This document shows positions 1 to 64,000 of a stretch of 64,000 bases of DNA, piece after piece. The notes below the pieces were generated by a model. That model did not search any database, was not told the origin of the DNA, and saw only the letters and a program-made list of their open reading frames with translations. A program made the position numbers and the translations under genes. Every line of letters starts with the position of its first letter. Within the stretch, counting starts at the first letter, position 1. This DNA is from Bacteroidota bacterium (GTDB lineage: Bacteria > Bacteroidota > Bacteroidia > Bacteroidales > Lentimicrobiaceae), in contig WSXX01000013.1 of NCBI GenBank assembly GCA_009773515.1, positions 62,001 to 126,000 of the forward strand, given 5' to 3'.

Positions 1-640
1 AACTTCCCATCACAATGGCAATTTGCGGAATCCCTTCAGCCGACATACGCGCCTGATTGAAGAAGAACCGCCCAAAATCATATTTATCCGGAAAAACCTT
101 TGACTGTTCCGGAAGAAAAACGCCGCCCGAATCCACCATATACACGCAGGGTAGGTGGTTTTCCATGGCAATTTCCTGAGCCCGGACGTGTTTTTTTATG
201 GTTTCCTGCACATAAGTTCCCCCTTTAATGGTGGCATCGTTGGCCACGATCATGGTTTCGCGGCCATGAACTACACCAATGCCGGTAATGATTCCGGCAG
301 ATGGAAACTCATTGTTGTGAATGCCGTTGGCCGCCATGGCTGAGAGTTCCAGAAATGGCGTATTCGGATCAACCAGCAGATCGATGCGTTCGCGGGCCAG
401 CAGTTTGCCTCGTTCTTTATGTTTTTTAACAGCTTGCTCAGGCGCACCGTTTATGGTATCGGCCATGCGCTGCCTGTATTGCCCCAGCAGTTGCTGGTAG
501 GCTTCAAAATTTGAACGGAATTCCGCCGATTTTGTGTCAATTTTAGATTCTATCCTGTACAAAGCTGGGAGGGTTTTTGTGATTTCCTGATAACTGATTG
601 CTAAAATAGGGAATTTAAGCTTCAAAGCATTAAACACCAC
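1..640 (-). CDS. Acyl-CoA carboxylase carboxyltransferase (methylcrotonoyl-CoA carboxylase beta-like), partial at window edge; start codon uncertain
   Basis: Manual reverse translation gives ...MADTINGAPEQAVKKHKERGKLLARERIDLLVDPNTPFLELSAMAANGIHNNEFPSAGIITGIGVVHGRETMIVANDATIKGGTYVQETIKKHVRAQEIAMENHLPCVYMVDSGGVFLPEQ; no clear ATG upstream, possible GTG start near 640. Confidence 0.8.
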   Translation of the reverse strand, partial: MVFNALKLKFPILAISYQEITKTLPALYRIESKIDTKSAEFRSNFEAYQQLLGQYRQRMADTINGAPEQAVKKHKERGKLLARERIDLLVDPNTPFLELSAMAANGIHNNEFPSAGIITGIGVVHGRETMIVANDATIKGGTYVQETIKKHVRAQEIAMENHLPCVYMVDSGGVFLPEQSKVFPDKYDFGRFFFNQARMSAEGIPQIAIVMGS

Positions 641-780
641 GAATTTTGCGTTGTTCAGGTTTGCTTCTTGAAAATATGGAAATCAGAAACCGCTAATGAT
701 CATTTTTCTATTTATGGAGATGCTAGAAAAGAGGAATTCAGGGAAATATTAAATAATCTAAAGATCGATAATTGGATACG

Positions 781-1173
781 TTATGTTAACAAGGAATCAA
801 TCAATTGAATAAACTTTCTGGCTTCAGGTATGAGGATATTGAGTTGAGATTCATCAAACTCAATAAAATCAGCGTAATCACCTTTTTGACGTAAAGCAAA
901 AAGATCTGAATAAAAAGCGCCCCATCTTTTATCAATAATTCCTGTTACAATAAACATTAAACCAAATTGTGTTTTTACGCCGGAATGGGTGCGGGTTTTT
1001 ATACTTTGTTTTGAAAGTAAAGCTAGAACAGCGTAAAAGCATGCGTAATATACCCGGTTCATTGATGAATTCCAACTTCCTTCATGTGAAAGAATTTCTG
1101 CATCGCGAAGAGTCTCCCTGGCTTTATTAAGTCGGTAACGAATATATTCTTTTTCATTAAAAACACTAGTCAT
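781..1173 (-). CDS. HEPN domain protein (UPF0332-like), putative toxin of MNT/HEPN module
   Basis: Protein LRQKGDYADF and HEPN-like helices; overlaps upstream MNT ORF by 4 nt. Confidence 0.8.
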   Translation of the reverse strand: MTSVFNEKEYIRYRLNKARETLRDAEILSHEGSWNSSMNRVYYACFYAVLALLSKQSIKTRTHSGVKTQFGLMFIVTGIIDKRWGAFYSDLFALRQKGDYADFIEFDESQLNILIPEARKFIQLIDSLLT

Positions 1174-1487
1174 ACTGCAATACCTTCGTTAACAACATTC
1201 TGGTAAAAGTCGGTAACTTTAAATATGGCATTCCACTCAATCCTGTTAAAAACAAAAACTGAAAACGCCTCTCCCAGACTAAGCTCAAGGTCATAAAGAT
1301 GATGCCTGAATGTTCTTTCCCGTTCAAAAGTAGCTTCATCATCAATCAGAATCAGGATATCCCAGTCGGAATCTGTTTGCTCATCACCGCGTGCACGACT
1401 TCCATACAGGATAATTTCAGCCTGCGGATCAATCTGATTGACACTGTCCCTGATCAGATTCAGTATTTTCTTTGTTGATTCTTTCAC
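1170..1487 (-). CDS. MNT-type nucleotidyltransferase domain protein, putative antitoxin
   Basis: GSRARG-x6-DWDILIL nucleotidyltransferase motif. Confidence 0.85.
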   Translation of the reverse strand: MKESTKKILNLIRDSVNQIDPQAEIILYGSRARGDEQTDSDWDILILIDDEATFERERTFRHHLYDLELSLGEAFSVFVFNRIEWNAIFKVTDFYQNVVNEGIAV

Positions 1488-1508
1488 AAAACAAAGATAA
1501 GTAAAAAA

Positions 1509-2360
1509 TCAGGATTGTGACTTAAGGTCCTTAGTCTTGAACGCCTTATCCACCTTAATCCCCTTCTCCGTCCTCACCAACGTGCAGCATTCGGTGTAAA
1601 AGTCATGTTCAAAGAACAACACATAGCCTTTGTCCACCGCTTCATCCAGAAAGAGTTCTTTTTCATCAAGTGTGATCAGCGGGCGGGTGTCGTAACTCAT
1701 TACCCATGGCAGGGGAAGGTGGGCGGCGGTGGGCAGCAAATCACTGGTAAACACAATGGTTTTGTCCTTGTATTTGACAAAAGGAATGGCCTGTCCATCG
1801 GTATGTCCGTTGTAAAACCGGACTTCAATGCCAGGGAAAAGTTCACCGGGGTAGTCAAAGAGTTTTAAGCGACCGCTTTCTTCAATGGGTTTTATGTTTT
1901 CTATGAGAAATGAAGCACTTTCGCGGCGGTTCGCATGCATGGCCCATTCCCACTGTGCTGTGCTTATCCAGTAAGTGGCATTTGGAAAAACAGTCTCAAA
2001 CCCGCTGCGGTCGGCATTATATTTTACACTTCCCCCGGCATGATCGAAGTGCAGGTGGGTGAGAAACATATCGGTGATGTCTTTGGGCGCATAACCAACT
2101 GCAGCCAGAGATTTTACCAGGGTATCTTCACCATTGAGATGGAAATGGCTGAAAAACTTTTCACTTTGTTTGTCGCCTATGCCGTTGTTAATCAATATTC
2201 TGCGATCTCCATCCACCATCAGCAGGCAGCGCATGCTCAGGTTAATCATGTTGTTTTCGTCTGATGGATAGTGTTTGCTCCAAAGCGATTTGGGGACTAC
2301 CCCAAACATGGCACCGCCGTCGAGTTTAAAATTTCCGGTAGGAATGGCAAAAAGTTGCAT
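1509..2360 (-). CDS. MBL-fold metallo-hydrolase
   Basis: THLHFDHAGG motif and downstream GHTDGQ, SDLLP motifs. Confidence 0.85.
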   Translation of the reverse strand: MQLFAIPTGNFKLDGGAMFGVVPKSLWSKHYPSDENNMINLSMRCLLMVDGDRRILINNGIGDKQSEKFFSHFHLNGEDTLVKSLAAVGYAPKDITDMFLTHLHFDHAGGSVKYNADRSGFETVFPNATYWISTAQWEWAMHANRRESASFLIENIKPIEESGRLKLFDYPGELFPGIEVRFYNGHTDGQAIPFVKYKDKTIVFTSDLLPTAAHLPLPWVMSYDTRPLITLDEKELFLDEAVDKGYVLFFEHDFYTECCTLVRTEKGIKVDKAFKTKDLKSQS

Positions 2361-2428
2361 AAAATGAATAATTTAGCTGGTAAACAAAGTGAAGGGCGAT
2401 TTTGTTGGAATAGAAGCCAATATGGAGT

Positions 2429-2454
2429 TCACGCAAAGGCGCAATGACGCAAAG
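2429..2454. repeat. Short period-8 tract (acgcaaag gcgcaatg acgcaaag)
   Basis: Three 8-bp units visible by eye. Confidence 0.5.
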
Positions 2455-2483
2455 AATTTGATTAAATTTGAGAATGATAATCA

Positions 2484-2690
2484 TTCGACTCCTACCAATG
2501 ACAGATTGTCCGTTTTATCCTTCGACTCCGCTCAGGAGGACATCGTATAGAATTGATAATTAGTGCATTAAGATGATAAAGTGTACACTATAAACGAATG
2601 TCACACTGAGCGGAGTCGAAGTGTTTAAACGCTTGAGCTACCTGTCATCTCTGGATTATGCTCAAACTTTATTCGTTTAATCCATTTATT
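2484..2690. repeat. Composite MITE-like intergenic element with ttcgactccgctcag/ctgagcggagtcgaa inverted ends
   Basis: Contains cttcgactccgctcag at 2520 and ctgagcggagtcgaa near 2607; the reverse complement aligns with 57380-57650. Confidence 0.75.
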
Positions 2691-2713
2691 AAAGTGTTTT
2701 TAAAACCAGATCC

Positions 2714-3817
2714 ATGAAAAAGATAGTCTCAGCATTCTTAGTAATTGTTTTTTGTTTGCAGTTGTCTGCACAACAATATTTTGATAACCCTGAAGCCAAT
2801 GGAAAACCCGTTCTTGTGCTGATGAACCCCACGGTTAATAACCTGAAAACGGTGTTTTACCTGATTGACAACGGCATTTTCCAGCTGCCTGAGGATTATC
2901 AACTTGTTGGATTTTATCATACTGCACAAAAGTACGATTTTGGCCAATCAGCCGAATTTATCAGTGAAACAGGACGCAAAGGCGTTTTCTTACAATCCTG
3001 CAGCAATTTGCCGGGGCTTCAGCTTTACGGAGAAAATCCATGCAGTGATGATTTCAGAAAGGTTTTCTCCAACTCGAATGGCGTGATCTTTTTCGGTGGT
3101 CCGGATATTCCTCCGACTATTTATGGAGAGGAGACCAACCTGCTGACAGAAATCACCGATTACCACCGCCATACTTTTGAGGCTTCTTTTCTGTTTCATT
3201 TGCTGGGCGGTTATCAGGATGATAAATATATTCCACTTCTTGAGCAGAAACCCGATTACTTAATTTTTGGAATATGCCTGGGTATGCAAACCCTGAATGT
3301 TGCAACCGGCGGCACTTTGATTCAGGATATTCCTACAGAAGTTTACGGTCAGAAATCGCTGGAAAAGGTTTTGGCTGCTGATTCAGATGCCCGTCATCGC
3401 AATTATTTCACAAACTATGGAACTGATGACGATTTGATCTGGGGCAGTTTTCACCGCATAAATATGTTAATGCCTGAAAGAATGCAGGTGTTTATGACAG
3501 ATTCTGACCCGAATCCTTATGTGCTAAGCAGTCACCATCAGGCAGCTGGCCGAATTGGGAAAGGACTATTGATAGCTGCCGGCAGCATGGATGGAAAAGT
3601 AGTTGAAGCACTGGTTCATGGAAAATATCCCAATGTTGTTGGATTTCAGTTTCATCCCGAGCCTTCAGTTCTTTATAAACCCGAAGAGAAGCTGAAATCT
3701 GATCCGGGTATGCGGGAAGAAAAGTCATTTATTGATCTTTACCCTGGAGCAACAGGCGAGAATTTTAACAGAAATTTATGGAAATGGGCTGCCGGTGTGC
3801 TGAAGCAGGCAAAGTAA
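2714..3817 (+). CDS. Secreted gamma-glutamyl-gamma-aminobutyrate hydrolase family protein (peptidase C26, class I glutamine amidotransferase)
   Basis: FGICLGMQTLNVATGGTLIQDIP nucleophile elbow, FQFHPEPS; N-terminal signal peptide. Confidence 0.85.
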   Translation: MKKIVSAFLVIVFCLQLSAQQYFDNPEANGKPVLVLMNPTVNNLKTVFYLIDNGIFQLPEDYQLVGFYHTAQKYDFGQSAEFISETGRKGVFLQSCSNLPGLQLYGENPCSDDFRKVFSNSNGVIFFGGPDIPPTIYGEETNLLTEITDYHRHTFEASFLFHLLGGYQDDKYIPLLEQKPDYLIFGICLGMQTLNVATGGTLIQDIPTEVYGQKSLEKVLAADSDARHRNYFTNYGTDDDLIWGSFHRINMLMPERMQVFMTDSDPNPYVLSSHHQAAGRIGKGLLIAAGSMDGKVVEALVHGKYPNVVGFQFHPEPSVLYKPEEKLKSDPGMREEKSFIDLYPGATGENFNRNLWKWAAGVLKQAK

Positions 3818-3837
3818 TTATCCTATGCAAGACTAAC

Positions 3838-3875
3838 AAAAACCCCAGCAACCATTGTGGCTACAGGGGTTTTTA
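3838..3875 (+). terminator. Rho-independent terminator
   Basis: aaaaacccc...ggggttttt stem followed by T-run, just downstream of 3817 stop. Confidence 0.75.
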
Positions 3876-3947
3876 CTAAGGACGAATATCAAATTAACAT
3901 CCTCAAATAATGCGCATTGTATATCCCCCTCTTCTCCCCCTTTTGTG

Positions 3948-3970
3948 CTTCGACTCCGCTCAGCATGACA
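3948..3970. repeat. Half-site of the dispersed cttcgactccgctcag repeat
   Basis: cttcgactccgctcagcatgaca. Confidence 0.6.
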
Positions 3971-4085
3971 GGGGGACGATTACTTCGTTCTTTTTAGACA
4001 CATTAGTTTGCAGAAAGTCCAGTTAGATGGGGTGCTCAAGAGGGGAAGTCATTCGACAGTTTCACCAACTATGAAATCAGGAAAA

Positions 4086-4520
4086 TTAATGAATTTCAAT
4101 CTGCTTGGCTGGTTTTATCTTAGCTTCCTCTTTTTTGGGAATTGAAATGCTAAGCACACCGTTGCTGTGATTTGCCGAGATTTTATCGGCTTCAACTGTT
4201 TGCGGCAGACTAAAAGAGCGGCGGAATGAAGTGTAACTGAACTCACGGCGCATATAACGCTCATCTTTCTCTTCTTGCTTTTCTTCCTTCTCCGATGAGA
4301 TGGTCAGCACATTGTTGTCGAGATTGATTTTGAAATCGTCCTTTTGAAGTCCGGGAGCAGCAACTTCGATGCGGAAATCATTTTTGCCTTCTACGATGTT
4401 TACTGAAGGCATATTGATTCCAGTCTGAAATTCGAAAATGTTGGGAAGAAAATCCCTTCCAAAGAACTCATCCACGATGCTCGGGAAAAAGGTTCTGTCT
4501 TTTTTTAAGATCGGTAACAT
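4086..4520 (-). CDS. Hsp20/alpha-crystallin family small heat shock protein
   Basis: VEGKNDFRIEVAAPGLQKDDFKINLDNNVLTISSEKE...NGVLSISIPKKE. Confidence 0.93.
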   Translation of the reverse strand: MLPILKKDRTFFPSIVDEFFGRDFLPNIFEFQTGINMPSVNIVEGKNDFRIEVAAPGLQKDDFKINLDNNVLTISSEKEEKQEEKDERYMRREFSYTSFRRSFSLPQTVEADKISANHSNGVLSISIPKKEEAKIKPAKQIEIH

Positions 4521-4688
4521 GGTTTTGTCCTCCTTTATTTTGAGTTAAACATCCGTTTTGAATGAATGTGTTCAAATTTTATGCCGGGAGGAAAAGCAAT
4601 GGGATCATCGCCAAAAAAATGACAAAACGACACTTTTTTAGAAAAAATGACAGCAGAAAATAAGACAAAATGTCTGATCCTTAAGGTA

Positions 4689-5306
4689 TTACCCTTTCAG
4701 GCTCATTTTTATGCGGGAAGTTAATATATCTATCGCCACATGATTGGCGCCGCCCTGAGGAACAATAATGTCGGCGTAGCGTTTGGTGGGTTCAATAAAT
4801 TGCAGGTGCATTGGTTTTACGTATTTATCGTAATGATCGAGAACCTGGGTAAAAGATCTTCCGCGTTCTTCAATATCGCGGCGGATAATGCGCATCAGTC
4901 TGTCATCGGCATCGGCATCCACAAAAACCTTTATGTCCATTCTTTCACGGAGCCGTGGATTGGACATAATCAGAATGCCTTCAACAATAATAACTTCACG
5001 GGGCTGAACCGGAATGGTTTCTTTCGACCGGGCACAGGTAAGGTAGCTGTAAACCGGCATGCCGATGGTTTCACCTTCCTTAAGCATATCCAAATGCTTG
5101 ATAAGCAAGTTAAACTCAATGGAAGACGGGTGGTCAAAGTTAATCTTTGCCCTGTCTTCGGGACTCAGATGCCCGTTGTCCTTGTAATAGGAATCCTGCG
5201 GGAGAATAGAAACCGAGTCCTTCGGCAGTTTTTTGATGATTTGTTTTACAACGGTTGATTTTCCGCAACCGGATCCTCCGGCAATTCCTATGATCAGCAT
5301 GAGCAA
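4689..5306 (-). CDS. udk: Uridine kinase
   Basis: GIAGGSGCGKSTVV Walker A; DSYYKD; NFDHPSS; VEGILI motifs. Confidence 0.95.
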   Translation of the reverse strand: MLMLIIGIAGGSGCGKSTVVKQIIKKLPKDSVSILPQDSYYKDNGHLSPEDRAKINFDHPSSIEFNLLIKHLDMLKEGETIGMPVYSYLTCARSKETIPVQPREVIIVEGILIMSNPRLRERMDIKVFVDADADDRLMRIIRRDIEERGRSFTQVLDHYDKYVKPMHLQFIEPTKRYADIIVPQGGANHVAIDILTSRIKMSLKG

Positions 5307-5407
5307 TGATTGAACGATGAATAAACAGTTTTCACTTTAAAAAAAGGTCAGCAACCAACACAATAAAAAGGGTAATGAGGCAGGATCAGAACAAAAAAGT
5401 GAAAAAT

Positions 5408-5441
5408 GAAAGCCGGAACTTTTCGATGTGTTCCGGCTTCA
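5408..5441 (-). terminator. Terminator hairpin downstream of oadB
   Basis: gaagccggaac-loop-gttccggctttc followed by T-rich run on minus strand. Confidence 0.7.
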
Positions 5442-5471
5442 AAAGTATGAAAACTTGGTCGTAACAAAAAG

Positions 5472-6635
5472 TTAAGCAAGAAATCCCAACATAATACCGG
5501 CGGCAACTGCACTTCCGATAACCCCTGCAACATTGGGTCCCATGGCATGCATAAGCAAGTGGTTTGTTTTGTCGTATTCCAATCCAACAAACTGTGAAAC
5601 GCGTGCACTATCGGGAACAGCCGAAACGCCTGAGTTACCGATGAGTGGATTGATTTTATTTCCTTCTTTCAAAAATATATTGAAGAATTTTACAAACAAT
5701 ACCCCGGCTGTGGTTGCAATTACAAAAGAAGCAGCTCCCAAAGCAAAAATCCCAACTGATTTTGCAGTAAGGAAAGTTGTAGCCTGAGTAGATGCACCAA
5801 CGGTTAAACCGATCAAAATTGTAACTATATCAATCATAGGTCCTTTTGCAGTATCGGCCAGACGTTTGGTTACACCACTCTCTTTCAGCAAGTTGCCAAA
5901 GAAAAGCATTCCAAGCAATGGAAGTCCCGAGGGAACGATAAAAGTGGTGAGTAACATACCGATAATAGGGAAAAGTACTTTCTCGGTTTTTGAAACACTA
6001 CGTGGTGGTTTCATGCGGATAACCCTTTCGCGGCTGCTGGTGAGTAGTCGCATAATGGGTGGTTGAATTACCGGTACCAGTGCCATGTATGAATAGGCTG
6101 AAATAGCAATAGCACCCATAAGTTCCGGGGCAAGTTTTGAGGAAAGGAAAATAGCGGTTGGGCCATCGGCACCTCCGATAATTGCAATAGCACCTGCTTC
6201 GGATGGGGAGAAGCCAAGCAACAAAGCAATGGCATAAGCACCGAAAATTCCGAATTGTGCTGCAGCACCAATCAGCATAAGCTTTGGATTGGAGATAAGC
6301 GCCGAAAAATCAGTCATTGCACCAATTCCAAGAAAAATGAGAGGAGGATAAATACCTTGAAGCACCCCGAAATACAAGTAATTCAGAACACTGCCGGTTT
6401 CATATATCCCAATCTGAAGTCCTGGCACAAAAGCAACATTCCCTATCAGAATACCAAATCCGATAGGAATCAGCAAGAGGGGTTCATACTCTTTTGCGAT
6501 GGCGAGATAGATAAATAACAAGCCGATACAGATCATTATAATATGCCCTGCCGTAATGTTGGCGAAAGCCGTATAGGTGAAAAACTCATTGAGATGTTCA
6601 ACTACGAAACTCAGAAAACTACCCGATTGTTCCAT
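5472..6635 (-). CDS. oadB: Sodium ion-translocating decarboxylase subunit beta
   Basis: PPLIFLGIGAMTDFSALISNPKLMLIGAAAQFGIF; IIGGADGPTAIFLSSKLAPELMGAIAISAYSYMALVP. Confidence 0.95.
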   Translation of the reverse strand: MEQSGSFLSFVVEHLNEFFTYTAFANITAGHIIMICIGLLFIYLAIAKEYEPLLLIPIGFGILIGNVAFVPGLQIGIYETGSVLNYLYFGVLQGIYPPLIFLGIGAMTDFSALISNPKLMLIGAAAQFGIFGAYAIALLLGFSPSEAGAIAIIGGADGPTAIFLSSKLAPELMGAIAISAYSYMALVPVIQPPIMRLLTSSRERVIRMKPPRSVSKTEKVLFPIIGMLLTTFIVPSGLPLLGMLFFGNLLKESGVTKRLADTAKGPMIDIVTILIGLTVGASTQATTFLTAKSVGIFALGAASFVIATTAGVLFVKFFNIFLKEGNKINPLIGNSGVSAVPDSARVSQFVGLEYDKTNHLLMHAMGPNVAGVIGSAVAAGIMLGFLA

Positions 6636-6638
6636 ACA

Positions 6639-7082
6639 TTAATCTCCTATCACAATAAGTACATCACCTTCCATAACTGAATCGCCACGGTGTACTTTCA
6701 GCGATGTAACTTTGCCTTCTTTATCGGCAGTGATATTGTTCTCCATTTTCATTGCTTCAAGGGTTATCAATTTCTGACCTACCTTAATTGCATCGCCTTC
6801 TTTTACATGAATTTCGAGTATGGTTCCAGGCAGTGGTGACTTAATACTTCCCGTACCTTTTGGTCCTGACGGACTTGAAGTTTTTGCAATGCTTGGCGCG
6901 GAATCGGTTGATGGAACGCTTACTGACCTGACCAGTTTCGGGGTTTTGCTGGTTTGCATCGCCTTATCCACTTCTACTTTAAAAGTGGTTCCGTTAACTT
7001 CTACTTCGGCCATATTGTCTTCAATACTCTGGATATCTACCTCGTAGATATTGCCGTTTATTGTGAATTTAAATTTCTTCAT
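6639..7082 (-). CDS. Biotin/lipoyl-containing protein (decarboxylase biotin carrier subunit)
   Basis: EAMKMENN biotinylation motif; position between oadB and oadG. Confidence 0.93.
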   Translation of the reverse strand: MKKFKFTINGNIYEVDIQSIEDNMAEVEVNGTTFKVEVDKAMQTSKTPKLVRSVSVPSTDSAPSIAKTSSPSGPKGTGSIKSPLPGTILEIHVKEGDAIKVGQKLITLEAMKMENNITADKEGKVTSLKVHRGDSVMEGDVLIVIGD

Positions 7083-7140
7083 TCTTTTGTTGATTTAAAT
7101 CATTTTTAGGACTGTTTTTATCCTGATCTTTTACTGATGG

Positions 7141-8037
7141 TTAACGGTGCAGGCTGCGCATTCCATAAATTTTCGAGCTCCATGGAGAATAAGTCCGTGC
7201 CACCTTTTTGATGGTAAGAACAGCTTCTTCGTGATCATGCAACTCGCTCACATAAAGGTGAAGAGCCAATGCAATTGCAGCGTTTACTTCGCCGGTGATT
7301 TCTTCATCACTGGCTTTCTGAGCTTCTGAAACCTTCTCTTTGCGTGTAAACATCTTTTTCACATCAATGCTGTAGAGCTTTTTAGTGTTTTTGAAAACGA
7401 TATAAAGCAAGAGCAGGGCTAGAAATACAACCGTCATAGCAATTAGAGTCATCCCAATTCCATAAGGATCCATGGCACCAAATTTTTCACCAGCTGTTAT
7501 AATAACTCCGGTGTAATTATTTGCTCCCGGTGTGGTTTTTTCCAGAAATCCCCATTCAACACCTCCATCGGTCAGGCGGCCATAAGAAACATCGGGTTTC
7601 TGCGGACCCAGCTTCAAGGCATCAATCAACGTTTTACCATTTCCTTCGTATAGTGCCAGATAATCAGTCTCCTGAAGGGTAAAATTCAAATGCTGAATTC
7701 CCCTAGTTGCAACAGCGTCTGCAAAGAATAGTATGTAATTGCGTGGAGCAATTTTTGTTAAAGGATCACCTTTGGGAATCCAGTATTTGGTTGGGTTTGC
7801 GGGATCGTTGGTAAGATACATTCCGCCAATATCCACAGTGTTATATGCTGAATTGAATATTTCAATCCATCCGTTTCGCTGTCCGTAAGAGTCAACATAA
7901 TTCGAATCGTTGTAAACCAGCACCTCATTTATGCGGAGGTCGAGCGCGCTTTGTGCAGCGCTACGGCCGGCAGTCAACACCAGCGCCATCGCTATGATTG
8001 CGCCGGCTATGCTGATTGTTTTTCTTATTTCTGCCAT
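7141..8037 (-). CDS. OadG-type decarboxylase gamma subunit with N-terminal lamin-tail domain
   Basis: INEVLVYNDSNYVDSYGQRNGWIEIFNSAYNTVDIGGMYLTND (LTD-like) followed by one TM GMTLIAMTVVFLALLLLYIVFKNTKKL typical of OadG. Confidence 0.8.
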   Translation of the reverse strand: MAEIRKTISIAGAIIAMALVLTAGRSAAQSALDLRINEVLVYNDSNYVDSYGQRNGWIEIFNSAYNTVDIGGMYLTNDPANPTKYWIPKGDPLTKIAPRNYILFFADAVATRGIQHLNFTLQETDYLALYEGNGKTLIDALKLGPQKPDVSYGRLTDGGVEWGFLEKTTPGANNYTGVIITAGEKFGAMDPYGIGMTLIAMTVVFLALLLLYIVFKNTKKLYSIDVKKMFTRKEKVSEAQKASDEEITGEVNAAIALALHLYVSELHDHEEAVLTIKKVARTYSPWSSKIYGMRSLHR

Positions 8038-8045
8038 GGTCGTAA

Positions 8046-9605
8046 TTATAAAGGAATGTTTGAATGTTTTTTCGGAGGATTTACTTCCTTTTTGGTGGCA
8101 AGCGCCTGTAATGCTCTGATTACGCGGAAGCGGGTGTTGCGGGGCTCAATTACGTCATCAATGTAGCCGTATTTCGCTGCGTTGTAAGGATTGGCAAACT
8201 TGTCTTTGTATTCCTCTTCGCTTTTCTTTACAAACTCTTCGCGTTCGGCAGGATCAGTGATTGCGGCCAGCTTTTTACTATGCAGAACCTCAATAGCTCC
8301 TTTGGGACCCATAACTGCAATTTCAGCACCAGGCCATGCATAGTTGATGTCACCACGCAGATGTTTCGAACTCATTACACAGTAAGCTCCGCCATATGCT
8401 TTGCGCAGAACAACAGTTACTTTTGGAACAGTTGCTTCGCCATAAGCGTAAAGCAGTTTCGCGCCGTGAATGATAATTCCACCGTATTCCTGAGCAGTTC
8501 CCGGAAGGAAACCAGGTACATCAACCAGAGTCAGGATGGGAATATTGAAAGCATCACAAAATCTTACAAACCTTGCTGCTTTGCGCGAAGCATTGATATC
8601 GAGCACACCTGCCAGATAATTAGGCTGATTGGCAACAATACCTACCGACATCCCGTTAAAACGGCCGTAGCCGGTAACGATATTCGGCGCGTAATGACGC
8701 TGAATTTCAAGGAATTCGCCGCAATCTACGATCGAGTGAATTACATCCTTCACATCATAAGGTTTGTTTGGATTGTCGGGAATGATATAATTGAGCGAAT
8801 CTTCCAGTCTGTCGATAGGATCAGGACATGGCGCCAATGGGGGATCTTCGAGGTTATTCTGTGGCAGATAGCTCAGCAGTTTTCTGATGATGGCGATTCC
8901 TTCTTTTTCGTCGTCGGCAACAAAATGACTGATTCCCGATTTGGATCCATGAACCATTGCACCGCCAAGTTCTTCTTCAGTCACCACTTCTCCGGTAACG
9001 GTTTTTACAACCTTGGGACCGGTCACAAACATGTTGCTGGTTCCTTTGCTCATCACAATAAAATCGGTAAGTGCAGGTGAATAAACGGCTCCTCCGGCAC
9101 AAGGACCAAAAATGGCTGAAATTTGCGGGATTACGCCGGATGCCAGAATGTTGCGTTCAAAAATTTCGGCATACCCTGCAAGACTGTTAACCCCTTCCTG
9201 AATGCGGGCTCCGCCGGAATCGTTGATGCCGATTACAGGTGCGCCTACCTTCATTGCCTGATCCATTACTTTGCAGATTTTATTGGCAAAGGTTTCGGAA
9301 AGTGATCCTCCGAAAACGGTGAAATCCTGAGAGAATACATAAACTACTCTTCCGTCGATGGTGCCGTGACCGGTAACAACTCCGTCTGAGAGATATTCCT
9401 GATTTTCGATGCCGAAATTGGTGCAACGATGAGTAACAAACATGTCGAACTCTTCGAAACTGCCTTCATCCAAAAGCAATTCTATACGTTCGCGGGCGGT
9501 GAGTTTTCCTTTGGCATGCTGGGCATCGATCCTTTTCTGACCGCCACCTAACTTAGCCTGTTCTCTTTTGTCGAGAAGTTCTTTGATTTTACTTTCAAAA
9601 GCCAT
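8046..9605 (-). CDS. mmdA: Acyl-CoA carboxylase/methylmalonyl-CoA decarboxylase alpha (carboxyltransferase) subunit
   Basis: [64 protein letters not shown]; operonic with oadB/G and biotin carrier. Confidence 0.92.
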
Positions 9606-9686
9606 TTTTGGTTGGTTTTAAAATTGAACAACACATTGTCTTTGTTCGTGACAATGTGTTTGTTCGAGTGATTTTATTGAGTGTGA

Positions 9687-10139
9687 TTATTTTTCAGGGT
9701 GAGTGCAAAACTCGGTAAGAACACCAAAAGTTGACTTTGGATGCATAAAAGCAATGTCAAGACCTTCGGCTCCACGGCGCGGTTGTTTGTCGATAAGCTG
9801 AACACCGTTGGCTGCAGCATGATCGAGCATTTCCGGCAGATTTTCAACTGCAAAGGCAATGTGGTGAATACCTTCGCCTTTTTTCTCGAGAAACTTTCCG
9901 ATGGGGCCTTCAGGATCGGTTGATTCAAGCAATTCAATTTTGGTTTGCCCAACAAGGAAAAAAGCTGTTTTAACTCTCTGGTCTTTAACCTCTTCCACTG
10001 CGTAGCACTTCAGGCCAAGTACGTTTTCGTAATAAGGAATACTTTCCTCGAGACTCTTAACGGCGATGCCAATGTGTTCAATATGTGTAGGTTTCATGGG
10101 GTTTAAATTTTCGGCAAAAGTATATACTATTTGAATCAT
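9687..10139 (-). CDS. mce: Methylmalonyl-CoA epimerase
   Basis: HIEHIGIAVKSLEESIPYYENVLGL; GEGIHHIAFAVEN; likely starts at internal MKPTHIEH. Confidence 0.93.
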   Translation of the reverse strand: MIQIVYTFAENLNPMKPTHIEHIGIAVKSLEESIPYYENVLGLKCYAVEEVKDQRVKTAFFLVGQTKIELLESTDPEGPIGKFLEKKGEGIHHIAFAVENLPEMLDHAAANGVQLIDKQPRRGAEGLDIAFMHPKSTFGVLTEFCTHPEK

Positions 10140-10252
10140 GGGAAAGGAAAATCGAGAAAATCGAAGTAAATCTGTAATTAATAATAATTCTAATTAAGGT
10201 TTTGATTTACACATACTTAAACCTACATATGAAGGCAGTTGCATGTATAAGG

Positions 10253-10281
10253 GAGTTTGTCACAAGATGTGCGACAAACTT
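10253..10281. repeat. Imperfect hairpin gagtttgtcacaagatgtgcgacaaacttc
   Basis: agtttgtc...gacaaact inverted repeat. Confidence 0.5.
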
Positions 10282-10340
10282 CATATAATCAGATAGTTAT
10301 AGGATAGTATCTATTATCAGATAGAATGGCTTATCAGCAA

Positions 10341-11072
10341 TCAACTGAGTGCATCACAGATTTCTACTCCCGGCAAAAGATGCCATGCCTGCATACCGGT
10401 TTTTCGGGCAGCTTCCACATGCATAAGTGTATCGTCAATAAACAGGGTTTCCTCCGGAAGCAGTGATTTATCCTTCAGCACATATTCAAATATTGCGGTG
10501 TCGGGTTTCGACAATCCTATCTGATGCGAAAACCAGAGTTTTTCGAAAAGTGTGTCAAGCGAAAAGCCATAACGCTGTTGAAAATCGTGCATATAGGCTT
10601 CGTAATGAATCTGATTGGTATTCGAAAGCAAAAACAAACGGTATTTTTGGCCAAGACTCTTGAGTAACTCAATTCTTTCGGACGGGAAATCAAGCAGCAG
10701 CGCATTCCATGCGTCAATTATTTGCTGGTCAGGTATTTTACTCGTAACCGCAGCCGAAATAGCCCGGATAAACTCCTCGGAGCTTGCTTGTCCACGCTCA
10801 AACTTAACCATTAATTCAAGACTCGATCTGCCGCCAAAAAAGTCGGCTTCGTCCTTAATCCCCAGACTTTTAAAAGCACTCGCCGTAAGAGAAGGATTAA
10901 TATTGAGCAGAACATTTCCAAAATCGAAGATGATGTTTTTAATGTTGCTGAGGTCGGGTTTTTGATTGATATCTTGCATATTAAGCCTTTTAAATTGCCT
11001 CAAAATTAATTGATTTCTGTCATTATTGAGTGGAATATGAACGTTGTGCAGAAATAAAATCCGGACTTTCAT
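10341..11072 (-). CDS. HAD family hydrolase (phosphatase), start probably at internal MQDINQK near 10980
   Basis: IIFDFGNVLLNINPSL; LFLLSNTNQIH; FIDDTLMHVEAARKTGM. Confidence 0.88.
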   Translation of the reverse strand: MKVRILFLHNVHIPLNNDRNQLILRQFKRLNMQDINQKPDLSNIKNIIFDFGNVLLNINPSLTASAFKSLGIKDEADFFGGRSSLELMVKFERGQASSEEFIRAISAAVTSKIPDQQIIDAWNALLLDFPSERIELLKSLGQKYRLFLLSNTNQIHYEAYMHDFQQRYGFSLDTLFEKLWFSHQIGLSKPDTAIFEYVLKDKSLLPEETLFIDDTLMHVEAARKTGMQAWHLLPGVEICDALS

Positions 11073-11150
11073 TAATTCTGAAAATTAATTTTATCCTGTA
11101 TATTTGTTGGAAGAGATATTCAATACTTCATTTATTAATTCTGAAATAAT

Positions 11151-11348
11151 ATGAGCAAACATCTGAAAACGACCATACTCAAGGCTCTTGGCTTCATGAT
11201 TGTCGTTGGCTTTATGTTCTACTTTTTATCCAATAATAACGATGGTTTTGAAAAGGATATAAAGACAATTATCATGCAGTCAGTCGGAAGTGGGGTTCTA
11301 TATGGGGTCATTATTTATTTCTTTGACAGGCGAAAAGAGAAGGAGTAG
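11151..11348 (+). CDS. Small membrane protein (hypothetical)
   Basis: 65 aa ORF with two hydrophobic segments. Confidence 0.5.
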   Translation: MSKHLKTTILKALGFMIVVGFMFYFLSNNNDGFEKDIKTIIMQSVGSGVLYGVIIYFFDRRKEKE

Positions 11349-11399
11349 GATTTGCCGTATTAGTTTGACAAAACTGAATACTGAAAACTGAATCCTTAG

Positions 11400-11416
11400 G
11401 TCACAATTTGTGACCT
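11400..11416. promoter_or_regulatory. Perfect 8-1-8 palindrome upstream of ORF6N gene; candidate operator
   Basis: ggtcacaatttgtgacc, 48 bp before the ATG at 11464. Confidence 0.5.
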
Positions 11417-11463
11417 TAAAGCAATAAATCGCTTTTTGTGGCCCCTAAGAAAAAATTATCAAA

Positions 11464-12390
11464 ATGAACGAAGAACTTAGCTTGGCGCACCAGTATGAAA
11501 TAGAAAGTCGAATATTCACCATTCGCGGTATGCAGGTGATGCTGGACAGTCATTTGGCAGAAATGTACGGCATAGAAACCAAAATGCTAAACAGAGCTGT
11601 TAAACGAAATATGGTTCGATTCCCGGAATCTTTCAGGTTTCAATTAACCAATAATGAATATGAAAACCTGAAGTTCCATATCGGCATCTCAGGTGAAGAT
11701 TCTTTAAGGTTCCAAAATGGCACCTTAAAAGAGGGAAGGGGAAAACATCGCAAATATTTTCCATACGTTTTTACCGAACAAGGTGTGGCTATGCTTTCGG
11801 CTGTATTGCGAAGTGAAACCGCGGTGAAAGTAAGTTTACAGGTTATTCAGGCCTTCGTTCAGATGCGCAGGTTTATTGGTGAAAATGCCGGGTTATTTCA
11901 GCGGTTGGACAGGGTAGAACGCAACCAAATAGAGTCTGATGAAAAATTTGAACGTCTATTTGATGCATTGCAAAGCAAAGATGATATACCCGCCCAAGGC
12001 ATTTTCTTCGATGGGCAGGTGTTTGATGCATGGAAATTTATTTCTGACCTGGTTCGCAGCGCCAAATCCTCCCTGGTGTTAATCGACAATTATGTGGATG
12101 ACTCAGTACTACAGTTGCTAACCAAGCGAAACAAAGGCGTAACAGCAACTATTTATACCCAAACCATTAAAAAGCAAATGGCCACCGATCTTGAAAAGCA
12201 CAATACACAGTATGACGTAATTACTATTAAGGAATTCAAAGGAGCCCACGATCGTTTTCTGATTATTGATGGCAATGAACTATACCATATTGGGGCTTCC
12301 CTGAAAGACCTCGGCAAAAAGTGGTTTGCCTTCTCAAAGATGGATGCCCAGACACTGAATTTGTTAAAAAAAATAGACGCGATTAGATGA
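11464..12390 (+). CDS. ORF6N domain-containing protein with PLD-like C-terminal domain
   Basis: IFTIRGMQVMLDSHLAEMYGIETKMLNRAVKRNMVRFPESFRFQLT; C-term HDRFLIIDGNELYHIGASLKDLG. Confidence 0.88.
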   Translation: MNEELSLAHQYEIESRIFTIRGMQVMLDSHLAEMYGIETKMLNRAVKRNMVRFPESFRFQLTNNEYENLKFHIGISGEDSLRFQNGTLKEGRGKHRKYFPYVFTEQGVAMLSAVLRSETAVKVSLQVIQAFVQMRRFIGENAGLFQRLDRVERNQIESDEKFERLFDALQSKDDIPAQGIFFDGQVFDAWKFISDLVRSAKSSLVLIDNYVDDSVLQLLTKRNKGVTATIYTQTIKKQMATDLEKHNTQYDVITIKEFKGAHDRFLIIDGNELYHIGASLKDLGKKWFAFSKMDAQTLNLLKKIDAIR

Positions 12391-12467
12391 GTGGTTGGAA
12401 GGATGTCGTTTTAGGTGATTTGTCAAATTGTGAAACAGAACCATTTGGCTGTAAACGGAAGAAGTAA
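12387..12467 (+). pseudogene. Possible type I restriction S subunit (hsdS) N-terminal remnant
   Basis: ATGA overlap with ORF6N stop; MSGWKDVVLGDLSNCETEPFGCKRKK*; W-K-x-V-x-L-G-D start resembles HsdS N-termini; no continuation. Confidence 0.5.
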
Positions 12468-12741
12468 CCATCATATAAAAAGGTTTCAAAGTTCTATCCT
12501 CGAAAGGCAGTAGTAGCTCCCCATAGATATTTATCGGGCACTTGTTATATGCTTATCCGTATAAAATTATGAAAATATCAGCATCTATATGCTTTTACAT
12601 ATAGATTGATAAAGTATCTAAAGATTTTCTTCCTTAATATACTCTTCACTCAAGCGATATTAAAATCAGCAAATGCTTCTAATGCTGCGAGTGAAGATTG
12701 CCAAAAAATTCCCGGTATGCTTGGACTTTTAAATTATTTTG

Positions 12742-12749
12742 TACATTTG
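12742..12749 (+). promoter_or_regulatory. Bacteroidetes-type -7 element (TAnnTTTG) upstream of tRNA
   Basis: tacatttg with ttgg at about 12721, 42 bp before tRNA. Confidence 0.55.
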
Positions 12750-12790
12750 CAATCCCTTATGAAAATAAGCTTGTAGCCAAAAAGCTACAA

Positions 12791-12867
12791 GGGCCTATAG
12801 CTCAGTTGGTTAGAGCACCTGACTCATAATCAGGTGGTCCCTGGTTCAAGTCCAGGTGGGCCCACCA
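12791..12867 (+). tRNA. tRNA with CAT anticodon (tRNA-Met or, more likely, tRNA-Ile2), CCA encoded
   Basis: gggcctatagctcagttggttagagcacctgactcataatcaggtggtccctggttcaagtccaggtgggcccacca; acceptor, D, anticodon and T stems pair; gactcataatc resembles E. coli ileX. Confidence 0.96.
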
Positions 12868-12928
12868 ACAAATATCAAGGGTTTCAGAACGTTTAGTTTT
12901 GGAACCCTTTTTTATTCTGTGAGATTGT

Positions 12929-13336
12929 TTATGCGATAATTTGGTTTGTTCTCTTTATCCACAAATAGCCCAGAACTATTTCTATCGCTCCGATTATAAA
13001 ATATGCTGGCTGAAAAAAATGATACATCTGAATCGATAAAACCTGAACGGTAATCCAGATTATAAGTGAAGCACCCAGCCCGATTCCGATCCATCCTGTG
13101 AATTTCCATTTAAAAAAGGATAAAATTGCACCTGCCAGGTTGAATATGCCATTGACTGTAAAAAGGAAAAGTCCCGGAATAAAATAATCGGGAAACGGAG
13201 ACCCTTCAAGAAATCCGGGATTCATTCCAAGTCCGCTGCCATCTGGTTCAACCAGCATTGAGTAACCGGCCGGAAAAGCACCGAGGGCAACAAATAATTG
13301 AATGATGCCGAGATAGATGTAAATGTGTCTTTTCAT
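12929..13336 (-). CDS. Hypothetical membrane protein (4 predicted TM)
   Basis: Hydrophobic 135 aa ORF. Confidence 0.6.
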   Translation of the reverse strand: MKRHIYIYLGIIQLFVALGAFPAGYSMLVEPDGSGLGMNPGFLEGSPFPDYFIPGLFLFTVNGIFNLAGAILSFFKWKFTGWIGIGLGASLIIWITVQVLSIQMYHFFQPAYFIIGAIEIVLGYLWIKRTNQIIA

Positions 13337-13797
13337 CAGTCGGTATTTTTAAAAGTAATGATTGATTTGACTTCAACATTGCCCTTAATCATAGCCCATA
13401 CCGGACAAATGGATTGTTCTGACAGGGTCAAAGCTTTCTGCACATCGGCTTCGGTAACATCGTTGGAGGTGATGATGTATTCTGCCGTAATTTCTGAGAA
13501 GGAGGTCGGGTGTTCTGTTCTTCGCATTCCAATGACCTTCATGTCGAAAACCTCAATATTTTTCTGCATCCTGCGGAGAATAGTAAGAACCGACCCTGCA
13601 ACGCAAGCACCGAAACTGATAAGGAAAAGTTGCAGTGGCATATAACCCATCCCATCGCCATATGGCGGAATGTAATCGGTGTCAATAGGTTCGAAATTTC
13701 CGGCCTGGCCGATGATGTGCAACTTGCTGTTTACCAGGCTGAGTGAGGCTTCTAAGGGCAATACAGCAACCGGTTGTGTTGAGTTTTTTGCTTCCAT
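13336..13797 (-). CDS. OsmC family protein
   Basis: PLQLFLISFGACVAGSVLTILRRM and ALTLSEQSICPVWAMI. Confidence 0.85.
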   Translation of the reverse strand: MEAKNSTQPVAVLPLEASLSLVNSKLHIIGQAGNFEPIDTDYIPPYGDGMGYMPLQLFLISFGACVAGSVLTILRRMQKNIEVFDMKVIGMRRTEHPTSFSEITAEYIITSNDVTEADVQKALTLSEQSICPVWAMIKGNVEVKSIITFKNTD

Positions 13798-13952
13798 TTC
13801 TGATGTGATTATACAAAGGTAAATTTAGAATATTGTTTTTTCAAGGCCAGTGCAAATATATTTCAGGAGAAGGGCTGAGTGGAAATAAATTGGTGTGAAG
13901 CAAACATTCTTGCAGGTTGAAAGGTGATATTGAAACGGTAAACCGGAAGGTT

Positions 13953-15107
13953 TTAATTTCGTGGCCGCAGAAAATGATATCCCAGGTGGAATTCTAAAAA
14001 TTCGGCAAGTATAAAGTTGATTGACCGGACATTTACGCCCATTGAAATATGATCTGTAAAATGGTATTTTACACCCACTCTCTGATAAAACTGCTTGTAA
14101 TTTCCGTATTTTTTGTGGCGCAGGTAATTGCCAACTCCACCATGCAGTGAAAGACGGCTTATCTCAAATTCAATCTGATAAAATGCCCCGACAGTCAGAT
14201 TATCCCAGCCTATTGGCCCCGGAGATCCATCTTCGCGGGCAGTCAGACTCCACCAGAAATTAAAATCAAGTGCGGGTCCCGATTTAAAAGCATTGGTATG
14301 CTGCATAAGGTAAACGGCACTCAATCCGCCCACTGCAAAGTAATTGGTGTCAAGCTCATGTTCTACCATCTGATGATCGCCATATCCGAGCATCAGGTAA
14401 AGTTCATTATTTCGGGGGAGCCTGCCGGGTTTCGGAGCATCTCTTGTGTCTGGGTTGCCCCGAAGGTGATATTTCAGCTCCACAGTGGGAGAAAGCAAAT
14501 TCAGACCACGATTCGGTCGTTCGAAACCACCATTCGAAAAATGAGAAAAACTAAGGCCTGCTCCAAGATCGAAATGTTTTGATATTGGATAGAATGCGTT
14601 GAACCCGACATCAAGATGCACGGTCATTCCTCCTCCTATGGCTATGTTTTTGGGATTGTGAATTGAATCATACTTATTCCAGTTCCATGCCAAACCAAAC
14701 TGAAATTCTGAATAAACTTCAAGCTTCTTCCAGCGCTTTACCGGCACACCTAAAACTCCGTAAATTGAGTTCGGGTGTCCCAACTCCTTAGTGAAAAAAC
14801 TGGCTTTGTTGTATCCTATCCCATAATAGGGAATATGATACACCCGCTGCCATTCGGTGTAACCGGGATTTTGCCATAGCAGCTTAACCGAGATTGAATT
14901 ATGAAATTCCAGTGGTTTACCGGAAAGGTTTTCTCCCTTCACAAACGGATTGGTAGGGAGTATTTTTCCATGGGTATAAGCCATACTGAGCGAAGGAAAA
15001 TCTCTGGTTTTCGCTTTGGCAGAATCTCTTTGCGGGAAGCCGGCAGCAGGAAGAAATATCAGTAAAAATGAAATGATCAGAATCTTTGTCAGAGATTGAA
15101 CCATCAT
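13953..15107 (-). CDS. Acyloxyacyl hydrolase / PagL-like lipid A deacylase family outer-membrane protein
   Basis: LSFSHFSNGGFERPNRGLNLLSPTVELKYHL resembles the PagL H-x-SN motif; signal peptide. Confidence 0.78.
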   Translation of the reverse strand: MMVQSLTKILIISFLLIFLPAAGFPQRDSAKAKTRDFPSLSMAYTHGKILPTNPFVKGENLSGKPLEFHNSISVKLLWQNPGYTEWQRVYHIPYYGIGYNKASFFTKELGHPNSIYGVLGVPVKRWKKLEVYSEFQFGLAWNWNKYDSIHNPKNIAIGGGMTVHLDVGFNAFYPISKHFDLGAGLSFSHFSNGGFERPNRGLNLLSPTVELKYHLRGNPDTRDAPKPGRLPRNNELYLMLGYGDHQMVEHELDTNYFAVGGLSAVYLMQHTNAFKSGPALDFNFWWSLTAREDGSPGPIGWDNLTVGAFYQIEFEISRLSLHGGVGNYLRHKKYGNYKQFYQRVGVKYHFTDHISMGVNVRSINFILAEFLEFHLGYHFLRPRN

Positions 15108-15239
15108 TTGTCAGGTTTGGAACTTCAGTATAAATAGGTTTGGATTATTAACTTTGCAGAGGTGAAATTATTGCTTTTGCACAGAAACAAAAGTAAGCTG
15201 CATCCTTTTACAGCAAGGGGCTTGTAAGGATTTGCAAAT

Positions 15240-16094
15240 TTAAAGTGTCCTGATCATTTCATATTGCTTCCCTTTGAGCGCTAGCCCATGTGATGCAAAA
15301 AAGGGTCCGATGGACTTGCAGTTGGTATCGGTGTTGATGGCTTTGATGTTATTGTGTTGATTGAGGGTTAACATTTCGGCGAATAAAACAGTCGCAATGC
15401 CTTTACGTCTGCATTCCGGCAGAACAGCCAGTTGCGTTATATCTCCCGAGGCAGGTTCAAAGATTCCATAACCAACAAGCATATTCCCTGAGAAAACCCC
15501 TGAAATCACAAAAGCTTCAGGACTCCGGACAATGGCTTCACAACTGTTTTGCCAGGAAGAATGAAAATCACACATGGATTCTGTGTTGTTTAATTCCGAA
15601 AGGGTTATTTTTCGAAGGTTATATCCTTCGTGCAGCGATTTTTCTTTGATGGATAGGGCAGAAGCTTCGGACACAAAATAGTTGAATTCGCGGCTGACCT
15701 CAAATTTCAGTTTCCGGTAAACCGAAATGGCTGCTTCGTTATGTTGAAGTACTTCAAGCAGATATTGCCTGATGCCGGCATCAACAAGAGAAGGAATTGA
15801 AGCTTTAAAAACTTCTGATGCCAGTCCCTGGCCGCGATATTCCTTCAGCGTTCCGGTTCCGGTGTCGTATGCCGTGAACAGGTTATTGAATGTACCAATG
15901 CCATTGCAGGTAAAACTCACAAGTTTTCCGTGGTCGAAAGCGCCAAACGACAATTCAGGGTTAAATCCCCGGCGGCGAAGCATTCTTTCATGCTCATTTT
16001 TGTCTAATGTAATTTCATAATCCCTGAATGCTTCGGAGAAAGCAGTAAAGAGATCATGGTTGTTAACCTGGGCAAGATTTCTGATTTCAATCAT
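15240..16094 (-). CDS. GNAT family N-acetyltransferase
   Basis: TGTGTLKEYRGQGLASEVFKASIPSL and ITQLAVLPECRRKGIATVLF. Confidence 0.85.
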   Translation of the reverse strand: MIEIRNLAQVNNHDLFTAFSEAFRDYEITLDKNEHERMLRRRGFNPELSFGAFDHGKLVSFTCNGIGTFNNLFTAYDTGTGTLKEYRGQGLASEVFKASIPSLVDAGIRQYLLEVLQHNEAAISVYRKLKFEVSREFNYFVSEASALSIKEKSLHEGYNLRKITLSELNNTESMCDFHSSWQNSCEAIVRSPEAFVISGVFSGNMLVGYGIFEPASGDITQLAVLPECRRKGIATVLFAEMLTLNQHNNIKAINTDTNCKSIGPFFASHGLALKGKQYEMIRTL

Positions 16095-16106
16095 CTTAAC
16101 AGACTA

Positions 16107-16628
16107 TTATTCAGCATCATCATTTTTCCTGATGGCATACACCAACTCATCCAGCAACTCTCCGTTTTTTATCAGATTTTTATCGAAACGTGCTTCAAGA
16201 TGGAATCCAGCTTTTTCGAGTACGCGCTGTGATGCAGGATTGTTCCCGAAAGGCCGGGCAAAAATTCTGGCAACAGGGAAAGTCTTGAAGCCATACTCAA
16301 TCATTCTGCCTATGGCTTCTGTTACAATGCCTTGTCCCCAGCAGGTTTCTGAGAGCCAGTAACCCATTTCGGCATTCAGGCAATGAATATCATCTTGCGG
16401 AAACACACCAATGGCGCCAACAGCTTCCCCCTCAACAACAATTGCAAATATCTTTGCCGGGTTATGCGACATAGCAATTTCAAGAAATCTTTCTCCGTCA
16501 AGTCTATTATATGGATGCGGGAACTGGTTGGTGAGAAACCGCGCTACATTTATATTATTGGCGTGTTTCACCAGACTGTCAAGGTCTGAAGTCTGCCATT
16601 TTCTGAGCTCAAAATTCGTCATATTCAT
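16107..16628 (-). CDS. GNAT family N-acetyltransferase (RimJ/RimL-like)
   Basis: AEMGYWLSETCWGQGIVTEAIGRMIEYGF; NPASQRVLEKAGF. Confidence 0.9.
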   Translation of the reverse strand: MNMTNFELRKWQTSDLDSLVKHANNINVARFLTNQFPHPYNRLDGERFLEIAMSHNPAKIFAIVVEGEAVGAIGVFPQDDIHCLNAEMGYWLSETCWGQGIVTEAIGRMIEYGFKTFPVARIFARPFGNNPASQRVLEKAGFHLEARFDKNLIKNGELLDELVYAIRKNDDAE

Positions 16629-16691
16629 GATGTTCTGTCAATAACGAAGTTGCCGCACCTCCTGATGCATTTCAAGAATTTCCCACCTAAA

Positions 16692-16811
16692 AACAAGAGG
16701 TCGTCTTAAAAGTCTAATTAGGCTTCGACTCCGCTCAGCCTGACATTGTCATATTGAGCGGAGTCGAAATATGAACAATCCACAAATTGACTTTTGAGAC
16801 AGCCTCTTGTT
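16692..16811. repeat. MITE-like element: IS-like outer inverted repeats with inner ttcgactccgctcag palindrome
   Basis: Outer aacaagaggtcgtcttaaaagtc / gacttttgagacagcctcttgtt; inner cttcgactccgctcag...ttgagcggagtcgaa. Confidence 0.8.
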
Positions 16812-16816
16812 CCTGA

Positions 16817-19177
16817 TTATTTCTTCACCATCTTCACGGTAGCAAGCACTCTGTCGCCCTGCAAAAGTTTGCACAGGTAAAGACCGGAATTCAGTTTTGA
16901 AGTGGAAATTATCTGTTTTCCGTTCATACCACCAAGTGATTGGCTCATAACTTCTTTGCCGGTAATGTCGGTAATTAACAGAAGTGCGCCGGGGGAAGTA
17001 AGCTGATATTCAAATTCAGCAACATCAATGGCTGGATTTGGCCATGGACCCTTCAACGCTGAAGCCGTAAGTGCCGGATTGTTCTCTGTGTTGGTGGTAA
17101 TGTCGATCATAGTTACGGTAAGGTCGTCGAAGAAGAAACCATCGGCGGTGGTTCCGGCATCACTGCGGAGATTGAACCTGAGTTTTACCTGTTCACCAGC
17201 CCATTGAGACAGGTCAATTTCTTCGCGCACCCATGAGTTTTGAATGCCATCATAAACCGGTTGGCCGGGAGCCTGATAATTGTTGCCCGGTTTTGTGTAT
17301 TTACCCGAAAGTGGCGTCCATGAAGTACCGTTGTTTGTTGAAATTCGCACCTGAACATAATCGTATCCGGCTTCAATGCGCCAGCGGGCGTAAAAGTTAA
17401 GTACTACCACCGATGCATTGGTGAGGTCGATGTTGCTGTTCAAAGTGAATGAAGTATTGGTATTGTTCGAATAATTCCCGAAAGGAGAATCAGCTATTGA
17501 ATAAGGCGCAGAATATGGAAATGCATTGTAAAGGCCCCACTGTCCGGTCCATTTTTCAAGGTCAGGGAAGTCATCGGAGAAAGCAACAACCGGAACACCA
17601 AAATATCTGACAATGGTATCGCGGGTGATGTAAAGCCCGTTATCCAGCGTGAGCACATAGGTGAGTGTGTCGCCGTTTGATACTTTATCGCTCAACTCGA
17701 ATGAAATAGAGTCGGTTTTCGACTGCAGCACTGCAAGGTTGCTGATCTCGAATGGTTCGCCAACTGTAAGAAACTCATCGCCAAGAGGTTCAACCGAAAC
17801 GGTGTAAGTTGCCGGTGTTTGACCGAGGCGTTTCAGGTTAAATTTTATAAACGATGACTTTTCCGAAATTATCATAGGCGTAACATCAGCAACTTCTGCA
17901 TAAGGTCCTGAAAATTTTGCAGCCAGCAGACTTTGCAGCATGTTTTCCTGACAAAGCGGAATAATTCTGGAAACCACAGGCCAGAAACCATCGCCCGAAC
18001 TTCCGACTTCAGGAGTATATGATAAAATCTTGTTTTTTGTGGTTTGCTCACCATACATCCAGTCGTCGGAACCCCCATTGGAAGGATAAATGGTAGTGCT
18101 GCCAGGCCCGTAAGTATAACCATTGTCGGCTGTCATCCTTACCGAATACTCATGAAATACGTTATCATCAGGACAGGTTTGCGGGATATATCCCCAGGGA
18201 TAAAGCAGCAAGTTGCTGTATGAGTGATAGTTTAGCGCAATTTTAAAATCATTGGTTTCACATACTTCTTTCAAAATCTGAGTTTCCTGCTCAGAGAATG
18301 CTGAAGGACCGCGATAGGTCAGGTCGCTGGGATAGGGTGAAGAACCTTCATCATCGTATCCCCAGGCAAAGCCGAAGTTGCGGTTGAGATCAACGCCATA
18401 ATATCCGCTGTTGAGGCTTCTGTTTTTACGCCACATACCGCCACCATTGGGATTGGTGTTGATGTTGTATTGATAACCATCAGGATTGACTATGGGAATA
18501 ATAAACATTTCGGTATTGTCAATCAACGATTTAATTTCCGGGTCGGTTTCGTAGCGTTCAAGAATGTAATACATGTAGAATAACAGGTGCTGCATTCCAA
18601 TCGGTTCGCGGGCATGAATCATACCTGTGTAAAATACCTGAGGTTCTGATTCGCTTTCATATGGGTTGTCGGATATTTTTACATAATAAACAGGCCGGCC
18701 CTCATCGGTGGTCATTGTTGAAGCAGGAGCTTTCACCGTAATCAGATCGGGGTAAAGCGATGCCATATTATCCAGATGTGCATAACATTCATCTACTGTG
18801 CTGTAGCCTCCGCAGCTGCCCAGCTCAAAACCATAGGGAACCGGATAATCTGAGGGTGCCCTCATGGCCTGCTGCATGACCTCCGATAAATTATACCCTT
18901 CGTTTCTTGCAATGTAATGCGCTGTAAGATCTTCAATTTCAACAGTATATGAAAGTTCCAGATTTTGTAGTTTCCTGAAATCGCTTTCGCTGATGGCTGT
19001 GGTAAAAGTGTTGTCTTTTTTATTCAGATAGCCGGCATCAGTCGGAATTCCTGCTTTTGCCAGTGTGGCAATTGTTTCGGAGGAAACCTCAAAGATTACC
19101 TGACGGTATTTTTCGCTTTGTGCGAAGGTTAACGAGCAGACAAACAGCAGCAGTAAAAGAAAGGAAAAACGCTTCAT
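16817..19177 (-). CDS. M14 family zinc carboxypeptidase with T9SS C-terminal sorting domain
   Basis: YTGMIHAREPIGMQHLLFYMYYILE, PIVNPDGYQY, GVDLNRNFGFAWGY; C-term WPNPAIDVAEFEYQL...GLYLCKLLQGDRVLATVKMVKK. Confidence 0.92.
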   Translation of the reverse strand: MKRFSFLLLLLFVCSLTFAQSEKYRQVIFEVSSETIATLAKAGIPTDAGYLNKKDNTFTTAISESDFRKLQNLELSYTVEIEDLTAHYIARNEGYNLSEVMQQAMRAPSDYPVPYGFELGSCGGYSTVDECYAHLDNMASLYPDLITVKAPASTMTTDEGRPVYYVKISDNPYESESEPQVFYTGMIHAREPIGMQHLLFYMYYILERYETDPEIKSLIDNTEMFIIPIVNPDGYQYNINTNPNGGGMWRKNRSLNSGYYGVDLNRNFGFAWGYDDEGSSPYPSDLTYRGPSAFSEQETQILKEVCETNDFKIALNYHSYSNLLLYPWGYIPQTCPDDNVFHEYSVRMTADNGYTYGPGSTTIYPSNGGSDDWMYGEQTTKNKILSYTPEVGSSGDGFWPVVSRIIPLCQENMLQSLLAAKFSGPYAEVADVTPMIISEKSSFIKFNLKRLGQTPATYTVSVEPLGDEFLTVGEPFEISNLAVLQSKTDSISFELSDKVSNGDTLTYVLTLDNGLYITRDTIVRYFGVPVVAFSDDFPDLEKWTGQWGLYNAFPYSAPYSIADSPFGNYSNNTNTSFTLNSNIDLTNASVVVLNFYARWRIEAGYDYVQVRISTNNGTSWTPLSGKYTKPGNNYQAPGQPVYDGIQNSWVREEIDLSQWAGEQVKLRFNLRSDAGTTADGFFFDDLTVTMIDITTNTENNPALTASALKGPWPNPAIDVAEFEYQLTSPGALLLITDITGKEVMSQSLGGMNGKQIISTSKLNSGLYLCKLLQGDRVLATVKMVKK

Positions 19178-19386
19178 GGTTGAGATGGGTTAGAATGGGT
19201 TTGATGTATGCAAACGTACTAAATTTATTGTTGGGGATGAATGATTTAACTGTTTTTTATCATAATACTTAAATCTGTGAGTATGTCGATGATTTATTGA
19301 AAGTCAGGGGATGACTTGATATTATCCTGTTTTTGTGAAAACAATCTGAAGTTTAACAAACAATTTATCCACTTACCTTTGCCCCT

Positions 19387-20358
19387 ATGATTCAACAGCC
19401 GGTTTCCATTTACTTTGCCCCATTTCAGGGTATAACTACCAAGCCTTTCAGAGCGTTATATGCCAGACACTTTAAAGGGGTTGATAAACTATACACACCT
19501 TATTTCTCAAACTTCGCAGTTGGGCACACCTTGCCTCCGTTGAAACAAAAGGCATTAAAAGATCAGTTTGAAAATGGAATTGAAGTGGTGCCGCAGGTGC
19601 TGAGTAAAAGTGCCGAAGAGATTATTTCCTTCGCCCGCAATTGCGAAGAATTTGGTTTCAAAGAACTTAACCTGAATCTCGGCTGTCCCTATCCACAAGT
19701 AACCCGTAAGCTGAGAGGTGCCGGTATGTTGCCTTTCCCGGATATGGTTGATGAAATTCTTGAAAAGGTAATGAAGGAAATCAAAATCAGTTTTTCAGTA
19801 AAATGCAGACTGGGCAATCTTTCAGCGAAGGAGATGGATGCATTGATTCCGGTATTTAACCGCTATCCCATCAACGAACTCACCATTCATGCACGCATCG
19901 GCAAGCAGCTATATTCCGGCAAGCCCGATTATGATTCTTTTGCTGGCGCAGTCGCGCAATTGCAAATGCCGGTGGTTTACAATGGCGATATTTTTACCGA
20001 TAGTGATTTTGAAAAGTTTAAAAGCCGTTTCCCGGAAATCAACCTGCTTATGATTGGCCGCGGAATACTATCTGATCCTTTTCTTCCTTCACGGATAAAA
20101 GGCTTTGAATTGCCATCAGATCCGGGAAAAATCATCAGTACATTTATCGATGACTTATACATGGCTTACCGGAAAGAGCGCGATGATAATCCTTCGGTGC
20201 TGAATGCCATGAAGGAATACTGGGCTTACCTGGCTGAATCGTTTGATGAGCCAACAAAAGTGTTCAAAAAAATAAAAAAAGCAAAAAACTTTGAGACTTA
20301 TGATGAAGCGATTACATTGATTTTTGAGGATTGTAAATGGGTTGGGGCAGGTAAATAA
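19387..20358 (+). CDS. tRNA-dihydrouridine synthase family protein
   Basis: APFQGITTKPFRALYARHF, LNLNLGCPYPQVTRKLRGAGML, SVKCRLG, LTIHARIGKQLYSG, VYNGDIFT. Confidence 0.92.
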   Translation: MIQQPVSIYFAPFQGITTKPFRALYARHFKGVDKLYTPYFSNFAVGHTLPPLKQKALKDQFENGIEVVPQVLSKSAEEIISFARNCEEFGFKELNLNLGCPYPQVTRKLRGAGMLPFPDMVDEILEKVMKEIKISFSVKCRLGNLSAKEMDALIPVFNRYPINELTIHARIGKQLYSGKPDYDSFAGAVAQLQMPVVYNGDIFTDSDFEKFKSRFPEINLLMIGRGILSDPFLPSRIKGFELPSDPGKIISTFIDDLYMAYRKERDDNPSVLNAMKEYWAYLAESFDEPTKVFKKIKKAKNFETYDEAITLIFEDCKWVGAGK

Positions 20359-20363
20359 CAGGA

Positions 20364-21056
20364 CTAATCTGTTTTTGCAAGTTTCATATTCCCTAAAAAC
20401 ACCCCCCAAACCCTGAGGGTTTCGGAGCCAAAAGTTTTGTCAACCTTTTTGGCCAGCATTTCAACTTCCATTTTTATCCGCTCCAAAACCAGAGAATCGG
20501 AAGATGAGTATGATATAACACGGGTGGAGAATGTCAGTGTTCCCTTGGATAATGATTCGCCGGAGTAACGCAAAGGTTCTCTTACAGTAATTGAATCGAT
20601 CAGGATTTTTGTTGATTTGTATTCAGGCAGATTCTCATTCTTAAGCAAATCAGTCAGGGTAGGATTTACAGTCCATTTCACTCCTGGAATAAATGGGGGT
20701 ATTGTAATTTCTTCAGAAGAGAACAGCTTTACAATCATATTTCCGGCCTGCTTTTTCATCGCTGAATCAATGTTCTGATCGTAATATATGCTGAGAAAAT
20801 CTGCAAAATCATTTAGTTTTTGTTTGGCATTTGCTTCATAAGCACGGAGTGATTGATCTGAAAGGGTTTCACTTTCGGCCTCAGTTTTGATGAAATCCCT
20901 GGTTTTATTCAGGTTTTTTTTCTCCAATACATCATCATCCATCTGCCCGGAATCACACGATTTCGAGCATAGGAGCAGATAAACTGCAGGCGCGAGGAAT
21001 ATCAAAATCCATTTTCTCATTTTCCGACCTCCTTTTGTCTGAACCGAATCAGGCAT
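20364..21056 (-). CDS. Hypothetical secreted/lipoprotein
   Basis: N-terminal hydrophobic segment then CSKSCDSGQ; overlaps upstream ORF by 40 nt. Confidence 0.6.
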   Translation of the reverse strand: MPDSVQTKGGRKMRKWILIFLAPAVYLLLCSKSCDSGQMDDDVLEKKNLNKTRDFIKTEAESETLSDQSLRAYEANAKQKLNDFADFLSIYYDQNIDSAMKKQAGNMIVKLFSSEEITIPPFIPGVKWTVNPTLTDLLKNENLPEYKSTKILIDSITVREPLRYSGESLSKGTLTFSTRVISYSSSDSLVLERIKMEVEMLAKKVDKTFGSETLRVWGVFLGNMKLAKTD

Positions 21057-21952
21057 ATCTTGTCGTCATCGTATCTGGTATCAAATATCTCTATCGCCCT
21101 GAGTCCCGATGAGGGCAGAGAGAGTTTATCGATAAACTCCCATTTGTTGTACAATTCCACTCCCAGGGGTTCGCTGCTTTTATGCATCTGGTAAATCATT
21201 GCGCTGTCAGAAATTATCAGATTCAACTGATCCCTTCTTTTTTGCCAGTCGTCCACCCTGCTGCCCGAGAAATATTGTATCATCAGTGCATAATAATCGG
21301 GGCGCAGTTTCACTGTTTCGTTGGTATTGAATTTATTGAGTGTACGAACAATTGTATCGGTGTGATAATAGGGCGATTCCACAACAAAACGAATACCGGC
21401 CCGGCTGGTTTTCAGTGTAAAACTTCCATCTGCCTGACAGAGGTAACTAACTGGTGATTCATTGTCGCTGAGGACATTAACATTAATTACACAGTTGGTA
21501 ATGGGCTCAGCGGTATCAGCATCATAAAAGCCAAAGCGGTATTCGCGCGAACTGAGAAAACGGAAAAGGATGAATAAAACCCCCAGAATTAGCAATGTTG
21601 CAGCCGGCACATAAATAAAGTAGCGGTTTGCAACCATAACTTTTCCCAGCACCTGACTTGTGGTTGAGTGTTTAAATCTGAAATCGTCCCAGTTGGCGTA
21701 ACCTGCATAGCGACTCAGTAAATTCAGCATATCAATTCGGGGAAGGCTTGCTTTGTCAGTTTTAAAATGATTGTAAAACCATTTTTCACTGATGTGGGCA
21801 TTCACTTTTATCAACAGTTCTTCCTGGAAATCCACGATCTCCTGACCTTTCCATTCAGCGATGGAAGGATTGATTCCCGGATAGGATTGTTGCATTTGTT
21901 CTACAATCTTTTGTTTCAGGATTTCGAATATATGTAAATCCCTTTCGTACAC
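21017..21952 (-). CDS. Hypothetical single-pass membrane protein with carboxypeptidase-regulatory-like fold candidate
   Basis: Central TM YFIYVPAATLLILGVLFILF; YDADTAEPITNCVINVNVLSD segment. Confidence 0.55.
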   Translation of the reverse strand: MYERDLHIFEILKQKIVEQMQQSYPGINPSIAEWKGQEIVDFQEELLIKVNAHISEKWFYNHFKTDKASLPRIDMLNLLSRYAGYANWDDFRFKHSTTSQVLGKVMVANRYFIYVPAATLLILGVLFILFRFLSSREYRFGFYDADTAEPITNCVINVNVLSDNESPVSYLCQADGSFTLKTSRAGIRFVVESPYYHTDTIVRTLNKFNTNETVKLRPDYYALMIQYFSGSRVDDWQKRRDQLNLIISDSAMIYQMHKSSEPLGVELYNKWEFIDKLSLPSSGLRAIEIFDTRYDDDKICLIRFRQKEVGK

Positions 21953-22057
21953 AAAGATGGTTATTTAGTGGGTGAAACGATGGTAAAACGCTGGTAAAGA
22001 GTTTTACAATTTGTTTACAAGCAACATTCAAAAGGAAAAGCTACGGGCATTTTAATT

Positions 22058-23101
22058 TTGACAATTAAAGTTACAATAAAAATCAAATCAAACCTAACGA
22101 AAATGAAAAAGTCAACGATGATTTTTTTCCTGCTCTCCTGTTTCATGGCAGCCATCGCCGGCAGTGGTGAAAAACCCGGGTATAAAAAAGATGTTATGAA
22201 GGCTTTTGAGTTAAGGATGAGCGGAAAGGTTGATGAGGCAAAAGTCCAACTGGAGCAGGTTCTTGCCAAAGACTCAACCAATGCCATGGCACATTACGAA
22301 ATGGCCAGGCTGAATTTTTATCTGCTGACTGGTGGCGGCGGAACCTCTTTGAATGATGTCAATGTCCACATCAACAAAGCAGTATTCTATGAACCGGGTA
22401 ATGTAATCTACGCCTATTACCATGCTATTATTGGCTTTATGAATGCTTATATGGGTATGGAAATGGGACAGGAGGACAAGTTAAAAGACAATGTAATTGA
22501 AGCTTGTAAAAGGTTTGAAAAGGTTATATCACTCAAACCTGATTATGTTGAACCCATGCTTTATCTGGTGGAAATTTATGGGCAGTTGCCTCCGGAAATG
22601 GGCGGCGATAGCCTTAAAGCGGTTTATTATGCTGATAAGCTGGTAAATGCCGATGCTTATTTTGGCGCAAGAGCCAGGTTAACTCTGTCACTTCAGGGCA
22701 CTGATCAGGTTACATTCTGGGAAGATCAGATCGCATTGAACGGTCGAACCCCTGAGTTACTCAGGCAGGTTGGAATTGCCTTTCTTTTTAAGGACAATGC
22801 GGAACATGCCGAAAAGTATTTTGCAGAAGCCATGAAAGCCGATGCTTCACAAAACCTTCTGATGCTTGACCTTGGCAGATACCACGTGATGAAGGTAATG
22901 CAGAACAAGGAACTTGCCGCTACGGAATTGCCCCTTGCGAAGGAATGTTTTGAAAAATATCTGAACACCAAGCCGGAACCGATTGTGCCAATGAAGGCTT
23001 ATACACTTGGGCTAATGGCCAGAACAGCCATGTTTTCGGGCAATCAGGATGAAGGAAATAAGCTGATGGAAGAAGCCAATGCCCTTGACAAGTACTTTTA
23101 A
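22058..23101 (+). CDS. TPR-type repeat protein, exported; start probably MKKSTMIFF near 22103
   Basis: Signal peptide and helical repeats AHYEMARLNFY, ACKRFEKVISLKPDYVEPMLYLVEIYGQ. Confidence 0.7.
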   Translation: MTIKVTIKIKSNLTKMKKSTMIFFLLSCFMAAIAGSGEKPGYKKDVMKAFELRMSGKVDEAKVQLEQVLAKDSTNAMAHYEMARLNFYLLTGGGGTSLNDVNVHINKAVFYEPGNVIYAYYHAIIGFMNAYMGMEMGQEDKLKDNVIEACKRFEKVISLKPDYVEPMLYLVEIYGQLPPEMGGDSLKAVYYADKLVNADAYFGARARLTLSLQGTDQVTFWEDQIALNGRTPELLRQVGIAFLFKDNAEHAEKYFAEAMKADASQNLLMLDLGRYHVMKVMQNKELAATELPLAKECFEKYLNTKPEPIVPMKAYTLGLMARTAMFSGNQDEGNKLMEEANALDKYF

Positions 23102-23322
23102 AAAGCTTCAGGTGCTCCGGGTCAATTGCTGTTTGAACCGCCGGATAAGACTTGTCATCATTATTTTTCGTTTTTCAGCCCGTTTTAGAAGTAGCTAAAA
23201 ATCAGGCTCAAAGATTTTGATTTGCCTGAAAAATGTGGTACCTTTAAGGTAATATTCCTTTTTTCTGGCAGGGTTATCATCAGACGACAGAGGCAAGTGA
23301 CAGTTCTTAAAAAATCGCAAAC

Positions 23323-24000
23323 ATGAAAAGGTTCATCTTAATCATCGTGTCATTGGGTTTTTTATTTGTTACGGAAGCCCAAACCTGGAAAATTCCGGTT
23401 TGCAGACAAACGGATGAGTCCAGAGTAAAAACACTGAAGTTCTCCCCCCGGACAGAGTTAACCATCAAAACCCAACTTTCCATTAGGGATTCAGTCAAAG
23501 AAAATATTACCTGGCAGGGTCTATTCCATTCAGGAAGTCAGGATTCACTGGTGATAAAGCTTGAGACTTTCAAATCCTTTAGAGAACTTCCGGGAGGAAT
23601 AAGACAGACCACCACCATTCCGCCGGAAACCTACCTGAAGAAAAGTTTACCGGGCAATGGCTTGAAGCCTTTTGCGCTGGACGATATTGATTTTCTCAGC
23701 TATCAGAAAAGGTCAAAATTAATTGGCAAGGCCGATGATATTCTAGAGCCGGTAATTTTTGCTTCATTATTTGTAATTATCCTTTCCCCACTGATCAGCT
23801 ATGACTTCAAAGAAGGAGAGCTCAATACAGAAAGGTACAAGAACTGGGCTCTCGGCAGCACGCTGACCATGACTTCCTGTTTTGCTGTTTTGATGGCCAT
23901 AAATTTGCCAAACCTGCAGAAAAATTACCAGTTTCAGCCGGGCTGGCCCGAAAAAAATGCGAAAGTCTGGAAGTTTAAGCTATCACAACCCTCAAGATAG
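23323..24000 (+). CDS. Hypothetical exported protein
   Basis: Signal peptide MKRFILIIVSLGFLFVTEAQT and later TM. Confidence 0.55.
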   Translation: MKRFILIIVSLGFLFVTEAQTWKIPVCRQTDESRVKTLKFSPRTELTIKTQLSIRDSVKENITWQGLFHSGSQDSLVIKLETFKSFRELPGGIRQTTTIPPETYLKKSLPGNGLKPFALDDIDFLSYQKRSKLIGKADDILEPVIFASLFVIILSPLISYDFKEGELNTERYKNWALGSTLTMTSCFAVLMAINLPNLQKNYQFQPGWPEKNAKVWKFKLSQPSR

Positions 24001-24047
24001 ATTGCCCGCTGACACATTTTACTGAAAAAAATTTAAAACCAAAAGCC

Positions 24048-24452
24048 ATGATCGAACATGTTCACACACACATTACCTCCGAATTGCAGCAGAATGCTAA
24101 GACGGATATTATTTTCATTCTGGCTTCCATAGCCCTCAATCTGATTGCTTTGGCCATCAATGCGGGTTCGGTCGAAAAGTCACGGACTGATGATACAGCA
24201 CTGATTGTTATGTTCATTTTTGTTGCGTTGGTTATCATTATCAACCTGGTGGCCATTATCGGCCTTTCAAAAGGCAAGCAGACCCGCACCAAACTGCTGA
24301 ACGGACTAATTCTCATGTACAAAGATCAGCAGGTCGACAAGTACTATGATGCTTCACTCATGAGCAGCTACAGCGTGAGGTATAACCTTTTTATTCTGGT
24401 GGTTGTATGCACCGGGGTTATTTCAATCATTGTTCCGTTTGTGATGAGGTAA
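24048..24452 (+). CDS. Hypothetical membrane protein
   Basis: Three hydrophobic segments. Confidence 0.6.
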   Translation: MIEHVHTHITSELQQNAKTDIIFILASIALNLIALAINAGSVEKSRTDDTALIVMFIFVALVIIINLVAIIGLSKGKQTRTKLLNGLILMYKDQQVDKYYDASLMSSYSVRYNLFILVVVCTGVISIIVPFVMR

Positions 24453-24470
24453 TGTTTCGGGTGTGCTTTC

Positions 24471-25037
24471 ATGGAGTTGTTGCCCTCTGTTAAATATTCC
24501 CTAAAAAGCAAAACCAAAAAAATGAAAGCAAATATTTACCAGGGAATTTTTAAAAGACCCTTCTTTGGTTTGTTGCTTATCCTTTCGGTTCAGTTGCATG
24601 CACAGAAAAGCAGGGAAGAATCGGTTGCTTTGCCCAACGCATCTTCTTACAATGATTGGGAGCCATGCATATCACCCTTTTTTGAGCTTTTAGGCAAAGG
24701 ATGGTTTTCTTTGAATGTGGATTACAGGATAAAGGAAACCTACGCCATAAGTGTTGGTGTTGCCGCAATAGAGGAGGGAATGTCCCCAAATGTCATGGGA
24801 TACTATTTCGGAGGCAAAAGACACCGGCTTGAAATGGGTGGTGGCCTCAGTACAAATTTCATGGAGGGATCCATCTATAATATGTTTATTCATGGAGTAA
24901 TCGGCTATCGTTATCAGAAAAAAAAAGGTCTCTTTTTCAGAACAGGATTTACTCCCATGTTTGTGATACCATCAACAGATAAAGGTAAATATGCATTGGT
25001 ACCTTTGGCCGGAATAAGTCTGGGGTATAGTTTTTAG
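24471..25037 (+). CDS. Hypothetical exported/outer membrane protein; start probably internal MKANIYQ
   Basis: Signal peptide after internal Met, beta-rich C-terminus ending in YSF. Confidence 0.6.
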   Translation: MELLPSVKYSLKSKTKKMKANIYQGIFKRPFFGLLLILSVQLHAQKSREESVALPNASSYNDWEPCISPFFELLGKGWFSLNVDYRIKETYAISVGVAAIEEGMSPNVMGYYFGGKRHRLEMGGGLSTNFMEGSIYNMFIHGVIGYRYQKKKGLFFRTGFTPMFVIPSTDKGKYALVPLAGISLGYSF

Positions 25038-25092
25038 CAAAAGCAGACGAATCAACCACAAGATTCAATGAATCAGGGCTTGCAGGATCATT

Positions 25093-25128
25093 AAAAAAGG
25101 CGGATTCAAAGTACTGATTCCGCCTTTT
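25093..25128. terminator. Bidirectional terminator between convergent genes
   Basis: aaaaaaggcggattcaaagtactgattccgcctttt. Confidence 0.8.
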
Positions 25129-25158
25129 GCTTAAGAAGTAAAATTTTGATAATTATTC

Positions 25159-26034
25159 CTACCCAATCCTCACCGAAGTCATACTAATAGACCCCATAAT
25201 GGTTTTGGTATTGAAAAATGACAATTCCTCATTTTTACCCTGCAAACCAAGGGTATAGAGCAATGGCAGGTAATGTTCCGGGGTGGGGATGGATTGTTCA
25301 AATGCCCGCCCGCCTTTCTTATAATCAATCAGTGCCTGATGGTTGCCATCTGCAATCCATTCGCGCATTTTTACATCGGTTTCAAGCGCCCAGTCGAAGC
25401 CAGTATCAGGCTTCTTCCAGTCGATGGTGCGCAGGTTGTGTACCATATTTCCGCTGCCGATAATCAGTACCCCTTTGTTGCGTAAAGCAGCCAATTCTGA
25501 TGCCAGTTCATAATGGTATTGAGGAGGTTTGCTGTAATCCAGGCTAAGCTGAATTACCGGAATGTCGGCATTCGGGTAAAGGTGTTTGATAACGCTCCAT
25601 GCGCCATGATCTAGTCCCCAGGTTTCATCGAGTCCGACTTCCGTGGTTTTGAGCAAACGCTTTGTTTCCATTGCAAGTTCAGGGCTTCCCGGTGCCGGGT
25701 ACTGAACATCGAACAAAGCCTGGGGGAAGCCACCAAAATCGTGAATAGTACGGGGTTTTTCAACGGCAGTAACAAAAGTTCCCCTTGTTTCCCAATGTGC
25801 TGAAATACAAAGTATTGCAGTCGGTGTAGGAAGGCTCTTGCCGACATGTTGCCATCCCCTCGAAAACTCATTCAGTTCAATGGCATTCATAGGGCTGCCA
25901 TGCCCGAGAAACAATACCGGCATGGTTCCGGTATTTCCTGATCCGGCAAATAGTTTATGGAGTGAGTTTAGTTTCATTGCATATGCGCTGATTGGCAAGG
26001 CCATTGCCGAAACAACAAATTTTCTTCGGTTCAT
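25159..26034 (-). CDS. ygiD: 4,5-DOPA dioxygenase extradiol family protein (class III extradiol dioxygenase)
   Basis: PVLFLGHGSPMNAI, ISAHWETRGTFVTA, HGAWSVIKHLYPNADIPVIQLSLD, SGNMVHNLRTIDW. Confidence 0.92.
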   Translation of the reverse strand: MNRRKFVVSAMALPISAYAMKLNSLHKLFAGSGNTGTMPVLFLGHGSPMNAIELNEFSRGWQHVGKSLPTPTAILCISAHWETRGTFVTAVEKPRTIHDFGGFPQALFDVQYPAPGSPELAMETKRLLKTTEVGLDETWGLDHGAWSVIKHLYPNADIPVIQLSLDYSKPPQYHYELASELAALRNKGVLIIGSGNMVHNLRTIDWKKPDTGFDWALETDVKMREWIADGNHQALIDYKKGGRAFEQSIPTPEHYLPLLYTLGLQGKNEELSFFNTKTIMGSISMTSVRIG

Positions 26035-26052
26035 GCCTGAAATTATTGGGGG

Positions 26053-26928
26053 TTAAACTATCATCGGCACTTCCATAAGCAGAATTTCGGCATCTGCTGA
26101 TCCTGACAAAATCTCAATAGAATCAGTATCCCACATTCCCAGTCCGTCGCGTTCCGCAAGCTGGGTTCCGTCAATGGTGAAATTTCCTTTCAGGATAAAG
26201 GCATACACCCCGTTCCCTTTCTTTTTCAGGGAATAGTTAACCGATTTATTTTCATCAAACTTACCCAGATGAAACCATGCATGCTGATGAATCCATACGC
26301 CTTCATCCTCTGGATCGGGCGATAAGACCTGCTGTAGTTTATTGTGGCGGTCTGCCTCCTTTAAAGTCAGCTGGTCATAACGTGGTTTAACATTCTGTGT
26401 ATTGGGGAATACCCAGATTTGCAGGAATTTTACCGGCTGATCGGCGTTTTTGTTGTATTCGCTGTGCGTGATTCCGCTACCGGCGCTCATTACCTGTATA
26501 TCGCCTTTACTGATAATGGCAACATTTCCCATGCTGTCTTTGTGTTCCAGTGCACCTTCAAGCGGAATAGAGATTATTTCCATATTGTCGTGTGCATGGG
26601 TACCAAACCCTTCTCCGCCTTGCACAAAATCATCGTTCAAAACCCTGAGCACACCAAACCTCATTCGATCGGGGTTATGATAATTCGCAAAACTGAAAGT
26701 GTGCCTGCTGATGAGCCAGCCATGATTGGCCAAACCCCGTGTGCCAGCTTTATGGAGCACTTTGTTATTCATGATTTCTCCTTTGTTGTTTGGTAAATGA
26801 TTGAATCCGACAGGTTCAATCCGGCTGTTTTTTCCATTCTCCTGTAAAACCATTCCTCCGGAAAGTTTTGCTGTTACCAGCAATCCTGCTCCGAGGAAGG
26901 CTTTACGTAAGAATTCATGTCTGTCCAT
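26053..26928 (-). CDS. Pirin family protein
   Basis: FSFANYHNPDRMRFGVLRVLNDD, FGTHAHDNMEIISIPLEGALEHKDSMGN, MSAGSGITHSEYN. Confidence 0.93.
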   Translation of the reverse strand: MDRHEFLRKAFLGAGLLVTAKLSGGMVLQENGKNSRIEPVGFNHLPNNKGEIMNNKVLHKAGTRGLANHGWLISRHTFSFANYHNPDRMRFGVLRVLNDDFVQGGEGFGTHAHDNMEIISIPLEGALEHKDSMGNVAIISKGDIQVMSAGSGITHSEYNKNADQPVKFLQIWVFPNTQNVKPRYDQLTLKEADRHNKLQQVLSPDPEDEGVWIHQHAWFHLGKFDENKSVNYSLKKKGNGVYAFILKGNFTIDGTQLAERDGLGMWDTDSIEILSGSADAEILLMEVPMIV

Positions 26929-26956
26929 GATTTTCAGTTGAATTTATTTCACGGGA

Positions 26957-27493
26957 TCAGGCTTGCAATACAAATTGAACTTCGGCGTTGATTTTTACTT
27001 CTTCGCCAACCAACACACCACCGGTTTCGAGGGCTGTATTCCAGTTGAGACCAAAGTCTTTGCGGTTGATTTTTCCGTTAACACTGAAACCTGCTTTACG
27101 GTTTCCCCAGGGATCGGTCATTATTCCGCCAAATTCAACGTCGAGCGACACTTTTTTTGTGATTCCTTTAATGGTGAGACCACCGGTCATAACAAAGGTA
27201 TCATCGTCAACTTTTTCAACTTTATCGGAGTTGAAAGTAATTTCCGGAAATTTCTCGACATCAAAAAAATCAGCGCTTCTCAGATGTTTATCCCTATCCT
27301 CTGAACCAGTATCAACCGATTTGGGATAAAGAACAAAATTAACCAGTGCAGTCGCAAAGTTGAATTCCTGGGTTTTTGCGGAGGCTTTATACATAGTGAA
27401 AGAGCCATTTACACTTGAGATCATCAGGTGCTTTACTTTAAAAGCTACAACGGAATGGGCAGGGTCGATAACCCAGTTTTTTTGTGTTGACAT
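26957..27493 (-). CDS. YceI family protein
   Basis: WVIDPAHSVVAFKVKHLMISSVNGSF; SADFFDVEKFPEITFNSDKVE. Confidence 0.94.
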   Translation of the reverse strand: MSTQKNWVIDPAHSVVAFKVKHLMISSVNGSFTMYKASAKTQEFNFATALVNFVLYPKSVDTGSEDRDKHLRSADFFDVEKFPEITFNSDKVEKVDDDTFVMTGGLTIKGITKKVSLDVEFGGIMTDPWGNRKAGFSVNGKINRKDFGLNWNTALETGGVLVGEEVKINAEVQFVLQA

Positions 27494-27630
27494 AATGTTT
27501 TGGTTTTGAAGTGGATTTTTGATGATGCAAAATTACATCACAGCCCGGGGGGAGCGGTAATACTTTCAGGAAGAGGTGTGGTACAATCAGGAAACCAGTG
27601 CAAAAGATAGACTCCGGATAATTGTATTTT

Positions 27631-27739
27631 TAGCCACAAAGTCTCTAAGTCTCTAAGTCTCACGAAGGTTATTAAAAGAAAAAAGGGGACAAATCAGGAT
27701 CAAATTTCTTTGTGCTTAATCTTTGTGCCTTCGTGGCTA
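27631..27739. repeat. Short element with tagccac(a/g)aag inverted ends and internal tctctaag period-8 units
   Basis: tagccacaaagtctctaagtctctaagtctcacgaagg ... aatctttgtgccttcgtggcta. Confidence 0.65.
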
Positions 27740-27762
27740 TTTTAAATAACTTAAACGAAGGC

Positions 27763-28707
27763 TCAGGAAACCAGTGCAAATGATTTTTCGCGGAATTCTG
27801 ATGGCGTTACTCCGGTTTTCTTTTTAAAGACCCTTGTAAAATATGACTTTTCGTTGTAGCCGAGTTCAAACCCGATTTCTGAAACTGATTTGTCGGAACT
27901 CAGTAAAAGCCGGCGCGCTTCAATAAGTTTGCGGGTTTCTATGATTTCTGTGGCACTTTTACCAAACGCAGCCCTCGTAATCAGGCTCAGGTTGCGGGCT
28001 GACATATTTAGCTTTTCGGCATAAAAATCAGCTCCTTCCGGTCGTCTGAAATTGTCTTCAAGTATCCTGAGAAAGTTATTGAAGGTCTCCAACTTCGGGC
28101 TGACTGAAGCTTTTGTATCGAGATATTCCCGCTTACTGTCGGATTCGAGCTTTGCCAGAACTGCGCTGAGCAAGTGGCGCATAACGGTATAATCAGGATT
28201 AACTTCTGAACTTTCTTTAAGCAGAATTTCGCAAAGCGAATTAAGAGTTGTGCTGCAATAATCATTACTGAGCGGATATTGTACTTTTTCGATAAAACCC
28301 GAATAAAAGTTAAACCTGCTTTGGGGAATAAAGTCGCTTTTGTAACGGATCAGCCAGCCTTGTGTATGTTTGTCAGGTACAAATGAATGAACTTTTCCCT
28401 GGGCAACATAAACGATTACCGGTGATTCAAGTGTTTCCGATGAAAAATCGACCGAATGAACCGGATTTCCATGCGTAACAATCCACAGCTCCTCATGATC
28501 ATGGCGATGAGTTTCCAAAGGATTTAATGCCAATGGCTCCAGTATTTCGCAGGTTAAAGGTGTGATGGAAATGGGGTCGGTCATTTTTTGGTTTATTTGA
28601 AAAGCCTTTACAAATGTATTGATATTACCATAAACCATTGAAAATTGAAATTGATTCACTTTGCATCCCGACAAATTATATAAATCTGGCGGGTTTAATC
28701 GACACAT
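27763..28707 (-). CDS. AraC family transcriptional regulator; start probably internal MTDPISIT
   Basis: C-term HTH IEARRLLLSSDKSVSEIGFELGYNEKSYFTRVFKKKTGVTPSEFR. Confidence 0.93.
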   Translation of the reverse strand: MCRLNPPDLYNLSGCKVNQFQFSMVYGNINTFVKAFQINQKMTDPISITPLTCEILEPLALNPLETHRHDHEELWIVTHGNPVHSVDFSSETLESPVIVYVAQGKVHSFVPDKHTQGWLIRYKSDFIPQSRFNFYSGFIEKVQYPLSNDYCSTTLNSLCEILLKESSEVNPDYTVMRHLLSAVLAKLESDSKREYLDTKASVSPKLETFNNFLRILEDNFRRPEGADFYAEKLNMSARNLSLITRAAFGKSATEIIETRKLIEARRLLLSSDKSVSEIGFELGYNEKSYFTRVFKKKTGVTPSEFREKSFALVS

Positions 28708-28773
28708 ATAATTTGGCTAAAGAAACTGAAGTGTAAATACACTTAACAGGTCAGTATCCCGTCTGGCATAACA

Positions 28774-28811
28774 TTAAAAAAGCCCTGCAACTAATCACAG
28801 GGCTTTTTTAA
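28774..28811. terminator. Strong bidirectional terminator
   Basis: ttaaaaaagccctgcaactaatcacagggcttttttaa. Confidence 0.85.
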
Positions 28812-28825
28812 TGATTTAATATTGA

Positions 28826-29371
28826 TCAGGCTTTGGGTGCTTCATCTGCAGCATCTTCCGCTACTTCATTTACTTCATCCACAATCTCTTCTGCCTACGA
28901 TTCAACTGTTTCTGCTGCATCTTCAGCAACTTCTGCGGACTGATCAGCAACATCTTCAACAGTTTCTTCTGCATTGACTGAAAGTGATTCAATGGGTTCT
29001 TCAGTTTTGTGCGTGGAGTTGCGGATTTTTTCTTCCAGTTTGTCAACTATGGCTGCTGCTTTGTCATCCAGCTTTTCCAGTACATCTTCAGTTTTGTCTT
29101 TCAGGTTTTCACCGAATTCTTTTACTTTTTCTTTAGCAGTAATAGCGGCTTCTTTTACATCTTCAACCACATCATCAAACTTGTCGTCGAGTTTATCGGC
29201 GGCTGTTTTGGTGTATTCTTTGGCTGATTCATAGGTGTCAGCAGCTTTTTCCTTTATTTCGGCCGATTTTACGGTTGCAGCTTCTTTCGAAGTACCGAAC
29301 AATTTTTTTAAAGAATTGATGAATCCCATTTTGCTGTTTTTTAGTGATTTATAAACGCAAATGTAGGCCAT
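28826..29371 (-). pseudogene. Low-complexity helical (YtxH/apolipoprotein-like) protein interrupted by in-frame TAG at 28895-28897
   Basis: Track ORF 28895..29371 ends ...AAETVES*, and the same frame continues AEEIVDEVNEVAEDAADEAPKA* to 28826. Confidence 0.7.
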
Positions 29372-29432
29372 AATTGCATCAGATCACAATTCAATGGCTA
29401 ATTATTAAGACCAATCCGATTTCATTGAAAAT

Positions 29433-31406
29433 TCATTCTATAAATTGCCTGCGGTTATCGTTTATGTATTGAAATACCTGCAGATTACACCTTGCATATT
29501 CGTCCATCTGCATTTTTATTTCAGGAAATTGCTTCGAAAAGTCCCTCATACTTTTGTTTCGGTATTTGTATAGTTTTGAACTTCCGTCAGGTTTCACTAT
29601 CAGAAAGAATTCCTTACCGATTACGCCATAATTGGTGATGCTGTTGACCATAATGTATGGACGCGAGTCTTTTATAAGATCTATCCCCTGCGTGTTGTTG
29701 ATCCACGGTTGATTAAGGATGCCCATAATGGTGGGATAAACATCAATCTGTCCGCCTATTCCATTAAAAATACGGCTTTCCGGAAGCAAGTCCGGCGCAT
29801 AAAAAATCAAAGGCGTGTGGTGATATTCCAGCGAAATATCATAACTGAATTTCTTATGAATTCCATGATCAGCCACAAAAACAAATAATGTATTTGAAAA
29901 CCATGCTTCTTTAGATGCCATTTTCATAAACTGCTGAATCGACCAGTCAGAATACTCAATGATCTGATCCTTAATGTTATCGTTTTCAGGTTTGAAGTAT
30001 TCAGGAATGTAATAAGGGCCATGATTGCTCGAAGTCATAAAGCTCACCAGAAATGGCTTGCCTGATGCATGAAGTTTATTCATCACCGGAATCGAATGCC
30101 GGAACATATAGTCATCCGGCACGCCAAGTGTGGTTTTTGCTTCTTCCGATGGATAATCGTCTTCTGTAATGATCTGATCGAAATCGTTGGTGCTGAGAAA
30201 CCCCTGAATATTGTCGAACTGACCATCGTGGGTGGTGATGTAAGTGGTGCTGTAACCCAGTTTCTTAAGGGTGGACGAAATTCCGTTGTATTTCAGCATA
30301 CGGCTTTCGCGCATGGGTTGTTGCCTGAAAATGGCCGGGTAAGAGAACAGCGTGCTGAATACTCCGTTGTAAGTATGGATACCGGCGGTATAAATGCTGT
30401 CGAAATAATAGCTGTTCAATGCCAGACTGTCCAGAAAAGGCGTAAGGTTAAGTTTATTGCCATTCCGTTTCATCTTTGAAGCAGCCATACTTTCCATAAT
30501 GACTATAACCACATTGGGCTTGTTTTCACTGATTGAATCAGGAATCACCTGCCTGTAGAGCGGATAGTACGCGTGCACGGAATCAATGCCGAGGTATTCC
30601 TGAACTTTTGATATTGCATAATTTTCATCAATCAACTCAATGACTTCGTTTCGTTGATCGAGATTCTCAAAGTAGCTCTGCAAAAATGTAAACACAGGAT
30701 TCAGCCCCAACTGGTTTAGAAATGCATTGTCAGAGATGTACGCCGTGCCAACTTTAATGGGCGTTTTCAGTGCCACCCGGCCACGTATTCCCACCAGCAT
30801 CAAACCCAGAAATAGTATTGAAATGGTTAGCTTAAGCCAGATGCTTCGCTGAATGACTGGCTTCTTTTCTGCATTTCTGAAAATGCGTTTCAGCAGTTTA
30901 TAAAACAGAATCGTTACCAGAATAAAGGGAATGAAATAAATCCAATATCCGGGTTCTTCAAGTATCATTCTCAGGACAAAGCCCGGGCTATCAATCCATT
31001 GAAAAGCCGAAATGGTAAGTCGTGAAAAGAATTGATTGAAATATGGGATATCTGATGCGTTAATAACAAACGCCAGCGTAAAAAGAATAAAGATAATGAC
31101 GAAAACCGATTGATATACAACATGATAGCGCTTGCCTGCAATATAGAAAACTGTAAGTATCAGAAAAGGCAACAACAACAAATAGCCACTTATGACCACG
31201 TCAAAGCGAATGCCCATGAAGAAAGCATTGATTATATCAGGCAGATTGGATGAAATTCCGTTAATATTCTCCAAACCTGTTAAAAAGAGGATAAGCCGGA
31301 ATACAAAGAAGAACAGAATGGCAAGTGCATATATTTTGATTATAAGTGCAATGTTATCCCATCCTTTTAAAAACTTCAATTTATCCGGCAGTTTTCCTGA
31401 GTTCAT
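29433..31406 (-). CDS. LTA synthase family sulfatase-fold membrane protein
   Basis: N-terminal multi-TM; PNVVIVIMESMAASKM, DSIYTAGIHTYNGVFSTLFSYP, LFVFVADHG. Confidence 0.9.
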   Translation of the reverse strand: MNSGKLPDKLKFLKGWDNIALIIKIYALAILFFFVFRLILFLTGLENINGISSNLPDIINAFFMGIRFDVVISGYLLLLPFLILTVFYIAGKRYHVVYQSVFVIIFILFTLAFVINASDIPYFNQFFSRLTISAFQWIDSPGFVLRMILEEPGYWIYFIPFILVTILFYKLLKRIFRNAEKKPVIQRSIWLKLTISILFLGLMLVGIRGRVALKTPIKVGTAYISDNAFLNQLGLNPVFTFLQSYFENLDQRNEVIELIDENYAISKVQEYLGIDSVHAYYPLYRQVIPDSISENKPNVVIVIMESMAASKMKRNGNKLNLTPFLDSLALNSYYFDSIYTAGIHTYNGVFSTLFSYPAIFRQQPMRESRMLKYNGISSTLKKLGYSTTYITTHDGQFDNIQGFLSTNDFDQIITEDDYPSEEAKTTLGVPDDYMFRHSIPVMNKLHASGKPFLVSFMTSSNHGPYYIPEYFKPENDNIKDQIIEYSDWSIQQFMKMASKEAWFSNTLFVFVADHGIHKKFSYDISLEYHHTPLIFYAPDLLPESRIFNGIGGQIDVYPTIMGILNQPWINNTQGIDLIKDSRPYIMVNSITNYGVIGKEFFLIVKPDGSSKLYKYRNKSMRDFSKQFPEIKMQMDEYARCNLQVFQYINDNRRQFIE

Positions 31407-31415
31407 TTCTGATTT

Positions 31416-32348
31416 TTAATGATTAATTCTGAGTTCATTGAATGCGGGGCTTATGGAATCATAATCCATTATCATGTGTTTGATTCCCATGGATTTAGCT
31501 GAAATGAAATTTGAACTGTCAATTCCATAAACGATACGTCTGCTCGCCAATCCATTTTTCCGCAACCATTCTACATGATTTTCATCAATCCGGCTAAAAA
31601 ACCCTGATAAAAAATCCGGCCTGAGATTTTTCGGGATAAGCGGGTATAACCATTCCTTACCTGCATTAAAACCTTCGAGCGCTGTGATAATTTCCGGATA
31701 TTTTAGTTCTATATAAAATACAAAAAGCGCATCGGCACTGGCTACGATTACCCGGTCTTCGATTTCGTAATTTCTGATGATTTCAACAATCTGATCTGCC
31801 TCCTTAAACCCGGAGAGTTTCATGTCGAAGTAAAAAATAAAATCAGCCCCGTATTGGTCAAGTGCTTTTTCCAGGGTAGGCACAAAAAAGTTGCCCGGTT
31901 TGCCATTTTGCAACAATGGGAAGTCATCAAGTGATGAGGTGGAAATTTCATTGATACTTCGTTTGCTGCCAAACATCCGCTCTGTATCTGTATCATGAAA
32001 TAGAATAAAATCATCATCGGCTGATTTTCTCAGATCGAACTCCACCGCACTGAATCCCAGACGTTTTGCGTCACCAATGGATTCCAGACTATTTTCGGGA
32101 AAATTTTCAACCACACCCCTGTGCGCAAACAGCAGCGCAGAATCAGCCGGATCTGAAAACAATGATTTTATTGGCTTACTTCCAAAACCTCCGAATGAAA
32201 AGCCAAATGCCAGATAGACAACAGCCAATGCGGCTATTGTAATCATCAATGCTTTTAAGATTCTGGGAAATATTTTCGGTTTAGTCAAAATGTTTGCAGA
32301 TGTGTTCCCGAAAAACGGGAAAAAGATAAGGGAAAAATGAAAAACCAA
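31416..32348 (-). CDS. Glycerophosphodiester phosphodiesterase family protein
   Basis: LLFAHRGVVENFPENSLESIGDAKRLGFSAVEFDLRKSADDDFILFHDTD. Confidence 0.9.
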   Translation of the reverse strand: MVFHFSLIFFPFFGNTSANILTKPKIFPRILKALMITIAALAVVYLAFGFSFGGFGSKPIKSLFSDPADSALLFAHRGVVENFPENSLESIGDAKRLGFSAVEFDLRKSADDDFILFHDTDTERMFGSKRSINEISTSSLDDFPLLQNGKPGNFFVPTLEKALDQYGADFIFYFDMKLSGFKEADQIVEIIRNYEIEDRVIVASADALFVFYIELKYPEIITALEGFNAGKEWLYPLIPKNLRPDFLSGFFSRIDENHVEWLRKNGLASRRIVYGIDSSNFISAKSMGIKHMIMDYDSISPAFNELRINH

Positions 32349-32368
32349 TTTTTATGCTTTGCCTTGTT

Positions 32369-33562
32369 CTATGAGGGATTCAGCGCCCTCACCGCCATCC
32401 ATGCCATCAACCCTGCTCCGGTTTCAAGGCTGGTTTCATCCACATCAAACTGGTCGGTGTGCAGGTTGTGAATAATTCCAAGGTTTTCGTTGCGTATGCC
32501 TAACCTGTAAAAGCAGGAGGGAACCTGTTGCGAAAAGTATGCGAAGTCCTCTGCTGTCATCCTCAGATCAAGATCCACCACATTATCCTCACCCACATAT
32601 TCAACTGCAAACTGTCGGGCCTCTGCGGTAACCACATCGTCATTTACCAGAAATGGATAACCTTTATCAATAAAAACCTCACATTTACCGCCCATACCTT
32701 CGGCAATGGAAGTGGCCATCTGCGTTATTTTTTCATGTGCTTCAGCCCGCCATTTTTCATCGAAAGTGCGCAGTGTACCATCTAATTTTACTTCGTTGGG
32801 AATAATATTGGTGCGTCCTTCGGCGATAAAACGCCCGAAAGAAAGTACCGCGGGCAATTGAGGCGGAGCATTGCGGCTAACAATCTGCTGAAGTGCAACC
32901 AGAATATGAGCAGCTATCAGCACCGGATCAACATTCAGTTCGGGAGTTGCGCCATGTCCGCCTTTGCCTTTCACCGTAAGGTAAACTTCATCGGTCGAAG
33001 CCATATATTTTCCGGGTTTCATACCGACTTTCCCGGCTTCAAGGGTAGGCAAAACGTGTTGTCCGAACATTTTCTGAGGAGCCGGATTCTCCAGAACACC
33101 CTCTTTTATCATCATCGAAGCCCCACCTGGAAACCGTTCTTCCGATGGCTGAAAAATCAACTTTATCGTCCCTTCAAAATGATCTTTTAACTCATTCAGG
33201 ATTTTGGCAGCGCCCAGCAAACTGGTCATATGCACATCGTGTCCGCAGGCATGCATTACACCCGGATTCTGTGAGCAATAATCCACCTGATTTTTCTCAA
33301 CGATTGGCAACGCATCCATATCGGCACGAAGAGCAATGGTTTGTGAATCAGGATTTTTACCTTTTATCAGACCCACAATTCCGTGCACTGCAATCCCCGA
33401 GGTGAATGGGATGCCAAATTCTGTAAGCTTCGATTGAATGAAAGCTGAGGTTTCCATCTCCTGCATCGAAAGTTCGGGATTCATGTGCAGATGACGACGT
33501 ATGGCAATCAGTTCAGGCTGAAGGGCTGAAGCTTTTTGTTTTATCAGATCGATTAATTTCAT
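32369..33562 (-). CDS. M20 family amidohydrolase (hippurate/IAA-amino acid hydrolase type)
   Basis: LRADMDALPI, MHACGHDVHMTSLLGAA, QPSEERFPGGASMMIKEGVL. Confidence 0.94.
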   Translation of the reverse strand: MKLIDLIKQKASALQPELIAIRRHLHMNPELSMQEMETSAFIQSKLTEFGIPFTSGIAVHGIVGLIKGKNPDSQTIALRADMDALPIVEKNQVDYCSQNPGVMHACGHDVHMTSLLGAAKILNELKDHFEGTIKLIFQPSEERFPGGASMMIKEGVLENPAPQKMFGQHVLPTLEAGKVGMKPGKYMASTDEVYLTVKGKGGHGATPELNVDPVLIAAHILVALQQIVSRNAPPQLPAVLSFGRFIAEGRTNIIPNEVKLDGTLRTFDEKWRAEAHEKITQMATSIAEGMGGKCEVFIDKGYPFLVNDDVVTAEARQFAVEYVGEDNVVDLDLRMTAEDFAYFSQQVPSCFYRLGIRNENLGIIHNLHTDQFDVDETSLETGAGLMAWMAVRALNPS

Positions 33563-33591
33563 TCTGGTGTTTTTTACCGTGTTCTGTTGAT

Positions 33592-34230
33592 TTACCTGAT
33601 AAACGGATTGCTTATCTTTTCGTAACCTATGCTTGTTTTGGGGCCGTGTCCGGGATAGACAATGTATTCGTCGTCGAGGGTAAATAGTTTTGATTCAATG
33701 CTATCCATCAGCACATCGAAGTTGCCTGTTGGCAGATCGGTACGGCCTATACTGCCGTAAAACAGCACATCACCGGCAATCACAAATTTATCAGCGTGGC
33801 TCACCAGGCAGATGCTGCCATTTGCATGACCGGGTGTGTATCTGACTTCGAGGCTTGAATTTCCGAAAGTGATCATGTCTCCTTCTTCCACAAAAAGCTC
33901 CGGTTTCCTGATTTCATCAATGGTGATTCCAAACACTGAACCAAACTCATGAGCCGTCTCCCAGAACAACTTTCCATCTTTGTGGCCGGTTGGCTTCAGA
34001 TTGTATTTTTCGCAAACAAAATGGTTGCCAAGTATATGATCAACGTGGAAATGGGTGTTGATCAACGCCACCGGATTCAGGTTGTTGCCGGTGATGTAAT
34101 CTGAAAGTTTGTTTTGCTCTGAAGAACTGCTGCAGCCCGGATCAATTATTATGCAATCGCCCGTTTCATCGTGCAGCACAAAGGAGTTTACCGAAAAGGA
34201 ATTGAAAACAAATATTTTAACAGTTATCAT
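33592..34230 (-). CDS. MBL-fold hydrolase (glyoxalase II-like)
   Basis: LINTHFHVDHILGNHFV, YTPGHANGSICL, IAGDVLF, VYPGHGPKTSIGYE. Confidence 0.92.
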   Translation of the reverse strand: MITVKIFVFNSFSVNSFVLHDETGDCIIIDPGCSSSSEQNKLSDYITGNNLNPVALINTHFHVDHILGNHFVCEKYNLKPTGHKDGKLFWETAHEFGSVFGITIDEIRKPELFVEEGDMITFGNSSLEVRYTPGHANGSICLVSHADKFVIAGDVLFYGSIGRTDLPTGNFDVLMDSIESKLFTLDDEYIVYPGHGPKTSIGYEKISNPFIR

Positions 34231-34291
34231 GGAGAATTAATTTAATGTGCAAAGGTAATGATTTGCTGACAGATGCCGTATTTTAACAAAA

Positions 34292-34312
34292 CAGCCGGCA
34301 ATTAACCGGCTG
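34292..34312 (-). terminator. Terminator hairpin
   Basis: cagccggcaattaaccggctg followed by T-rich run on minus strand. Confidence 0.6.
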
Positions 34313-34344
34313 GATTTGTGATATTAACGAAAACGAAAATTATA

Positions 34345-35148
34345 CTATTCGGCAATCAATTCAAATTTCGCCAATGGCGCCATGCGTGCTTTGTTAAGTT
34401 GTAGTGTAGTGCCATTAAAGCTATAATTATCAGCCATTTCAAGAATCCTGAAAAGCTCCTGTTCAATATTCATGTTTGGACATGCCATCATGGTCGATCC
34501 CATTTTTGAAAATAAAATCCGGCTTCCTTCTTTTAATTCATACGTACCGAAAAAACTGTTGCATCCGGCAAATCCATTGATACGGTTTTCTTCATTTTGA
34601 AGAATGATAAAATAATCTTTCCCATCGCTGCCTGGATTCGGAATTGCTTTGCCATTCATTTCCATCAGCCGCCATTTTTTTCCGATCAGATCTGATTGTG
34701 AGAATTGCTGACCTGTTTTTGTAAGCACATATTTATCGGCAAGTTCGCCGGTGATGATTCTTCCGTCCATGCTCAGTTGCACCAGCTTGTTTTCGCCCAC
34801 AAGGTATTTTGATGGACCGTCGGTTATCCCCTGAAGCTGAATACTTGCTCCGCCTTTATCCCAGCTGAAATTGCCGGTTTCTACAAACGGGGTAATGCTT
34901 TTACCTTTATAAACCGTTGATCGGCTGTAAGTCAGGTCTTTGCTGATGGTAATTGTGGTGACAATTCCTTCACAATCGGCGCAGGGTAGAGTTCCTGTGT
35001 AAATACCCGGCCAGTCGAGAGATGTCTGACTGTTATCCCCCACAATAATGTGAGACGGCGCTACGGGTGCTGTTGATTTCTGTTGTGTTTTACAGGCAGT
35101 AAAAGCCACAGGGATCAAAAGCAAAAGAATAAATGCCAGCTTTTTCAT
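34345..35148 (-). CDS. Lipoprotein with NlpE-like N-terminal domain and META/HslJ C-terminal domain
   Basis: Lipobox FTAC; DWPGIYTGTLPCADCEGIVTTITISKDLTYSRSTVYKGK; KKWRLMEMNGKAI...FAGCNSFFGTYELKEG...MGSTMMACPN. Confidence 0.88.
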   Translation of the reverse strand: MKKLAFILLLLIPVAFTACKTQQKSTAPVAPSHIIVGDNSQTSLDWPGIYTGTLPCADCEGIVTTITISKDLTYSRSTVYKGKSITPFVETGNFSWDKGGASIQLQGITDGPSKYLVGENKLVQLSMDGRIITGELADKYVLTKTGQQFSQSDLIGKKWRLMEMNGKAIPNPGSDGKDYFIILQNEENRINGFAGCNSFFGTYELKEGSRILFSKMGSTMMACPNMNIEQELFRILEMADNYSFNGTTLQLNKARMAPLAKFELIAE

Positions 35149-35381
35149 AAGACTTGTTTTAAGATGTTTTAGAATTAAGATTTATTCAGGTTTTGTATAA
35201 GCGTTTGGTTTTCACCCTTAAACATTTGTATTGTTAAAATGTTTGGATGGAATTTTCACCAGCAATGGCCTCTCTGATACACAAACTGATCAGGGATCTC
35301 TTTGGGGATGAAATTTACAAATATTTTGGCAGGGAAAACAGAAGGTACATTGTTTTATTAATCAGGGCGATTAATCAGCAA

Positions 35382-36515
35382 TTATATATTTTCCATCATC
35401 ACAAACTCTCTGAAGTTCTCTCTCGCAATTCCCTTATTGATGGAGTTATAGCTTTCCGTAAAGGTTTTGGGGAACGAAACAGAACGGTTGGCATTCCATT
35501 TAAACTCGAAGCCAAAAACCTTTCCGTCTTTCGTTTCCACATAATCAACCTCCTGTTGTTGTTTGGTGCGCCAGAAATATTGTGAAGCAACCTGCTTCTG
35601 ATAAAACAGTAGTTTTCTGCGTTCACTTATCAGAAAGTTTTCCCAGAGGGCTCCGATATCAGTTCGGTTGTTAAGCGCCTGGAACTGACCAATGACCGCA
35701 TTTCGGATACCATTGTCGTAAAAGTAGATTTTTCTGTTTGTTTTTATCTCATTGCGAAGGTTGCGGCTAAAAGAAGGAAGCCGGAACAATATATGCGCTT
35801 TCTCCAGCACATCAATATACGCGCTTGTTGTTTTCGGGTCTATTCCTGTAATCTGGGCAAGCTCAGTATAGGAAACCTCGCTGCCGACCTGCCACGCAAG
35901 CGCCTGAACCAGGCGTTGTATCATCTCTGGTTTTTTGATATTTCCGTAAATCAGAATGTCTTTGTAGAGATAACTTTCGGTTAACTCCTGCAGCACTGAT
36001 CTCTGGTCAGCAGGGTTCATAAGTACTTCGGGATAAAAGCCAAAAATCAATCGGTTTTCCAGGTCTTGCTCAGCTTTCAGGTATCCTGAATAATCCTGCC
36101 ATTCCTGCCAGTTGATGGGCCAGAGCGAAAACGTCCACTTACGCCCTGTGAGTGGCTCCTGCGTTTGATTCATAAGTTCAAAAGAAGAAGATCCGCTGAG
36201 AATTAATTGTACTTCTTTAAAAGTATCGGTTATAAGCTTTGACGTAAGGCCGATAAACGGAATGCGCTGGGCTTCATCAATAAATACAATTCTGTGCTTT
36301 CCGATAATCTGTCGGAGCTGCTCTGTATTGGGGCGGTTAAACATACGTTCGCTCACCGGATCATCTCCGTTGATGATCAGGCATTCATCGCGGTATGATT
36401 CAAGGAGTTTCATTACCAGTGTAGTTTTGCCCGATTGCCTTGGCCCGGTAATGATAATTGCCTTTCCTGAGAAAAACTTTCCGGCTATTTGCTTTTCAAT
36501 TGATCTTGAAATCAT
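35382..36515 (-). CDS. ATP-binding protein, AAA_14/DUF4143 family
   Basis: IIITGPRQSGKTTLVMKLL Walker A; IVFIDEAQRI Walker B; C-term nuclease-like DYVETKDGKVFGFEFKW. Confidence 0.92.
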   Translation of the reverse strand: MISRSIEKQIAGKFFSGKAIIITGPRQSGKTTLVMKLLESYRDECLIINGDDPVSERMFNRPNTEQLRQIIGKHRIVFIDEAQRIPFIGLTSKLITDTFKEVQLILSGSSSFELMNQTQEPLTGRKWTFSLWPINWQEWQDYSGYLKAEQDLENRLIFGFYPEVLMNPADQRSVLQELTESYLYKDILIYGNIKKPEMIQRLVQALAWQVGSEVSYTELAQITGIDPKTTSAYIDVLEKAHILFRLPSFSRNLRNEIKTNRKIYFYDNGIRNAVIGQFQALNNRTDIGALWENFLISERRKLLFYQKQVASQYFWRTKQQQEVDYVETKDGKVFGFEFKWNANRSVSFPKTFTESYNSINKGIARENFREFVMMENI

Positions 36516-36555
36516 TGTTTTTGTATTGAAACCAATTGCAAATATAATACAGAAT

Positions 36556-36651
36556 TTTCTAAAAACATAACTTTTCAGGAATCAAATCCCGTAAAGTTAT
36601 AACTATACGGGAATAGAATCCTGTAAAGTCATAACTTTACGGGAATCACCA
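36556..36651. repeat. Three tandem 32-bp palindromic units upstream of DUF4143 ATPase
   Basis: tttctaaaaacataacttttcaggaatcaaat / cccgtaaagttataactatacgggaatagaat / cctgtaaagtcataactttacgggaatcacca. Confidence 0.75.
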
Positions 36652-36666
36652 CCCTAAGTTGGATAA

Positions 36667-39090
36667 TTACTCCTTCACAATTTTTAGTACAGTTTGACCA
36701 CCGTCAATGGTAACTTTAAGTACATAAATACCTTTTGACAGGTTTGCTAAATTGAGTGTTGTTCTTTTATCACAAAGGGTTTGGCCGGTTAACCTTATGC
36801 CCATTAAAGAATAAATTTCTACAAAAGCTTTACTATTAGGCTCAAGACTATTTAATTTAAGGATTACTTGATTCTTAGATGGATTAGGGTAAACAGAAGC
36901 AGTTTCAGTCTTTAAATATTCAGGTATTCCTAGACTTTTAACACAATCAGTTCCAAACTCAACAATCTGATAGCAGGTGGAAACGAATACTTCTTCTAAT
37001 CCGTCGTTATTATAGTCTGATATCTCGATATTTTCATTTTTTCCCTGAACATCTCCGATTTTGGTTGTTGAAATTATATTTCCCTGAACATCTCCGAAGT
37101 GAAGAATTCCTCCTGAGGTGAAAATAATCTCAGGAGAACCACCGTCCGTTAAATCGGCTGCACTTATGGAATTTATAGCAGAAGGCATATGTATGGGAAG
37201 TAAGGTTAAATTTTGGGTTTGACCGTTAATGATAAAAATTTGACCGTCAGATGACCCCGCAATTATTTCATCAATATTTATATTATCTGTCTCAATAAAA
37301 CTCAATGAACTGAAATGTCTTTCCTGGGTTTCCCAGGTTTCGAATGTGAGTCCATCAATACAAAGAATACTACCATTAAGAAAGAGAATTTCAGGATTTG
37401 AATCAGTATCAATATTTCCAATAATCAGGGTTGTAGCATCATCAACATAGGAATGAAACTCAGCAGAAGACCAAAGAATCGAATAATCAATCGAATTAAT
37501 TATATGAATCTGGCTTCTTGTTGAGACAATATATTCTTCCTTCCCATCATTATCAATGTCATGTAAAGCAATCGCATAAAAGGTTTGCAGGTTATCGAAC
37601 ACTTGAACCGATTTCAATTCCTGAGTTACTGGATTCAGTATGGCTATTAGACCATTTGAGTTCAAACTTCCTCCGGCAAGTAATATTTCATTTTGACCAT
37701 CATTGTCAACATCTGAGACCAGAAACCCATAAAGGCCAGAAAACTCCCATGTGTTCCAGACCCAGTTTAGCAAGTTTGATTCTAAATCATAAACTGATAT
37801 TCTTGATTTTTTGATATCACTGGTGTAATTGGATAGAAGTATCAATTCGGCAATATTATCATTATCTAAATCACGTACTTTAACAGCCATGTATGGAACG
37901 GGATTAAAATCACTCTTCCATTCCTGGTCTAATGTGGAAATGTCATAAATAAAAAGTGAGTTATATGTAAAATAGCCACACTTGCCATTCCAAACTAGTT
38001 CCAGATTCCCATCACCGTCAGTATCGGCAACGTTTATGTCCATAGAGCCTTTTTCAGGATTATAAACACGCCACAACTCTTCACCATTCTGCATATTATA
38101 ACAATAAATTCCTCCCCAGGCCCCATTACTCTGGCTTAACAAAATTTCAGCAATGCCATCATTATTAACGTCTGCCATTGTGGAAGAATAGTAATCAAAC
38201 TGCTTTTCAATAGAATATTTTATCTTCTTTAAATCTGCATCATAAACCATTATATTCTCTTGCCGGTTATCATAAATAATTTCTTTTATACCATCTGAAT
38301 CGACGTCAGCCAGTTCAACCATTCCGTATTTAGTCTGATAGTAAGACCAAACGATTTCAATAGAATCATTAATCAGCCGAATTACTTTCCCTGGAGCATA
38401 TACCAATTCATTTGAGGGTTCCTGATCCACATTGCCACATTTCATATCTAAACACCCGAAGGGAATTCCAAGCTTGTGATCCAGATTCCCCATATTAAAT
38501 AGAAAAGTACTATCGAAAGTGGAAATTATAAGTTCGGTTAAGCCATCATTATCAGCATCTGCCATTTGAAATCGAATAGGATTTCTTGAGGTTTTAAGCA
38601 TTTGCTTAAGCTGCCTGGTCCTGCCATCAAACACCTGCACCATTCCGGAAGCAGTTCCAATTAATATTTCAATATAACCATCACCATCTACATCATACGC
38701 TTCAATCCCTGTGATGTTTTCTGATTCAGATGTCTCATAATACGTGCTCGTCCAGATTTGCTTATAATCATTCTCCGGTGGATTAAACTTGTATATATGC
38801 CATAGGTTTTGAGATCCTTCAAAAGTACTTCCACAGATTATTTCAGCAGTACCGTCATTATCAATATCTTTTGTAACCATTGGAAAACCAATACAATGAC
38901 CCGTTGCACTGTTTATCCACTTAGCAGTACATTCATTTTGTTGGGCATTCAGGAGTTCTGAATGGAAAAGAGTTAATAATATCAATGCAATTTTTATAGA
39001 AGCAAATGAAGCCTTTATTTGCATTTCAAATGAACTAAAATTTATCATATTACATAGTATAAACACGATCAAAGGTAGAAAAAACTTCAA
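36667..39090 (-). CDS. FG-GAP/VCBS repeat protein with T9SS C-terminal sorting domain
   Basis: Repeated DVDGDGYIEILIG / DADNDGLTELIIS / DVDSDGIKEIIY motifs; C-term VYPNPSKNQVILKL...GIYVLKVTIDGGQTVLKIVKE. Confidence 0.92.
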   Translation of the reverse strand: MKFFLPLIVFILCNMINFSSFEMQIKASFASIKIALILLTLFHSELLNAQQNECTAKWINSATGHCIGFPMVTKDIDNDGTAEIICGSTFEGSQNLWHIYKFNPPENDYKQIWTSTYYETSESENITGIEAYDVDGDGYIEILIGTASGMVQVFDGRTRQLKQMLKTSRNPIRFQMADADNDGLTELIISTFDSTFLFNMGNLDHKLGIPFGCLDMKCGNVDQEPSNELVYAPGKVIRLINDSIEIVWSYYQTKYGMVELADVDSDGIKEIIYDNRQENIMVYDADLKKIKYSIEKQFDYYSSTMADVNNDGIAEILLSQSNGAWGGIYCYNMQNGEELWRVYNPEKGSMDINVADTDGDGNLELVWNGKCGYFTYNSLFIYDISTLDQEWKSDFNPVPYMAVKVRDLDNDNIAELILLSNYTSDIKKSRISVYDLESNLLNWVWNTWEFSGLYGFLVSDVDNDGQNEILLAGGSLNSNGLIAILNPVTQELKSVQVFDNLQTFYAIALHDIDNDGKEEYIVSTRSQIHIINSIDYSILWSSAEFHSYVDDATTLIIGNIDTDSNPEILFLNGSILCIDGLTFETWETQERHFSSLSFIETDNINIDEIIAGSSDGQIFIINGQTQNLTLLPIHMPSAINSISAADLTDGGSPEIIFTSGGILHFGDVQGNIISTTKIGDVQGKNENIEISDYNNDGLEEVFVSTCYQIVEFGTDCVKSLGIPEYLKTETASVYPNPSKNQVILKLNSLEPNSKAFVEIYSLMGIRLTGQTLCDKRTTLNLANLSKGIYVLKVTIDGGQTVLKIVKE

Positions 39091-39179
39091 AGAATCGGAC
39101 TATCCAGGTTTAAATATGTTCTTTTAAATTCCATAGTCTCTTTTTCAAAGGTTGTTTGCATTATTGTAATGACCCTGCT

Positions 39180-39330
39180 ATAATAAATTGCCGTTCATGA
39201 AAATAACTTTCCGGCTATCTGATTTTCAAGTGATCTTGATTTTTTTTTGTGTTAAAATCAATTGTAAATGTTAATCCGTTCTGTTTTTCCTAGAAATATA
39301 ATCCCCTCGAACCAATTCCCGTCTATATTG
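39180..39330 (-). pseudogene. Decayed second copy of the DUF4143 ATPase 5' end plus upstream region
   Basis: 39187-39320 aligns by eye with 36459-36595 (shared aactttccggctat, attttcaaNtgatcttga, aatcaattgNaaat) in the same orientation. Confidence 0.65.
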
Positions 39331-39447
39331 TTAATGCAATCGTTTGCGGAAATGGTTTATTAATCACTTTTTTCAATCCCGGGATGCTTCCTTCCATAAT
39401 TCTTTAGTACCTTTCACCCGCATATATTAACATATTACAATACTTCC

Positions 39448-42400
39448 ATGCAGGAAACCACCGTTTACAAGCCAAAAAACCACATCCGCATTGTCACTGC
39501 GGCTGCCTTATTTGATGGGCATGATGCCGCCATCAATGTGATGCGACGTATTTTACAATCCTCAGGTGCCGAAGTCATTCATCTTGGGCACGACCGCTCC
39601 GTTCAGGAGGTGGTGCAATGTGCCGTTCAGGAAGATGTGCAAGCCATTGCCATCACTTCATATCAGGGTGGGCATATGGAATATTTCAAATACATGCACG
39701 ATCTTCTGAAAGAAGCCGGATGCGGACACATTAAAATATTCGGTGGCGGTGGCGGTGTAATTCTTCCCCACGAAATGGAAGAGCTTCACAGTTATGGCAT
39801 TGCCCGGATCTACTCACCCGACGATGGCCGCCATATGGGACTTCAGGGGATGATCAACCATTTGCTGAAACAAGCGGATTTTACGGTAAGCAAAGCAAGT
39901 GGAATCAAGCCAGAAGACATCACTGGTGGGAATTTCCGCGCTATTGCATCGCTGATTACAGCCGCAGAAAATGAGCCCGAAAGCATAAAAGCACTGGTGA
40001 AATCATTTGGGAAGGAATGTGCTGAAAGTAAAAGTCCGGTTTTGGGCATCACCGGTACCGGGGGTGCAGGGAAATCATCGCTGATTGATGAGCTTGTGAG
40101 GCGTTTTCTGCTGACCAACCCCGATAAAAAAATGGCAATCCTCTCAGTGGATCCCACCCGTCGTAAAAGCGGAGGTGCTTTGCTAGGTGACCGAATCCGT
40201 ATGAATGCCATCAATTCTGAGCGCGTTTTTATGCGCAGTATGGCAACCCGGCAAGCCAACCTTGCATTGTCGAAATACATCAGCGATGCTGTTTGTATCG
40301 TGAAAAACGCAGGCTTCGACCTGGTGATACTCGAAAGTTCAGGCATCGGACAAAGCGATACTGAAATTGTGGATTATGCCGATATTTCACTTTACGTGAT
40401 GACGCCCGAATACGGCGCTGCATCACAGCTTGAGAAGATCGATATGCTTGATTTTGCCGATGTGATTGCCATTAACAAATCCGATAAACGGGGTGCTGCC
40501 GATGCTTTGCGCGATGTTAAAAAACAATATTCCCGCAACCATAAACTCTGGGATGCCGAAGCCGACGAATTGCCCGTTTTCAGCACCATGGCATCACAAT
40601 TTAACGATATCGGAGTCAACAAACTCTATAATCACCTGATTAAAGTGATGGATCAGAAGTTGGGGACTGATTTTGCAGTTTACGAACTGGCGCTCGGCGA
40701 AGAGCAAACGGGCAGTCAGATTATACCACCTGCACGGGTAAGGTATCTTTCTGAAATTACCGAAACCGTTAGAAACTACAATAAATTCACCGAAAACCTG
40801 GCCGATCAGGCTGCTGAACTGCAGTCTTTACAGGATGTTGTCAGCCTTTTGGAAAAAGAGGGAAGTGCGGTTCCGGAAACAATTCAGGGGAAAATCAAAG
40901 CCCTGAAGAAATCGCTTGGCGAAGAAAATCTCAGCGCCCTTGATAACTGGGAAGAAAAAAAGAAAACCTACAGCGATCCTGAATATATCTACAATGTGCG
41001 TGGCAGGGAGTTCAGAATAGAAACCCATACTGAATCACTTTCTCATTCACGTATTCCGAAAATTTCAATGCCCCGTTACCGAAGCTGGGGCGATATTCTT
41101 AAATGGACTTTGCGCGAAAATGTACCTGGGGAGTTTCCTTACGCAGCCGGTGTTTATCCGTTTAAGCGGGAGAATGAGGACCCAACACGTATGTTTGCCG
41201 GTGAAGGCGGACCAGAGCGCACCAACAAACGGTTTCATTATGTATCGGCCGGAATGCCTGCCCGCCGGCTTTCCACCGCTTTTGATTCGGTCACACTCTA
41301 TGGTGCCGATCCCGATGTGAGACCCGACATTTACGGCAAAATTGGCAATGCAGGGGTTTCTATCGCCTGCCTTGATGATGCAAAAAAACTGTATTCCGGT
41401 TTTAACCTGATTGATGCAGCCACATCGGTCAGCATGACCATCAATGGACCGGCTCCGACTCTGGTGGGATTTTTTATGAATGCCGCCATCGATCAGCAGT
41501 GTGAATTGTACATCCGCAAACACGGCCTTGAAGCCGAAACAGAAAAGAAGATTGCGAAAATTTACAAGGATCGTGGCACTGTCCGGCCTTCTTATCAGGG
41601 CAGACTTCCGGAAGGTAATGACGGACTTGGTCTGATGTTGCTTGGCATTACCGGCGATCAGGTGCTTCCGGCAGAAGTTTATCAGAAAATAAAGGCCGAT
41701 ACCATTTCAAAAGTAAGGGGAACCGTTCAGGCTGATATTCTGAAAGAAGATCAGGCACAGAACACCTGTATTTTCTCCACCGATTTCTCGCTGAAAGTAA
41801 TGGGCGATGTGCAGCAATACTTTAACATCAACAAGATCAGGAATTTTTACTCCGTTTCCATTTCAGGATATCACATTGCCGAAGCGGGAGCCAATCCGAT
41901 TTCGCAACTCGCATTTACGCTGGCCAATGGCTTCACTTACGTGGAATATTATCTTTCACGCGGGATGAAAATCGATGATTTTGCACCCAACTTCTCTTTC
42001 TTTTTCTCCAATGGAATAGATCCGGAATATGCGGTGATGGGTCGTGTTGCCCGATTGATCTGGGCCAAAGCCATGAAACTGAAATATGGTGCCAATGAGC
42101 GTTCTCAGATGCTGAAATACCACATTCAGACTTCCGGCCGCTCACTTCATGCACAGGAAATCGGTTTTAACGATATCCGGACTACCCTTCAGGCATTGTA
42201 CGCGATTTATGACAATTGCAACTCTCTGCATACCAATGCCTATGACGAAGCCATCACCACCCCGACCGAAGAATCGGTGCGTCGGGCAATGGCCATTCAG
42301 TTAATCATCAACCATGAATTGGGTCTTGCCAAAAACCAGAACCCGCTTCAGGGAGCCTTTATCATTGAAGAATTGACCGATCTGGTAGAGGAAGCTGTAA

Positions 42401-42816
42401 TGATGGAGTTCGACCGCCTGACGGAGCGCGGAGGTGTGCTGGGCGCCATGGAAACCATGTACCAGCGCAGTCGTATTCAGGAAGAATCTTTGTATTATGA
42501 AAAACTGAAGCATGATGGCAAATTGCCGATTATGGGAGTGAATACTTTCCTTTCGGCAGAGGGTTCTCCTACCGTTATTCCTTCGGAGGTAATCCGTTCC
42601 ACAACGGAAGAAAAGGACTATCAGGTGCAGATGCTGGAACAATTGCATAAAACATGGCAACCAGAAGCTAAGCTTGCGCTGAAAGAACTACATCACAACG
42701 CAGCAACCAACGGCAATGTGTTTGAAGCATTGATGGAAGCCGCAAAATTTTGCTCACTCGGACAAATAACCAATGAATTGTTCAGGGTAGGAGGGCAGTA
42801 TAGGAGGAATATGTGA
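39448..42816 (+). CDS. icmF: Fused isobutyryl-CoA mutase (B12-binding, MeaB-type GTPase and mutase domains)
   Basis: N-term [27 protein letters not shown]; central [23 protein letters not shown]-term mutase [33 protein letters not shown]. Confidence 0.95.
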
Positions 42817-42821
42817 AATGG

Positions 42822-42856
42822 AATTTCTAATTTCTAATTTCTAATTTCTAATTACT
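42822..42856. repeat. Heptad tandem repeat (aatttct)n
   Basis: Four perfect and one imperfect 7-bp unit. Confidence 0.8.
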
Positions 42857-42983
42857 AACCTGCACGATTGGTCTCAACTTAACAATTTCTAATTTCTGGT
42901 CCCTGAGTTGGCTGGTGAGCTTTTCGTCGAATCATGTCGAAAGGTAATTTTCTAATTTCCATTCCTCGAAAGAAATTGGGATC

Positions 42984-43039
42984 GCAATCTGCAATCTGAT
43001 ATCCGACATCTGACCTCCGACATCTGACCTCCGATATCA
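42984..43039. repeat. Heptad tandem repeat (gcaatct/gacatct/gacctcc)
   Basis: Eight units in constant 7-bp phase. Confidence 0.8.
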
Positions 43040-43070
43040 ACAAAAGCAACCCCAACAAAGGCCTGAAAAA

Positions 43071-43535
43071 TTAAAAATTAAATTGAATTCCTACTCCATT
43101 TGAATTCAGTCCGATTGAAAGCGTATTTTCTGGATTGTATTTTTGTTTGATGGCATTATTATAAATTTTAACTGCCTTGTCTTTGCGTATTTCGTAGCTG
43201 ATATTTGTAAATATTGCGCTAAGTATAAGAATCCCTCCGGCAACTTTGAATAACCCGATTGAAGGATCCATAATAAAGCCTCCTGCCAGTGTCGTACCTC
43301 CTGAAATCAAAAAGGTGAATGCAATACCTCTGGTATTCAGAGCGTTTTGGTAAGCCTGTGAAGCTTCGTCATTTACAAGCAACACTTCTTTCATTCTTCG
43401 GGTATTCAGGGAATTGCCATTATAAGAATACCCCGAATTTGATTTTTGGATCAGGGTAGTATCATTATCGTGTTGAGCAAGGATGTCTTGTAGCCCGATA
43501 AAAAGCATAATGATAATCAGGAAGTACTGTTTCAT
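43071..43535 (-). CDS. Hypothetical exported protein
   Basis: Signal peptide then two hydrophobic segments. Confidence 0.55.
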   Translation of the reverse strand: MKQYFLIIIMLFIGLQDILAQHDNDTTLIQKSNSGYSYNGNSLNTRRMKEVLLVNDEASQAYQNALNTRGIAFTFLISGGTTLAGGFIMDPSIGLFKVAGGILILSAIFTNISYEIRKDKAVKIYNNAIKQKYNPENTLSIGLNSNGVGIQFNF

Positions 43536-43785
43536 AAAATAGTTGATTGACTTTTGTTGAATATTAGACTATTTGTATCTGACAGTGAGTTTTAATTAGG
43601 GTTGAACTTTCTGATTGTAGCGTCAAATTTAAAAAAATATTTACTGTTATCCGGTTAAAGTATAATAAACAGGCTTTAATTCTTTAATGCCTGAATAGTT
43701 AGATGGAATATTAATTTCTAAGGCTCAATTTCTAATTTCTAAGTTCAAAAATGTCCTAACAAGTGTACTTTTAATTTCTAATTCA

Positions 43786-43903
43786 ATGTCGTTTAGTTAA
43801 GAAAAATTGTCTTCGACTCCGCTCAGACTGACTGTCATCCTGAGCGGAGTCGAAGGACTTTTTTTAATTTTACAATTCCCAACCGGACCTTAACTAAACG
43901 ACC
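43786..43903. repeat. MITE-like element with gtcgtttagttaag inverted ends and inner ttcgactccgctcag palindrome
   Basis: gtcgtttagttaag at 43789 / cttaactaaacgac ending 43902; inner palindrome 43810-43857. Confidence 0.8.
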
Positions 43904-44015
43904 TTAATTTCTGATTTCTAATTTCAATCTGATATCTGACCCCTGACCCCTGACCTCCGATTTCTGACCTCTGACCTCAGACTTCCGAAATCGAAAATCC
44001 GACATCCGAAATCAA
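43904..44015. repeat. 16-unit degenerate heptad tract
   Basis: ttaattt ctgattt ctaattt caatctg atatctg acccctg acccctg acctccg atttctg acctctg acctcag acttccg aaatcga aaatccg acatccg aaatcaa. Confidence 0.8.
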
Positions 44016-44016
44016 T

Positions 44017-44487
44017 CTATCTTCCCAGCAAATGAAGTTCGAGATCAGACATGATGCCATCCAGATTTTTCACCTTGGCAAGGTCGATGTTAAAAACCAG
44101 TTGAATTCCGTTAATTTTGCGAATAGCAGTCGACAACGAGCTGATCTGTTCGTTTTCAGGTAAACCGCGGATCATCAGCAGATAATCGGCCTGCTTATAA
44201 GCCGGAATCATTTTTGTAACCGGATGATTGTTCCCCAGAAAATAATAATGAACCCTGCGTTCCGGCAGTGAATAAGTATAAAAAGGATATTCCTGAAGCT
44301 GGTCATCCTTTTCTGAGAAAACGGGCAGATCGTCAAGTCTGGCAAGAGAAAGCGAGGCTTCACGGTTCAGATAATAAGCGAGCCGGTAATCCTTCATCTG
44401 ACTGTTTATCCCCAGGATAAAAAGATCGGGATACGAAGATGGTTCACTGATTAGTTTTCTTTTGGCCATAAATTCGCTTTCCTGCAA
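44017..44487 (-). CDS. IPExxxVDY family protein
   Basis: YYFLGNNHPVTKMIPAYKQADYLLMI; neighbourhood with rnc-fabF-acpP. Confidence 0.65.
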   Translation of the reverse strand: MQESEFMAKRKLISEPSSYPDLFILGINSQMKDYRLAYYLNREASLSLARLDDLPVFSEKDDQLQEYPFYTYSLPERRVHYYFLGNNHPVTKMIPAYKQADYLLMIRGLPENEQISSLSTAIRKINGIQLVFNIDLAKVKNLDGIMSDLELHLLGR

Positions 44488-44673
44488 ATGTAATAAATAT
44501 AGATGATAGTTTATTTGCGGATCAAACAGGTTTTTCAGAAAATGTGCACTACAGATATAATATTTCCTTTGGTGGCTTGTTGACTCATTCTCACTTCCAA
44601 AGTTTTTTTGAATGTGAAAATTCGTATTTTTGAATTCTGGACTAAAAAATTAAATGAATTGAAAGTAAATTAA

Positions 44674-44964
44674 ATGAAAACGCTTGAAGAAATCCAGCAA
44701 TTGTTGCGAAAACACAAGGAAAATTTGTTTTCTCGCTACCCCATCCGTTCAATGGCCATTTTTGGTTCATACGCCAGAAATGAGCAGGACGAAGGCAGCG
44801 ATCTCGACATTGTGGTAGAGTTTAACGGTAATATTGGTATTCGTTTTATTGATCTGGCCTGTGAACTTGAAAAACTGATCGGGTTTAAAGTTGACCTGGT
44901 ATCCCGAAATGGAATAAAGGAGAAGTATTTTCAGCGTATTAAAGAGGATTTAACTTATGTCTAA
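44674..44964 (+). CDS. MNT-type nucleotidyltransferase (antitoxin-like)
   Basis: MAIFGSYARNEQDEGSDLDIVVEF. Confidence 0.88.
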   Translation: MKTLEEIQQLLRKHKENLFSRYPIRSMAIFGSYARNEQDEGSDLDIVVEFNGNIGIRFIDLACELEKLIGFKVDLVSRNGIKEKYFQRIKEDLTYV

Positions 44965-45298
44965 AAGAGATTTAGTCCTTTTACTTGAAGATATACTTGA
45001 GGCCGCCCAAAAGATCAAACGATATTCCAGTGGCTTAAATTATGAAGCTTTCATTGATGATGATAAGACAATGGATGCGGTTGTCAGGAATTTCGAAATT
45101 ATAGGAGAAGCGGCAAAATCGATTAAGTGATGATTTTCGTATTTCGAACCCGCAAATAGCTTGGGACAGGATGCGTGGATTCAGAAACCGAATAGTTCAT
45201 GATTTTTTGGTATAGACTACGAAATCGTATGGGATATCATCGAGAACGATCTTAATACACTTATTGAACAGATTGAAGGGCTTATCTCGCATTTTTGA
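44957..45298 (+). pseudogene. HepT-like HEPN toxin disrupted by two frameshifts
   Basis: MSKRDLVLLLEDILEAAQKIKRYSSGLNYEAFIDDDKTMDAVVRNFEIIGEAAKSIK* then +1 frame DDFRISNPQIAWDRMRGFRNRIVHDF then another frame GIDYEIVWDIIENDLNTLIEQIEGLISHF*. Confidence 0.85.
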
Positions 45299-45334
45299 AC
45301 AGATTGAAACTGAAACAACGCGAGACTTGTGCGT

Positions 45335-46078
45335 TTAATGTTTCCCATTCCCGTTTATGCCAAAATGCTCAATGGCTTTCATAGCGGCGTTCTGCTCCGC
45401 ACCTTTTATTGAATAATCTCTGCCGGTTCCAACAACTTCATTGCTGATCAATACATCAACAACATATTGTTTGTGATATCCGGCTCCTACTTCCTGAACA
45501 ACTATAAACTCAAGGGTTCTCTTTTCTTTCTGAGCCCATTCTATGAGTTTGCTTTTAAAATTGACGTCGGTTGCAATTAATTCATTGAGGTCGAAGTTGT
45601 TCTTGATTACCCGGTTAATCAATACTTTACGGGTAAACTCAAAACCTTTGTCAAGATAAATGGCTCCGATAATCGCCTCAAAAGCATCGCCTTTGATGGA
45701 TCGGTAAACATTATTTTTTTCCTGGGTATGAATAATAAGCTGATCAATACCAAGCCGGAGCGACAATTTATTTAATTGTGCGCGGCTTACGATTTTCGAT
45801 CGCATTTCGGTAAGGAATCCCTCATCTTTGAAAGGAAACATCCTGAAAAGATGATCAGCCACCACAGTGCTGAGTACAGTATCGCCCAAAAACTCCAGGC
45901 GCTCATTACTTACCCTCATGCCGTTGAGCAAAACTTCAGACTGGGATTTATGGCGGAAAGCAAGCTTGTATAAAAAAATATTTTCGGGATAAAACCCGAA
46001 AATATTTTTTATGGCTTCATAAAAGTGCTTTTCGTTCGAAAGGTAAAACCTGAGAGGTCTTAATTTGAAAGAGTACAC
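45335..46078 (-). CDS. rnc: Ribonuclease III
   Basis: NERLEFLGDTVLSTVVADHLF; KGDAFEAIIGAIYLDKGF; C-term dsRBD. Confidence 0.95.
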   Translation of the reverse strand: MYSFKLRPLRFYLSNEKHFYEAIKNIFGFYPENIFLYKLAFRHKSQSEVLLNGMRVSNERLEFLGDTVLSTVVADHLFRMFPFKDEGFLTEMRSKIVSRAQLNKLSLRLGIDQLIIHTQEKNNVYRSIKGDAFEAIIGAIYLDKGFEFTRKVLINRVIKNNFDLNELIATDVNFKSKLIEWAQKEKRTLEFIVVQEVGAGYHKQYVVDVLISNEVVGTGRDYSIKGAEQNAAMKAIEHFGINGNGKH

Positions 46079-46081
46079 AAG

Positions 46082-47335
46082 TTATTCAACAAATTTCTTA
46101 AAGAGAATTGAGGCATTATGCCCTCCAAACCCAAATGTATTGCTGATTGCGGCATTGATTTCCCTTTTAACTGCTTTGTGGAAAGTGTAATTCAGGGAAT
46201 TGTCAATATCCGGATCATCAGTAAAGTGGTTGATGGTAGGCGGAACAATGTTGTTTTGAACAGCCAGAATAGTAGCAATCGATTCAACGGCTCCGGCAGC
46301 GCCCAACAGGTGTCCGGTCATAGACTTGGTGCTGTTGATGTTGATGGTTGGAGCATGATCGCCAAACAGTATTGCAATGGCTTTAGTTTCAGCTATATCT
46401 CCAAGAGGTGTTGAAGTACCATGGGTATTGATGTGATCAATATCGGTAATACTTAAACCTGACTCAAGCAAGGCAGCTTTCATCGCTCTGCGGGCTCCGT
46501 CACCTTCAGGGTGCGGGCCTGTCATGTGATATGCATCAGCGGTAAGTCCGCTACCTACAATCTCACAGTAAATTTTTGCTCCGCGGGCAAGTGCATGTTC
46601 AAGTTCTTCAACCACCAAAGCACCGGCTCCTTCACCAATCACAAAACCATCACGGCCTTTATCGAAAGGACGGGAAGCAGTTTTTGGATCATCGTTTCTG
46701 GTTGATATGGCGTGCATGGCATTAAAACCACCGACTCCCGGAGGATTAACGGCTGCTTCAGAACCACCACAAATAAACATTTCAGCTTTGCCCCATTTAA
46801 TGTAGCTGAATGCATCAACAATGGCATTGGCCGAAGATGCGCAGGCCGAAACCGTAGCAAAATTCGGGCCTTTGAATCCATGTTTAATGGATATGTGCCC
46901 TGCGGTGATGTCAGCAATCATTTTAGGAATAAAAAACGGGTTGAATCGGGGAGTTCCGTCGCCTCTGGCAAAATCACTCACTTCATCAAGGAAAGTAACC
47001 AACCCTCCAATACCTGAAGCCCAGATAACACCAACACGCTCGAGGTCGAGTTTTTCGGTAATTAATCCGGCATCTGCAATGGCTTCATCAGATGAAACCA
47101 TTCCGTATTGGGCATAGGGATCGTACTTTCGAACCTCTTTCCTGTCGAAAAAATTCAAAGGGTCGAAGTTCTTGACTTCGCATGCAAACTGAGTTTTAAA
47201 CTTTGCTGCATCGAACCGTGTGATACGGTCAGCGCCGCTTACTCCATTAACCAAACTGTTCCAATATTCAGGAACAGTATTGCCTATTGGAGTAAGCGCA
47301 CCAAGTCCGGTTACTACAACTCGTCTTACCTTCAT
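46082..47335 (-). CDS. fabF: Beta-ketoacyl-ACP synthase II
   Basis: RRVVVTGLGALTPIGNTV; VSACASSANAI; NTHGTSTPLGD; KSMTGHLLGAAGAVE. Confidence 0.97.
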   Translation of the reverse strand: MKVRRVVVTGLGALTPIGNTVPEYWNSLVNGVSGADRITRFDAAKFKTQFACEVKNFDPLNFFDRKEVRKYDPYAQYGMVSSDEAIADAGLITEKLDLERVGVIWASGIGGLVTFLDEVSDFARGDGTPRFNPFFIPKMIADITAGHISIKHGFKGPNFATVSACASSANAIVDAFSYIKWGKAEMFICGGSEAAVNPPGVGGFNAMHAISTRNDDPKTASRPFDKGRDGFVIGEGAGALVVEELEHALARGAKIYCEIVGSGLTADAYHMTGPHPEGDGARRAMKAALLESGLSITDIDHINTHGTSTPLGDIAETKAIAILFGDHAPTININSTKSMTGHLLGAAGAVESIATILAVQNNIVPPTINHFTDDPDIDNSLNYTFHKAVKREINAAISNTFGFGGHNASILFKKFVE

Positions 47336-47347
47336 TCAGGAAATTCC

Positions 47348-47584
47348 TTATTTGGTGTTGTTTTCAATGTAAGCAACAGCATCGCCTACGGTACCGATTT
47401 TTTCTGCCTGATCATCTGGGATAGCAATGTTGAATTCTTTTTCGAATTCCATGATCAGTTCAACGGTATCAAGAGAATCTGCACCTAAATCGTTGGTGAA
47501 ACTTGCTTCCGGAGTTACCTCGTTCTCATCAACGCCAAGCTTATCAACTATGATAGCTTTTACTTTTGTTGCAATGTCTGACAT
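47348..47584 (-). CDS. acpP: Acyl carrier protein
   Basis: [51 protein letters not shown]; internal start in ORF 47348..47638. Confidence 0.96.
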
Positions 47585-48015
47585 GTTTTCTCCTTTTTTG
47601 GTTTGAGGCTGCAAAGAAACAAATAATTCAAATACCAAACAAAACTTTTAAAGAAACCCCTGCAGCCATACAAATGTAATATGCTGTAAAACAAATAAAT
47701 AAGTATTATTGTGCATATTCCATGCAGCAAATATCAAATGCGTAAATATTTATAAATCAGTAAGATAAGCTCATATTTAGATAGGAATTAAAATTGGCTT
47801 AAAAATTTCATCTCTGTGAGCCTGTTTCTGACTACTTGATATTATATAGGTTATGAACTTTTGTTTGGCAGGAATGCAAAATTACCTTAACTTTCACTGC
47901 TTTTTAAAATGACTGTTATTCTGATTCTCTTGTTGTGTGCGCATAGGCCACACATTTTTCTCTCTTATTGCGGTGTGTTTAAATATGTCAGATTCCAACC
48001 TTAAAATTAATTAAT

Positions 48016-48219
48016 ATGAGTGAAAATCAATCAAATATCCCGTTACCTCCTCAGAAGAAAAAGAGGAAAAGGGGATGCTGTTTCGGATGTTTTATAGTCA
48101 TATTGGTAATTATTGCAGCAATTATCGGCCTGTTTGCATATTATTGGTATCAGAGTATTCCAAAAAAATCGCCGGTGGAAAAAGAGTACAATACCATTCC
48201 TGATTATTTCGAAAACTAA
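48016..48219 (+). CDS. Small single-TM protein, hypothetical
   Basis: Basic N-term PPQKKKRKRGCCFGCFIVILVIIAAIIGLFAYYW; 6 bp before next gene. Confidence 0.6.
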   Translation: MSENQSNIPLPPQKKKRKRGCCFGCFIVILVIIAAIIGLFAYYWYQSIPKKSPVEKEYNTIPDYFEN

Positions 48220-48225
48220 CCAGAT

Positions 48226-51200
48226 ATGAAAAAGATATTGGTCTTATTGGTTTTGTGTGTTTGGATAATAAATGGTTTTGCACAGCAGGATTTCCGCTTG
48301 CTGGTGGAACCTGGTAAACCACAACTGGCAGGCGATGGAGATGATTTTACCACGCTAGTTATTTCTGCAAGAAACAGCGAAGGTGAGGTTATTACCTCGA
48401 TGGATGGAAAGGTGAAAATAGGCGTAAGCTCCGGTTTTCCGGATGAAACCGAAGTTAATATGCAATCAGGCGTGGCGCTGGTGAAATTTACATCTCCCAT
48501 GTTTGGAACTCCTGTAAAATCGTCGCAACGTATGGTTTATTTTATGTTCCGCTTTATGCAGAAGTTTATGGCTCGTGCTACTGGCTCAACTGATTATAAT
48601 GCCAATCAGAAACTGGCAACCGATATTGCGCTTGAAACTTTTCGCGAAGGCCTGAATCCAATTACTCTTATTCCAAAAAAAGATGGTGATAATTTTGTGT
48701 ATATCGTCTGCGAAATGAATGGGGTAAAAGGCAAAGCAAAAATTGAGATTACAAAAGCTACCGATGGGCGAAACGGAAATATTGTTCCAGGGGTTTATTA
48801 TGGCAAGGATATCACCGGGCAATCAGACTGGATGCTTGACATCAGCAGAGGCGGAGAAGGTTATTTTGGCGAAGCAAATGCATCGTCGAGCGAACAGGTG
48901 GCTATTCTTTTTTCCAATGAAGATTTTGTCGAATTTAATGATGCCATGGGAAAAATGGCAGGAATGACCGGTTTTAAGAAGGCATACCTTGGACCACCTG
49001 CAAGTGAGCAGAAATACTATGAAAATTATGATATTAGTAAAAACGGGATGCCGTCAGCTTATATGCCAATGCCAAACCACGGCGTATTTGTTTACATTCC
49101 TCCGATTTTATTTGAATATGCCGGCCAACGTAAGGATAATGAAAAGGCGGCTTCAGAAACCGAAGAGATAAAAACAGAAAAGACCGGTATTGTGCTTAGT
49201 CAGAATAAGATTATTGGTGACGGTCGCAGCCGGACAAAAGCGGTATTTCACTTTGAAGATGAAAATGGCATACCCGTTGAAGGGAAAGCAGTTACATGGT
49301 TTATTCCCGATGGGTTGAAAGTAATTTCGAAGGAAACTGTTACAAATGCCCTTGGAAATGCTACTATTGTTCTTGAGGCGCCGGTAATAAAGGCTTCTGA
49401 AGAGAAGCGAGGTGAAAACACAGGCGGGTTGATAGATAATTATGACCTTTTTCTGATTAAAGCAAGCTATCCTTCTCTAAGTGAAAAAACTGAAACTACT
49501 CAGGCGTATCTGTCTGTTTATAAAACCCTTGAACAGGATTTATATATTCTTAAAGCCGGAATGGAGTTGACTCCCTATAAAGTTTTGCTGCCTCAACTCG
49601 AATATTATAATCTCGAAAGCAGCATTTATGCCCTGCTTCCCGAAAGTTATATGACAGTTCCCAACAAGAAAACTCCTGTAAACGATGCAGTGGTTTTTCT
49701 TGCCAGTCGTTTGTTTGATAAAGCTGAATTTCAAAAGGTTTATGATTTTTACTTTAAGAAAGACCGGGCGCTTTTTATGCAATTGCTCGAAAACGATAAA
49801 GGTGGATTTTCGGCCGTTACTGATGCCTCGGGAAAATACAAACTGGTTGTTAGAGATTTTGAAGGGAAAAAGCGTCTTTATTCCGGCGATTATGACCGAA
49901 AGATAATGATGGAGCCGCTTGAAGCTAAAATTGCAGACCTCACCGGTCGGCGTAAAGGTGCACTTACCGAAGTGCTTGATCTGCTTGCAGGAGGAGATCC
50001 AGCCGTTGCCGGAACACAAAATGCCGGAGATCCATCGGTGGTAACAACCATTAAAGCAATGGATTTTAAAGCAAATGTGCTGACGAAATTGCTTCAGATG
50101 GAGAATGATTTGTGCTCCGCCGGACATCAGGAAGCTTTTTATATTGAAGAAAAGTTTCACATCATCGGAATGACAATGACGAACATTAAAGGCACTTCCA
50201 GATATATGCGCGATTGTGCAAAAGTATTCGGAGCGCAGTCATATGAGGCCGTCAAATTCCTATTGTTTTATGCTGCCGAAAAATATAAGTTTAATGAAAA
50301 ACTAGGCAATTGGTTTTCGAAGACAAAAGGTGGAGAGAAACTCAGTGATGCAGGACTGCAGGCTAAAGGTTATGTAGATACTTACCTTGTTGGATTGACT
50401 GAGGATAAAGGCACAAAAACAATTATGCAGCAGGCTCTGCTTTACATGGTTTCGGAAGTAAAAAAACTTCCGACAGATGAATATTATAAGCTTTTAGGTC
50501 ATGCTGCCAATTATGCGCTTACTGAAAAGCAGAAACAAATGTTAGATGTGATGGTGGATGGGGTTGTTTACTATCTGCCGTTTCCCGATAAAATTGCTGA
50601 TCTTCTTATCAGAGAATATTATGCCGGGCAAACCAATGAAGTTATTAAACTGCTGAATCAGGATCCCGCAAAATTGCATGCAGTTTATGATCAATTGCAG
50701 CCGGCACTGCGCGACAGGTCAACCGAAATTCGTCAGCAATATACCGATGTTGCAGCCTGGAGGTTAAATCTGGATATGTTTAAGGCTTACACCGATCTTT
50801 TTGCTGATCTGATAGTAAAAGGAGCAGTAATTATATGGGATGTCAAGACCCTTAATTTCGCGAATATCCATAAGCATATGGAATACATTGACAATACCAA
50901 AAATGCACTGAATGCCGCTTATCATGCATCAAGTCTGGCGCTTGAATTTATGAGTTACCGTAATTTGTGGGCCGAAAGTGATGCCGCACTTATTTATACC
51001 AATAAGTGTATTGAGCAGGGAACCATGAGCCCCGTAGCTGAAAACAAAAACTTTTCATTCCCGCTTTTTCCTTCGGCTATGGCTTCAGGTGTCTCCGATC
51101 TGAGTTTATTGAAAGGGGTTCCGGCTTTAACCGCAAATCAGCTTAGCCTTAAAAACGGCAGTTTGCCGGTTAATGAATTAAATCAGTTGTACAACGGGTT

Positions 51201-51831
51201 TCCGGAATTCAACAAATGGTTTGATCAGAACGCTGAAAAGCTTTTGTGGCTATCTGTCGATTCGCCTGAAATGGCTTCAGAACTCTTCAAAGCGCGTGAT
51301 GAATATAACAATCACCTTCAGGGGCTTACCATTCTTGCCCTGGGAATTATTGAGACACCGGATGATGCTGCCTTGAAAACAAAATGGAAAACGGTTTCGG
51401 AGCAGATGGCCGGAACTACTGAATCAATCAACAAGGCCGGCAGTGCTGCTTTTGAGAAAATGAAAACCATAGAATCCGACCCACAGGTGAATATACCTGA
51501 TAAATCTCCTTCATTGATTCCTGATCAGATTGAGGAAAACAAACTGATCACCTATGTACTTATTTCAGCGGGTGTTTTGGTTGTGATGGTGGTTCTGGTA
51601 ATTTTGATCCGCCGAAAGCGCCGGACAAAAAGAAGTTTTCCCGAAGTTGTGACAACTCATGTGTCTCCACCGGTTTACCAAAATCCAACTGCTCCGGCTG
51701 TTTCAAATATCCCGACTCCAAAGCAACCACCCCCAATTCAGGCGTCGCCCGAGCTGAAATTCTGTCCGCAATGCGGCACTCAATTGAAGCCGGGAGCCAG
51801 GTTTTGCGGGAAATGCGGGCATCATCTGTAG
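48226..51831 (+). CDS. Large exported protein with Ig-like segments, C-terminal TM, Pro-rich linker and terminal zinc ribbon
   Basis: Signal peptide; GNATIVLEAPV and GIPVEGKAVTWFIPDGL Ig-like; TM YVLISAGVLVVMVVLVILIRRKRR; KFCPQCGTQLKPGARFCGKCGHHL. Confidence 0.8.
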   Translation: MKKILVLLVLCVWIINGFAQQDFRLLVEPGKPQLAGDGDDFTTLVISARNSEGEVITSMDGKVKIGVSSGFPDETEVNMQSGVALVKFTSPMFGTPVKSSQRMVYFMFRFMQKFMARATGSTDYNANQKLATDIALETFREGLNPITLIPKKDGDNFVYIVCEMNGVKGKAKIEITKATDGRNGNIVPGVYYGKDITGQSDWMLDISRGGEGYFGEANASSSEQVAILFSNEDFVEFNDAMGKMAGMTGFKKAYLGPPASEQKYYENYDISKNGMPSAYMPMPNHGVFVYIPPILFEYAGQRKDNEKAASETEEIKTEKTGIVLSQNKIIGDGRSRTKAVFHFEDENGIPVEGKAVTWFIPDGLKVISKETVTNALGNATIVLEAPVIKASEEKRGENTGGLIDNYDLFLIKASYPSLSEKTETTQAYLSVYKTLEQDLYILKAGMELTPYKVLLPQLEYYNLESSIYALLPESYMTVPNKKTPVNDAVVFLASRLFDKAEFQKVYDFYFKKDRALFMQLLENDKGGFSAVTDASGKYKLVVRDFEGKKRLYSGDYDRKIMMEPLEAKIADLTGRRKGALTEVLDLLAGGDPAVAGTQNAGDPSVVTTIKAMDFKANVLTKLLQMENDLCSAGHQEAFYIEEKFHIIGMTMTNIKGTSRYMRDCAKVFGAQSYEAVKFLLFYAAEKYKFNEKLGNWFSKTKGGEKLSDAGLQAKGYVDTYLVGLTEDKGTKTIMQQALLYMVSEVKKLPTDEYYKLLGHAANYALTEKQKQMLDVMVDGVVYYLPFPDKIADLLIREYYAGQTNEVIKLLNQDPAKLHAVYDQLQPALRDRSTEIRQQYTDVAAWRLNLDMFKAYTDLFADLIVKGAVIIWDVKTLNFANIHKHMEYIDNTKNALNAAYHASSLALEFMSYRNLWAESDAALIYTNKCIEQGTMSPVAENKNFSFPLFPSAMASGVSDLSLLKGVPALTANQLSLKNGSLPVNELNQLYNGFPEFNKWFDQNAEKLLWLSVDSPEMASELFKARDEYNNHLQGLTILALGIIETPDDAALKTKWKTVSEQMAGTTESINKAGSAAFEKMKTIESDPQVNIPDKSPSLIPDQIEENKLITYVLISAGVLVVMVVLVILIRRKRRTKRSFPEVVTTHVSPPVYQNPTAPAVSNIPTPKQPPPIQASPELKFCPQCGTQLKPGARFCGKCGHHL

Positions 51832-51882
51832 AAATATGGTGTATAAAAACTTAATTTTGACAAACATCTTTAACCAAATCGT

Positions 51883-52473
51883 ATGACAAAATTTTCCTTC
51901 AGTCTGGCAATATCTCTATTTGCAATCGTATTTTTTGCTTCGTGCAACCCAAAGCAACAGACTGAAAATACAGACAAAAATGAGTTCGACACACTATCCT
52001 TCAAACAGCAGGGTGATTCAATATCAGCCATTATGCAGCGGGTTCTGCTTTCAAATGTGATGCAGGCCACCAAAGCAGGAGGCCCTGTTTATGCTGTAGC
52101 CTTTTGCAATGAGCGAGCCATGCCTCTGACCGATTCACTGTCGCAGAAATATAATTGCCTGATTCAACGGATTTCGGATAAATACCGAAACCCTGCCAAT
52201 AAACCCTCTAAAAATGAGGAAGATGTTTTAGTCAGGATGGGATCTTCAATTTCAGGGGAACCTATGCTGGTATCAGAAAATGGGAAAGTGATTTATTACA
52301 AACCCATCAGAATTGCCATGCCAGCCTGCCTTAACTGTCATGGAAATGCAGAGAAAGATATTGCCGCGAAAACTCTAGAAGTCATAATGCAGAAATACCC
52401 CAACGACTTAGCCATTGGTTATAAGGAGGGCGATTTTCGCGGTTTATGGAAAATTACTTTCCCGGAAGAATAA
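51883..52473 (+). CDS. DUF3365-like lipoprotein with CxxCH motif
   Basis: Lipobox FFASC; MPACLNCHGNAEKDIAAKTLEVIMQKYPNDLAIGYKEGDFRGLWKITF. Confidence 0.75.
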   Translation: MTKFSFSLAISLFAIVFFASCNPKQQTENTDKNEFDTLSFKQQGDSISAIMQRVLLSNVMQATKAGGPVYAVAFCNERAMPLTDSLSQKYNCLIQRISDKYRNPANKPSKNEEDVLVRMGSSISGEPMLVSENGKVIYYKPIRIAMPACLNCHGNAEKDIAAKTLEVIMQKYPNDLAIGYKEGDFRGLWKITFPEE

Positions 52474-52553
52474 GGAAAGACTTTCTCAAAAGGGAATTAC
52501 CTTTATTCAATAATATTTAATAATGAAACAAGTACGTTTATATAAGAAAAAGT

Positions 52554-52603
52554 GTCTTCGACTCCGCTCAGACTGACAGTTATCCTGAGCGGAGTCGAAG
52601 GAC
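52554..52603. repeat. REP-like palindrome of the ttcgactccgctcag family
   Basis: gtcttcgactccgctcagactgacagttatcctgagcggagtcgaaggac between convergent genes. Confidence 0.8.
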
Positions 52604-52653
52604 ATTTATTCATTTTATTTTCAATTTCTAAATCTTAACTACACAACATTAAA

Positions 52654-53514
52654 TCAGGAATTCTTAATCGCAATCACCCTGCGGTAAATAGAACCCAGAT
52701 AATTCATCATGGTTACATGCCGGTTGGCAGCCGGTGCAATCAGTACTTTTCCGGTTCCGGTAAATGTATTCACGATTCCTTCGCCTGATGTCCAGGATGA
52801 GAAAAGTCCTTTCGTGGCTTTGTTAACCGTAAATTCTATGCCTGCAGTCCGGGCTACTGCGAATGAACCATCAACAACCAGACGGTCGTTTACAAGATTT
52901 ATTTCTTCGAGTGGTCCGTTTGAAACGACAATCACTTTACCAGTGCCTGAAACCTGTGTCTGAAAGAATCCCTCACCTGAGAAGAACCCGCTGATGGCCT
53001 TGTTTGTCCAAAGGCCGACTTCTATGCCCATTTCGGAAGCATAGTAAGCACCTTTGTCAAGAATCCATGTTTCGTTATGGAGTTCCATTACGGTAAACTC
53101 TCCAAAGCTTGGTTCAAGATAAACAGTTCCGGTTCCTGAGATAGTCGGTTTGAAGGCTGTTTCTTTGGTAACCATCGACTTAAGCAATCCACCGGCAGAA
53201 GGCATTTTTGACTCTATCTGCAGATTGCCCTGCATATAATACATCGCGCCCGATTCGCAGCGAAACATTGCATTTTGCATCTCAACCTTAACCATTTTCA
53301 GCATTTGCTTTTCTTCAACGCTGAAATTGAGCAATGAAGGCACTGTTCTAGCCTGCGGAGGAGGTGCCTGGTAAACCGGAGGGGGAGGTGCTGCCTGAGG
53401 TTGCATGGTTTGTTGAATGGGAGGAGCAGCGCCGGCATCCTGCCTTGCACCACACTCATGACAAAAAACGGCGCCGTCTTTCAGGCGTGATCCACAATTT
53501 CCACAAAAAGCCAT
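52654..53514 (-). CDS. AIM24-family protein with N-terminal zinc ribbon and Pro-rich linker
   Basis: MAFCGNCGSRLKDGAVFCHECG; PPPPVYQAPPPQ; repeated GTGxV(Y/I)(L/V) beta motifs. Confidence 0.82.
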   Translation of the reverse strand: MAFCGNCGSRLKDGAVFCHECGARQDAGAAPPIQQTMQPQAAPPPPVYQAPPPQARTVPSLLNFSVEEKQMLKMVKVEMQNAMFRCESGAMYYMQGNLQIESKMPSAGGLLKSMVTKETAFKPTISGTGTVYLEPSFGEFTVMELHNETWILDKGAYYASEMGIEVGLWTNKAISGFFSGEGFFQTQVSGTGKVIVVSNGPLEEINLVNDRLVVDGSFAVARTAGIEFTVNKATKGLFSSWTSGEGIVNTFTGTGKVLIAPAANRHVTMMNYLGSIYRRVIAIKNS

Positions 53515-53548
53515 AACTTTTTAGTTTTGAAGTTTCAATTTTTATTCT

Positions 53549-54271
53549 TCAGTTTTCTTCTTTTAACTGAGCTGCAATCCTCAGGGCTTCGCTCCACTTC
53601 TGTTCAGGCACAGGTACCCTGATTTCGTAATGTTCTAATCCGGTGCGGGTAAGATAGCTCATCACCAGCCGCAACAGAGGTGGATTGCTGTTTTCGTCGG
53701 CCGAAACCTTATCAAGCGATGCGCCCAGCATATTCCAGTTGTGATAGGTTCGGCCCACCAGAACTGATGTTGCCGAAATCATGACCAATGGAGGTGCTGA
53801 ACGTTTTCTTTTGTGCCGGAACCGCGAAAAAGTGAATGCCGGAATAGCTATCATAGCAATGACTCCCAGACAGATATACAGAAAAAGTATATCTTTGGAA
53901 ATTATGCTGAGCAGAATCCCGACAATCAGCGAAATCACAGAAATCAGGATAAATGTCCCTTTGCTGCTTGCCTTATCCTCCTTAAAATCAATCTCAACAA
54001 ACCTTTGCCATTCCTCCTGAGTAAGTTCCCATTGTGCAATGTGTTTGTCAAGCTTTATCAACCTGTTGAGTTCTATTGCCCGTTTGCGGTAAACTACAAT
54101 TACCACCAATCCGCTGATGGCCAGAAATCCGCTGATAACTATAATGGCAAAACCGCCATCCATTCCTTCAATTCCAAAAATGGCAGGAACAAAACATCCC
54201 AGGATGAACAACATGGTGACGAATGTTGTAATCCTCACTACTTTCCACTGGTTATTGGCTGGTTTCTCCAT
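53549..54271 (-). CDS. Hypothetical membrane protein; start placed at MEKPANNQ
   Basis: Four hydrophobic segments; the upstream extension overlaps the 54279 ORF. Confidence 0.6.
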   Translation of the reverse strand: MEKPANNQWKVVRITTFVTMLFILGCFVPAIFGIEGMDGGFAIIVISGFLAISGLVVIVVYRKRAIELNRLIKLDKHIAQWELTQEEWQRFVEIDFKEDKASSKGTFILISVISLIVGILLSIISKDILFLYICLGVIAMIAIPAFTFSRFRHKRKRSAPPLVMISATSVLVGRTYHNWNMLGASLDKVSADENSNPPLLRLVMSYLTRTGLEHYEIRVPVPEQKWSEALRIAAQLKEEN

Positions 54272-54278
54272 GGAATGA

Positions 54279-56261
54279 TCAATCAGCTTCGTATCCTTCA
54301 ACAATAACAAAACCCTTGCGACCCGACTCAGCGTTGTATGACCATGATTTTTCATCGGAAACCACAACTTTGTAGGTTCCCGGTTCCATCCTGGCATTGG
54401 GTTCACAAATCCATTTCCCATTTACCGTTCCATCGCTGCCGTAAGCGTTTCTTGCCTGCCACGGGCCACCGGTTTCCTTCTTTTTGCCTTCCAGCATTAT
54501 GGTTCCGGCAACAGCACCGTTGCCGTCGTTGTGATGAAAGGTCGTTATACGGGTGACAAAGGTTGGCTTGCTGAACTTAACCTTTTGAGCAAATACAGGT
54601 CCGCCTTTTACTTCTTTGGTGTTAAATGAACTGAAAAGCGTAACTGACGATTTTTCGGTAGTTGTGTTTTTTAAAACAACAGTTACCTGATCGTTTTTCT
54701 TTACCGGTTCTTCCGGAACTACCTGCTGTTTCTGAGGCTCTGTTGTTTTTTTAGGTGTTTTTTTCTTCGGTTGTGTTTGTTTCTTTTCGGTTTCTTTGGG
54801 CAATTCGGCTTCTACTGCAGTAACTTCTTCAGGCAGTTGTTCCTCAGACATATTGCTCTCTGGTACCTGAACCGGGGGTGTAACCTCATTTTGTGCTACT
54901 GTAGTTTCTGCAGATTCTGTTTTTTCGTTTGCGAAAAACTTATTATAGGCAAACCAGCCTCCTGCACCCAGCACGCCCAAGGCAAGCAATCCAAGAAGTA
55001 CCACCAGAATCAGCTTATTGTTTTTCTTTTTCGTTGCCGGCCCTTCAGCTGCTGTGCTTGCCAATGGTGCAGGTTTCGAAATAACTTTCTCTTTTTTTGA
55101 TGGCTTTTGCAAAGACGGCACCGGTGCAATAACAGGTTCAGCAATCGAGGCTTCTGTTTTTGGTTCAGGAGTTGCAACTGATGCGATTTCAGCATTCATA
55201 TTGTGTCCGCAATCCTGACAAAATACATCATCAAGGCTTTGTTTTGAGCCGCAATTCGGGCAGAACTGTGTCGGAGTGCTGCTTCCGGACTGATTTATTT
55301 CCGTTTCCGGAGCTGCTTCATTCACTGGTTGCAGAACGGGAACTGGTTCAGGAATTATTTCAGGAACATTATCCGGTAAAACTTCCGCGACGGGCAAAGC
55401 AACAGGCGTTTCTGCTATGACTGCAGCCTGTTTGTCAAAGCCACATTCAGCACAAAACCTTTCTTCAATTGCCAGTGGTGTGGCGCACTTCGGACAGGTT
55501 TCTTTTGGTTGTTCAGGTTCAGATTGCGGTAAAACTTCCGCGATGGGCAAAACAACAGGCGTTTCATCTATGACTGCAGCCTGTTTATCAAAACCACATT
55601 CAGCACAAAACCTTTCTTCAATTGCCAGTGGTGTAGCGCACTTCGGACAGGTTTCTTTAGGTTGTTCAGGTTCAGATTGCGGTAAAACTTCCGCAACGGG
55701 CAAAACAACAGGCGTTTCAGCTATGACTGCAGCCTGTTTGTCAAAACCACATTCAGCACAAAACCTTTCTTCAATTGCCAGTGGTGCGGTGCACTTCGGA
55801 CAGGTTTCTTTAGGTTGTTCAGGTTCAGATTGCGGTAAAACTTCCGCAACGGGCAAAACAACAGGCGTTCCAGCTATAACTGCAGCCTGTTTGTCAAAGC
55901 CACATTCAGCACAAAACCTGTCATCTGCTGCCAGTGGTGCTGTGCATTTCGGACAGGTTTCTTTTGGTTGTTCAGGTTCAGATTGCGGTAAAACTTCCGC
56001 AACGGGCAAAACAACAGGCGTTTCAGCTATGACTGCCGCCTGTTTATCAAAACCGCATTCAGCACAAAACCTGTCTTCAGCTGCCAATGGTGCCGTGCAC
56101 TTCGGACAAACCGGTTCAATGTTTAAAGGTTTCACGGTTTCCCCTGACTCAGCGGGAAATCCTGAATCTTCAATTACCATCGATTGTTTATCAAAGCCAC
56201 ACTCCTGACAAAAGCGGGCATCAGGCTCAAAGGTGGCACCACATTGCGGACAGAATTTCAT
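54279..56261 (-). CDS. Multi-zinc-ribbon repeat membrane protein
   Basis: Seven CxxC...CxxC ribbons; near-identical 51-aa units CPKC(T/A)xPLAxxxRFCAECGFDKQAAVIxETPVVLPVAEVLPQSEPEQPKET; TM KLILVVLLGLLALGVLGAGGWFAYN; C-terminal beta-rich domain. Confidence 0.88.
   Translation of the reverse strand: MKFCPQCGATFEPDARFCQECGFDKQSMVIEDSGFPAESGETVKPLNIEPVCPKCTAPLAAEDRFCAECGFDKQAAVIAETPVVLPVAEVLPQSEPEQPKETCPKCTAPLAADDRFCAECGFDKQAAVIAGTPVVLPVAEVLPQSEPEQPKETCPKCTAPLAIEERFCAECGFDKQAAVIAETPVVLPVAEVLPQSEPEQPKETCPKCATPLAIEERFCAECGFDKQAAVIDETPVVLPIAEVLPQSEPEQPKETCPKCATPLAIEERFCAECGFDKQAAVIAETPVALPVAEVLPDNVPEIIPEPVPVLQPVNEAAPETEINQSGSSTPTQFCPNCGSKQSLDDVFCQDCGHNMNAEIASVATPEPKTEASIAEPVIAPVPSLQKPSKKEKVISKPAPLASTAAEGPATKKKNNKLILVVLLGLLALGVLGAGGWFAYNKFFANEKTESAETTVAQNEVTPPVQVPESNMSEEQLPEEVTAVEAELPKETEKKQTQPKKKTPKKTTEPQKQQVVPEEPVKKNDQVTVVLKNTTTEKSSVTLFSSFNTKEVKGGPVFAQKVKFSKPTFVTRITTFHHNDGNGAVAGTIMLEGKKKETGGPWQARNAYGSDGTVNGKWICEPNARMEPGTYKVVVSDEKSWSYNAESGRKGFVIVEGYEAD
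55373..56108 (-). repeat. Coding tandem repeat, 153-bp units (four full and one partial)
   Basis: 51-aa units at near identity within 54279..56261. Confidence 0.85.
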
Positions 56262-56300
56262 CGGACAGAGATTTTAGTTAAATAAATTTATAATCGGGAA

Positions 56301-57146
56301 TTACATTCCTCCAAATCCAGCCATTTTAGCTCCGAAAAATAATCCAACAATTCCACCTATGATCAAAGCCATAACGAAACTGATTATTATCAGCGCAATG
56401 ATGACCACCACCACATAACCAACAACTTTTTCTTTTGGAGTGTTTTTAAGTACCGGCATACCAACTGCCAGAAGGTAGATGGCATATAAGCCTATTACGA
56501 GAATAAGCATGCTGATACCAGTTCCAAAAATCAGCAAAATACCGGCAACCCACTGAGGAGTAGAAGAGTAAACGGCAAGTTGCAATGACCGCCCGAAATC
56601 CTTTTTTGAATCAAAGGAAGGGGCGAGCAGATCAATTACCCAGGCCAGCAGATATGCACCCAGCACTGCAGAGATAAGCTGTACAATCCCATATTGGATG
56701 CCGGTAGCAATGCTTCGGGAGGTATATCCCCAGAAGGTAACACCAATAACTCCGAACTTAATGAATGATGCAATCGCCGGTATAGCTGCAAGAATCAATG
56801 CATATCCAACAATCAGTTTGGTAGCGTCGGGCTTTTCAGAAGCCACCACATGCCATTCTTCCTTTGGTTTTATAAGGATATTAATTACCCGTTGAATCAG
56901 ATTTGAGGTTTTTGCATTTCCATAGACCGGCTCATTGTAAGATTGCTGAGGAGGAGCCTGATACACAGGAGGAGGAGCCTGATACACAGGAGGAGGAGCC
57001 TGATACACAGGAGGAGGTGGTGGCGGTGCAACCGGTGGCTGACTTTTTGGTTGTTCAACAGTTTCTGCCTGGCTTGGCTTTCCGCATGAGGGACAGAACT
57101 TTACTCCTTCACGGAGCTCATTTCCACAACTGGTACAAAATTTCAT
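56301..57146 (-). CDS. YIP1-family membrane protein with N-terminal zinc ribbon and PPPVYQA repeats
   Basis: MKFCTSCGNELREGVKFCPSCGKPSQ; (PPPVYQA)3; VINILIKPKEEWHVVASEKPDATKLIVGYALILAAIPAIASFI. Confidence 0.85.
   Translation of the reverse strand: MKFCTSCGNELREGVKFCPSCGKPSQAETVEQPKSQPPVAPPPPPPVYQAPPPVYQAPPPVYQAPPQQSYNEPVYGNAKTSNLIQRVINILIKPKEEWHVVASEKPDATKLIVGYALILAAIPAIASFIKFGVIGVTFWGYTSRSIATGIQYGIVQLISAVLGAYLLAWVIDLLAPSFDSKKDFGRSLQLAVYSSTPQWVAGILLIFGTGISMLILVIGLYAIYLLAVGMPVLKNTPKEKVVGYVVVVIIALIIISFVMALIIGGIVGLFFGAKMAGFGGM
56950..57018. repeat. 21-bp coding tandem repeat (PPPVYQA)n
   Basis: gcctgatacacaggaggagga repeated three times. Confidence 0.8.
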
Positions 57147-57379
57147 AATATGAATTTTAATTTGGTTAAAGGTTCCGGATTTTTAATGATCAGTTGAAAA
57201 GTGAAAGCAGAAAAAATAGCGAGGAGCAGGTCAGAGAATTATTACGTTTAGCAAAAATACCCAAACATATATGGTTTGGCAATAGGCTTGCGCTATTTAA
57301 ATGCATTCTAAATTGCCATCAACAAAACCAGATGTAAATATAGTATTATGCAGAGATGATGGATAATAAACGTCTAAAA

Positions 57380-57650
57380 CACTTCGACTACGCTCAGTGT
57401 GACATTCGTGTTAGGGGAGCAATGATTCTCTTTAATGCACACGTTGACAGCTATATACGATGTCCTCCTGAGTTAAGACTCAAAAATATTTGAGCGTAAT
57501 GCGGAGATGACAGGTGGAAACTGTATCAAAAACACTTCGACTCCGCTCAGTGTGACATTGGTGTTTTAACAGCGTTGTTCCACTTTAATAATTTCATTAT
57601 CAATTGAATACGAAGTCATCCTGAGCGGAGTCGAAGGATCGGACGAACAA
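57380..57650. repeat. Composite MITE-like element (two tandem related modules)
   Basis: Three ttcgact(c/a)cgctcag sites and cctgagcggagtcgaagg; inverted homolog of 2484-2690. Confidence 0.75.
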
Positions 57651-57654
57651 TCCC

Positions 57655-57803
57655 CGGCTAAGCGGCATTTGCAATGCCGCTTTGAACATCATTGAATTTG
57701 TAATTCAATATATCTGCCCGACTGATTCATTCCTTAAGTCGCTTATTTGGATAATTGCAAATTATCCAGTGTTCAGAGCGGCATTGCAAATGCCGCTCAG
57801 CCG
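57655..57803. repeat. REP/MITE-like element with 28-bp near-perfect inverted ends
   Basis: cggctaagcggcatttgcaatgccgct ... agagcggcattgcaaatgccgctcagccg; inner palindromes attgaatttgtaattcaat and ggataattgcaaattatcc. Confidence 0.85.
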
Positions 57804-57805
57804 TC

Positions 57806-57920
57806 ATTGGTCTCTCCCTTTCGGGAGTCGAAGGACAAACGATCAATCTGTCATTGGTAGCGGAGTCGAAGGATAAGACGAACAATTTGTCATCGGTATC
57901 GGAACAAAGGACAAAACGAG
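57806..57920. repeat. Degenerate tandem gtcat(t/c)ggtA...gagtcgaagga(c/t)aa(g)acgaacaat units
   Basis: Three related units in succession. Confidence 0.65.
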
Positions 57921-57949
57921 AGATTATCTATTCAGTAATCCCGCAATAT

Positions 57950-59020
57950 TTACTGCCAGTCAATTTCCCCGCTTCCGTAGCAGATTTCGCTGGACTGATC
58001 GTAAATCACACCAAATTGTCCGGCAGCGACACCTGAAACCGGGACTTCTGATTCTATCACAGGTTTGCCATTCACAAACATCAGTTTACCTTTATTGAAT
58101 TCGGGCGTATGCCTGATTTTAAAAGTGATATTTGCCGGTTGACCCAGATCGGCCCATGGATTTCCCGATATAAAATTGAATCCGCTCAGTTTGATGGTGT
58201 CGCGGTATTGGGTAAGCGGATCGTATCCGTTTGAAACGTAAACTATGTTTTCATCGGTATCCTTTTTCACAACAAACCATGGCCCCTGGCTCAATCCCAG
58301 ACCTTTGCGCTGCCCTATGGTGTGAAACCAATATCCTTTATGGGTGCCGAGAACTTTGCCGGTTTCAAGCTCTACAATCCTGCCATCCTTTTCACCCACA
58401 TAACGGCGGATAAAATCATTGTAATTTACTTTGCCCAAAAAACAAATGCCCTGACTGTCTTTGCGTCCGGCGCTGGGAAGATTCACCTGGTTTGCAATTT
58501 TTCTTACTTCCGCTTTATGCAGATTTCCAATCGGAAAATCCAGCTTTAATAGCTGATCGTAAGTAATTTGCGCCAGAAAATCAGTTTGATCCTTAAATTT
58601 ATCTTTGGCGGTGGACAAATACTTAATTCCATCTTTTTCAAGGGTTGAGGCGTAGTGTCCGGTGGTAATCAGGTCGAAATCTTTTCCGTATTTTTCATTA
58701 AAACTCCCGAACTTGATCATGCGGTTGCACATTACATCGGGGTTTGGTGTGAGGCCTTTTTTTACCGAATCGATGGTATAAGCCACCACACTGTCCCAAT
58801 ATTCTTCCTGAAGTGTTACCACCTCCATCCGTAAACCGTATTTTTTTGCAAGCCAGGTAGTAATTTCGATGTCTTCCTCCGAAGAGCAATCCAGAAACCC
58901 CTCTTTATCCTTCATTCCTATAAGTATATAAAAGATCACAGGCTCATGCCCCTGCTCTTTCAGCAAGTGAAGCATAACGGAGCTGTCAACTCCTCCTGAT
59001 ACGAGTGCGGCGATGTTCAT
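57950..59020 (-). CDS. mnmA: tRNA 2-thiouridine(34) synthase MnmA-like
   Basis: [67 protein letters not shown]. Confidence 0.95.
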
Positions 59021-59026
59021 TGAAGT

Positions 59027-59068
59027 GATTTCGGATTTCGGATTTCGGATTGCGGATCCGATATCGGA
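59027..59068. repeat. Heptad tandem repeat (gatttcg)n next to mnmA start
   Basis: gatttcg gatttcg gatttcg gattgcg gatccga tatcgga. Confidence 0.75.
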
Positions 59069-59366
59069 CTGCCTGAATTATTAACGTTTGCAAAATTACA
59101 TTAAAATGTCTGATTTGAATAAAAAAGACACGTCAGCACTACTTGAGTAGACTAGCTGGATATTAAGTAGCATGGATTTTTTGAAATGAAAAAATCCGCT
59201 ATTTATCATTTCTGTGATAACAGAAAAAACTATATTGAAAAAACGGGTATCTATAATTTCTGGTACATTACACTTTCATATGAGTAAATATGACTCAAAA
59301 ACAAGGAGAATATCGGGGCATAACAAATGGATATAAATTCATACATTAGCCACGTCATTTTATATA

Positions 59367-62300
59367 ATGGGAATGAAACAAATAAAGCTTTATTTGTGTC
59401 TGTTATTTATTTTTATCAATGTTACATTGTATTCCCAGGAATATGGCTACAAACATTACACCACTCAGGACGGGTTGGTGCAATCGCAGGTCAGATCTCT
59501 TTTTCAGGATAGTAAAGGATACATCTGGGTTGGAACCAAAGGCGGGGTAAGCCGGTTTGATGGGACTTCGTTTATGAACTTAATCCCTGCCGACGGGCTT
59601 TTCAACAGCCAGGTACTTTCTATAATTGAAGACTATAAAGGCACCATCTGGTTTTTGACAAATCATGGAATATCGGGTTATGATGGGCATGAAATCAAAT
59701 CATATCCTGCTCCGGTTTCTAAGAATTCCACTTTTCTTGGATTTTATGAACAGAATCATGGTGTTTTGATTCTTATGTCGGTTAATTCTGAAAATCAGAT
59801 AATCTTTCATCAATTTTCCGAAGGGAAATACACACTCCAATCTACATTATTCCCTGCAACAAATCCGGCATTTCCGGATGTGCCTTTTCATTTTGGAGTT
59901 TATGATCCGGCAACCAGAATATTCTGGCTGGCGTCAAAGCCTTACGGTCTTTTCAAAATCACGGAAAGCAAAACGGAAAAATTAAATTTTACTATTAAAG
60001 TCCTTCGTGGCCTGACTTTGGGGAAGGATCACAAATTGTACATTTTTGCCAATGATTCAGCCTTCAGAATTGAGCAGGACAGCGCACATTTTCTATTTAC
60101 CGATAAGCATCTGGCCAGCGCTTTGTGGCTAAAGGATTGTGTTGCTGACAAGGATGGGAATGTATTTTTTGATGATAATTACGGTAGATTGTTGCTGTTT
60201 GACAAAAATAAAGTTACGATTGACCGCTTCAATTTTAAAGATATAAGTACCCTACTAATCGATAATGAAAATAATTTGTGGATCGGTACAGAGTTCGGTC
60301 TTTACCGGCAATTGTCGCGCTCATTCATAAATTATACCCCTGCAAACAGTGGTATCGGTGATTTAATCTGGAATATTTCTGAAGATAAGCGCAACAGGAT
60401 GTGGTTTTCATCATTTATTGGAGGGTTGCAGTATCTTGAGGACGGGAATTTCATTCAGGCTCAGGGTTATCAGAAGTTAATTCAGTGGAAAGACCCGAGA
60501 TTTTACATGGGTGGTATTATTGATCATGACAAGAATATTCTTTTTCCTATGAGTTTTATTGGAGGTTTAAGATTTGATGGTAGTGTATTCACGAAAATTT
60601 TCCCTGATTCAATTGATCCCGCAACATTATTTTTCTTTGAAGATCCGGTAAATTTTGATTTGTATGCAGGAACCAGCATTGGTCTCTATAGATTTTCAGC
60701 GAAACATGGATTGCAAAATCTCAATATTCAGCCAGGAAACGGAAAGAGCAGGAATGTCGTCAGTATTATTAAGGATAAGCTGAACCGTTTATGGTTTGGC
60801 GGATTCAATGGAATTACCATTCTGCAAGGGGAACAGAAAATTCATCTGCCAACAAAAGAATTGCAATTTGATAAAGGAGGTAATGCCATGCTGCCTGATA
60901 CCCGGAAAAATTTATGGATTGGTAACGCGGATGGTCTTTACAATTACAATTATAAAAAATTCAGTCAGATCATTCATCCCGGTATTCATTCAATGATTTC
61001 CTCACTGGCATTAATCGGTGATTCTGCTTTGTTGATTGGCTCTGCAAGTGGTTTGGCTATCCTTGATCTGAAAGCCTATTATGATGAGGATAAAATCATA
61101 TTAAAAGTCATAGACAAAATCCGAGGATTTGAAGGCATCGAAGTGGGCCAGAATGCCATTTTCCGCGATTCAAAGGGTTTGTACTGGATTGCAACTGCCG
61201 ATCGTGTGGTGCAGTTTAATCCGGCATTGTACAAAAGTAATTCAACACCTCCGGCTACCTACATCAACGGTATCAGCATTCTGAACAATAAAATGGAATG
61301 GATAAAAGCGAATGATTCATTGAAAACTGGGGATAGTTACCGATTTTCCAATGACCAGAAGAATCTGCGTTTCGATTTTATCGGAATCAGCACCACCGCA
61401 CCCGAAGGTGTTAGGTATAGCTACTATTTGGAAGGCTACGATAAAGGTTGGTCAGCAGAAGTTACGGAGCGATATGCTGTTTACACCAATCTTCCTCCCG
61501 GTGAATACAAATTGCTGCTCAAATCCTGCAATGCCGATGGAATCTGGACCCCGGAGCCAACTACACTGGCTTTTCGGATAGTTCCGGCTTTGTATCAGCG
61601 CATCTGGTTCTGGATTCTTTTAATTATGCTGTTATCCGGAATGCTGGTCTTTTCTGGTGTCGTTTTATCTAACCGGAGAAAGAAAGCACAGCATAAAAAA
61701 CTGAATGATGAAAAACGATTGGCTCAGTTGAAATTGTTATCCTTAAAAAATCAGATAGATCCGCATTTTACTTTCAATGCGATTAACTCAATTGCATCGG
61801 CGGTATTGAAAGAAAACAAGGAGCTGGCATATAAATATTTTGTCAAGCTTTCTCGGCTAATGCGCTCGATATTAAACTCAAGTGAAAATCTTATCTGTTC
61901 GCTGAGTGAAGAACTGGAATTTGTTAAGGACTATCTTGATATCAATAAGTTCAGGTTTAAAGACAAATTTGACTATATAATTAATGTAGCACCTGAAGTG
62001 GACCTTAGCCTGCCTATTCCTAAAATGGCCATTCAGTCATTTTCCGAAAATGCCCTGAAACATGGCATACTTCATAAGGATACAGGGGGAATGCTTACCA
62101 TTTCAATCTATAGTAATGCAGGAAATTTAAAACTAGTGGTTGAAGACAATGGAATAGGAAGGGAAATGGCAGGTACAATTTCAGAGACCTCTACCGGTAA
62201 AGGACTTATAATATTAAAAGGATATTTTGACTATTTCAATAAATATAACCAGCAGAAAATAAACTGGTCCATAATTGATTTGTACAATGAGCATGGAAAG

Positions 62301-62384
62301 GCCAGTGGCACCAGGGTTGAAGTAAATATTCCATCCGGGTTTTCATATGATGAACATGAAATAAAACACACTTATGTTAAGTAA
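59367..62384 (+). CDS. Two-component-regulator-propeller sensor histidine kinase, LytS type
   Basis: HYTTQDGLVQSQVRSLFQDSKGYIWVGTKGGVSRFDG propeller repeats; Y_Y_Y domain; DPHFTFNAINSIASAVL; VEDNGIGR. Confidence 0.93.
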   Translation: MGMKQIKLYLCLLFIFINVTLYSQEYGYKHYTTQDGLVQSQVRSLFQDSKGYIWVGTKGGVSRFDGTSFMNLIPADGLFNSQVLSIIEDYKGTIWFLTNHGISGYDGHEIKSYPAPVSKNSTFLGFYEQNHGVLILMSVNSENQIIFHQFSEGKYTLQSTLFPATNPAFPDVPFHFGVYDPATRIFWLASKPYGLFKITESKTEKLNFTIKVLRGLTLGKDHKLYIFANDSAFRIEQDSAHFLFTDKHLASALWLKDCVADKDGNVFFDDNYGRLLLFDKNKVTIDRFNFKDISTLLIDNENNLWIGTEFGLYRQLSRSFINYTPANSGIGDLIWNISEDKRNRMWFSSFIGGLQYLEDGNFIQAQGYQKLIQWKDPRFYMGGIIDHDKNILFPMSFIGGLRFDGSVFTKIFPDSIDPATLFFFEDPVNFDLYAGTSIGLYRFSAKHGLQNLNIQPGNGKSRNVVSIIKDKLNRLWFGGFNGITILQGEQKIHLPTKELQFDKGGNAMLPDTRKNLWIGNADGLYNYNYKKFSQIIHPGIHSMISSLALIGDSALLIGSASGLAILDLKAYYDEDKIILKVIDKIRGFEGIEVGQNAIFRDSKGLYWIATADRVVQFNPALYKSNSTPPATYINGISILNNKMEWIKANDSLKTGDSYRFSNDQKNLRFDFIGISTTAPEGVRYSYYLEGYDKGWSAEVTERYAVYTNLPPGEYKLLLKSCNADGIWTPEPTTLAFRIVPALYQRIWFWILLIMLLSGMLVFSGVVLSNRRKKAQHKKLNDEKRLAQLKLLSLKNQIDPHFTFNAINSIASAVLKENKELAYKYFVKLSRLMRSILNSSENLICSLSEELEFVKDYLDINKFRFKDKFDYIINVAPEVDLSLPIPKMAIQSFSENALKHGILHKDTGGMLTISIYSNAGNLKLVVEDNGIGREMAGTISETSTGKGLIILKGYFDYFNKYNQQKINWSIIDLYNEHGKASGTRVEVNIPSGFSYDEHEIKHTYVK

Positions 62385-63129
62385 CAAAATCAGTACGATT
62401 ATTATTGACGATGAAACAGATGGCAGAGATATAATGCAAACACTGCTGAAAAAAATTCCTGAAGTTCAGCTGATGGCAGTTTGCGATGGTGCGGAATCTG
62501 GCATAGTGTCGATTCTTCAGTTGAATCCTGACCTGATTTTCCTTGATATTCAAATGGCCGGGAAAAACGGCATTGAACTAGTAAAGGAATTGATGAATCT
62601 GCAGGTGTCCACGACTGTAGTATTTGTAACAGCCTATGATAAATATGCAATTCAAGCAATTAAACTGGCGGCTTTTGATTTTTTACTTAAGCCGGTTGAT
62701 CCTGATGAACTGCACGCAGTTATCAGAAAATTTCAGGCAAAAAAGCTAAATAGTCTGCATGACAGCAAGTTTGATGACCTCGTAAAGCACTTAAAGCAAG
62801 AAAACAGAATCAGAGTTAATACACGCTGCGGATTTATCCTGGTTGATCCATCGGAGATTATTTATATTCAGGCTGACGGGAATTATTCGGAGATAATCCT
62901 TTCCTCTCAAAAGAAAGAAATTGTAACACAACATCTGGGCGCATTGGTTGAGATGCTTCCCGGCGGGAAATTTTTAAAGGCATCGCGATCCAGTCTGATT
63001 AACCTCGCTTACCTTCGCAAAGTTGACCGCAAGAACCGTGAATGCACGCTTGAGTGTGATGGAGAAGTATTCAAGGTGCATATTTCAAGGGATTTAATTC
63101 ATAGTTTTGATCGTATTCTTAACAGCTGA
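62374..63129 (+). CDS. LytTR family response regulator
   Basis: TIIIDDETDGRDIMQTLL; DLIFLDIQMAGKNGIEL; LytTR ASRSSLINLAYLRKVDRKN; overlaps kinase by 11 nt. Confidence 0.95.
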   Translation: MLSNKISTIIIDDETDGRDIMQTLLKKIPEVQLMAVCDGAESGIVSILQLNPDLIFLDIQMAGKNGIELVKELMNLQVSTTVVFVTAYDKYAIQAIKLAAFDFLLKPVDPDELHAVIRKFQAKKLNSLHDSKFDDLVKHLKQENRIRVNTRCGFILVDPSEIIYIQADGNYSEIILSSQKKEIVTQHLGALVEMLPGGKFLKASRSSLINLAYLRKVDRKNRECTLECDGEVFKVHISRDLIHSFDRILNS

Positions 63130-63406
63130 ACTGACCTTTTATCCCTCTATAGTTACAATTCATCCTTCTATAACAACGCTTTGAGTAATAAGTACCAAAA
63201 ATCATTTTAATATACTCAAAATCATAGTTGATTCAATACTTTTATAGTGTTCTAAAGTAACTTGTTCATATTTCATTTGTAGAAAGGGCTTAATCATTGT
63301 TAACAAATGAAAAAAGACAATCTTTTCATCCTTTGCAAGTAGTTTTCAAATCTATAAAGCTTTCAATTACATTATTTCTCATTCTATTATCACAACGAAC
63401 CAATAT

Positions 63407-64000
63407 ATGAATCAACATTTTAAAACATTTCTATTGCTAGTCCTTCTAATTGGAATAAGTAGTTCGGTTTATAGCCAACTCATAATAAAACCAGCACTTC
63501 CGGATACTGCCGGAACAATAGTTGGCAGCCCCCGGATATGCCCCGGGGCAAGTGGCATAGAATATATGGTTTCTCCGGTTGACAATGCTACCGGATATGT
63601 TTGGACACTTCCGGATGGCGCCACAATAACAAGTGGTGATAACACCAACACAATCGTTGTTGATTTTTCTTCGGAAATCATAACCGGTTATATTTCTGTT
63701 TATGGAACCAATGATACCGGAAGCGGAGAATCCTCGCCTTTGCTGGCCATCAACAGTTACTTACTTCCGGCGAACCTGGGAGAAGCCACAGGAACGATTC
63801 CCAACCTGCTCGACAGCCTTAAGGCCTGGTATCCTTTCAATGGCAATGCCAAAGATGAAAGTGGAAATGAAAACCACGGTGTAGAAATTTTTGGAGGTGT
63901 GAGTTTTGCGGAGGGGAAATTTGGACAGGCAGCTAAATTTGTCGGATACGACAATCCCGGACACATAAAAGTGAATAACAGTCCCAGTCTTCAATTCGCC
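63407..64000 (+). CDS. Exported LamG-like domain protein, partial at window edge
   Basis: MNQHFKTFLLLVLLIGISSSVYSQ signal peptide; LKAWYPFNGNAKDESGNENHGVEIFGGVSFAEGKFGQAAKFVG. Confidence 0.85.
   Translation, partial: MNQHFKTFLLLVLLIGISSSVYSQLIIKPALPDTAGTIVGSPRICPGASGIEYMVSPVDNATGYVWTLPDGATITSGDNTNTIVVDFSSEIITGYISVYGTNDTGSGESSPLLAINSYLLPANLGEATGTIPNLLDSLKAWYPFNGNAKDESGNENHGVEIFGGVSFAEGKFGQAAKFVGYDNPGHIKVNNSPSLQFA

What the first reader, a model, noticed from the sequence alone, without database searches (positions are those of the whole stretch)
48016..57146. Zinc-ribbon/Pro-linker membrane cluster (Ig-like/TM, AIM24, 7-ribbon protein, YIP1): candidate undescribed envelope system
Four proteins in about 9 kb carry CxxC...CxxC zinc ribbons at a terminus. 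Three carry related Pro-rich linkers (PPPVYQAPPP in AIM24 and YIP1, SPPVYQNPT in the Ig-like protein). They are joined to unrelated effector or membrane modules: a 1201-aa exported Ig-like protein with TM, AIM24, YIP1, and a multi-ribbon TM protein. A 67-aa TM protein, a CxxCH lipoprotein and a 4-TM protein lie among them. Shared modules in adjacent genes suggest one complex or regulon, possibly in envelope stress or membrane organisation. Co-function is inference.
Basis: partly seen in the sequence, partly recalled or inferred. Interest (0 to 1): 0.75.

Follow-up and report, generated by a model that had tools for sequence, protein, structure and literature searches.

The report
Co-inherited zinc-ribbon-tagged envelope gene set
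In Lentimicrobium-like bacteria, several otherwise unrelated membrane, periplasmic and cytoplasmic proteins carry the same small zinc-binding tag on their cytoplasmic side and are present in or absent from genomes as a set, which suggests an undescribed membrane-maintenance machine held together by that tag.

Summary
Four ribbon proteins (Ig-like/TM, AIM24, 7-ribbon TM, YIP1) lie in 9 kb of a Lentimicrobium-like Bacteroidales genome, in two convergent runs: TM67-Ig and YIP1-ZnRn-4TM-AIM24. Ten same-genus genomes lack all of it, and the Zn_Ribbon_1 model finds no match anywhere in those ten. Presence is patchy on an rpoB tree (5 changes; one clade rejected). Sister genome G018 lacks both halves but keeps genes that in relatives lie between them. 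An unlinked pair (two-ribbon TM protein plus phospholipase-C-like protein) occurs only in cluster-positive genomes. In Bacteroidales, 11 of 13 ribbon-bearing YIP1 genes have a second ribbon gene nearby, against 0 of 17 ribbonless ones. Ribbons are predicted cytosolic, whatever their carrier's topology. Best reading: a cytosolic zinc-ribbon hub (ZnRn scaffold plus ribbon-tagged clients) for envelope maintenance, working like the B. subtilis PspA-YdjGHI module but without PspA. Co-function is well supported; the hub mechanism and envelope role are inferred. The Pro-linker is not conserved; the CxxCH lipoprotein is probably not core.

The parts
48016..48219 (+). TM67: single-TM protein with a CCxxC motif at the cytosolic TM edge, always paired with the Ig-like gene
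   Evidence: present before Ig in all 8 loci compared
48226..51831 (+). Ig: exported 1201-aa protein, Big_1 domain, TM ~1110-1128, cytosolic basic stretch and C-terminal zinc ribbon (1180-1197)
   Evidence: found only in 9 same-genus genomes of 149
51883..52473 (+). Tll0287-like (PF11845) CLNCH lipoprotein; neighbour, probably not core (kept without the ribbon genes in G018)
52654..53514 (-). AIM24 with N-terminal zinc ribbon; soluble, 83-94% identical among relatives
53549..54271 (-). 4-TM protein (2+2 TM) with C-terminal soluble domain; relatives have a paralogue with an N-terminal ribbon
   Evidence: start inferred from alignment
54279..56261 (-). ZnR7: seven cytosolic zinc ribbons, TM ~417-435, periplasmic beta-sandwich domain at the C-terminus; proposed scaffold
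   Evidence: 4-5 ribbons in complete relatives
55374..56108 (.). 153-bp tandem repeat (4.8 copies, 93% matches) encoding ribbons 2-6 and linkers
56301..57146 (-). YIP1 (4 predicted TM) with N-terminal zinc ribbon and Pro-rich linker
57252..57282 (-). Promoter-like element TTGCC...GGTATTTTTG upstream of YIP1; the search pattern is met upstream of YIP1 in 8 of 9 cluster-positive genomes (G017 diverges by one base)
   Evidence: 37 of 100 shuffles of the window give a match by chance; the support is its conservation

Best explanation
The ribbon genes encode parts of one inner-membrane-associated system held together on the cytosolic face by zinc ribbons. ZnRn, with 4-7 cytosolic ribbons, one TM and a periplasmic beta-sandwich, is the multivalent scaffold. 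AIM24 (soluble), YIP1 (multi-TM), the Ig-like periplasmic protein and, in some genomes, a ribbon-4TM protein, a two-ribbon TM protein paired with a phospholipase-C-like protein, and a two-ribbon TM lipase-like protein are clients that dock through their own ribbons. The system most likely senses and repairs or remodels the inner membrane/envelope, working like the PspA-YdjGHI module of Bacillus subtilis but without PspA. Shown: shared ribbons, conserved synteny, all-or-none distribution, unlinked members with the same distribution, ribbon-next-to-ribbon neighbourhoods in other Bacteroidales. Predicted: cytosolic side of the ribbons. Inferred: physical complex, ribbon as docking module, envelope/lipid function.
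For: Nine of nine genomes with the Ig gene have the block at one site; 10 same-genus genomes have none of it and no Zn_Ribbon_1 match at all. Presence is patchy on rpoB: 5 changes; one-clade test p-AU 1.9e-32. Sister genome G018 lacks both halves though it keeps Tll/TM171/lipo217. Ig and YIP1 trees differ (G006 groups with G004/G012/G015 for Ig, with G000/G001/G005 for YIP1), so the halves have separate histories yet co-occur. The PLC-like/two-ribbon pair, unlinked in six genomes and with non-matching flanks in the three compared, is in 7 of 9 cluster-positive and 0 of 10 cluster-negative same-genus genomes. The YIP1-ZnR and ZnR-AIM24 adjacencies recur in another family, G182. Ribbon-YIP1: 11 of 13 next to another ribbon gene vs 0 of 17 ribbonless. 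Ribbon side cytosolic in all carriers with a clear single TM. Precedent: YdjG has two ribbons and the SPFH partner one (PMC11237479), and these proteins need each other for membrane localisation (PMC8581546).
Against: Sign tests on independent lineages are underpowered (3 pairs on well-supported branches, none contradictory). Joint absence could partly reflect joint horizontal transfer. The Ig-like protein's model is too poor to interpret (mean pLDDT 43). No catalytic or sensing function is demonstrated for any member. A cytosolic ribbon could bind something other than another ribbon.
Confidence: 0.5

Rival explanations
1. Variable cargo region: the MnmA-FabF interval is a recombination-prone site where unrelated genes are exchanged together; co-occurrence reflects linkage, not shared function.
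For: Patchy presence; 93% DNA identity of AcpP-FabF-Rnc to G018 against 83% in rpoB and 78% in MnmA shows local recombination at the flank; gene trees conflict with rpoB.
Against: Unlinked ribbon genes follow the same distribution; the same ribbon proteins sit together in G182, and YIP1+ribbon-TM pairs in G029 and G059, at other sites; the other 10 genomes have no Zn_Ribbon_1 match anywhere.
Confidence: 0.15
2. The ribbons are docking sites for a common soluble partner (kinase, protease, ribosome or nucleic acid) and do not bind each other; the set is a group of clients of that partner.
For: Ribbons are of one Pfam family, predicted cytosolic, on carriers of unrelated topology; ribbon clusters in other phyla include FHA-ABC and trypsin-TM-ribbon proteins.
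Against: No such partner is conserved in the cluster; the multi-ribbon scaffold suits multivalent assembly among the members.
Confidence: 0.2
3. A conflict or defence system (anti-phage or interbacterial): patchy, exchanged by recombination, with lipase/phospholipase-like effectors and an Ig-like exported protein.
For: All-or-none patchiness; phospholipase-C-like and PGAP1-like hydrolases among members; a PAAR-FecR-TM-ribbon protein in G017.
Against: PADLOC finds no convincing defence family (one weak hit, E 0.0016, outside the ribbons in a low-complexity stretch); no nuclease, NTPase or obvious immunity gene; AIM24 is highly conserved, not fast-evolving.
Confidence: 0.1
4. Zinc storage or zinc-responsive module: many ribbons buffer or sense cytosolic zinc.
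For: 14 Zn_Ribbon_1 matches in the genome; ribbon number varies by tandem amplification.
Against: No zinc transporter or Zur-like gene seen in the neighbourhood; ribbons are attached to membrane proteins with periplasmic domains; single-ribbon members make little sense as a store.
Confidence: 0.05

Closest known systems
Bacillus subtilis PspA-YdjGHI (phage-shock module with zinc-ribbon proteins)
   Same: Several zinc-ribbon proteins in one gene cluster, a TM protein with two N-terminal ribbons (YdjG; compare ZnR238/ZnR265 here), soluble and membrane members; YdjG and YdjH are needed to bring YdjI and PspA to the membrane (PMC8581546, PMC11237479)
   Different: No PspA in the 13 genomes tested; AIM24, YIP1, Ig-like and lipase-like members instead of PspA, SPFH and TPM proteins; up to 7 ribbons in one scaffold
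Archaeal YIP1/SpoIIM membrane-remodelling cassettes (Makarova et al. 2015, PMC5898192)
   Same: YIP1-family 4-TM proteins with small membrane proteins, predicted membrane remodelling
   Different: The paper's text mentions no zinc ribbon; no SpoIIM relative was recognised among the genes here
Ter-linked AIM24 (group I ter clusters; Anantharaman et al. 2012, cited in PMC5822837)
   Same: AIM24 in a stress-related gene cluster
   Different: No TerD relative among the genes here; AIM24 carries a ribbon
Mitochondrial Aim24
   Same: AIM24 family (solved relatives 1pg6, 1yox by sequence); yeast Aim24 supports MICOS assembly (PMC8633786)
   Different: The bacterial protein is ribbon-tagged; MICOS relatives were not sought

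Membership tests
PSP / PspA-YdjGHI system | PspA/IM30 present | tested here: not met
   no PF04012 match in G000 and 12 relatives; control genomes ring
PSP / PspA-YdjGHI system | several zinc-ribbon membrane-linked proteins in one cluster | tested here: met
PSP / PspA-YdjGHI system | TM protein with two ribbons and an NTF2-like/YpeB-related domain (YdjG) | tested here: inconclusive
   ZnR238/ZnR265 have ribbon-ribbon-TM; the C-terminal domain gives only weak Pfam hits
PSP / PspA-YdjGHI system | SPFH/band-7 partner with C-terminal ribbon in the cluster | tested here: not met
   no band-7 hit among the cluster proteins; the whole genome was not searched for it
AIM24 family (PF01987) | profile match over the gathering score | tested here: met
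   158 bits, cut-off 25.7
YIP1 family (PF04893) | profile match over the gathering score and multi-TM | tested here: met
   78 bits, cut-off 28.6; 4 predicted TM
Known anti-phage defence systems (PADLOC) | a convincing match to a defence family | tested here: not met
Envelope-stress regulon | induction by membrane or envelope stress | not testable with these tools
   needs RNA-seq or reporter assays

The most novel reading that the evidence does not exclude
The Zn_Ribbon_1 domain acts as a membership code: a cytosolic ribbon is an address that recruits otherwise unrelated cytoplasmic, membrane and periplasmic proteins into one envelope complex on a multi-ribbon scaffold. The ribbon-rich operons seen in Bacillota, Bacteroidota, Spirochaetota and other phyla are variants of the same principle with different clients (FHA-ABC, trypsin, lipase, PAAR, YIP1, AIM24).
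Probability: 0.35. Interest if true: 0.8.

Novelty: new variant of a known kind. Interest (0 to 1): 0.6.

Why it matters
Zinc ribbons on membrane proteins are very common in annotations and rarely explained. Here their presence in a genome is all-or-none and tied to a specific gene set at several loci, which makes a direct test possible: does the ribbon bind ribbons? If so, a large class of 'zinc-ribbon domain-containing protein' annotations could be placed into complexes, and bacterial AIM24 and YIP1, which to my knowledge are little characterised, would gain a context in membrane maintenance.

Tried and rejected
Structure of the Ig-like protein: 8-sequence alignment, mean pLDDT 43, not interpreted and not searched. 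The ZnR7 C-terminal domain gave a usable beta-sandwich (pLDDT 79), but PDB matches are only generic jelly rolls (best E 7e-3, TM-scores mostly 0.3-0.5): no ligand assigned. Sequence search for solved relatives of the 4-TM protein, the ZnR7 domain and Ig gave nothing meaningful. Idea that ribbons were copied locally: ribbons of different cluster genes are no more alike (35%) than cluster versus unlinked ribbons (33%), so not supported. Shared promoter for both halves: none found. Pro-linker as a shared module: rejected, not conserved. Direction (coordinated loss versus joint gain) left open: flanks of the unlinked pair do not match between genomes.

Full report
OBSERVATION. On the + strand lie TM67 (48016-48219), a 1201-aa exported Big_1 protein with C-terminal TM and zinc ribbon (48226-51831), and a Tll0287-like CLNCH lipoprotein (51883-52473). 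Convergent on the - strand lie YIP1 with an N-terminal ribbon (56301-57146), a 660-aa protein with seven ribbons, TM and C-terminal domain (54279-56261), a 4-TM protein (53549-54271) and AIM24 with an N-terminal ribbon (52654-53514). The whole genome (G000, 5.03 Mb) has 14 Zn_Ribbon_1 matches in only six genes, four of them here. In a simulation none of 200,000 random draws put 4 of 6 genes in a run of 7 of 4300 genes. Two corrections: ribbons 2-6 of the 660-aa protein are a 153-bp tandem array at 93% matches, with 4-5 ribbons in complete relatives, and the PPPVYQ linker is not conserved across relatives.

ORGANISM AND NEIGHBOURHOOD. Named relatives of the AIM24 gene at 81-93% identity are Lentimicrobium sp. 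and uncultured Bacteroidales MAGs. In nine same-genus genomes (G000, G001, G004, G005, G006, G012, G013, G015, G017) the block lies between MnmA and AcpP-FabF-Rnc (in G004, G006, G015 and G017 it is split over contigs): [YIP1 - ZnRn - 4TM - AIM24] convergent with [Tll - (TM171 - lipo217) - (extra ribbon genes) - Ig - TM67]. The window's genome has lost, or never had, TM171 and lipo217. In some relatives extra members are inserted: a ribbon-bearing 4-TM paralogue (304 aa), a two-ribbon TM protein of 238 aa followed by a ~690-aa protein, and 1004-1050-aa proteins. The 1050-aa protein of G015 has two ribbons, a TM and a PGAP1-like alpha/beta domain (E 1.5e-7). The ~690-aa protein has an invariant ETLHMIADNGCPSHVRNDAH stretch and a weak zinc-dependent phospholipase C match (E 0.019 for the own-genome copy); I call it PLC-like only.

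ALL-OR-NONE DISTRIBUTION. The Ig-like gene is found in 9 of 149 relatives, all same genus (two further genomes match by a ribbon only). Ribbon-AIM24, the ZnRn C-terminal domain, the 4-TM protein and ribbon-YIP1 follow it within the genus; the gaps in G006 and G015 fit contig ends, and G182 of another family is the one outside case for ribbon-AIM24 and the ZnRn domain. Ten same-genus genomes (G002, G003, G007-G011, G014, G016, G018) lack every member, and the Zn_Ribbon_1 model finds nothing in them at E <= 0.01 (other ribbon models were not tried there). The site was read directly in nine of the ten (G011's contig ends): MnmA-Tll-TM171-lipo217-AcpP in G018, MnmA-TM-TM171-lipo217-AcpP in G010, MnmA-AcpP in G003, G008, G009, G014 and, by its contig end, G016; other genes in G002 and G007. 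On the rpoB tree presence needs 5 changes within the genus, and one clade is rejected (p-AU 1.9e-32). Formal power is low: 3 independent pairs on well-supported branches, and none contradictory for the unlinked genes.

WHY LINKAGE ALONE DOES NOT EXPLAIN IT. (a) In G018, sister of G000 on rpoB (100/99 support), both halves are missing while Tll, TM171 and lipo217 remain, so two separate stretches differ together. (b) The Ig and YIP1 trees disagree on G006, and Ig rejects grouping G000 with G006 (p-AU 6e-41) although rpoB puts them in one clade, so the halves have separate histories and still co-occur. (c) The two-ribbon/PLC-like pair lies away from the cluster in six genomes; flanks do not match in the three compared. 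It, or its in-cluster paralogue, is in 7 of 9 cluster-positive and 0 of 10 cluster-negative same-genus genomes; an unlinked 790-aa two-ribbon protein is in G000 and G006. (d) In G182 YIP1-ZnR and ZnR-AIM24 are again adjacent. Across Bacteroidales, 11 of 13 ribbon-YIP1 genes have a second ribbon gene within 1.5 kb, against 0 of 17 ribbonless YIP1 genes; the own ribbonless AIM24 paralogue has none nearby. Counting lineages, that is 4 of 5. (e) Across phyla, 24 of 43 loci picked only by an AIM24-type ribbon motif hold two or more ribbon genes, 83 extra per Mb, against none in 334 kb of background; the background is Bacteroidales only, so this is a rough comparison.

TOPOLOGY. Hydropathy and flanking charge put every ribbon on the cytosolic side in carriers with a clear single TM: N-terminal ribbons before N-in TMs (ZnR7, ZnR238, ZnR265, the 1050- and 790-aa proteins) and C-terminal ribbons after a signal peptide plus TM with a basic cytosolic flank (Ig; the PAAR-FecR protein of G017). 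For multi-TM YIP1 the charge signal is weak.

MECHANISM. The best reading is a cytosolic zinc-ribbon hub: ZnRn as multivalent inner-membrane scaffold with a periplasmic beta-sandwich (model pLDDT 79; no specific relative), and ribbon-tagged clients in cytosol (AIM24), membrane (YIP1, 4-TM paralogue) and periplasm (Ig, lipase- and PLC-linked proteins). Client chemistry and precedent point to membrane maintenance. In B. subtilis, YdjG carries two ribbons and an SPFH partner one (PMC11237479), and YdjG/H are needed for membrane recruitment of YdjI and PspA (PMC8581546). Yeast Aim24 supports MICOS assembly (PMC8633786), and YIP1 relatives are predicted membrane remodellers in archaea (PMC5898192). 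There is no PspA here, so membership in PSP is not claimed. Steps shown: tags, synteny, distribution. Steps inferred: complex, docking, envelope role.

KNOWN OR NEW. Text searches for AIM24, YIP1 and zinc ribbon found no paper describing such a set (open-licence library only). I rate it a new variant of a known kind (zinc-ribbon membrane modules). The broader 'ribbon as address' reading is the novel case.

Noticed in passing
window 45330-47679 and L232: AcpP-FabF-Rnc is 93% identical in DNA to G018 (Rnc 100% in protein), while rpoB is 83% and MnmA 78%: recent local recombination at the cluster's flank.
   Followed up: partly
L054:4413-6290 (G017): 625-aa protein with signal peptide, PAAR motif (E 5.5e-9), FecR domain, TM and C-terminal zinc ribbon; its TM-ribbon tail resembles that of the Ig-like protein.
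   Followed up: partly
L194:8946-11351 (G089): Another Bacteroidales operon with three ribbon proteins: a 4-TM-like protein with N-terminal ribbon, a TM protein with N-terminal ribbon and a short TM protein with C-terminal ribbon.
   Followed up: partly
L093, L076, L083, L096, L067 (Bacillota and others): Ribbon-rich operons with up to six ribbon genes close together, including FHA-ABC ATPase and trypsin-TM-ribbon proteins.
   Followed up: partly
window 57370-57880: Intergenic stretch between YIP1 and MnmA with several copies of a CACTTCGACTNCGCTCAGTGTGACATT / CCTGAGCGGAGTCGAAGGAT-type repeat.
   Followed up: no
window 44674-45130: Nucleotidyltransferase-like ORF (96 aa) overlapping a short HepT-like ORF (57 aa); looks like an MNT-HEPN pair with a truncated second gene; judged by eye only.
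   Followed up: no
window 55417-56208 +: 263-aa ORF antisense to the ribbon repeats; a shadow of the 153-bp tandem repeat, not a gene.
   Followed up: yes
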